This document shows positions 1-37,595 of a stretch of DNA of 37,595 nt, piece after piece. Where the stretch lies: NCBI GenBank assembly GCA_003135855.1, contig PNBD01000015.1, positions 14,823 to 52,417 of the forward strand, given 5' to 3'. The position numbers and the translations under genes were made by a program. The DNA is from Deltaproteobacteria bacterium. Lineage in GTDB: Bacteria > Desulfobacterota > Binatia > Binatales > Binataceae. Every line of letters starts with the position of its first letter. Positions within the stretch are counted from its first letter, which is position 1. The notes beneath the pieces are model-generated. The model was not told the DNA's origin, ran no database searches, and worked only from the letters and a program-made list of their open reading frames with translations.

Positions 1-486
1 CCTTATCAAATCCAGGCGCGCATCAATCAGAATCCGGAAATCTCGCGGCAGCTTTCGTTATGGAATCAGATGGGCTCGAAGGTGCTGCTCGGAAACCTGC
101 TGGTGATCCCGATTCAGGACTCGCTGCTGTACGTAGAGCCGTTGTACATCAGGGCGGAAAATGGCCAGTTGCCCGAGTTGCAACGCGTGATCGCCGCGTG
201 GAGCGATCGCGTCGTGATGGGCGATACGCTCGACTTGACGATGGCGGCGTTGTTTACCAATCAGGCGCCGCCGGCGCCGACGATCGCGAAGGCAATTACC
301 GATCAAATCGCGCAGCAATCGAGTGCGCAGGCCGCGTCCGCACCCGATTCGACTTTGCAAAACGCCGCGCAACACTACAATCGCGCGCTCATGGCCTTGC
401 GCGCCGGTGACTGGTCGGAGTTTGGGACCGAGATGAAGAAACTCGGCGATCAGCTTTCGCCGGCGCCAGATTCGACGCATCATTAG
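1..486 (+). CDS. UPF0182 family (COG1615) membrane protein, C-terminal part (5' truncated by window)
   Basis: Frame 1 is open from base 1: PYQIQARINQNPEISRQLSLWNQMGSKVLLGNLLVIPIQDSLLYVEPLYIRAENGQLPELQRVI, characteristic of UPF0182 C-terminal regions. Confidence 0.9.
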   Translation, partial: PYQIQARINQNPEISRQLSLWNQMGSKVLLGNLLVIPIQDSLLYVEPLYIRAENGQLPELQRVIAAWSDRVVMGDTLDLTMAALFTNQAPPAPTIAKAITDQIAQQSSAQAASAPDSTLQNAAQHYNRALMALRAGDWSEFGTEMKKLGDQLSPAPDSTHH

Positions 487-519
487 GGCATCGGCTCGTT
501 TTGCCTTCGGGGGGAAGGT

Positions 520-2166
520 ATGGGCGACTCAACTACATCGCGAAACTTACCAGAGGAATTAGAGCGCCAAACTGAAGCGTCCGCGCATTCGCCGGCCGAA
601 GCGATCGCGGCGCTCGCGGCGCTGGGCGCGAATGCAGTCGCGGCCGAGCGATGCGCTGTCGCGTGGAGCGCGAACGGGCGCGAGCAGATCATCTGGGTTC
701 CGGACCGCGATTCGCGATGGGACCACGTGATCGTCACAGTGCTATCCGCGCTCGATAACCGGCTGAGCGACGCGGCTGCGGCGGAAGCGGATCGCAGTCG
801 CGATGCCGCGTCGGCATCACTGACCAGGATTTCGCTCACCGCCCGCGAATTGGCCTCCTTCGCCGCCGGCACGAAACCCTTTCAGGAGGGCGTGCAGTTC
901 GTCGCGTCCGCCCTGCACGATGGTCAAAGTGCGGTGCGAATCGTGCTGGTCGCGGCGACCGATCGGGCGCGGAAAGAACTTGAAGTAATGCTTGAATTGA
1001 TCGGCGCGAGCGCAATCGCTGAAATCTCGCGAGCGGCGAGCGTCGCGACGCTCGATTTCTGGCGCGCGCACGCCGCGAAGAGTGCCGCCGACGCGAACGA
1101 GGCCAGGAAAAATCTGCAGTACGTGCGCGAGCAATCGCAGGCGCTCGAGAAAGTGGTCGCGACGGCTTCACAGTTTCCCGCCGCGGAGCGCTTCGTAAGT
1201 CTCGGCGCGCTGGTGGCCAATCACGCGGGCTACGAGCACTGGATCGTCGCGATCTCGGAAGACGGCGTGCTCAAAATCATGGCGGCGTCGGATTCTAACT
1301 CGCGAATCGAAACTGCCAATCCTCCCACCGCTTTGACGAAGAGCTTTCGCGCCCGCGAAGTTATCGAATTCACCGACGATCTATTTCCCGGTCGCTACGT
1401 TTGTATTCCGTTTGATGGCGGCGTGATCGCGCTCGCATCGAATCGCGGAGAGGTCGGGGCGCGGGAACGAGCGCAGACTCTGATCGCGCAGCTCGCGCCG
1501 ATTGTGAAGTGCTGGACGCTCGAGGACCAGGGCTCGCGGCGGCGCACCTTGGTCGATCGTCTCGCGCTCCGGATGTACGCCGCGATCGACGAGGAACGCG
1601 CGCGGATTGCGCGCGATATGCACGACGATCAGGCGCAGTTGCTGACTGCGGCGAAAATCGCGCTCGAAGGAAAGCCCGAGCGGGCGCGCGCGATTCTGAA
1701 GCAAATCGAAGAAGAGCTGCGGCGCAAGACTCGCGAACTGCGGCCGCCGAGTCTCGGCGATGCGACCCTCGAGGACGCGCTGGAGCGAGAATTCGTGCGG
1801 CTGCGCGATGCGGGCGTCGTCGCCAGGCTGCGCAAGTCCGACGCGTCAAAGGCGATTTCTCGATCGACGCAGCAATTGTGTTTTCAGATCGCGCGCGAGG
1901 CGCTCTCGAACGTGATCAAGCACGCGCGCGCGACTACCGTCGATGTGTCGATTAAATGCGATCGCGCGACCCGCATCGCGCGCATCTCGATCGCCGACAA
2001 TGGCAATGGAATCGCATCCAGCAGTCCGCACGCCGGGATTGGCCTGACCGGCCTGCGCGAACGCCTCGAGTTGGTCGGCGGGAGTCTGTCGGTCGAATCG
2101 AAGCCGACCGGCACCACGGTTACGGCCGAAATTCCGGAGCTATCAGAAAATTCAGGATTCGAGTGA
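520..2166 (+). CDS. Sensor histidine kinase, NarL/DegS type (HisKA_3 + HATPase_c)
   Basis: H-box EERARIARDMHDDQAQ, TRELRPPSLGD, and N/G boxes EALSNVIKHA...ADNGNGI...GIGLTGLRERLELVGG; followed 1 nt later by a response regulator. Confidence 0.92.
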   Translation: MGDSTTSRNLPEELERQTEASAHSPAEAIAALAALGANAVAAERCAVAWSANGREQIIWVPDRDSRWDHVIVTVLSALDNRLSDAAAAEADRSRDAASASLTRISLTARELASFAAGTKPFQEGVQFVASALHDGQSAVRIVLVAATDRARKELEVMLELIGASAIAEISRAASVATLDFWRAHAAKSAADANEARKNLQYVREQSQALEKVVATASQFPAAERFVSLGALVANHAGYEHWIVAISEDGVLKIMAASDSNSRIETANPPTALTKSFRAREVIEFTDDLFPGRYVCIPFDGGVIALASNRGEVGARERAQTLIAQLAPIVKCWTLEDQGSRRRTLVDRLALRMYAAIDEERARIARDMHDDQAQLLTAAKIALEGKPERARAILKQIEEELRRKTRELRPPSLGDATLEDALEREFVRLRDAGVVARLRKSDASKAISRSTQQLCFQIAREALSNVIKHARATTVDVSIKCDRATRIARISIADNGNGIASSSPHAGIGLTGLRERLELVGGSLSVESKPTGTTVTAEIPELSENSGFE

Positions 2167-2167
2167 G

Positions 2168-2830
2168 ATGGACGGTCGCGAGCGCATCCGCGTCCTGCTC
2201 GCCGACGACCATCGCATTCTGCGCGAGGCGCTCAGGATGGTGCTCGCGGCTGAATGCGACATCGTCGGCGAGGCAGCCACCGGCGAACAGGCGGTCGAAC
2301 TCGCGATGCGATTCAAGCCGCACGTCGTGGTGATCGATCTCTCGATGCCGGGACTAGGCGGCCTCTCCGCCGCCCGTCAAATTCGGAGCAAGGTGCCCGC
2401 GTGCAAGGTCCTCGTGCTCAGCCAGCACGACGACGAGGAGTACGTGCTTGAGGCGTTCGGCGAGGCTCGCGTCGCTGGCTATCTGGTCAAGACCGACGCC
2501 GCGTCCGAACTGCTCGATGCAATGCGCGCGGTGCACGCCGGCCACCGTTATATCAGCCCCTCGATTGCGCCGATTGTGCTCAATCGCCTTAACCATCCCG
2601 CGAGCAATCATCCGGACCAGCCTGGTGCTGACCATCTGACGCGGCGCGAACGCGAAGTGCTGAAGTTGATAGTGCAGGGAGCTACCACCAAGGAAGTCGC
2701 GGCGCATCTCGGCATCAGTCCCAAGACCGCGCAGGCGCATCGCGAGAATCTGAAACAAAAGCTCGACCTGCGCACGACCGCAGCGATGGTGATGTATGCA
2801 ATCAAGCACAAGGTCATTCGGCTCGATTGA
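2168..2830 (+). CDS. NarL/FixJ-family response regulator (REC + LuxR HTH)
   Basis: VLLADDHRILREALR...VVVIDLSMPGLGGL receiver; LTRREREVLKLIVQGATTKEVAAHLGISPKTAQAHRENLKQKL LuxR-type HTH. Confidence 0.95.
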   Translation: MDGRERIRVLLADDHRILREALRMVLAAECDIVGEAATGEQAVELAMRFKPHVVVIDLSMPGLGGLSAARQIRSKVPACKVLVLSQHDDEEYVLEAFGEARVAGYLVKTDAASELLDAMRAVHAGHRYISPSIAPIVLNRLNHPASNHPDQPGADHLTRREREVLKLIVQGATTKEVAAHLGISPKTAQAHRENLKQKLDLRTTAAMVMYAIKHKVIRLD

Positions 2831-2848
2831 ATTCAGCGCGTGCGCCAT

Positions 2849-2893
2849 CCTGAACTCACTTCCTGAACACGCGTCCTGAACGATCGTTCTGAA
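2849..2893. repeat. Four ~13-bp phased direct repeats (YCTGAAS + 6 variable nt)
   Basis: CCTGAAC-TCACTT | CCTGAAC-ACGCGT | CCTGAAC-GATCGT | TCTGAAG, starting at 2849, 2862, 2875 and 2888. Confidence 0.8.
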
Positions 2894-2962
2894 GTCTTTG
2901 CGCCAGATAGGCGCCGTGCTAGTAGTTGCCCTAAGGACCGTTTTCGGCACGGGGAGAACTCT

Positions 2963-3535
2963 ATGAATCGCAAAGGCGTTCATCACATTGGACTGGCCAC
3001 GCTCGACATCGATCGCACAATCGAGTTCTACACCAACAAGCTCGGTTTCGAGATTGGATGGTGCGACATCATCGAGCCCGCAGAGGGCGGCAAGATCAAG
3101 CACGTGTTTTTCGATACCGGCGACGGCACTTTCATGGCCTTCATGAGCCCGGAAAAAGTGCCCGGCATCCCCAACGAATGGTCCACCGACATCAACAGCG
3201 CGCAAGGATTGCCCGGCGCGTTCTATCACTTCGCGCTGTATTGCGAGGACGTGCCGGCGCTCGAGGCCAAGCGCGAGCAATTGCTTGGGCGCGGCGTCGA
3301 TGTGACGGCAGTCGTCGATCACGAATGGTGCCGCTCGATTTATTTCCGCGATCCCAACGGTCTGCTGCTCGAATATTGCGCGACCACCCGAGAGTTTGAC
3401 GATGCCGACAAGGAGATGAAGCATCACGATCAGCCGGGCGTGATGGTTGCCGATCTGGAAGAGCGGAAGAAGGTGTTTAAAATGCTGATGGGTCCGCAGC
3501 CGGCCAAGGCCGGAGCGGGGCGCACGCCGGTTTGA
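2963..3535 (+). CDS. VOC family protein (glyoxalase/bleomycin resistance/dioxygenase fold)
   Basis: MNRKGVHHIGLATLDIDRTIEFYTNKLGFE...YFRDPNGLLLEYCATTREF. Confidence 0.9.
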   Translation: MNRKGVHHIGLATLDIDRTIEFYTNKLGFEIGWCDIIEPAEGGKIKHVFFDTGDGTFMAFMSPEKVPGIPNEWSTDINSAQGLPGAFYHFALYCEDVPALEAKREQLLGRGVDVTAVVDHEWCRSIYFRDPNGLLLEYCATTREFDDADKEMKHHDQPGVMVADLEERKKVFKMLMGPQPAKAGAGRTPV

Positions 3536-3570
3536 CGACGCGTTGGCGCTAGTCAACGCCTGGTTTCAAT

Positions 3571-3603
3571 GCGGCTGGACCGATGTCCGGCCGCTTTTCT
3601 TTT
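3571..3603 (+). terminator. Rho-independent terminator
   Basis: GCGGCtGGAC-CGAT-GTCCgGCCGC followed by TTTTCTTTT, just after the VOC gene. Confidence 0.85.
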
Positions 3604-3659
3604 GCCGCCGCCGGATGCATTCTGCGGCTGAGCGACATCCATCAACGAGGAATTTGACT

Positions 3660-4340
3660 ATGGCAGAAATCGGACTTTTCGAAGCGATGTACACGGCGCG
3701 GGCACTTAGAAAATTCAAACCCGACCCGGTGCCCGACGATGTGATCACCAAAATTCTCGACGCCGCAATTCGTGCGCCTTCGGGCAGCAATGAGCAGAGC
3801 TGGGAATTCATGGTCGTCAAGGATGCGGCGCTGCGCCAGAAGGTCGGTGCGGTGTACAAGAAGGGCGGCGACATACTGAAGGCGCTGTATGCGGATCGCG
3901 TCAAGCCGCCGCACATGAGCGAAGAGACGTTCAACAAGCTGATGGCGTCGGCGATGTACCTGATCGATCACATGGGCGATGCGCCGGTGCTGCTGATCGC
4001 GAGCCTCAAGCAAACGCCGCCGTCCGGTCCGCCGCCGAAGCTGCCGCCCGAGGCCGCAGCCGCGATGAAAAATCTCGCCCGCATGGCGGGCTCGAGCATC
4101 TATCCGGCGGTGCAGAACATTATCCTCGCTTGCCGCGCGTTCGGCCTCGGCACCGTGCTCACGACCATTCACATGTTCTACGAGGATGAGCTGAAGGCGA
4201 TTCTCGGGATGCCGCCCGAGGTGCAGACCTTTGCGCTGATGCCGATCGGATATCCGCAAGGCAAGTTCGGGCCGATCAAGCGTCGTCCCGTGAACGAAGT
4301 GGCATACCTCGACAAGTACGGTAATCACTGGAAAGGCTAG
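3660..4340 (+). CDS. Nitroreductase family protein
   Basis: MAEIGLFEAMYTARALRKFKPDPVPDDVITKILDAAIRAPSGSNEQSWEFMVVKD; start moved to the ATG at 3660 from the longer ORF. Confidence 0.92.
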   Translation: MAEIGLFEAMYTARALRKFKPDPVPDDVITKILDAAIRAPSGSNEQSWEFMVVKDAALRQKVGAVYKKGGDILKALYADRVKPPHMSEETFNKLMASAMYLIDHMGDAPVLLIASLKQTPPSGPPPKLPPEAAAAMKNLARMAGSSIYPAVQNIILACRAFGLGTVLTTIHMFYEDELKAILGMPPEVQTFALMPIGYPQGKFGPIKRRPVNEVAYLDKYGNHWKG

Positions 4341-4378
4341 GGGCACCGCTGGGCGCTGCTCGATGCGATGCATCAACT

Positions 4379-4410
4379 GAAAGGCGTTCGGAAATGTCCG
4401 GGCGCCTTTT
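4379..4410. terminator. Putative terminator, possibly serving both converging genes
   Basis: AAAGGCG ttCGGA aatg TCCGgg CGCCTTTT between convergent genes. Confidence 0.7.
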
Positions 4411-4433
4411 CATTTCAATCGCGAGTCGCGCCG

Positions 4434-4844
4434 TCAGTGATTCTCGGTGCGCAGATCCTCGATCACCTTGCCCGCCAGCAGCTTCACCATGTCGTGCTGC
4501 GACATCAGCGATGCGAGCATCGCGGGGTCGGGCTTGCCACGCAGCCGGTATGCGTCCGCCGCGTGCACAAAACGTTCGTACGCGTTCAGCATGTTGATGA
4601 AGTCTTTGTGCGATTCGCGCGACACTTCGCGCGGTGTCGATGAAGAAAACGCGCTGGCCTTGTTGAACGCATAGTAGAACTCGCCCATCTCTTCGGATGA
4701 AATCTGGCGGTCGTCGATTCTGAAGTCGGTGTGGCAATAGTCGGCGAGCTTGTCGGACATGTCCGACAGCAGCGCGACGTTCGCCGATATCGTGCGTGCG
4801 TAATCCGACGAATAGCACGCGGTCGCCAGCAGCGCCGCAGCCAT
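4434..4844 (-). CDS. Hypothetical secreted/lipoprotein-like small protein
   Basis: Minus ORF (A)MAAALLATACYSSDYARTISANVALLSDMSDKLADYCHTDFRIDDRQ...; hydrophobic N-terminus with a Cys; start uncertain (ATG 4844 or upstream TTG 4895/4898). Confidence 0.55.
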   Translation of the reverse strand: MAAALLATACYSSDYARTISANVALLSDMSDKLADYCHTDFRIDDRQISSEEMGEFYYAFNKASAFSSSTPREVSRESHKDFINMLNAYERFVHAADAYRLRGKPDPAMLASLMSQHDMVKLLAGKVIEDLRTENH

Positions 4845-4856
4845 CGCAAATAAAAG

Positions 4857-4880
4857 CACGGGCCGGCAAAGGCCGACCCG
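4857..4880 (-). terminator. Putative Rho-independent terminator of the dienelactone hydrolase gene
   Basis: Minus strand ACGGGtCGGCC-TTT-GCCGGcCCGT followed by GCTTTTATTT. Confidence 0.65.
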
Positions 4881-4914
4881 TGAATTCCATTTCAACAAAA
4901 TTCGATCAGCTCGA

Positions 4915-5640
4915 CTAGCCGAGGTTGTTTTTGAAAAATGCAATCGTCTTCGTCCACGCATCCTTGGAGTGCGTGGGATGAAATGACGGGCGATCGTCGC
5001 ACATGAAGCCGTGATCGGCGTCCGGATAGAGCACGACTTCGGCGGTTTTGCCCGCCGTGCGCAGCGCGTCGCGGAACTCATCCACCTCGGCCAGCGGAAT
5101 GAACGCGTCCTTGCCGCCGAAAAATGCGAGCACCGGGGCCCTGAGTCCCTCGACGAATTCGATGGGCGCCTTCACCTCGGGTTGCCGCGATTTCACCATC
5201 CCACCGCCATAGTATGGCGCAGTCGCCTTCACGTCGGAATTGCGGCACGCAGTCAAAAAGCTCACGCGTCCACCCATGCAAAATCCAACGGTGCCGAACG
5301 CCGGCTTAACTTCCTTCAACGTTTTGAGATAGTTGATCGCGGCCGTCATATCGGCGACCACCTGATCGTCCTTGAGCGAACCCATCAGGCGGAACGCGCC
5401 CGGCAAATCGTTGTAGCCGACGACATTGTTGGCCTGGCGAAAGTAAAGGTTCGGTGCGATCGCCACGAAACCTTCCGACGCGAATTTATTCGTGATGCGG
5501 CGAATTTGATCGTTGAGGCCAAAGGCCTCCATCACGACGACCAGCGCGGGGTAGGGGCCTCCCGACGCGGGCTTGGCGAGATGCGCGGGCATTTTCTCTG
5601 CGCCGGTTTGCACCGACACTTCGCTTGATACGACTTCCAT
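4915..5640 (-). CDS. Dienelactone hydrolase family protein
   Basis: MEVVSSEVSVQTGAEKMPAHLAKPASGGPYPALVVVMEAFGLNDQIRRITNKFASEGFVAIAPNLYFR...GTVGFCMGGRVSF...DADHGFMCD; RBS AGGAGG upstream of ATG 5640. Confidence 0.93.
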   Translation of the reverse strand: MEVVSSEVSVQTGAEKMPAHLAKPASGGPYPALVVVMEAFGLNDQIRRITNKFASEGFVAIAPNLYFRQANNVVGYNDLPGAFRLMGSLKDDQVVADMTAAINYLKTLKEVKPAFGTVGFCMGGRVSFLTACRNSDVKATAPYYGGGMVKSRQPEVKAPIEFVEGLRAPVLAFFGGKDAFIPLAEVDEFRDALRTAGKTAEVVLYPDADHGFMCDDRPSFHPTHSKDAWTKTIAFFKNNLG

Positions 5641-5840
5641 AGGTGATGCCTCCTGCGTTAGGGGATCCATCGAGCTTTGTCGCATACAACGCCCTTCCGC
5701 TCAAGCACGAGCGCAGCGAGTCCCGAGTCCGCAGCGAAGCGGAGGCAAGGGCATCGAAAGTACGTTTATTCGTCGCCGTCTCGCGCCGACCTGCGATCCG
5801 CCGCTACTATGGCTGCGTCCGGCGAGCAGCCGGACTCCCG

Positions 5841-6572
5841 ATGATCCCGCTTCGCGATAATGCAGCGCCGCGCCGCTTCACCCCGGTCAATATCGTCCTG
5901 ATCGCGATCAACCTGGGCGTCTTCGTTTACGAAGTGTCGCTCGGGCCGCGCGCGGTCTCGTTCATCGCAAATTTCGCGATGGTCCCCGCCGACGTTGCTG
6001 GCGCACTCGCGACGCACGCGAGCGCGATTCACGATTCTCTCGCACCGCGCACCGCATTCGATTCGATCGAGCCGTTCGCCACGATCATCACTGCGATGTT
6101 CCTGCATGGAGGCCTCTGGCATCTGCTCGGCAACATGCTCTACTTGCTCGTCTTCGGCGCCGCCGTCGAGGATCGGATGCGCCCGATGCGCTATCTGCTC
6201 TTCTATCTCGCCTCCGGGATTGCAGCCGCGCTTGCGGAGGTCTGGATGGCGCCCGCATCTCAGGTGCCGATGCTCGGCGCGAGCGGAGCAATCGCTGGCG
6301 TCCTCGGTGCCTACTTCATTTTGTATCCGCGCGGCCGAATCTTGACGATCCTGCCAATCTTCTTTTTCATCCAGTTCATCGAAATTCCCGCCATCGTCTA
6401 TTTGCTGTTCTGGTTCGCGATTCAACTTTACTACGGCCTCATCGATAGCAACGCGGGCGCGATGATGGGCGGAGTGGCGTGGTGGGCTCATGTCGGCGGA
6501 TTTCTATTCGGCCTGGCGGTCGGCCCGATGCTGGCCGAGCGCCGTCCGCCCGCGCGTCGCGTGTACCGATGA
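5841..6572 (+). CDS. Rhomboid family intramembrane serine protease
   Basis: MFLHGGLWHLLGNMLYLLVFGAAVEDRM...MLGASGAIAGVLGAYFILYP...AWWAHVGGFLFGLAVGP (GxSG Ser and TM6 His). Confidence 0.93.
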   Translation: MIPLRDNAAPRRFTPVNIVLIAINLGVFVYEVSLGPRAVSFIANFAMVPADVAGALATHASAIHDSLAPRTAFDSIEPFATIITAMFLHGGLWHLLGNMLYLLVFGAAVEDRMRPMRYLLFYLASGIAAALAEVWMAPASQVPMLGASGAIAGVLGAYFILYPRGRILTILPIFFFIQFIEIPAIVYLLFWFAIQLYYGLIDSNAGAMMGGVAWWAHVGGFLFGLAVGPMLAERRPPARRVYR

Positions 6573-6705
6573 CTCAGCGTTCTGTGGATATGGTGACAAC
6601 CGTTGCCACTCGCTCGTGATAATTTGTTGTACGCGGTTGCTTCATCGTGAATAATTCCGCAATCGGAAATTCCAAGCGCGCGCGGTTTGCAGAGGTGGTG
6701 GTCAG

Positions 6706-8088
6706 GTGGCGGTTTCGTCGGACGATATACTAAAGCGCGTTCCCCCGCAGAATCTCGAAGCTGAACAGTCGGTTCTCGGCGCAATCCTGCTCGAGAACGA
6801 GGCGATCAATCAGTCGCTCGAAATTCTGACGGCCGACGATTTCTATCGCGAAAGTCATCGCGCAATTTTCCGCGCGATGATCGAGCTGACCGATCACAAT
6901 CAGCCGGTCGATGCGATCACGCTGACCGACGCGCTGCGCACCAAGGGCGCGCTCGAAAACATCGGCGGCCCGGGCTACATCGCGGAATTGGCGTCGATCG
7001 TGCCGACCGCCGCGAACGTCGCGCACTATGCGCGAATCGTGCGCGAGAAGGCCGTGCTGCGGAGTCTCGCTTCCATCGCGACCGACATCGCGAGCAATGC
7101 CTACGAGGCGCCCGGCGACGTGGACGGCTTCCTCGACGAAGCCGAGCATCGCATCTTCGAAATCTCCGAGCGGCGGATCAAGCCGTCGTTCCACACGATG
7201 CCCGAGCTGACGCGGGAGTCGCTCAAGATTCTCGAGCGGCTGTACGAAAACCGCGAGATGATCACGGGGGTGCCGAGCGGCTTCGTCGATCTCGATCGCA
7301 TCACCGCGGGCTTTCAGCCCTCCGACCTGGTGATCATCGCGGCGCGTCCCAGCATGGGCAAAACCGCGCTGGCGCTGAACATCGCGGCATACGCCGCGAT
7401 GGATGCCGACCCGCCGGTGGGCGTCGCGTTTTTTTCGCTCGAAATGTCGAAGGAACAGCTCGTGCTCCGCATGCTGTGCGCGGAGGCGCGCGTCGATAGC
7501 GCGCGGGCGCGGCAGGGATTTCTCGGCGAGCGCGATTTTCCCAAGCTCGCGCAAGCGGCGGCGCGGCTTTCGGAATCGAAAATATTTATCGACGATTCAT
7601 CGGACACCACCGCGATCACGCTCAAGGCAAAGTGCCGCCGGCTGAAGCGCGAGCAGGTCAGCAATCTCGGCTTGATCGTCGTCGACTATCTGCAACTGAT
7701 GCGGTCGGCGCGGCCCGGCGAGTCGCGTGAAAAAGAAATCGCGGAAATTTCGCGCTCGCTTAAAGCTCTCGCGAAGGAACTCAAAGTCCCGGTGATCGCG
7801 CTCTCGCAGCTCAACCGGCAAGTCGAATCGCGCGAGAATCGGCGCCCGATGCTGGCGGATCTGCGCGAATCCGGCGCGATCGAGCAGGACGCCGACGTGA
7901 TCGCGTTCATCTATCGCGAGGAAATGTACAAGGGCAAAGAAAGCAAGGAGCCAGGCGTCGCCGAAGTGATTGTCGCGAAGCAGAGAAACGGCCCGACCGA
8001 CACCGCGAAACTGACCTACATCAGCCAGTACACGCGCTTCGAAAACTACACGCCCGAGACCGGCGTGTTCGAGGATACCGGCGTCTAG
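6706..8088 (+). CDS. dnaB: Replicative DNA helicase DnaB
   Basis: VPPQNLEAEQSVLGAILLENEAI...DLVIIAARPSMGKTALALNIA...GLIVVDYLQLM...VIALSQLNRQVESRENRRPMLADLRESGAIEQDADVI; GTG start. Confidence 0.98.
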   Translation: MAVSSDDILKRVPPQNLEAEQSVLGAILLENEAINQSLEILTADDFYRESHRAIFRAMIELTDHNQPVDAITLTDALRTKGALENIGGPGYIAELASIVPTAANVAHYARIVREKAVLRSLASIATDIASNAYEAPGDVDGFLDEAEHRIFEISERRIKPSFHTMPELTRESLKILERLYENREMITGVPSGFVDLDRITAGFQPSDLVIIAARPSMGKTALALNIAAYAAMDADPPVGVAFFSLEMSKEQLVLRMLCAEARVDSARARQGFLGERDFPKLAQAAARLSESKIFIDDSSDTTAITLKAKCRRLKREQVSNLGLIVVDYLQLMRSARPGESREKEIAEISRSLKALAKELKVPVIALSQLNRQVESRENRRPMLADLRESGAIEQDADVIAFIYREEMYKGKESKEPGVAEVIVAKQRNGPTDTAKLTYISQYTRFENYTPETGVFEDTGV

Positions 8089-8124
8089 AACGAATCGAGT
8101 TCCCGTCACTTGCGCGAAACAAAG

Positions 8125-8823
8125 TCAGTTCGATGATTTGCTTTCGTCTGATGATGGCGAAGTTGAGGGATTGTTTGCTTCGGCAGGTTCGGCCGAATCA
8201 GCGGTTTGCTCGTGCGGCGCCGGTTCCACGCCTTCGCTCGCATCCTCGGGGTGAGTCTCGACGCTTTCGATCGGACCGACGTTCGCCTGTTCGACGGCGC
8301 GCTCGATTTCGCGGAACTCGGAGAGGTCAGGCAGGCCTTCGAGATCCTTCAAGCCAAACAACTCGAGGAATTCATCGGTGGTCGCGTACAGCATCGGGCG
8401 GCCGGGCGCTTCCTTGCGCCCTGCGATTTTGATTAGCCGTCGTTCGAGCAAGGTTTCGAGCACGCCGCCGGTATCGACGCCGCGCAACTGCTCGATTTCG
8501 GGGCGCGTGATTGGTTGCCGGTATGCGATTATCGCGACCGTCTCCATCAGCGGGCGGCTGAGTCGCGGCGGTCGCGCGGCCAGCAGCTTACGCACGTAGC
8601 TGGCGTGCTCTTTCGCCGTGCGCATCTGGTAGCCGCCGGCGACTTCCTCGATCACGATGCCGCGATTTTCGGTCGCGTAGCTGGCCGCCATCGCGGCCAG
8701 CGCTTTCTGCACCGTCGCGCGCGGCATGTCGTCGAATGCCGCAGCCAAGCGCGCGAGCGAGACCGGCTCGCCCGCCGCAAACAGCAGACTCTCAAGAATT
8801 GATTTCAGTCGCTCTTCTTCCAC
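8125..8823 (-). CDS. scpB: Segregation and condensation protein B
   Basis: VEEERLKSILESLLFAAGEPVSLARLAAAFDD...TVAIIAYRQPITRPEIEQLRGVDTGGVLETLLERRLIKIAGRKEAPGRPMLYATTDEFLELFGLKDLEGLP; GTG start overlapping scpA. Confidence 0.95.
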   Translation of the reverse strand: MEEERLKSILESLLFAAGEPVSLARLAAAFDDMPRATVQKALAAMAASYATENRGIVIEEVAGGYQMRTAKEHASYVRKLLAARPPRLSRPLMETVAIIAYRQPITRPEIEQLRGVDTGGVLETLLERRLIKIAGRKEAPGRPMLYATTDEFLELFGLKDLEGLPDLSEFREIERAVEQANVGPIESVETHPEDASEGVEPAPHEQTADSAEPAEANNPSTSPSSDESKSSN

Positions 8824-9593
8824 TCGGACTCCTCGGAACTTACGCTGCGCGGCTCTCCGCGATCCAGCAGAATCGGGCCGAAGCGCACGTCCTGGAAGGC
8901 TCGCACTTCGCGGCGCCGAATCAGCTCGAGCAGCGCCATAAAGGTCGCGATCACTAGCGATCGATCGTGCAGGTCGTCGAACAGCGAGGTGAACTCGATG
9001 CGCCCGCCGCGATCGAGCGCGCTCATGATTCGCGGGATGCACTCCGCCACCGGAATATCGCGCAGCACGATTCCGCGCGGAATCTTGTCCGCGATGCGCT
9101 TCAAAACCGCGCCCATCGCCTCGACCAGATCGAAAATCGTCACCGTATATCGGCGCGCGTTCTCGTCCTCCGGCGCCGCCTCGCCCGGTGTGGGGAATAC
9201 ATCGCGGCCGAGCAGCGCGCGCTCCGACAATTTCTCCGCCGCCTCGCGATAGCGCTGATATTCGAGCAGCCGCTCGACCAGGTCGCGCTTCAGGTCTTCC
9301 GCTTCTTCGGTGTCGGCCAGCTCGGGATGCGGCAGCATCGCGAACGACTTGATAAGCAGCAGCGTCGCCGCCATCACGAGATACTCGCCGGCCACATCCA
9401 GGTTCAGTTGATCGAGCAATTCGAGGTAGGCGAGGTATTGCTCGGTGATGACGCTCGCGGCGACGTCGTGCGGATCGAGCTCGGCGCGTTTCAACAGATG
9501 CAACAGCAGATCGAGCGGGCCCTCATAAATCGGGAGCCGGAAGCGGACCGTGCCGTCACTCTCGAACTTGGGCGGTGCGGATTGTTCGTTCAC
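8805..9593 (-). CDS. scpA: Segregation and condensation protein A
   Basis: FRLPIYEGPLDLLLHLLKRAELDPHDVAASVITEQYLAYLELLDQLNLDVAGEYLVMAATLLLIKSFAMLP. Confidence 0.96.
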   Translation of the reverse strand: MNEQSAPPKFESDGTVRFRLPIYEGPLDLLLHLLKRAELDPHDVAASVITEQYLAYLELLDQLNLDVAGEYLVMAATLLLIKSFAMLPHPELADTEEAEDLKRDLVERLLEYQRYREAAEKLSERALLGRDVFPTPGEAAPEDENARRYTVTIFDLVEAMGAVLKRIADKIPRGIVLRDIPVAECIPRIMSALDRGGRIEFTSLFDDLHDRSLVIATFMALLELIRRREVRAFQDVRFGPILLDRGEPRSVSSEESEWKKSD

Positions 9594-10237
9594 AGCAATA
9601 CTCGCGCAATCGCATTGATGATCGGGTTGATCACTTTCTCGACCGAATCTGTATACAGCAGCACCAGCAGGATGAGGAAGCCGAACGGCTCGAGTTGGCT
9701 AAACGCGCGCGCGGCTTTGAGCGGCAGGAGTGAAACCATCACGCGCCCTCCGTCGAGCGGCAGCAGCGGAAATAAGTTGAAAATCGCCAGCACCACGTTG
9801 ATCACCACCGAGGCGCGCAGCATGTAATAAAGCGGCAGCGCGATCGCCGAGCCCCACGGCCCGGTGACGTGGGTAATCGCGATTCGCATGCCGATCGAGC
9901 TGGCCACCGCCAGTACGATATTCGTGAGCGGTCCCGCGGCCGCGACCAGTAGCATCCCGCTGCGAGGATTTCGCAGCCGGCTAAAATTAACCGGCACCGG
10001 CTTGGCGTAGCCGAATACCGGCAGATGCATGAACAGCAGCGCCACGGGCATGATGATCGTGCCGAACAGATCGATATGCGCGAGCGGGTTGAGCGTGAGG
10101 CGGCCGGAGCGCAGAGCCGTGTCGTCGCCAAGTTGAAGCGCGACGAATCCGTGCATCACTTCGTGAAGAATGATCGCGAACACGGTCGGCACCGCCCAGA
10201 TGGAAATCTCTCTCAGAAAATCGGCGGTGTTGTTCAA
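9590..10237 (-). CDS. Site-2 protease family protein (M50, short form)
   Basis: HEVMHGF (HExxH) and NLFPLLPLDGGRV (NxxPxxxLDGG) motifs; TTG start overlapping xer stop. Confidence 0.93.
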   Translation of the reverse strand: MNNTADFLREISIWAVPTVFAIILHEVMHGFVALQLGDDTALRSGRLTLNPLAHIDLFGTIIMPVALLFMHLPVFGYAKPVPVNFSRLRNPRSGMLLVAAAGPLTNIVLAVASSIGMRIAITHVTGPWGSAIALPLYYMLRASVVINVVLAIFNLFPLLPLDGGRVMVSLLPLKAARAFSQLEPFGFLILLVLLYTDSVEKVINPIINAIARVLL

Positions 10238-11199
10238 GCGGTCGTGTCCTCGTGTGCGCTCGCGCGCGTTGCTCGCGGATGGAATGTGCGATGCACTTTG
10301 CGGAGATGGCTCTTCGATAGATGCGTATAGATTTGCGTGGTCGAGATGTCGCTATGACCGAGCATCTCCTGCACCGCGCGCAAGTCGGCGCCGCCTTCGA
10401 TCAGATGCGTCGCGAAGCAGTGCCGCAGCGTGTGCGGGCTAATCCATGAGGTTCGCGGGTCGTTGGCGGCCCATCCCTTGAGCGCTTTAAAAAATCCTTG
10501 CCGCGTCATCGCACGGCCCAGCCGCGTCACGAACACCGCAGTTACGCGCTTCGGAATTATTTTTTTCGCGCGCCGATTGTCATCGGACGGATTCAGGATC
10601 TCGTCGCGCCGGCTGAGCCATCGCTTGAGCGCGCGAATCGCCGCGCCGCCGATCGGGACCATCCGTTCCTTACTGCCCTTGCCGAATGCCACGAGCACAC
10701 CCGCATCGAGATTCACCTGATGAAGCGTCAAGCCCACCAGCTCCGACACGCGCAGACCGCAGCCGTAGGCCAGCTCGAGCATCGCGCGATCGCGAAGTCC
10801 GCGCGCAGTCTTCGCGTCGATCGCATCGAGCAGATTTTCGATGTCTCGGAGCGACAATGTGCGCGGGAGCTTGCGCGGATGCGGCCGCAGCTTGATCGCG
10901 GGCGCGGGATCGCGCTCGATGATTTTTTCATCGACCAGCTGGCGCGCCAAGCCGCGGAGGCTCGCCAGATGCCGGCGCTGCGAACTCACCGCCAGCCCCC
11001 GATCCGCCAGCGCTTCGAGATAGGTCGTCAATGCCGACGCGTCGAAGTGTTCGGGCTGCAGACTTTTCGCGCGGCACCAGTCCTGGAAATCGCGAAGATC
11101 GCGACCGTATGCTTCCATCGAATGCGGACTCAGTCCGCGCTCGACGGCCTGGCGCGAAAGATGCCGATCGATGATCTCGTCCCAGTCGCTGACGATCAC
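10234..11199 (-). CDS. xerD: Tyrosine recombinase XerC/XerD
   Basis: [22 protein letters not shown]...[12 protein letters not shown]...[42 protein letters not shown]. Confidence 0.93.
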
Positions 11200-13946
11200 G
11201 GCGCGGCTCCGGGCTGGGGATTGAGCTCGATTTTTTCGACCAGCTTCGCCTTCAGTTCACGCATTCGTTCGATTTCGGTGATTTTGTTCCCGTCGCGATC
11301 GCTCACGTAGAAAACGTCGAGCGCCTGGTCGGCGTTGGTCGAGATGCGCGCGATATGAATCAACAGCCCTAGCTTGAACAGGGCATGCGTGATCGCGAAC
11401 AAGAGTCCGACGCGGTCCTGGGTGAACACGTCGATCACGGTGAACTGCTCGGAAGTGCGATTGTCGACGGTCACTTCGGTCGGCACGTGGCGGATGAACT
11501 TGCGACCGGCCGACTGCACGTGATGCGCCGCCGCGACCAGTTTCGCGATGTCCTCCTGGCCGGTAATCACGTGCTCGAGATCGCGCTCGACGCGCCGCCA
11601 TCGATCCTCTTCCATCGCCATCGAGCCCGCGCCCATAAGATGCGAGACGCGGAACACGTCGATCGCGATTCCCGTTGTGCGCGTGGTGATTCGCGCCGAG
11701 AGGATGTTCAGATTGTTGGCCGTGATGGCGCCCGCGATCATCGAAAACAAGCCCGGCTGATCGCGCGTAACGACGATAAACTCGCTGAATTCGAGTCCGG
11801 GAACGTGCCGGATGCGGCTGACCAGCGGTTGGTCGTCCAGTGCGCGCATCAACTCGAAATGGAGCGGGATGTCGGTCTCGGGCGCGGTAAAGAAATAACG
11901 ATCGGGCATCTCGTCGAGGAACGCGTTCACCTCGTGCGAGGGAGCGCCGGCCGCGGTCAGATTCTCGCGCACGCTGGATTTCACGATCGCGAGCCGCCGC
12001 GCCGGATCGACCGCCTCGCGATCGCTTTGCTCGAGCACCTTGAGCGCCCGCAGGTAGAGATCGCTCAGCAACATGTCGCGCCAGTTGTTGTAAACCTTCG
12101 GCGCGACCGCGCGCATGTCGGCATAAGTGAGCAGGTACAGCGCCTTCAGCCGATCGATCGAGCCGACCTGGCGCGCGAAATCGTCCACTGTGGTCTGATC
12201 GTCAAGGTCGCCCTTCTGCGCGACCTGCGACATCATCAGATGATTGCGCACCAGGAACACCACCAGATCGATCTCTTCGGTGTCGAGGCCGAGGCGCCGT
12301 GAAACTTCCGCGGTGAGATTCGCGCCGCGCTCGTGATGATCGTGTCCGTGTCCCTTGCCGATGTCATGCAGCAGCAGCGCGAGGAACACCAACGGCAGGC
12401 AATCAAGTTCGCGCGCGACTTCGGTCAGCAGCGGCGTCGCCTCCTTGAACTCACCGGAGCGCAACCGTTCCAGCTCGCGCACCGCGACCAGCGAATGCCG
12501 GTCGACAGTATAGATGTGATAAAGGTCATGCAGCACGCGCGCGTAGAGATTGCCGAATTCCGGGATAATCGCACCCAGCACGCCCGACAGATGCATCGCC
12601 TCGAGCGTCGCGGCGACGCGCTCGCGTCCCGATAGTATTTTCATCAACGCCGCGGCGACGCGCGGATCCCTCCGCAGGTTGTCGTCGATCAGCGAAAGGT
12701 TGTCGCGCACCAACTGGTAGGTGCTCCCCGATAACCCGACCCCTTGCGCCTGACAATCCGAGTAAATGGTAATCAGGTTGAGCGGGTCTTCTTTGAACAG
12801 ATTGGGATCGGCAACGCTCAACAGATTTTGCTGAACGATTACGCCGGGACGAATCAAGCGGGTCGGTGTACGCCGGAAAAATCTTCCGCCCGGGCTGTTT
12901 TCGGTCACACGCGCGATTAGGCCTTCCGCAAAGCGATTGATGGTCGTCGCGTGCTGATAATACTTGCGCATCAGGCCGGAGCCCGCGGTCTCCCCCTGCG
13001 CGGGATGCAGCCCGAGCATCGGTTCGATTCGTTCCTGCAACTCGAACGTGATCTGATCGAAGTGCCGGCCAGTCAGGAAATGCAGCGAGTTGCGCACGCG
13101 CCACAAGAAATCGCGCGCTTCGATCACCTCGCCGGCCTCCGGCTCGGTGATGACCGCCTTCTGCACCAGTTCTTCCAGCGCATGAACTTTATACTTGACC
13201 TTCGCCAGCCACATCGCGGTGTGCAGATCGCGGAGCCCGCCTTCGCCTTCCTTGATTTGCGGCTCGAGCAGATAAATCGAATCGCCATACTGCGCGTGAC
13301 GCTGGCGGCTCTCTTCGAGCTTGGCCGTGAAAAACTTGTCCTGATTGCGATTCAGCACTTCCGCGATCAGAAGTTTGTCGAGATCCGCGGAGAGTTTTTC
13401 ATCGCCACAAAGAAATCGCGCGTCGAGGATCGCGGTCTTTTCCTTCAGGTCCTCGTTCGCGAGCCGGACACATTCCTTGGCCGTGCGCACGCCGTGTCCG
13501 ACCGTTAGGCCCGCGTCCCACAGCGCGTGCAGGATGATCTCGGTGACGATTTCCGCGTAGGGGCCGCGCTTGTAATCGTGCAGGAAGAGCAGATCGACGT
13601 CCGATTGCGGATTCATCTCGGCGCGCCCGTATCCGCCGCGCGCGACCACCGTGAGCTTCTGATTGAGCTTGGAAAAACGCCGGCCATGATCGGCGTCGGC
13701 GTAGCGATAAAGCGCGCGCACCAAATCGTCCATAGCCGCAGTCATGCCGGAGACGATTTCCCCGCCGCTCGCTCCCGCGAAATGCCGCTCGGCGAGTTCG
13801 GCGCGGACTGAATCGAGATACCCGCGCGCGACGATGCCCGGCGCCTTGGTTGCGGCGAAGTGCTCGAACAACGCGTCGGCGCCGCGCGGCGATCGCGCCT
13901 TCGCTTCAGCACTCGCTGCGAGCGTTGCCTCAATGACGGAACTCAC
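11196..13946 (-). CDS. glnD: [Protein-PII] uridylyltransferase / uridylyl-removing enzyme GlnD
   Basis: VVARGGYGRAEMNPQSDVDLLFLHDYK; HD domain LLLHDIGKGHGHDHHERGA; two C-terminal ACT-like domains (TRDQPGLFSMIAGAI, TQDRVGLLFAITHALFKLGL); 916 aa. Confidence 0.97.
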   Translation of the reverse strand: MSSVIEATLAASAEAKARSPRGADALFEHFAATKAPGIVARGYLDSVRAELAERHFAGASGGEIVSGMTAAMDDLVRALYRYADADHGRRFSKLNQKLTVVARGGYGRAEMNPQSDVDLLFLHDYKRGPYAEIVTEIILHALWDAGLTVGHGVRTAKECVRLANEDLKEKTAILDARFLCGDEKLSADLDKLLIAEVLNRNQDKFFTAKLEESRQRHAQYGDSIYLLEPQIKEGEGGLRDLHTAMWLAKVKYKVHALEELVQKAVITEPEAGEVIEARDFLWRVRNSLHFLTGRHFDQITFELQERIEPMLGLHPAQGETAGSGLMRKYYQHATTINRFAEGLIARVTENSPGGRFFRRTPTRLIRPGVIVQQNLLSVADPNLFKEDPLNLITIYSDCQAQGVGLSGSTYQLVRDNLSLIDDNLRRDPRVAAALMKILSGRERVAATLEAMHLSGVLGAIIPEFGNLYARVLHDLYHIYTVDRHSLVAVRELERLRSGEFKEATPLLTEVARELDCLPLVFLALLLHDIGKGHGHDHHERGANLTAEVSRRLGLDTEEIDLVVFLVRNHLMMSQVAQKGDLDDQTTVDDFARQVGSIDRLKALYLLTYADMRAVAPKVYNNWRDMLLSDLYLRALKVLEQSDREAVDPARRLAIVKSSVRENLTAAGAPSHEVNAFLDEMPDRYFFTAPETDIPLHFELMRALDDQPLVSRIRHVPGLEFSEFIVVTRDQPGLFSMIAGAITANNLNILSARITTRTTGIAIDVFRVSHLMGAGSMAMEEDRWRRVERDLEHVITGQEDIAKLVAAAHHVQSAGRKFIRHVPTEVTVDNRTSEQFTVIDVFTQDRVGLLFAITHALFKLGLLIHIARISTNADQALDVFYVSDRDGNKITEIERMRELKAKLVEKIELNPQPGAAP

Positions 13947-15268
13947 AGATTTCCCAAGGCGATGTCGGCCTTGAAGTAGTGCACGATTGCGGCCGCGATA
14001 CCGCCGGCCAGGATTTCCTCATACTGCGCCGACGCCAGCCGCGTGGCCTCACCGGAGTTCGACAGGAATCCGCATTCCACCAGCACCGACGGCATGTGCG
14101 CGCCGACCAGCACATAGAATGGTCCCATCTTGGCTCCGAGCGCGTTCACGTTTATCCCAAGTCCGGCGTCGAGGTCTGCGACCGTTTGCGCGTCGATCAT
14201 CCTTGCTACAGCGGCCGTCTCAGACGCCTTATAGTTCTGGCGCAGGTCGGTCAGGATGTAGTTTAAGTTGGCGCCGTCGGGTGCGCCATAGCCTCGCGCG
14301 CCGCCATTCTCGATTCGAGCCAGCCGAATCGTCGCGTGGTCGGTGGTGTTGTTCAGGTAGTAAACTTCGATCCCTGTGGTCTCGATGTTCGGACTCGAAT
14401 TGAGATGAATCGAGACGAACAGATCCGCGTTCGCATTATTCGCGATACGAGTGCGTTCGGGCAGGCTGATGAAAACATCGGTCGAGCGCGTAAGTTCAGC
14501 ACGGATTCCGCGCGCCTCGAGCGCCGTCTTCAATGCGCGTGAAATCTGCAGCGCGAGATCCTTCTCCACGACGCCGGCCGCCGATTGAGTGCCCGGATCG
14601 AAGCCGCCATGCCCCGGATCGATTATCACCAGCGGTTGTTCGATGACGGTTGACGCCTGCGAATCGGATTCGCTCGGCGTCTGTAGCGCTGCCAGAACCG
14701 GGTCGGGCGGTCGCGGCCGAACGATCTCGGGACCGTTGTAACGAAGTTCGGGTGTGATCGGCGATGCCGACGCGATACGTTTGCTCGCTCGCGTCACGTT
14801 CATCGCGGCGCGCGAGATCGCGGCCGGGCGCGGCGCGTCTTCGTGCACCAGAATGGGTGCGGCGATATTCGGATTCGAACCTGCCGGCGCGACGCGCAGC
14901 ACGATCTCGTGCTTGAGCGCCGCGATCGCATAATCCGCCTTGCCTTCGACCGCGACGATGATGCGCGAACTGCCGCCGCCAGCGTCGATCACTCGAACGC
15001 TTACGACCGGCGGCGCTTCATATCCAAAAAGGGGCCGCGGCGGGATCTCGATTTGCGTGCGACCCAGATCGATCCAGAGCTCGCTGCCATGCGCGCTCAA
15101 GCGCAGCGGCGGAGTAGCGCCCTGAAACTTGAAATGAAGTTCGAGCGTTGTTCCCTGATGCTCGATTTTTGCCGAACTCAGAATCGGGGCGTTAAGGCTG
15201 GCGAGAACGGGCAGACTCAACGCGGCAATCGCCGTCGCACCGATCGCGAACACCGTCCAATGCCGCAT
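13943..15268 (-). CDS. N-acetylmuramoyl-L-alanine amidase (AMIN + Amidase_3, AmiC-like)
   Basis: Signal peptide MRHWTVFAIGATAIAALSLPVLA; VIIDPGHGGFDPGTQSAAGVVEKDLAL...LTRSTDVFISLPERTRIANNANADLFVSIHLNSSP; start placed at ATG 15268. Confidence 0.93.
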   Translation of the reverse strand: MRHWTVFAIGATAIAALSLPVLASLNAPILSSAKIEHQGTTLELHFKFQGATPPLRLSAHGSELWIDLGRTQIEIPPRPLFGYEAPPVVSVRVIDAGGGSSRIIVAVEGKADYAIAALKHEIVLRVAPAGSNPNIAAPILVHEDAPRPAAISRAAMNVTRASKRIASASPITPELRYNGPEIVRPRPPDPVLAALQTPSESDSQASTVIEQPLVIIDPGHGGFDPGTQSAAGVVEKDLALQISRALKTALEARGIRAELTRSTDVFISLPERTRIANNANADLFVSIHLNSSPNIETTGIEVYYLNNTTDHATIRLARIENGGARGYGAPDGANLNYILTDLRQNYKASETAAVARMIDAQTVADLDAGLGINVNALGAKMGPFYVLVGAHMPSVLVECGFLSNSGEATRLASAQYEEILAGGIAAAIVHYFKADIALGNL

Positions 15269-15336
15269 CAACCACTTCCGCTCCCACTTCAAACAATAGC
15301 GGTCCGAGCGGCCAGCCGCCACGCTCCCCTAATCGC

Positions 15337-17910
15337 TTACGATTCCTCTTTCAGGCGCGCGACGATACGAGCGAGCGCGTTGAGCGCGTCCATCGGCGTC
15401 ATGTGCTCGACTTCGAGCGCCCGCAGTTCATCCATCGCGCGACTTTCGCGCGGCGTGAACAGGCCCAATTGCGGCGCCGGCTTCTCCGCCCGCCGATTGC
15501 GCGCAAGCCGCGGCATCCCTGCTTCGTCGAGCTCGCTCGATTCGAGATTGACCAGGATCTCACGCGCCCGCGCGATGATTGATTGCGGCAAGCCCGCGAG
15601 CCGCGCTACCTCGATTCCGTAGCTGCGCGAGGCCGGCTGCTCGATCACGCGGCGCAGAAAGAGCACCTCGCCGGCCCATTCGCGCACCGCCATGCTGAGA
15701 TTTTTCACCCGCGGACGCTCGCGCGCGAGGTCGGTCAGCTCATGGAAATGCGTCGCGAACAAAACTTTCGCGCGCGTCTGATCGTGCAGATATTCGGCGA
15801 CCGCCCAGGCGATCGCGAGTCCGTCGAAGGTGCTGGTGCCGCGTCCTACTTCGTCGAGCAGCAGCAGGCTCCGCTCGGTGAGGCCTTGCAGCAGGCGCGC
15901 GGTCTCGCTCATCTCGACCATGAAGGTCGATTCGCCGCGGCGTAGTTCGTCGCGCGCACCGATTCGCGTGAGCACGCGATCGATCAGGCCGATCGTCGCT
16001 TCGGCGGCGGGCACGAAGCTGCCGATTTGCGCCATGATCGCGATCAACGCAACCTGCCTGAGATAGGTCGACTTGCCAGCCATGTTCGGCCCGGTGATGA
16101 GCAGGAGCTGGCGCGTGTCGGGGTCGGCGTCGAGATCGTTGGGCACGAACTCGCCGGAGCGCATCCCGGTTTCGAGCACCGGATGGCGTCCGTCACGGAC
16201 GCGAATCCGCAGGCTGGTATTGATTGTCGGCCGCACGTAGCCGCGTCGTCGTGCGACTTTCGCGAGCGACATGATCGCATCGAATTCACCGACGGCGCGC
16301 GCCGTTTCGAGAATCGCCGCGCTATGCGATTGCAAATCACGCAGCAGTTTTGTGAAAAGTTGCAGTTCGAGTTCTTTGAGGCCCGACTCGGCGCTCAGGA
16401 TCTTGCGTTCGAACTCCTTGAGCGCCGGCGTCGTGAAGCGCTCGGCGCCGGCCAGCGTCTGCTTGCGCTCGTAGTCAGCCGGCGCGCGCTCCAGATGCGC
16501 CTTCGTTACCTCGATGTAATAGCCGAAGACATTGTTGTAGCGGACTTTCAGCGATGAGATTCCGGTTCGCTCGCGCTCCGACGCTTCCAGTTTGGCGACC
16601 GCGCCGCGCGCGCCCGAGGCGAGGCCGCGGAGTTCATCGACTTCGGCGCTAAGCCCCGGCCTGATCACGTTGCCTTCGCGCGGATTGATCGGCGGATCGT
16701 CGGCGAGTGTAGCCGCGATTTGCGCGACCAGTTCGGGCGCGGGCGAGATTCGATCGCCCAGGGCGCGCATTTGCTGACTCTTGAAAGCAGTGATCGAATC
16801 TTTGAGCATCTCGACTGCGCGCAGCGCTTCGCCGAGCCGCTGACAGTCCCGCGGCGACGCCCGCATGCTGCCAATGCGTCCCGCCAGCCGCTCGAGATCG
16901 CCGATGCGCTTCAATGCGTCCGCGATCGACCCGCCGAGGTCCGCATCGAACAGCTCCTCGACCGCATCGTGACGCCGCTGAATGTGTTCGAGCGAGAGCA
17001 GGGGATAGACGATCCAGTTGGCCAGCGTGCGCGCGCCAACCGCGGTCATCGTTTCGTCGAGAATCGACAGCAGCGATCCTTTGCGCGAGCCGTCGCTCGA
17101 GGCGACCAGCTCGAGATGCCGCCGCGAGGTCTCATCGACCAGCATGTATTGCGCAGTCTCATACAGACGCGGTATCGCGATGTGCGCGAGGTCGCGGCCG
17201 AAGGTCTCTTCGACGTAGAGCAACGCGAGTCCCGCAGCGAATACGATCGATGCGTCGAAGTCGGCGGCACGATCTCCGAAGCGCGTCGCGATGGCCTCGG
17301 ACGCACGCTCGGTCGTGAACGTCTGAAAATCGAGCGCAGTCAGCGCGCAATCGACTTCTCGAAGCGTCGCCGCGATCGCGCTGTCCTCCTCGGCGACGAT
17401 AATTTCGCGCGGCGCGATTCGCGCGATCTCCTCGCACAGCGTTGCCGCATCGCGGATTTGCGTGGCGAGAAATTCCCCGGTCGAGACGTCGAGTGCCGCC
17501 AAGGCAAATCCAGTCTCAGCGCGCGCAATCGCGACCAGGTAGCTCTTTTCCGCCGCCGTCAGCACCATCTCTTCGCCGACCGTGCCGGGCGTGATCACGC
17601 GCACGATTTGCCGCGGCATCAGCTTGCCAGATTTGCCATCGGCCGGACCTTGCTCGCAGATGGCGACTTTGTGTCCTGCCTTCAGCAGCTTGGCGATATA
17701 TGGTTCCGCGGAATGATAGGGGACGCCGCACAGCGGCACGCCGTCTTTCGAGCGCGACGTCAACTGGATGTCGAGCACGCGGGCGCCGACTTCGGCATCC
17801 TCGAAAAACATCTCGTAGAAATCGCCGAGGCGAAAAAACAGGATCGCGTCGGGAACGCGTTGCTTGACGCTAAGATACTGCGCGATCAGAGGTGTCTGCT
17901 TAAATGCCAC
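15337..17910 (-). CDS. mutS: DNA mismatch repair protein MutS
   Basis: TPLIAQYLSVKQRVPDAILFFRLGDFYEMFFEDA...LLLITGPNMAGKSTYLRQVALIAIMAQIGSFVPA...LLLDEVGRGTSTFDGLAIAWA...FATHFHELTDLA. Confidence 0.98.
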   Translation of the reverse strand: MAFKQTPLIAQYLSVKQRVPDAILFFRLGDFYEMFFEDAEVGARVLDIQLTSRSKDGVPLCGVPYHSAEPYIAKLLKAGHKVAICEQGPADGKSGKLMPRQIVRVITPGTVGEEMVLTAAEKSYLVAIARAETGFALAALDVSTGEFLATQIRDAATLCEEIARIAPREIIVAEEDSAIAATLREVDCALTALDFQTFTTERASEAIATRFGDRAADFDASIVFAAGLALLYVEETFGRDLAHIAIPRLYETAQYMLVDETSRRHLELVASSDGSRKGSLLSILDETMTAVGARTLANWIVYPLLSLEHIQRRHDAVEELFDADLGGSIADALKRIGDLERLAGRIGSMRASPRDCQRLGEALRAVEMLKDSITAFKSQQMRALGDRISPAPELVAQIAATLADDPPINPREGNVIRPGLSAEVDELRGLASGARGAVAKLEASERERTGISSLKVRYNNVFGYYIEVTKAHLERAPADYERKQTLAGAERFTTPALKEFERKILSAESGLKELELQLFTKLLRDLQSHSAAILETARAVGEFDAIMSLAKVARRRGYVRPTINTSLRIRVRDGRHPVLETGMRSGEFVPNDLDADPDTRQLLLITGPNMAGKSTYLRQVALIAIMAQIGSFVPAAEATIGLIDRVLTRIGARDELRRGESTFMVEMSETARLLQGLTERSLLLLDEVGRGTSTFDGLAIAWAVAEYLHDQTRAKVLFATHFHELTDLARERPRVKNLSMAVREWAGEVLFLRRVIEQPASRSYGIEVARLAGLPQSIIARAREILVNLESSELDEAGMPRLARNRRAEKPAPQLGLFTPRESRAMDELRALEVEHMTPMDALNALARIVARLKEES

Positions 17911-18039
17911 GAGAACGGTTGCAGGATATCGATCGCCAACCAGAAGGGCAAAATGCGCGATCTGTCTAAACGCTTACCTGCCATTGGACCCGTGCTGGGA
18001 CTGGCATACAAGTTCGCGGCGTGGCGTAATCATTAAACC

Positions 18040-19359
18040 ATGAGCCTCGACGGAAAAGCCGAAAGTTTCAAGGCGCGGCGCAAGCAGTTCATGACGCAGA
18101 TCGCGCCGGGCGCAACCGCAATCCTGCCCAGCGCGCCAGTCGCAATCCGCTCAGGCGACGTCGAATTCATCTATCGGCAGGATAGCGATTTCTATTACCT
18201 GACTGGATTTGTCGAGCCGGAATCGGTCGCCGTATTTTCGCCGGGGCATCCGGACGGAGAATTCGCGATGTTCGTCCGGCCGCGCGATCGCGAGCGCGAG
18301 ACGTGGACCGGGCGGCGTGCCGGAATCGAAGGCGCGATGATCGATTATGGCGCCGACAAGGCCTACGTGATCGACGAGCTGGAAAAAGTTCTGCCGCGCT
18401 ATCTGGAAAAAAGCGAGCGCGTGCATTATCCGCTCGGACTCAACGAAAAGCTCGACGAGCGGGTGCTCAAGATGGTGCGCTGGGCGCAGGCGATGCGTCC
18501 GCGGCTCGGCGTGGGACCGTCGGTGCTGATCGATCCGCGCGACCTGATTCACGAGGCGCGGTTGATGAAGGAAGAGGCCGAGCTTGCGGCGATGCGGCGC
18601 GCGATGGAAATTTCCGGCGAGGCGCATCGGCGAGCGATGATGAAAGCGCGCGGCGGGATGAAGGAATGGCAGATCGAGGCGGAGGTCGATTATACCTTTC
18701 GCTCGAAGGGCGCGACCGGTCCGAGTTATCCGTCGATCATCGCGTCGGGGCCGAACGCGGCGACGCTGCATTACATCAACAATGATCGCGAGATGCGCTC
18801 GGGCGAGCTGCTGCTGATCGATGCGGGTGCGGAATACGATTTTTACGCGGCCGACATCACGCGCACCTCTCCGATCGGCGCGAAGTTCACGCCGCTGCAG
18901 CGCGACCTCTATCAAGTCGTGCTCGACGCGCAGCTAAGCGCGATCGACGTGATCAAGCCGGGAGCGCGCTTCGAGGACCCGCACGAAGCGGCGGTCAAAG
19001 TTCTAGTAGATGGGATGCGCACGCTCGGAATTTTGCAGGGGTCGGCCGACGAGATCATCGAGAAAGGCACCTATCGGCGCTTTTATATGCATCGCACGAG
19101 TCACTGGCTCGGGATGGACGTGCATGACGTGGGCCTGTATCGCGTCGCCGGCGCGTCGCGGATGCTCGAGCCAGGGATGGTGCTGACGGTCGAGCCGGGG
19201 CTGTATATCGATCGCGAAGATGACACCGTGCCCGAGAGTTTTTGCGGCATCGGGATAAGGATCGAGGACGACGTGCTGGTGACGGCGGATGGGCACGAGG
19301 TGATGACGGCGTCGACGCCGAAGACGATCGCGGACGTGGAGGCAATCACGGCGGGGTAG
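18040..19359 (+). CDS. Xaa-Pro aminopeptidase (M24B, PepP-like)
   Basis: SGDVEFIYRQDSDFYYLTGFVEPESVAVF...LLLIDAGAEYDFYAADITRTSPIGAKFT...HWLGMDVHDVGLY...PGMVLTVEPGLYI. Confidence 0.95.
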   Translation: MSLDGKAESFKARRKQFMTQIAPGATAILPSAPVAIRSGDVEFIYRQDSDFYYLTGFVEPESVAVFSPGHPDGEFAMFVRPRDRERETWTGRRAGIEGAMIDYGADKAYVIDELEKVLPRYLEKSERVHYPLGLNEKLDERVLKMVRWAQAMRPRLGVGPSVLIDPRDLIHEARLMKEEAELAAMRRAMEISGEAHRRAMMKARGGMKEWQIEAEVDYTFRSKGATGPSYPSIIASGPNAATLHYINNDREMRSGELLLIDAGAEYDFYAADITRTSPIGAKFTPLQRDLYQVVLDAQLSAIDVIKPGARFEDPHEAAVKVLVDGMRTLGILQGSADEIIEKGTYRRFYMHRTSHWLGMDVHDVGLYRVAGASRMLEPGMVLTVEPGLYIDREDDTVPESFCGIGIRIEDDVLVTADGHEVMTASTPKTIADVEAITAG

Positions 19360-19410
19360 GGCGAGGCGCGCCTTTTGTAGTTCGGCGCAATTGCACGGGA
19401 GAAAAAAGCG

Positions 19411-20190
19411 ATGGCGAGTTACATCGAAGTCGAGCAGGCCGCCGCGATGTCCGGTTTGCGGGTCGTGCTATCACCCGGGGTTCCCGGTCCGTGGAGCGAG
19501 GCCGCCAAAGGAATCCTCTACGTCAAGAAAGTCCCTTACGTGAAAGTGCGTCAGGAACTCGCCGGCGAGAACCTGCCGTTGCTGCGATGGACCGCGCAAA
19601 CCACCGCGCCGGTTTTCGTCTTCAACGATGAACGACCGCGCAGCCTCTGGATCGATCAGCTCTACCTCGCCGAGCGCCTCGCGCCCACGCCTCCGCTGAT
19701 TCCCGACGCCATCGACGATCGCCTCCTGATGTTCGGTCTTGCCAACGAACTATGCGGTGAAAATGGCTTCGGATGGCAGCGGCGCCTGATGCTGATTCAC
19801 GCCACTTTGACCAGTCCCAAAGCGCCCGAGCAGGCGCGGAAGCCGTCGGAATTCCTTGGCAACAAATACGGCTACGCGGCGGAACTGGCCGATGCAGCGC
19901 CGCATCGTGTAGCCGCGATTCTTAAGCGCCTCAGTATTCAGCTCAAGAATCAGAATTCGCGAGGCTCACGCTTTCTGATCGGCAGCGCGCTCTCCGCACT
20001 CGATATCTATTGGGCTGCGTTCGCGGCACTCGTCGATCCGCTGCCCGACGAGTTATGCAAGATGGCTCCGGGATTTCGCCGCGGCTACCACTGCACCGAT
20101 CCGATCGTGCGCGAAGCGCTCGCGCCCGAATTGCTGACGCATCGCGATTTTATCTACCACGAGTTCCTCGAATTGCCGCTCGACATGTGA
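19411..20190 (+). CDS. Glutathione S-transferase-like protein
   Basis: GPWSEAAKGILYVKKVPYVKVRQEL...LPLLRWTAQTTAPVFVFNDERPRSLWIDQLYLAERLAPTPPLIP: thioredoxin-like N-domain pattern plus helical C-domain. Confidence 0.7.
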   Translation: MASYIEVEQAAAMSGLRVVLSPGVPGPWSEAAKGILYVKKVPYVKVRQELAGENLPLLRWTAQTTAPVFVFNDERPRSLWIDQLYLAERLAPTPPLIPDAIDDRLLMFGLANELCGENGFGWQRRLMLIHATLTSPKAPEQARKPSEFLGNKYGYAAELADAAPHRVAAILKRLSIQLKNQNSRGSRFLIGSALSALDIYWAAFAALVDPLPDELCKMAPGFRRGYHCTDPIVREALAPELLTHRDFIYHEFLELPLDM

Positions 20191-20244
20191 CGGAGGAGAG
20201 CCTCGATAGGTCGCGAGTCAGATCGATTGCTCCCGTTGAAAAGC

Positions 20245-20319
<75 letters not shown>

Positions 20320-20339
20320 TCTCTTCATTCAGTCTAAGT

Positions 20340-20378
20340 TGCAAATCGGAGTACTGTCAAATCGCACGCCGATTTGCA
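20340..20378. repeat. 10-bp perfect inverted repeat, 19-nt spacer, upstream of tRNA-Gly
   Basis: TGCAAATCGG ... CCGATTTGCA. Confidence 0.8.
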
Positions 20379-20420
20379 CCAGCGCGCGACTCGATGAGTG
20401 CCCTTTCGGCCTCGAAAAAA

Positions 20421-20474
20421 ATTTGCAAGAAAAGCGGAGAGGCGTACCTCCTCGGCGCGCGCACGCCTCTCCGC
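20421..20474 (-). terminator. Rho-independent terminator of the TIGR03118-like gene
   Basis: 12-bp perfect inverted repeat GCGGAGAGGCGT(20434-20445)/ACGCCTCTCCGC(20463-20474); minus strand continues TTTTCTTGCAAATTTTTTT. Confidence 0.8.
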
Positions 20475-20490
20475 CCGAATGATCAGCGGC

Positions 20491-21582
20491 CTAGTTTGGC
20501 GTTATCGTGCCGAAAATTCCGTCCGCCTCATGATTTGGTCCTGCGCTGAAGTACAGCGTATCGACCGACGAGCCGAGCGCGCCGCCAAACGTCACCGTCC
20601 AGAGTCCATCGATCACGATCGGATTGCCCATGGAATCCGACACCGCTCCAAGGAAACTGCCGCTGGTCGGATCGAAAGCATTGATCGCGCCGTCGCCAAA
20701 ATTCCCAATCAGGATGTCATTCATGAACGTGCCGAAGGTTGACGGCGCCAACGCGACTCCCCACGGCGAATTAAGAGCCCCCCGGCGCGCGAATATCTGC
20801 ATCAAATTGCCGTCACCGTCGAACACATCGACGAACCCGCGTCGCGGCCCGGACACCGGGTCATGCTTGGCGCCATTCCGCTTCGCATAGGTGACCCACA
20901 AATTCCCGCCGATATTCTGGATGCCAAAGGGCGCGAAACTATCGGGGATTGTGCGATCGCGAAACGCCCGCTTCTTCAGCTTGACCGGGTTGAAGTTCAT
21001 ATCGAACACGTCGATCTTGCCGGTGCGAAAGTTGGTCGCATAAAGCTGCGGCTGCGAGCTTGCCGTCATCCCGAGCGCGAGGCCCTTGTACACCGCGCCT
21101 TTCTTCTTCTTGGGGCTCGAGTTATCGACCATGATCACGGCGCTGCCGGGGTTCATGATCGCCAGATTCCAGGCCTCGATCGTTCCGTCCTCGGTCGCAA
21201 AAATAAACAGCGCTGGTCCCGAAGTGCCGATCGGGAAAGCGCCGCTACCGGCAGAAGTATTCGCCACGATGCCGGTCGGGGTGCCGCCGGTTGCGGTGGA
21301 GGGTGAGGGAATAATCACGCTCGGCAGCGCCGTGAAAATTGTTCCATCGCCATTGTAGAGCGCCGACAATCCCGAATTGTTGTCGTTGACCCAGAACGGG
21401 CTCTGTCCCGGGAAAAACGCGATCCCCCACGGATTCTTGAGCGTCGGATCGGTCGTGACCGCGGGCACCACGCCGTCCGACACCAGGTTGGTCTGCAGAT
21501 ATCCCGCCGCCTGCGCGCGCGCCGCGATACTCGCAATCAACGCAACACTTGCGGCCAACACTGCCAGTCGATTTCTTAACAT
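20491..21582 (-). CDS. TIGR03118 family secreted protein (beta-propeller-like)
   Basis: Signal peptide MLRNRLAVLAASVALIASIAARAQA, then YLQTNLVSDGVVPAVTTDPTLKNPWGIAFFPGQSPFWVNDNNSGLSALYNG...GTIEAWN...VWVTYAK-like repeats. Confidence 0.85.
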   Translation of the reverse strand: MLRNRLAVLAASVALIASIAARAQAAGYLQTNLVSDGVVPAVTTDPTLKNPWGIAFFPGQSPFWVNDNNSGLSALYNGDGTIFTALPSVIIPSPSTATGGTPTGIVANTSAGSGAFPIGTSGPALFIFATEDGTIEAWNLAIMNPGSAVIMVDNSSPKKKKGAVYKGLALGMTASSQPQLYATNFRTGKIDVFDMNFNPVKLKKRAFRDRTIPDSFAPFGIQNIGGNLWVTYAKRNGAKHDPVSGPRRGFVDVFDGDGNLMQIFARRGALNSPWGVALAPSTFGTFMNDILIGNFGDGAINAFDPTSGSFLGAVSDSMGNPIVIDGLWTVTFGGALGSSVDTLYFSAGPNHEADGIFGTITPN

Positions 21583-21850
21583 CTATATGATGAACCCCCA
21601 GTTTAGTTTTGCCCGATATCGGTCGCCGTGTAGTCTCGCTGATCGAGTCACGCATGCGGCGGAGCGGGCGTCGTGTTGGTGCGAGTGTTCGCGCGTTGTC
21701 GATGCGCGTCAATATAGAAGTTTTTCCCGCCAGTCAATTCGATCTCGCTTCCTGATCGATGAGATAGTTCTTGACGCGCCCAAGTGGGTGTATTTGTTTC
21801 TTGCGCAGTCGTAAAAGAAGCTGCTGAACTAGGCAATCCGATTCGAGGGG

Positions 21851-23107
21851 TTGATGTCGCAACGGGAAAAACAGGGATGGTATGTCGTGGCCGCGTTGTT
21901 CGTCACGATGTTCCTGGTGTGGGGCGGCTCGGTTAATGCCGCCGCGGTATTTCTTCCGGCTCTGATCAAAGCCTACGGATGGAGTCGCGCCAAAGTCTCG
22001 ACGCTCGGCGCCGCGGCCGCACTCGCCGCCGGTGCGAGCGGTCCAATCGTCGGCTGGATGCTCGACAAGATCGACGCCCGCAAAATAATGGTCGGCGGCG
22101 TGATGGCGACCGCGCTCGGCCTGATCGCTCTCAGCCGCGCGAATTTCTTTTTCGAGTTTGTGCTGATCAACATTGTGATCGGCGCTGGCATCACCGCCTC
22201 GACCGTGATCCCGACCTCGCTGGTGATCGCGAACTGGTTTGGCGGACGCCGCGGCACCGCGCTCGGGATCAGTTTCGCCGGCGCGTCACTCGGCGGCACC
22301 GCGATGACCGTGCTCGCCAGCCGCGCGATTGCGTTCGGCGGATGGCGCGCGGGTTACGTTGCGATGGGGCTGCCGATGCTCGTCATCGCGGCCCCGCTGT
22401 TGCTCCTCGCGGTGCGAACCCATCCAGAGGACCAGCCGCGTGTCCCCGATCCATCTGAAGTCAGCCCGTTGCCCGAAATTCCCGGCCTCGAACTTCGCGA
22501 GGCGTTCCGCACCCGCTCGCTGTGGCTGATCGCGGCGGTGCAACTTTTGTCGTCGGTCGTGAGCACCGGGATCGGCGCGCACTTCGTCGCGTATCTAATC
22601 GGTGTCGGCTATACGCCGGGCGGGTCGGCGGAAGTGCTCGGTGTCTTTTTCATCTTTGTGACGGTCGGCACGCTCGCGATCGGTCCGTTGGTCGATCGGA
22701 TCGGGGCGCGCAATTCGCTGGCTGGACTTTTCATCGTGTGGGTGGCCGGGATGATCCTGATGCTGGCGGCCGCGCATGGAACCGCGCTCGCCGGCTTCGT
22801 CGTCATCTTTGGAATCGCACTCGGCGCAGTCGGCGTGTTGGCTCCGCTGGTCATCGTCGAGTCGCTTGGCGTGCGCCGTCTCGGCTCGATCATGGGCATC
22901 ACCGGCATCTTCGCGACGATCGGATTTGCCGCCGGACCGATCCTGACCGGACGAATCTACGATGTCACCGGCAGCTACTCGTTCGCGATCTTGAGCTTCA
23001 TCGCGATCTCCGTGGTCTGCGCCATCGCGATCCTTGCCTGCTTGCCGCTCGACGAAGAGCGATCGCGCGTCGTCGCAGCGGGCGCAGCGGCTCCTTCGAC
23101 TGCCTAG
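21851..23107 (+). CDS. MFS transporter (OFA/monocarboxylate-like)
   Basis: About 12 hydrophobic segments; NWFGGRRGTALGISFAGASLGG; GPIVGWMLDKIDARKIMVGG. Confidence 0.92.
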   Translation: MMSQREKQGWYVVAALFVTMFLVWGGSVNAAAVFLPALIKAYGWSRAKVSTLGAAAALAAGASGPIVGWMLDKIDARKIMVGGVMATALGLIALSRANFFFEFVLINIVIGAGITASTVIPTSLVIANWFGGRRGTALGISFAGASLGGTAMTVLASRAIAFGGWRAGYVAMGLPMLVIAAPLLLLAVRTHPEDQPRVPDPSEVSPLPEIPGLELREAFRTRSLWLIAAVQLLSSVVSTGIGAHFVAYLIGVGYTPGGSAEVLGVFFIFVTVGTLAIGPLVDRIGARNSLAGLFIVWVAGMILMLAAAHGTALAGFVVIFGIALGAVGVLAPLVIVESLGVRRLGSIMGITGIFATIGFAAGPILTGRIYDVTGSYSFAILSFIAISVVCAIAILACLPLDEERSRVVAAGAAAPSTA

Positions 23108-23166
23108 GTCTGAGCTATCGGACTTTTTCGATCCTGCGGCCTCTTGATGATTCCTGAATCGTCCCG

Positions 23167-23760
23167 ATGAAAATCACGCGCGACTTCTACGACCGCTCGG
23201 TGCTGGTCGTCGCGCGCGATTGCATCGGTAAAATCCTCGTTCATCGCACCGCCGAAGGAGAAACCGCGGGCCGCATCGTCGAGGCCGAAGCTTACCGCGG
23301 TCCGCGCGATCTCGCCGCGCATAGCTCGCGCGGACTGACCAAGCGCACCGCCGCGATGTACGGTCCACCGGGCCACGCCTACGTTTTTCGACTCTATGGA
23401 ATCAGTTGGGCGATGAACCTGGTGGTGGGAGCAGCGGGAAATCCGCACGCCGTCTTAATCCGAGCGCTCGAGCCGCTCCGCGGCCTCAACTTGATGGCGC
23501 GACGGCGCGGCAAACCCGCCGACTCGCGCGAACTGACTAATGGACCCGGGAAACTGACTCAAGCACTGGCTATTACCGGAGATGATTACGGTCGGGATCT
23601 TTGCGGCGACCAGCTATTCCTCGAGCATTCCGATCTTCCGGTTGGCCCGGTCGGACGCTCGGCGCGGATCAACGTCGAGTACGCGGGGGAATGGGCCGCC
23701 AGGCTATGGCGGTTTCACGAGCGCGGCAATCGCTACGTATCAGTGCCCCCGCGCGACTGA
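23167..23760 (+). CDS. DNA-3-methyladenine glycosylase (AAG/MPG family)
   Basis: VARDCIGKILVHRTAEGETAGRIVEAEAYRGPRDLAAHSSRGLTKRTAAMYGPPGHAYVFRLYGISWAMNLV...GPGKLTQALAIT. Confidence 0.97.
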   Translation: MKITRDFYDRSVLVVARDCIGKILVHRTAEGETAGRIVEAEAYRGPRDLAAHSSRGLTKRTAAMYGPPGHAYVFRLYGISWAMNLVVGAAGNPHAVLIRALEPLRGLNLMARRRGKPADSRELTNGPGKLTQALAITGDDYGRDLCGDQLFLEHSDLPVGPVGRSARINVEYAGEWAARLWRFHERGNRYVSVPPRD

Positions 23761-23766
23761 CTATGC

Positions 23767-24168
23767 TTACGATCCCAGCGACGCACCGCCGGCATTGAAT
23801 TCACGGCGCCTGGTTTCCCGCTCATGCTGACAATCGACGCAATGGGTCGCGAACGGCAGCGCCTTCAAGCGCGTGATCGAAATTTCGACTGCGCACTCGG
23901 CGCAGATTCCGTAGCGTCCAGCCTTCAACCGCTCGAACGCCTCCTCGATCGCCGCGATGCTCATCCTGCGATGGGCACTGAGGCGCGCAACCGTGTCCGC
24001 GTCGGCCAGCCCGCGCGCGACGTCCATTTCATCACCGCGATTGTTGTCCGACTCCACCGGCCGCATCTCGTCCAGCTTGAACAACAGCGCCGCTTCGTAG
24101 TCGCGAGCCCGCGCTAAAAGTTCGCTAATGACGGCGACTCGCGTTGCATTCGATTTTGCTTCTTTCAT
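23767..24168 (-). CDS. TraR/DksA C4-type zinc-finger protein
   Basis: MKEAKSNATRVAVISELLARARDYEAALLFKLDEM...RLKAGRYGICAECAVEISITRLKALPFATHCVDCQHERE (C-X2-C-X17-C-X2-C); start at ATG 24168 or upstream. Confidence 0.88.
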   Translation of the reverse strand: MKEAKSNATRVAVISELLARARDYEAALLFKLDEMRPVESDNNRGDEMDVARGLADADTVARLSAHRRMSIAAIEEAFERLKAGRYGICAECAVEISITRLKALPFATHCVDCQHERETRRREFNAGGASLGS

Positions 24169-24213
24169 TGTTCGATACCATCCTGGTAGTGCGAATCGTC
24201 GTCGCAAATATAC

Positions 24214-24540
24214 TCAACCGACTATTCTCAGTTCTTTGCCACTGTAATGCTTATTAGCTATTTGCAAGCCGCTCGATCTGACGAGATAAATGACCAGTAA
24301 AAATTGCTCAAAGGTCATCTTCAGATCGCGAAATCCGCCGCGACAGAATATGTAGCCGTAGTATTCGAGCAGGTCGTCCGCGATCAACGTCGGCAGCACT
24401 GGCGCGGTCGAAGATTGTGGATACTCTCGTCCGGTGAATTCACCGCCGACGCAGTCGAATCGTCGCGCGGCCGCAATTTCGCCGGCATCATCGACGCGAC
24501 CATCGTCGTGCATCAAATCGATTGGCAACTCGGTACTCAT
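24214..24540 (-). CDS. Hypothetical protein (orphan)
   Basis: MSTELPIDLMHDDGRVDDAGEIAAARRFDCVGGEFTGREYPQSSTAPVLPTLIADDLLEYYGYIFCRGGFRDLKMTFEQFLLVIYLVRSSGLQIANKHYSGKELRIVG; ATG 4 nt after upstream ORF stop. Confidence 0.5.
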   Translation of the reverse strand: MSTELPIDLMHDDGRVDDAGEIAAARRFDCVGGEFTGREYPQSSTAPVLPTLIADDLLEYYGYIFCRGGFRDLKMTFEQFLLVIYLVRSSGLQIANKHYSGKELRIVG

Positions 24541-24544
24541 TGGG

Positions 24545-24907
24545 TCAACTCGCTGTTTGCTGCGACAGACCTGAAGAAACGAGACGCGCCGCGCGATTCC
24601 GGCGATCCGCATGCACGCCATTGAACGGCGTCCTTCGAATCACCCGCACGGCGCTCTCGGGAAATCCCGCGTGCAACAACCCTTCGATTAGATCGCGCCG
24701 CATGAGTTTCATTGCAGCAACAGAGGTTGTTGCGATTTGATCCGTTTGACACTCCACACTCGGCGGGTATCGCAACTGCGATGCCAACGTCGGTAATTTG
24801 AGAATGCTAATGAATTGGCCGGGTTTTTGTGAGCAATCTCGTCCTCGGGCGAGCATCCGTGGTGGATTCAGTAAATCGCGCCGTGTCGCCGCATTATTCG
24901 GGGACAT
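24545..24907 (-). CDS. Hypothetical protein (orphan)
   Basis: MSPNNAATRRDLLNPPRMLARGRDCSQKPGQFISILKLPTLASQLRYPPSVECQTDQIATTSVAAMKLMRRDLIEGLLHAGFPESAVRVIRRTPFNGVHADRR...; no competing gene on the other strand. Confidence 0.4.
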   Translation of the reverse strand: MSPNNAATRRDLLNPPRMLARGRDCSQKPGQFISILKLPTLASQLRYPPSVECQTDQIATTSVAAMKLMRRDLIEGLLHAGFPESAVRVIRRTPFNGVHADRRNRAARLVSSGLSQQTAS

Positions 24908-25035
24908 GAAATACGACAAATCGGCCTGCCGCTTAGCTCGGCAGTTGGCACAGTCAATGCTCGGTCTCCTCTAGAAGCCCTTTTAGACGGGCAACCGACT
25001 TGGAACCGGAAATTACCGCTACCGGAGTACGAACA

Positions 25036-25230
25036 ATGGAAGCCTTCAACCTGGAACCCTCAGATATAATTCGACTCAAACGCGACGAGACTGTTCACGC
25101 GTGGACGATGGCGACGATTAGCGATCAGTGGAAGACGTTGCCGTGGGCGGACACTGCCGACGCCGTCAGCGTCGTGATGTGGCTGAAGAGCCGGTTCGGC
25201 GGAACCACGCGCGTTCGTTTCGAATCGTAA
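25036..25230 (+). CDS. Small hypothetical protein
   Basis: MEAFNLEPSDIIRLKRDETVHAWTMATISDQWKTLPWADTADAVSVVMWLKSRFGGTTRVRFES; GGAG upstream of ATG 25036. Confidence 0.5.
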   Translation: MEAFNLEPSDIIRLKRDETVHAWTMATISDQWKTLPWADTADAVSVVMWLKSRFGGTTRVRFES

Positions 25231-25310
25231 ACTGAAGAGGTAACGTTTTCGCCCGCGGCGATTGTCGCGTAAATTTGCGCTGGAACGGCATTTCGCGTTC
25301 TATTGGCGCA

Positions 25311-26138
25311 ATGCCGCCGCGCAATCGTAACCGCTTTCCGATCGCCCTCCTCACCGATTTCGGCTATCGCGATCATTACGCCGGCGTGATGAAGGGAGTG
25401 ATCTCGACGATCGCTCCGGACGCATCGATCATCGATCTCACGCACGGCATCCCACCTCAGTCCATCGCCGCCGGCGCGATTGCGCTCGCCGAGAGCTGGC
25501 GATTCTTCCCGCCGCGCACGGTGTTCCTCGCGGTAGTCGATCCCGGCGTCGGTACCAGCCGCGCTCCGATCGCGCTCGAGACTCGCGCCGGCGCGCGCTT
25601 CGTCGGTCCCGACAATGGCTTGCTGTCGCTCGCGGCCAGGGCTGCCGTTATCACGCGCGCTGTGCGACTCACGTCCGAGCGGCATCGACTCCCGCGCGTC
25701 AGCGCGACCTTTCACGGCCGCGATATTTTCGCGCCCGCCAGTGCGCACATTTGGCGCGGCGCCCGTCTCACGACGCTTGGGACTCCGCTTAAATCGATCG
25801 TGCAGCTCGAACTGCCGCGTCCCGTGCAATCCGCCTCGCGACTGAGTGGCGAGGTCATCTATGTGGATAGCTATGGGAATTTGATCACCAATATCGATCG
25901 TGAAACGGTCGAGCGTTTCGCTTCTTGCTTCCCCCTCCAAACAGTTTCAGTTAGGATCGGTCGCGGCGTGACGAAAATACTCGACGCCTATGCGCTCGCG
26001 CCCAAAGGTGTTTCTCTCGCAACATTAGGTAGCTTCGGTCTGCTGGAAATCGCGGTTCGCGACGGTAATGCCGCGCAGCATTTCGCCGCCGGCCCCGGTA
26101 CTGCCGTGACTTTGACCGCATCCGCCAAGCGCAATTAA
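25311..26138 (+). CDS. SAM hydroxide adenosyltransferase / SAM hydrolase (DUF62)
   Basis: IALLTDFGYRDHYAGVMKGVISTIAPDASIIDLTHGIPPQSIAAGAIALAESWRFFPPRTVFLAVVDPGVGTSRAPIAL...FVGPDNGLLS...TFHGRDIFAPASAHI (D..R..H pattern). Confidence 0.95.
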   Translation: MPPRNRNRFPIALLTDFGYRDHYAGVMKGVISTIAPDASIIDLTHGIPPQSIAAGAIALAESWRFFPPRTVFLAVVDPGVGTSRAPIALETRAGARFVGPDNGLLSLAARAAVITRAVRLTSERHRLPRVSATFHGRDIFAPASAHIWRGARLTTLGTPLKSIVQLELPRPVQSASRLSGEVIYVDSYGNLITNIDRETVERFASCFPLQTVSVRIGRGVTKILDAYALAPKGVSLATLGSFGLLEIAVRDGNAAQHFAAGPGTAVTLTASAKRN

Positions 26139-26141
26139 CCG

Positions 26142-27278
26142 ATGGACGAATCCGCTGCACAGAAACGATCGCCCGCCGTCCTGACTGAAATCCCGCGCTA
26201 CTCTGCGTCTCAGCCGGCGGAGGCCGCTGGGCGTTCGCGCATCCCGCCGCTGAACGCGGTGCTCTTCGTTCTGACTCTGCTGACCACCACGATGGCGGGT
26301 GCGATGATGGCCGGCGAAGACTTCATGCTGGCGCATCCCTTCGACCTGACGCTTGCGATGCTGCTTCACCCGATTCTTACCGTGACCGCATTTTTCGGAC
26401 ATCCGTTCGCGACTCTCACCGCACTCGGCGCCGGGCTGACCTTCTCGATTCCGCTTATGACGATCCTGCTCGCGCATGAGATGGGTCACTATCTGACCGC
26501 GCGCTATCATCAAGTCGATACGACGCTGCCGTATTTCATTCCGGCGCCGCCGGCCCCTTTTATCATCGGTACGTTCGGCGCTTTCATTCGACTGAAATCC
26601 AATCCGCGCAGCCGCCGCGTGATGTTCGACATTGGCGCGGCCGGTCCATGGGCGGGCGTGCTGGTCGCGATTCCCGCCGTCATCATCGGCCTCTATCTCT
26701 CCGACGTGACGCCGCTCAGCAAGTCACAAGGCGGTCTCGAACTCGGCAACTCGCTGCTCTTCCTCGGCCTCTCACGCCTGGTGCTTGGCGTGGATCCGAC
26801 CGCGGTCAACGTCAGCCTGCATCCGGCCGCCTTCGCAGGATGGCTCGGGCTGCTCGTCACTTCGATCAACCTGCTGCCGGTCGGCCAACTGGACGGCGGC
26901 CACGTCACGTATGCGCTCTTTCCGCGCCGTCATCGCACCATCTCGATACTGTTTGTGATCACGCTGCTGCTGCTGGTGCTGGTGCCGCTCGCACTCGGAC
27001 GCAGCCCCTGGTGGGGATGGATGCTATGGGCGATCCTCTCGGTCGCGCTTGGCGTCGGTCATCCTTCGACCGTCGATCGCGACACGCCGCTCAACTCGCG
27101 CCGCGCGATTGCCGCGTGGGCAACGATCGCACTTTTCATCGTCACCTTCAGCCCGGTGCCGATTTCACTGAGTCTGCCCGAAGAAAATCCGCATCAGAGT
27201 CCGAACAACGGCCGTGCGGTAGAGGTGATATCGCCGGCGCCGCACCACGATCAGATGCTCCACCGCTGGCGCATCTGA
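26142..27278 (+). CDS. Site-2 protease family protein (M50, EGY-like long form)
   Basis: LLAHEMGHYLTARYHQVDTTLPYFIPAP and NLLPVGQLDGGHVTYALF. Confidence 0.93.
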   Translation: MDESAAQKRSPAVLTEIPRYSASQPAEAAGRSRIPPLNAVLFVLTLLTTTMAGAMMAGEDFMLAHPFDLTLAMLLHPILTVTAFFGHPFATLTALGAGLTFSIPLMTILLAHEMGHYLTARYHQVDTTLPYFIPAPPAPFIIGTFGAFIRLKSNPRSRRVMFDIGAAGPWAGVLVAIPAVIIGLYLSDVTPLSKSQGGLELGNSLLFLGLSRLVLGVDPTAVNVSLHPAAFAGWLGLLVTSINLLPVGQLDGGHVTYALFPRRHRTISILFVITLLLLVLVPLALGRSPWWGWMLWAILSVALGVGHPSTVDRDTPLNSRRAIAAWATIALFIVTFSPVPISLSLPEENPHQSPNNGRAVEVISPAPHHDQMLHRWRI

Positions 27279-27317
27279 TAAAAATGCCGATTCGTTCAAC
27301 CGCGATCTCGCGCAGCA

Positions 27318-27839
27318 GTGACGGGGGACGTTACGTTGGCTGATATCATTAAAACCGCTCCGGCCCAGCCGCCGCGCCCGAGCTGGGATCAATACTTCAT
27401 GACCATCACGCGCGAGGTCGCCGAACGTTCGACCTGTTTGCGCGCGAAAGTCGGCGCCATGATCGTTCGCGATCGCAGCATCCTTGCGACCGGCTACAAT
27501 GGTTCACCCGCCGGCATGCCGCATTGCACCGAAGTGGGATGCCTCATTTACGAATCGCGCACGCCCGACGGCGGCCTCGAGCAGAATTGCTACCGCACGA
27601 TTCACGCCGAGATAAACGCGATCTCGCAGGCCGCCCGCAACGGCGCCGCGATCCGCGATGCCGACATCTACGTCACGCACACGCCCTGCATCCATTGCCT
27701 GAAAGTGCTGATCAACACCGGCGTCCGCACGGTTTTTTACGGGCGCGAATACAAACTCGAAACCGTCGCCGAATTGCTAAAGCCCGCACGCATCAAGCTG
27801 GTGCAAGTGCCTGAGCCAACCATCGGAGCAACGCCATGA
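27318..27839 (+). CDS. dCMP deaminase (ComEB-like)
   Basis: WDQYFMTITREVAERSTCLRAKVGAMIVRDRSILATGYNGSPAGMPHC...CYRTIHAEINAISQAARNG...THTPCIHCLKVLINTGV; GTG 27318 or TTG 27336 start. Confidence 0.95.
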   Translation: MTGDVTLADIIKTAPAQPPRPSWDQYFMTITREVAERSTCLRAKVGAMIVRDRSILATGYNGSPAGMPHCTEVGCLIYESRTPDGGLEQNCYRTIHAEINAISQAARNGAAIRDADIYVTHTPCIHCLKVLINTGVRTVFYGREYKLETVAELLKPARIKLVQVPEPTIGATP

Positions 27840-28315
27840 CGCCCGACAACGCGACGACCGCGAACTGCGGCATCTGCGCGATCATCGATCGCATCAAGGC
27901 CGGGAATTTCCACGACCACATCGCAGAGCTGCCCGGATGCTACGTCATCCTCGGCGATCGCCAATACTACCGCGGCTACTGCGTGCTGCTCTCGAAAATC
28001 CACGCGACCGAGTTGTACCTGATGACCGCCGAAGACGCGCGCGTCCTGTTCGACGAAGTCCGGCTCGTCGCCGAAGCGATCGCCGCCGTGGTCACGCCGT
28101 GGAAAATGAACTACGAATGCCTCGGCAACTCGGAGCCGCACGTCCACTGGCATCTGCTGCCGCGCTACGAAACCGATGAACTCCGCCGCGGCCCGATCTG
28201 GATGCGCGCCGAATCCGAGCAGAAGGTATCGCTCGAAGAAAACGATCGCCTCGCGCTGATCGCTTCGCTCCGCACCGAAATCGCAGCTCGCTGTTCGCGC
28301 GCGATTGTCAAATAG
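27836..28315 (+). CDS. HIT family protein
   Basis: CAICDR-like CGICAIIDRI; MNYECLGNSEPHVHWHLLPRY (HxHxH); overlaps preceding gene by 4 nt. Confidence 0.92.
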   Translation: MTPDNATTANCGICAIIDRIKAGNFHDHIAELPGCYVILGDRQYYRGYCVLLSKIHATELYLMTAEDARVLFDEVRLVAEAIAAVVTPWKMNYECLGNSEPHVHWHLLPRYETDELRRGPIWMRAESEQKVSLEENDRLALIASLRTEIAARCSRAIVK

Positions 28316-28352
28316 CAGCGCACTCTGCCGGGTGTCTGTGTGGACCGCTCCC

Positions 28353-28393
28353 GCATGCGATCCCGCACCACTGCCCGATGCGAAATCGCATGC
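28353..28393. repeat. Nested inverted repeats between convergent genes
   Basis: GCATGCGAT(28353-28361)...ATCGCATGC(28385-28393); nested ATGCGA-AA-TCGCAT. Confidence 0.7.
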
Positions 28394-28411
28394 CGGGTTG
28401 GTTCCGCCGTC

Positions 28412-29566
28412 TCAGTTCAACTCGATGTTGTAAAGCTTCGCGGCGTTCTCGAACACGATCTTGCGCTTGACGTCCGCCGGCACGCCCTCGAAATCCTGCT
28501 CGATCACCTTGAGCGAGTTAGGCCAGGTCGAGTCGGTATGCGGAAAATCCGACGCCCACATGAAGTTGTCCGCGCCGAAGTACGCATGCATCATCGGCCC
28601 GATCATGTCGTCCTGGAAAGTCGCCCAGACGTTTTGCCGAACGTATTCGGACGGCTTCAGCTTGAGCTTGGTGACTTCGTTCATCGTACCGAACTTGCCG
28701 TACATATGATCCATCCGATACATGAAGTGCGCGATCCAGCCGCTGTCGTTTTCCGCCGAGACGATCCGCAGTCCCGGGAAACGCTCGAACACTTTGCCGA
28801 AAATGAAACTCGAAAGCGTGCGCTGCACCTGGTAAACCGGTTGCATCGTCCCAAGCAGCATCTTCACGCCGCCTAAGGTCACGCCGCCGGAACCTTCCTT
28901 GTTCGCGCCCTCCTTGCTCTTGCCTTTCTGATCCCGCTGCGTGATTACGTGCAGCGAAAGCGGCGTCTTCGTCTCCTGTGCGAGTGTCCAGAATGGATCG
29001 TACACTTCACTGAAATAGGGCTTGTCCTCGGGCGGCACGCCCCAGATCATCGCGCCCTTCAGCCCCATCTTCGCGCATCGTTCGAGTTCCTTGACCGCCA
29101 GCGGAATGTCGTCCAGCGAGATGAGCGCGACCGGATGAAGCCGACTGGGGCAGTGCGATCGGAATTCCGCGACCCAGTCGTTGTACACGCCGAAGCATGC
29201 GCGCCGCAGTTCGTCGTCGTCCAACCCGAACAGCGGCATGCCGAGAGTCGTGTAGATAACCTCCGCCTCGACGCCGTCGATGTCCTGATCCTTGAGGCGC
29301 TCGACCGGATCCCATCCGCTGGGCCGCGCCGCCTCGTAGCCCTTCTTCAGATGTTCCTTGAGTTCTTCGCCACTCTTGCCGATACCGAAGCCGCCCGCGA
29401 CCGGAAAGGGTCGCACGCCAGGAGCGATAAACAGGTAACCCGCACCCCGCTCGTTCTTGACTACCTTCGGCGCTCTATCCCTGAATTGATTATCCAGACG
29501 CTCGGTCCAGAGATCAGCGGGTTCCATCATATGCGAGTCGGCGGAGATAACGCGCAAACCAGCCAT
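28412..29566 (-). CDS. Amidohydrolase family protein (Amidohydro_2)
   Basis: VISADSHMMEPADLWTERL...RLHPVALISLDDIPLAVKELERCAKMGLKGAMIWG...IVSAENDSGWIAHFMYRMDHMYGKFG...FMWASDFPHTDSTWPNS. Confidence 0.93.
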   Translation of the reverse strand: MAGLRVISADSHMMEPADLWTERLDNQFRDRAPKVVKNERGAGYLFIAPGVRPFPVAGGFGIGKSGEELKEHLKKGYEAARPSGWDPVERLKDQDIDGVEAEVIYTTLGMPLFGLDDDELRRACFGVYNDWVAEFRSHCPSRLHPVALISLDDIPLAVKELERCAKMGLKGAMIWGVPPEDKPYFSEVYDPFWTLAQETKTPLSLHVITQRDQKGKSKEGANKEGSGGVTLGGVKMLLGTMQPVYQVQRTLSSFIFGKVFERFPGLRIVSAENDSGWIAHFMYRMDHMYGKFGTMNEVTKLKLKPSEYVRQNVWATFQDDMIGPMMHAYFGADNFMWASDFPHTDSTWPNSLKVIEQDFEGVPADVKRKIVFENAAKLYNIELN

Positions 29567-29764
29567 CAGAGTTCCTCCTGATGTTTAGTAAAGGCTTGTC
29601 TAATATTTGTATCGCACCCGCAGGCACTGCCGGGCAAGGTCGGTAGCACCGGTCGAAGTTGCGACAATCGCCGGGCATCCGTAATCTCAAGCGCGAACGT
29701 TGGTCGCGCGATCGAGGCATCGACGCGACCGTTGCTGCGATTGAGGTTTCCAGACGGGTTAGAA

Positions 29765-30388
29765 ATGCCGAGTATCGCGACGTGGATTCGAAAATGCGAC
29801 GAACACTGGTTCACGCTCATCTTCAGCCGCTATCCAGATTTGACGGTACATAACGCTCGATCGCATCCGGTCGAGCTGGGCCAAATGGATGCGTTGCTGC
29901 TGAGCGGCGGCGGCGACATCTCGCCCGGCTTTCTCCGCCAGGCGATCGCCGAGCCTTCGTTGATTGTCGATACTGACTGCGAGCGCGACGAGTGGGAGTT
30001 CAAGGCGGTCGGCGAGATGCTTCTGTCGGGCAAGCCGATCCTCGCGATCTGTCGCGGACTGCAAGTGCTCAATGTCGCGATGGGCGGGACCTTGCATATC
30101 GACATTCCCGACCATGACAATGCGGAAACCGCAAACATCCAGCCGCTCAGGCATAGCTCGAAGGCGGTTCACCGATTCGGGGCGGTGAACAGCTCGCATC
30201 ACCAGGCGCTTGAACGGTTAGCCGACGGGATTGAGGTCGAGGCCTGGTCCGCGAGCGACGGAATAGTCGAGCAGGCACGATTGCGCTCGCACGCCTTCGC
30301 CGTCGGGGTGCAATATCATCCCGAGCGGCATCCGCTCTATCTTCCATTGTTCGCCGATTTTTTCGATCGAGTTCGCAACACCGGATAG
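29765..30388 (+). CDS. Class-I glutamine amidotransferase / gamma-glutamyl-gamma-aminobutyrate hydrolase-like (peptidase C26)
   Basis: MDALLLSGGGDISPGF...KPILAICRGLQVLNVAMGGTLHIDIPDH...VNSSHHQALERLADGIEV...AVGVQYHPERHPLY. Confidence 0.92.
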   Translation: MPSIATWIRKCDEHWFTLIFSRYPDLTVHNARSHPVELGQMDALLLSGGGDISPGFLRQAIAEPSLIVDTDCERDEWEFKAVGEMLLSGKPILAICRGLQVLNVAMGGTLHIDIPDHDNAETANIQPLRHSSKAVHRFGAVNSSHHQALERLADGIEVEAWSASDGIVEQARLRSHAFAVGVQYHPERHPLYLPLFADFFDRVRNTG

Positions 30389-30417
30389 CGGTTCGCGTCG
30401 CGTTTTGCAGGTGCGGG

Positions 30418-31176
30418 ATGCTCACGGTTCGGGTCGGTTGCAATATTCATTTTGAATGCGAATCGTCGGCCACGGCTATCCTGTTGGTTAATCCACGTTT
30501 TGATAGCGACCATCCGATACGACACGAAAATCTCGACTTCGGCCGCGCTTTGAAGTCCGAACCTTTCGCCGACGCGGACGGCAACATCGCTTACCGCGTG
30601 ATTCTGGAAACTGGTCTAAATGAGATTCGGCACGATGCGCTGGTAGAAGTGTCGGCAGACTCAGACAAGAGCGACCAATTCGGCGACGCTCCGTCCGTCG
30701 CCACGCTCGAGCCGGCTTTTTTGCGCTATCTTCTACCCAGCCGCTATTGCGATTCAGACCGGCTGTTTGCATTCGCCCAGGAGAAGTTTGGAAGTATTTT
30801 CGACGCGGGCGAGCGCGTGCAGGCCATCTCGGATTGGGTTCATAACAACATCGAATATCGCTTCGGTTCCGGAAGGCCGGACATTTCAGCCGCGCAAGTT
30901 GTCGATCGAGGCTACGGCGTGTGCCGCGATTTTGCTCATTGCACCATTGCGCTCTGCCGGGCGCTCAACCTGCCGGCGCGATACGTCACCGGTCATCTGC
31001 CGGACATCGGACACATCGATCCCGGATTGCCGATGGATTTTCACGCATACAGCGAAGTGTATCTCGGCGGCAAATGGCATGTCTTCGATGCGCGCTACAA
31101 CGAACCTAGAATTTCTCGATATTCGGAGATCGCTGCCGGCGGCGTGACATCGAGGCTGAACGCGACGCGCTTTTGA
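30418..31176 (+). CDS. Transglutaminase-like family protein with aberrant C-terminus
   Basis: ISDWVHNNIEYRFGSGRPDISAAQVVDRGYGVCRDFAHCTIALCRALNLPARYVTGHLPDIGHIDPGLPMDFHAYSEVYLGGKWHVFDARYNEPRI (Cys-His-Asp triad); tail after PRI does not look like family sequence. Confidence 0.9.
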   Translation: MLTVRVGCNIHFECESSATAILLVNPRFDSDHPIRHENLDFGRALKSEPFADADGNIAYRVILETGLNEIRHDALVEVSADSDKSDQFGDAPSVATLEPAFLRYLLPSRYCDSDRLFAFAQEKFGSIFDAGERVQAISDWVHNNIEYRFGSGRPDISAAQVVDRGYGVCRDFAHCTIALCRALNLPARYVTGHLPDIGHIDPGLPMDFHAYSEVYLGGKWHVFDARYNEPRISRYSEIAAGGVTSRLNATRF

Positions 31177-31280
31177 TCTGGCGCGTCAATCGGAGCGAGC
31201 CGCACGTCATTGTGCGAATGAGAGGCCGGCTTTTCGTAAACGTATCGAGTTACGTGTTTAATGCGGAATCGCATACGCAC
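31095..31280 (-). pseudogene. N-terminal remnant of a second transglutaminase (Bact_transglu_N-like), antisense to the preceding gene's 3' end
   Basis: MRMRFRIKHVTRYVYEKPASHSHNDVRLAPIDAPDQKRVAFSLDVTPPAAISEYR then off-family EILGSL*; no transglutaminase core follows. Confidence 0.7.
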
Positions 31281-31339
31281 CTGGGCTCTAGCCCCAATGC
31301 CCTGAGAAGATTATCCAAATGGGTCAGACAAAAAAAGGA

Positions 31340-31375
31340 CACTCCCCGAATGAGGTGCACTTCCCGAATGAGGTG
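31340..31375 (+). repeat. 18-bp tandem duplication over a start codon
   Basis: CACTCCCCGAATGAGGTG CACTTCCCGAATGAGGTG (1 mismatch). Confidence 0.9.
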
Positions 31376-31703
31376 GACGATCGATCAGACCGTAACTTCC
31401 CGCGCGCGATTCTCCAGCCGGAGCGCTTTCGCGACCTTAACGCTGATCTTGGCATTGTCGATCTTGTCCGCATGCCATCCCAAAGGGCTGCCCGACAGTG
31501 CGAGCCCGGCCGCGCAAACTTACGTCGCGCGATGCGGCCAATGTCATGCGCCCTACAATCCCAACGAACTCACCGCCGCGATGTGGGACACGCAAGTCAC
31601 CATGATGGAAGTGAAAATCCAGAACGCCGGTTTGCCTCCGCTCTCCGCCGACGATCGCGAAACGATCCTCGACTACCTCAAGCACAACGCCGGCAGCCAA
31701 TAG
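31350..31703 (+). CDS. Small c-type cytochrome, probable lipoprotein
   Basis: LTLILALSILSACHPKG lipobox; TYVARCGQCHAPYNPNELTAAMWDTQVTMM (CxxCH); start 31350 or 31368. Confidence 0.8.
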   Translation: MRCTSRMRWTIDQTVTSRARFSSRSAFATLTLILALSILSACHPKGLPDSASPAAQTYVARCGQCHAPYNPNELTAAMWDTQVTMMEVKIQNAGLPPLSADDRETILDYLKHNAGSQ

Positions 31704-31753
31704 CGACGATATCGCCCTTGGTCTCTTCCCGCGCATGATGGTAAACCGTCTTC

Positions 31754-32371
31754 ATGTCTGACGAGCTGCTCACGATCAAGCTGTATTACGATTACAAAAG
31801 CCCGTTCGCGTATCTCGCGATGGCGCCGGCGTATGCGCTCATGGAATCGCATCGCGTGCGCCTGCGGTACCTCCCGCACGAGCTCGATGTTCGCGGCGCA
31901 TTCGGCGGCGAACTCGAGGAGCGGCCCGAGCGCTCGTGGCGAAAAGTCCGCTACCTGTATCTCGACGCTCGTCGCTTCGCCAATGAGCGCGGCCTCATCA
32001 TCCGCGGCCCGCAGAAGATTTTCGATTCGCGCCTCTCGCTGATGTCCGGCATCTTCGCCGACCGCCACGGCCTGTTCCGTCCCTACTCCGACCGCGTTTT
32101 CGAGCGCTTCTTCAAACGCGAACTCAATATCGAAGATGAATCGGCGCTCGCCAAAGTGATGACCGAAGTTGACCTCGACGCCGACGCCTTTCATCGCTAT
32201 TTGAGTCACGACGGCCCGCGCGAATTGAAAGACGCTTTCGCCGAGGGCGAGCGCGACGGCGCGTTCGGCGTGCCGACGTTCATCGTCGACGGCGAGCCGT
32301 TCTGGGGCAACGATCGACTCGAATGGGTCGCGAAGAAGCTCGACGCGATGGGTCTCCGCCGCACTCAGTGA
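31754..32371 (+). CDS. DsbA family / 2-hydroxychromene-2-carboxylate isomerase-like protein
   Basis: IKLYYDYKSPFAYLAMAPAYALMESHRVRLRYLPHELDVRGAFG...GAFGVPTFIVDGEPFWGNDRLEWV. Confidence 0.92.
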   Translation: MSDELLTIKLYYDYKSPFAYLAMAPAYALMESHRVRLRYLPHELDVRGAFGGELEERPERSWRKVRYLYLDARRFANERGLIIRGPQKIFDSRLSLMSGIFADRHGLFRPYSDRVFERFFKRELNIEDESALAKVMTEVDLDADAFHRYLSHDGPRELKDAFAEGERDGAFGVPTFIVDGEPFWGNDRLEWVAKKLDAMGLRRTQ

Positions 32372-32406
32372 TCACGCTTCGAAATTGCGCCCCCCGGTGA
32401 AATAAA

Positions 32407-32802
32407 ATGAAACCAATTCCTGTCGGTAGCAAAGGCACCTTCTCGAAAACAATCGCGAAAGCCGATCTCGCAAGCGAACTTGATTCCTCACTCGCAGCCG
32501 TGATGTCCACGCCGACCATGATCGGCATGATGGAACTCGCCGCGATGGACGCGATCAACGCCTACTACGATCCTGGCGAAAGCTCGGTGGGGATGTCGAT
32601 CGAAGTCAGCCACACGGCGGCGACTCCGCCCGGCCATCGCGTCCGCGCCGAAGCCGAACTCACCAAGGCCGAGGGCCGCCGCCTCGAATTCACCGTCCGC
32701 GCCTTCGACGAGACCGAGCAAATCGGCTCGGGCACTCATCGCCGCGCCGTGATCGACGCCGCCAAGTTCAACGATCGGATCAAAGCCAAACAGAAAAGCT
32801 GA
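32407..32802 (+). CDS. Thioesterase family protein (FlK-like hotdog)
   Basis: VGSKGTFSKTIAKADLASELDSSLAAVMSTPTMIGMMELAAMDAINAYYDPGESSVGMSIEVSHTAATPPGHRVRAEAEL. Confidence 0.9.
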   Translation: MKPIPVGSKGTFSKTIAKADLASELDSSLAAVMSTPTMIGMMELAAMDAINAYYDPGESSVGMSIEVSHTAATPPGHRVRAEAELTKAEGRRLEFTVRAFDETEQIGSGTHRRAVIDAAKFNDRIKAKQKS

Positions 32803-32822
32803 CGCCGCGCGGAGCACGAAAA

Positions 32823-33704
32823 ATGAGTTCCGAGATTTTCGATCGCAAGGAAGTTGTTGTCGGCCGCGATTTCGGCGGCATCGCGTACGACATCACGCCC
32901 GCGCTGGTCGCGACATACATCGCCGGCACTGGCGACGACAATCCTTGGTACCGCGGCCAGTCGCCACTTGGCGATGCGCTCGCGCCCGCGCTGATTTTGC
33001 ATAGCGCGGTTTATCGCAATCTCGAATGGTACCTGCCGAACATCTACGGCAATCTGCACGCGCGCCAGGAATGGCAACTGTTTGCGCCCGTGAAAGTCGG
33101 CGAGCGGCTCACCACTCGCGCTGTGATCGTCGATCGCTACCTTAAGCGCGATCGCGAATACGTGGTCAACGAAGTGATCGTCACCAACGCCGCCGGCCAG
33201 ATCGTTTCACTCAGCCGCACTCATCAAAGTTTTTTGCTCCCCGAGCAAACCACCAAGGGCTTCGTTGTCGATCGCTCGCGCGAAAAAGATTCGAAGCGCT
33301 CATTCAAGATCGGCGCGCGCGGTGGCGAATCGATCGAATCGCCGATGCGGCGCGTCACCGAAGAAATGTGCATGGCGTTCTCCGGCCCCGCGCGCAACTA
33401 TCACAACGACAAGCAAAAAGCGGTCGAGCTCGGCTTCCCGGAAATCGTCGTGCAAGGGATGCTCTCGGTATGCATGGTCGCAGAGATGATGACCCAGCGC
33501 TTCGGCCTCGGCTTCCTCTACGGCGGCAGGATGGATTTGCGGCTGGTCAACGTCGTGTGGGGCAACGATGTCACCGGCCCGAAAGGCCTCATCGTCGAAA
33601 CCCATCCCGAAGGCAAACGCACGCGCGCCGAGGTCGAAGTGTGGTGCGATAAATCCGACGGCACCAAAACTATCGTGGGCTCCGCCTCCGCCCTGACGCT
33701 CTGA
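32823..33704 (+). CDS. MaoC-like / double-hotdog dehydratase
   Basis: GRDFGGIAYDITPALVATYIAGTGDDNPWY...LAPALILHSAVYR...GERLTTRAVIVDRYLKRDREYVVNEVIV...KAVELGFPEIVVQGMLSV. Confidence 0.88.
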   Translation: MSSEIFDRKEVVVGRDFGGIAYDITPALVATYIAGTGDDNPWYRGQSPLGDALAPALILHSAVYRNLEWYLPNIYGNLHARQEWQLFAPVKVGERLTTRAVIVDRYLKRDREYVVNEVIVTNAAGQIVSLSRTHQSFLLPEQTTKGFVVDRSREKDSKRSFKIGARGGESIESPMRRVTEEMCMAFSGPARNYHNDKQKAVELGFPEIVVQGMLSVCMVAEMMTQRFGLGFLYGGRMDLRLVNVVWGNDVTGPKGLIVETHPEGKRTRAEVEVWCDKSDGTKTIVGSASALTL

Positions 33705-33863
33705 GTAACCGCGGCCACCGCCTGGTTCGTCTCGTACCGGCATGAAATTGCGCCGTCTTACGCGTATCTTGTACCGTCGTCAAACAAGCGGCAGAGTCAT
33801 CTTGATGCGTAAATCGCCTCGGAAAACTCTGCGGCGAGACTGCGCGCTACAATCGGAGACGAC

Positions 33864-35930
33864 GTGACTCGCAGCGGAAACTTCTTCAACTTCTACAATC
33901 ACGACTTCGCGCGCGTCGCAGTCGGTGTGCCGACGATCCGCGTCGCCGATCCCGCCTTCAACACCGAGCACACCATCGCGCTGATCAACAAGGCTGCCGA
34001 GCGCAAGGCGGTGCTGGCGCTCTTCCCGGAAATGGGGCTCAGCGCATATTCCTGCGACGACCTGTTCCAGCAGCGCGCGCTGCTCGATGGATGCCTCGAC
34101 GGAATCGCCGCCATCGTCGAAGCCAGCGCGAAGTTGCCGCTGGTCGCTGTGGTCGGTGCGCCGCTCGCAGTCGATCACCATCTGTTCAACTGCGCGGTGG
34201 TGATCAGCCGCGGCAAGATTCTTGGCGTCGTACCCAAAACCAATTTGCCGAACTACCGGGAATTTTACGAAGCTCGCCAGTTCACGTCCGCGGACGCGGC
34301 CACGCGCGACGAGATCGATCTACCCGGTCATCGCGCGATCCCGTTCGGCAACAACCTGATTTTTCAGCACGAGGACCAGCCCTGGCTCACCATCCATGCC
34401 GAGATCTGCGAGGATCTGTGGGTGCCGATTTCGCCGTCGTCCTATGCGGCGCTGGCCGGCGCGACCGTCCTCCTGAATCTGTCCGCCTCGAACATCACCG
34501 TTGGCAAGGCGGACTACCGCCGGAGCCTGGTCAGCAGCCAGTCCGGGCGATGCATCGCGGCGTACCTTTATTCAGCGGCAGGACCCGGTGAGTCCACTAC
34601 CGACCTGGCCTGGGATGGACACGCGCTGATCGCGGAGAACGGCAACATTCTTGCCGAATCGGAACGGTTCAAGGACGAGCCGCAGCTGGTCTGCTCGGAA
34701 ATCGATCTCGAGCGGCTGTCGCAGGAGCGGATGCGGCAAAACACTTTCGCATCGACCGCGCAGCGCGAGCTCGACAAACTGCGGCGCTTTCGCAGAATCG
34801 CGTTCACGACCGAATTGCCGCGGCGCGCGAAGATGCTTCCCGAGCGCACCTACGAGCGCTTTCCATACGTGCCGTCCGATCCTGCGACGCGCGACGAGCG
34901 ATGCTCCGAAGTTTTCGAAATCCAGGTTCAGGGACTGACCACGCGGCTCCGCTCGACCGGTCTCGAGCGCGTCATGATCGGCGTCTCCGGTGGGATCGAT
35001 TCAACGCACGCGTTGCTGGTCTGCGCGCGTGCGATGCAGCGCCTGGGTCATCCCGCGAAAAATATCTACGCGGTCACGATGCCCGGCTTTGCCACCAGCG
35101 ATCGCACCCTCCAACAGGCGGGCCGCCTGATGAAGGCGCTCGGATGCCAGGCCGAGAAGATCGACATTCGCGAAAGCTGCATGCAGATGCTGAAGGACCT
35201 CGGGCATCCGTTCGCCGAGGGCAAGGAAGTTTACGACGTGACCTTTGAGAATGTGCAGGCGGGCGAGCGCACCAGTCATTTGTTCAGGCTCGCGAACCTG
35301 CACGGCGGTTTGGTGGTCGGCACCGGAGATTTAAGTGAGTTGGCGCTTGGATGGTGCACCTACGGCGTCGGCGATCACATGTCGCACTACAGCGTCAACG
35401 CGAGCGTGCCGAAAACCCTTATCCAGCACGTCATTCGATGGGTCGCGGAGAACGAGAGCCTCGGCCTCGACGCGAGCAAAACGCTGCTCGACATTCTGAG
35501 CACTCCGATCAGTCCCGAGCTGATTCCCGGCACCGACGACGACGGTCATCCGACGCATGACACCGAGGCGACGATCGGTCCCTACGAGCTGCACGATTTT
35601 TTTCTCTACTACATCCTGAGATTCGGTTATCCGCCGCCGAAAGTCGCCTACCTCGCGCACCTCGCGTGGCGTAACAAGGAAGTTGGCGGATGGCCCGGAA
35701 TCGCGCCGGAAGGTCGCCATCAGTACGACCTCGCGACCATCAAGGCGCATCTCCACACTTTTCTTTATCGTTTTTTCCAGTTGAGCCAGTTCAAGCGCAG
35801 TTGCATCCCGAACGCGCCCAAAGTCGGTTCCGGCGGATCGCTCTCGCCGCGCGGCGACTATCGCGCGCCGTCGGACAGCGAAGCGACCGCATGGCTCGAG
35901 CAACTGAAATTGATTCCCGACAAAGACTGA
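33864..35930 (+). CDS. nadE: Glutamine-dependent NAD+ synthetase
   Basis: N-terminal nitrilase domain ([20 protein letters not shown]...[13 protein letters not shown]) plus NAD synthase domain ([25 protein letters not shown]...[42 protein letters not shown]). Confidence 0.97.
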
Positions 35931-35932
35931 AC

Positions 35933-36793
35933 GTGCTGTTGGCGTCCCATTCCAAGCATCGCGCGCCTCTGTGCCGCCGCCGGAACGCAACGAAACTTCC
36001 GCTGGTCGCGACGATCCTGTTGGCGGTGGCCATCTTCACCGTCGTCGCCTTCGCCGGCGATCCAGTCGCGCCGCCGCAATCGTCGCCGATGCCGGCTGCG
36101 CAGCCAACGCCCGCGGGCGGTGCGCGAGCGCAGGCGGCTAACGTCGAGGACACGCCCGCCGAGATTACGCCGGAGCAGCGCGAATTCGGCGAGCGGATGG
36201 TTACGGCGCTCCAAAAAAAAGATCGCGAGGCGATCAAAAAGCTGGTCGCGCCCAAATCGCTCGCCTGCTTCGACCACGACGCGCAGGCGTCTCTCACCGA
36301 TAACAAAAACGACAAGCAGCCGTTTCTCAAGGTTTGGATCAACAAGCATTTCCGCTACCCGATTCCCGAGCAGCATCGCCTGAGCGTCAGCAAGATCTCG
36401 CCGGATGCGCCTGAAGGATCGAAATATGCGACCTATCCGGTCGCGCCGACCTACGTGCTTGCGATCGAGTTCGACACCGGCGGAGGCGGCAGCATCACCT
36501 TGAACCGGTTGATCGGACAGCAGGACGGCAAGTGGTACGAGGTCGCGCCGTGCCCGACGCAACTCGGAATGGACCGCTTCAACAAAATCAAACCGGGCAG
36601 CAATGTCAGCGCCGACGATCGGGCCAAGCAGGCTTACGCGCAGGTCAAGGAGCCGCTCGCATCGCAGATTCGCGCGCTGCTCGCCAAAAACGATTTTGCC
36701 AACGCGTGGAAGCTATGCGCCGGGTCGTTGCACCTCGATATCGGCACAGCTCGCCGGGTGGTTGCGATGATCGCGAGCGACCAGCCGCATTGA
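35933..36793 (+). CDS. Hypothetical secreted/membrane-anchored protein
   Basis: GTG 35933 just after the nadE stop; N-terminal TM KLPLVATILLAVAIFTVVAFAGD then Pro/Ala linker and globular C-terminus. Confidence 0.75.
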   Translation: MLLASHSKHRAPLCRRRNATKLPLVATILLAVAIFTVVAFAGDPVAPPQSSPMPAAQPTPAGGARAQAANVEDTPAEITPEQREFGERMVTALQKKDREAIKKLVAPKSLACFDHDAQASLTDNKNDKQPFLKVWINKHFRYPIPEQHRLSVSKISPDAPEGSKYATYPVAPTYVLAIEFDTGGGGSITLNRLIGQQDGKWYEVAPCPTQLGMDRFNKIKPGSNVSADDRAKQAYAQVKEPLASQIRALLAKNDFANAWKLCAGSLHLDIGTARRVVAMIASDQPH

Positions 36794-36815
36794 AATATCG
36801 GGGGAGGCGAGGGCG

Positions 36816-37595
36816 ATGAAAATCGGACTTCATTTGCCGCAAATCGGTGGCTCCTCCGGCGCGGACCTCGCGCGCATCGCGATCCGCGCGGAGCAGAGCG
36901 GCTACGACTCGATCTGGGTCAGCGATCACTTGCTGGTGCCCGCCACTGGTGGCCGCTTGCCCGCGATCGAAATCATGGAACCGGTCGCGACGCTCGCCTA
37001 TGTCGCCGCGCTCACCAACAGAATCAAGCTCGCCACCAGCGTGATCGTGATGCCCTATCGAAACGCGATTCATCTCGCCAAAGAACTCGCGACGCTGGAC
37101 TACCTTTCCTCGGGACGAATCATCGCGGGCGTCGCCAGTGGATGGCTCGAAGCGGAATTCAGCGCGCTCGGCGTGTCATTCGAGAAACGCGGCGCCTATA
37201 CCGATGAAGCAATCCGCCTGATGCGCGCGATGTGGTCGGCCGAGGTGCCCGAGTTCCACGGCGAATTCTTCAATCTGAGCGGGATGCGCTTTGGGCCCCG
37301 GCCGCGCGCGGGCAACATCCCGATCTGGGTCGGCGGAATCAGCCGACGCGCGATTCGGCGCGCGGTCGAACTGGGTGACGGATGGCATGGCACGCGGATG
37401 AATCCCGACCAGGTCGCCGAGCGGATCGGCTGGATTCGCGAAATCGCGGCGCGTCGTAATCGCAACCTCGACGACTTTGCAATAAGTCATCGCGTGTACG
37501 TTGGCTTCGCGCCGAAATGGACTGAGACCGGCGGCTATGTCGAAGGTATTCTCGCGCCGCCCGCCGAGTTGACGGACTATCTGAATCGATACGCC
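36816..37595 (+). CDS. LLM class F420-dependent oxidoreductase (3' truncated by window)
   Basis: MKIGLHLPQIGGSSGADLARIAIRAEQSGYDSIWVSDHLLVP...ATLDYLSSGRIIAGVASGWLEAEFSALGV...IPIWVGGISRRAIRRAVELGDGWHG; open to window end, so absent from the ORF track. Confidence 0.95.
   Translation, partial: MKIGLHLPQIGGSSGADLARIAIRAEQSGYDSIWVSDHLLVPATGGRLPAIEIMEPVATLAYVAALTNRIKLATSVIVMPYRNAIHLAKELATLDYLSSGRIIAGVASGWLEAEFSALGVSFEKRGAYTDEAIRLMRAMWSAEVPEFHGEFFNLSGMRFGPRPRAGNIPIWVGGISRRAIRRAVELGDGWHGTRMNPDQVAERIGWIREIAARRNRNLDDFAISHRVYVGFAPKWTETGGYVEGILAPPAELTDYLNRYA

Follow-up and report, generated by a model that had tools for sequence, protein, structure and literature searches.

A single deletion of about 1.57 kb across a convergent pair of transglutaminase genes is the most probable origin (with a probability of roughly 0.85) of a junction in the 37,595-nucleotide stretch of a Binataceae genome analyzed here, which we call the window. 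The deletion would have left the plus-strand gene, TG1, without its conserved 3' end and reduced the minus-strand gene, TG2, to a dead stub. Both truncations, the position of the junction, an intact convergent pair of these genes in a relative, and an assembly that lacks the missing DNA were directly observed. The event is an ordinary deletion with gene decay.

Two truncated transglutaminase genes

The plus-strand open reading frame at positions 30418-31176 encodes 252 amino acids, compared to 292 for TG1 in the relative that carries the intact array (L064), and its product matches the Pfam family Transglut_core (PF01841; 80.1 bits versus a curated cut-off of 23; E = 1.8e-22). The 5' part of TG1, approximately 234 codons at 30418-31118 on the plus strand, contains this match and has 81% DNA identity to L064/G043, ending at approximately 31106-31118. 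The TG1 proteins of the window and L064 are 87% identical. As the initial annotation had stated, the catalytic residues of the truncated enzyme are intact: the Cys (GVCRDFAH), His (DFHAYSE), and Asp (FDAR) motifs are kept, and C169, H209, and D224, which are invariant across the TG1 homologue alignment (A1), are all present. No frameshift was found upstream of the junction and no internal stop was found, and the nucleotide differences from L064 lie mainly at third codon positions (93 of 134). This bias and the unbroken frame indicate either a recent deletion or continuing selection on the truncated protein; most of the selection signal is older than the deletion, and the two are inseparable. 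The relatives of TG1 recovered in a genome scan (L064-L107) were mostly Verrucomicrobiota metagenome-assembled genomes (MAGs), with about 44 to 65% identity, and the only close relative within its own family was G043 (87%). Judged from this distribution, TG1 may have been acquired by horizontal transfer.

The minus-strand open reading frame at 31095-31280 encodes 61 amino acids and has a GTG start; the ATG used by its homologues is at 31274. Its product matches Bact_transglu_N (PF08379) far above chance, with 52.7 bits versus a cut-off of 27 and an E value of 7.3e-14. This match is partial and covers profile positions 1 to 56 of 80, in keeping with the start of a transglutaminase that the initial annotation had read in the fragment. 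The TG2 stub proper, at 31119-31274 on the minus strand, consists of the first ~52 codons of a gene with Bact_transglu_N and core transglutaminase domains and has 82% DNA identity to G002, a member of the same genus. The remainder of the translated frame, at 31095-31118 on the minus strand, is an accidental short tail ending in TAG that lies antisense to TG1. The frame thus ends at 31095 without the catalytic core, and a search for the TG2 core throughout the genome assembly did not find it; the stub is the sole PF08379 match in the 4.5-Mb assembly. The TG2 gene of G002 is 82% identical over 31119-31277 and continues beyond the breakpoint to the end of its contig. TG2 in the window is a dead stub.

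Position of the junction

The junction at which the TG1 register passes into the TG2 register was placed at 31118/31119, give or take a few bases, by ungapped comparison with L064 and G002. On the TG1 side, identity to L064 was 7 to 9 of 9 positions up to 31104, 4 to 5 of 9 over 31105-31122, and then 0 to 3 of 9 in three blocks; on the TG2 side, identity to G002 was 8 of 9 from 31119 and 1 to 3 of 9 below. TG1 identity therefore stops and TG2 identity starts with no gap between them. This position falls within the 31105-31125 interval that the initial annotation had proposed for the join, and its description of a C-truncated plus-strand transglutaminase abutting an antisense N-terminal fragment is borne out by the two open reading frames and their PF01841 and PF08379 matches. 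No long repeat common to the two ends of the deletion was found, which points to illegitimate recombination with little or no microhomology as a natural cause. When the assembly was searched for the lost ~1.58 kb and for the remainder of TG2, only short unrelated or FecR-motif matches were returned.

An intact array in a relative and the proposed deletion

The genome scan identified L064 (MAG BP6.bin67; its sequence is identical to G043:C32), in which the undeleted arrangement can be seen. Its array consists of a peptidase C26 gene (5348-5971, plus strand), TG1 (6001-6879, plus; 292 amino acids), a FecR-domain gene (6982-7455, plus), and TG2 (7553-8431, minus; 292 amino acids, with both PF08379 and PF01841), and TG1 and TG2 are intact and convergent. 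Synteny between the window and L064 is unbroken from 29718 to approximately 31106. The first gene of the array in the window, at 29732-30388 on the plus strand, is a peptidase C26/class I glutamine amidotransferase-like gene (PF07722; E = 2.5e-36) syntenic with L064 5348-5971; its homologue in L064 starts at the equivalent of approximately 29765 in the window. The TG2 stub has 6 nonsynonymous codons among 51 relative to G002 and 14 relative to L064, and since the stub is nearer to G002, L064 is an imperfect proxy for the ancestor.

We infer that the ancestral locus held the C26 peptidase gene, TG1, and the FecR-domain gene facing TG2, and that what was deleted matched L064 in content. A single deletion corresponding to approximately 6702-8275 in L064, with both endpoints within transglutaminase genes, would have cost TG1 its final 58 codons and TG2 about 240 of its 292 and eliminated the FecR gene entirely, presumably as a real chromosomal event. 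The TG1 frame now continues antisense to the start of TG2 and reaches a stop after 18 unrelated codons.

Loss of the TG1 C terminus

The new end of TG1 (31119-31176, plus strand) comprises 18 out-of-family residues beyond the last alignable Arg plus a stop codon, all encoded antisense to the beginning of TG2, the origin that had been proposed for it. Homology is lost after PRI(x)R, in line with the earlier observation that the product departs from its family after PRI, and DNA identity to L064 is at chance after approximately 31118. Relatives sharing this plus-strand tail were looked for, and it had no counterpart in any of 44 aligned TG1 homologues, which are mostly from Verrucomicrobiota MAGs. 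All 44 instead carry a conserved segment of approximately 58 residues after PRI that is missing from the window TG1 alone; it includes near-invariant positions, and its motif IGRxKxAHGxDAV...FxVWAYQVxP...DLSKRLDG is present in 44 of 44.

Structure models of the two proteins are of moderate confidence (mean pLDDT, 76 to 77). In the AlphaFold2 model of full-length L064 TG1, predicted strands at residues 235-239, 250-252, and 255-266 all lie in the segment that the window TG1 lost. The window model keeps the remaining fold, with a pLDDT below 50 for residues 232 to 252, and the new tail is thus predicted to be disordered. Because the lost end is conserved in all homologues aligned and belongs to the predicted fold, and because the tail is predicted to be disordered, truncated TG1 is probably a decaying gene despite its Cys-His-Asp motifs, and proper folding and function of its product are unlikely. 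The remaining catalytic motifs make residual activity possible, with loss of function more likely.

Alternative explanations

The initial annotation had proposed that two transglutaminase genes were joined tail to tail by inversion or deletion. The tail-to-tail join agrees with the undeleted convergent pair in L064, and of the two routes, deletion held up and inversion did not. Inversion of one gene would account for the opposite orientations of the remnants; TG1 and TG2 are, however, already convergent in L064, so that deletion alone suffices, and a second endpoint carrying the missing parts was not found in the assembly, which makes inversion exceedingly improbable. We also consider it unlikely that both genes are really intact in the genome and that the junction is an assembly artifact produced by chimeric joining or by the collapse of strain variants. 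The sequence does come from a draft metagenome assembly (157 contigs, 90% complete, 3.8% contamination), and the junction was found in no other genome among 148 searched in the class and so has no independent confirmation. A k-mer join in an assembly, however, normally requires a long shared repeat, and the ends here have none in common; the junction also lies within a 356-kb contig with syntenic flanks, the missing middle does not turn up anywhere in the assembly, and the remnants are ordered and oriented as a simple deletion of an L064-type array would leave them.

A real deletion could also have left truncated TG1 functional, with a C terminus newly created by overprinting, as had been suggested before. 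The intact Cys, His, and Asp motifs, the lack of an internal stop, and the third-position-biased divergence would fit such an enzyme, but we regard it as quite improbable given that the lost segment is near-invariant in the 44 homologues and contains three predicted strands, that its replacement is predicted to be disordered, and that most of the selection signal arose before the deletion. That TG1 is expressed and active, with the lost strands replaced by the 18-residue tail overprinted on the TG2 antisense, is very doubtful; if true, a new protein end would have been born from the deletion. Deletion with decay of both genes remains our preferred reading. Mediation of the event by an insertion sequence was considered and rejected: the stretch at 31270-31440 is single copy in this genome, the repeat motif that it contains is absent from 40 family relatives, and no transposase was recognized among the proteins scanned at the junction.

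The site in related genomes

The segment at 28304-31381, which contains an amidohydrolase gene, the C26 gene, TG1, and the TG2 remnants, is an insertion relative to four members of the genus (G001, G002, G005, and G006). In these genomes the cytochrome gene lies within a few dozen to ~160 bases of the block that ends at approximately 28303, and this gene aligns with the window from approximately 31381 onward. At this site in the four relatives (L112, L113, L115, and L111) the flanking genes nearly touch, and the position has the look of a variable insertion spot. The DNA that separates the TG2 stub from the cytochrome gene in the window includes a tandem 18-bp repeat, CACTYCCCGAATGAGGTG, at 31340-31375; searches for its motif in the rest of this genome and in the 40 family relatives yielded no match. 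The matching site in G003, also a member of the genus, carries a different insert of 4.3 kb with a hybrid histidine kinase and another open reading frame (L109 8570-12860, G003:C122). Beside the cytochrome gene, G003 also has ~200 bp resembling the DNA upstream of the window C26 gene (29612-29830; score of 93 versus a shuffle maximum of 59). This one short alignment suggests that G003 may once have carried the array and then lost it, and a leader-like piece as all that is kept at the site would fit decay of the array within the genus.

Comparison with known systems

The significance of the locus goes little past annotation: an annotation would present the plus-strand gene as a complete transglutaminase despite the loss of its conserved end and would overlook or miscall the TG2 stub. 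It provides a clean example of a deletion between convergent neighbors that gives rise to an antisense-overprinted C terminus, with the intact arrangement in a relative for comparison. One published study (PMC3887535) describes gene overlap arising through stop codon loss for same-strand pairs; the literature found on gene overlap and overprinting consisted of general papers, with nothing on the TG1/TG2 locus.

The window TG1 aligns over residues 8 to 230 (E = 6.5e-35), with the Cys, His, and Asp motifs, to the transglutaminase-like putative cysteine protease of Cytophaga hutchinsonii (3ISR), which is also the best solved match of the full-length L064 TG1 model (274 columns; TM score, 0.77). 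It differs from this family in missing the C-terminal ~58 residues. The TG2 stub resembles proteins that combine Bact_transglu_N and Transglut_core, as intact L064 TG2 does, in its match to the first 56 of the 80 PF08379 positions, but at only ~52 codons it has no catalytic core. The locus as a whole is like pseudogene formation by deletion between convergent neighbors with an antisense-overlapping end, in that two facing genes have lost their 3' ends and one frame enters the antisense of the other. Unlike in that known pattern, both genes are truncated here and, by chance, both belong to the same superfamily.
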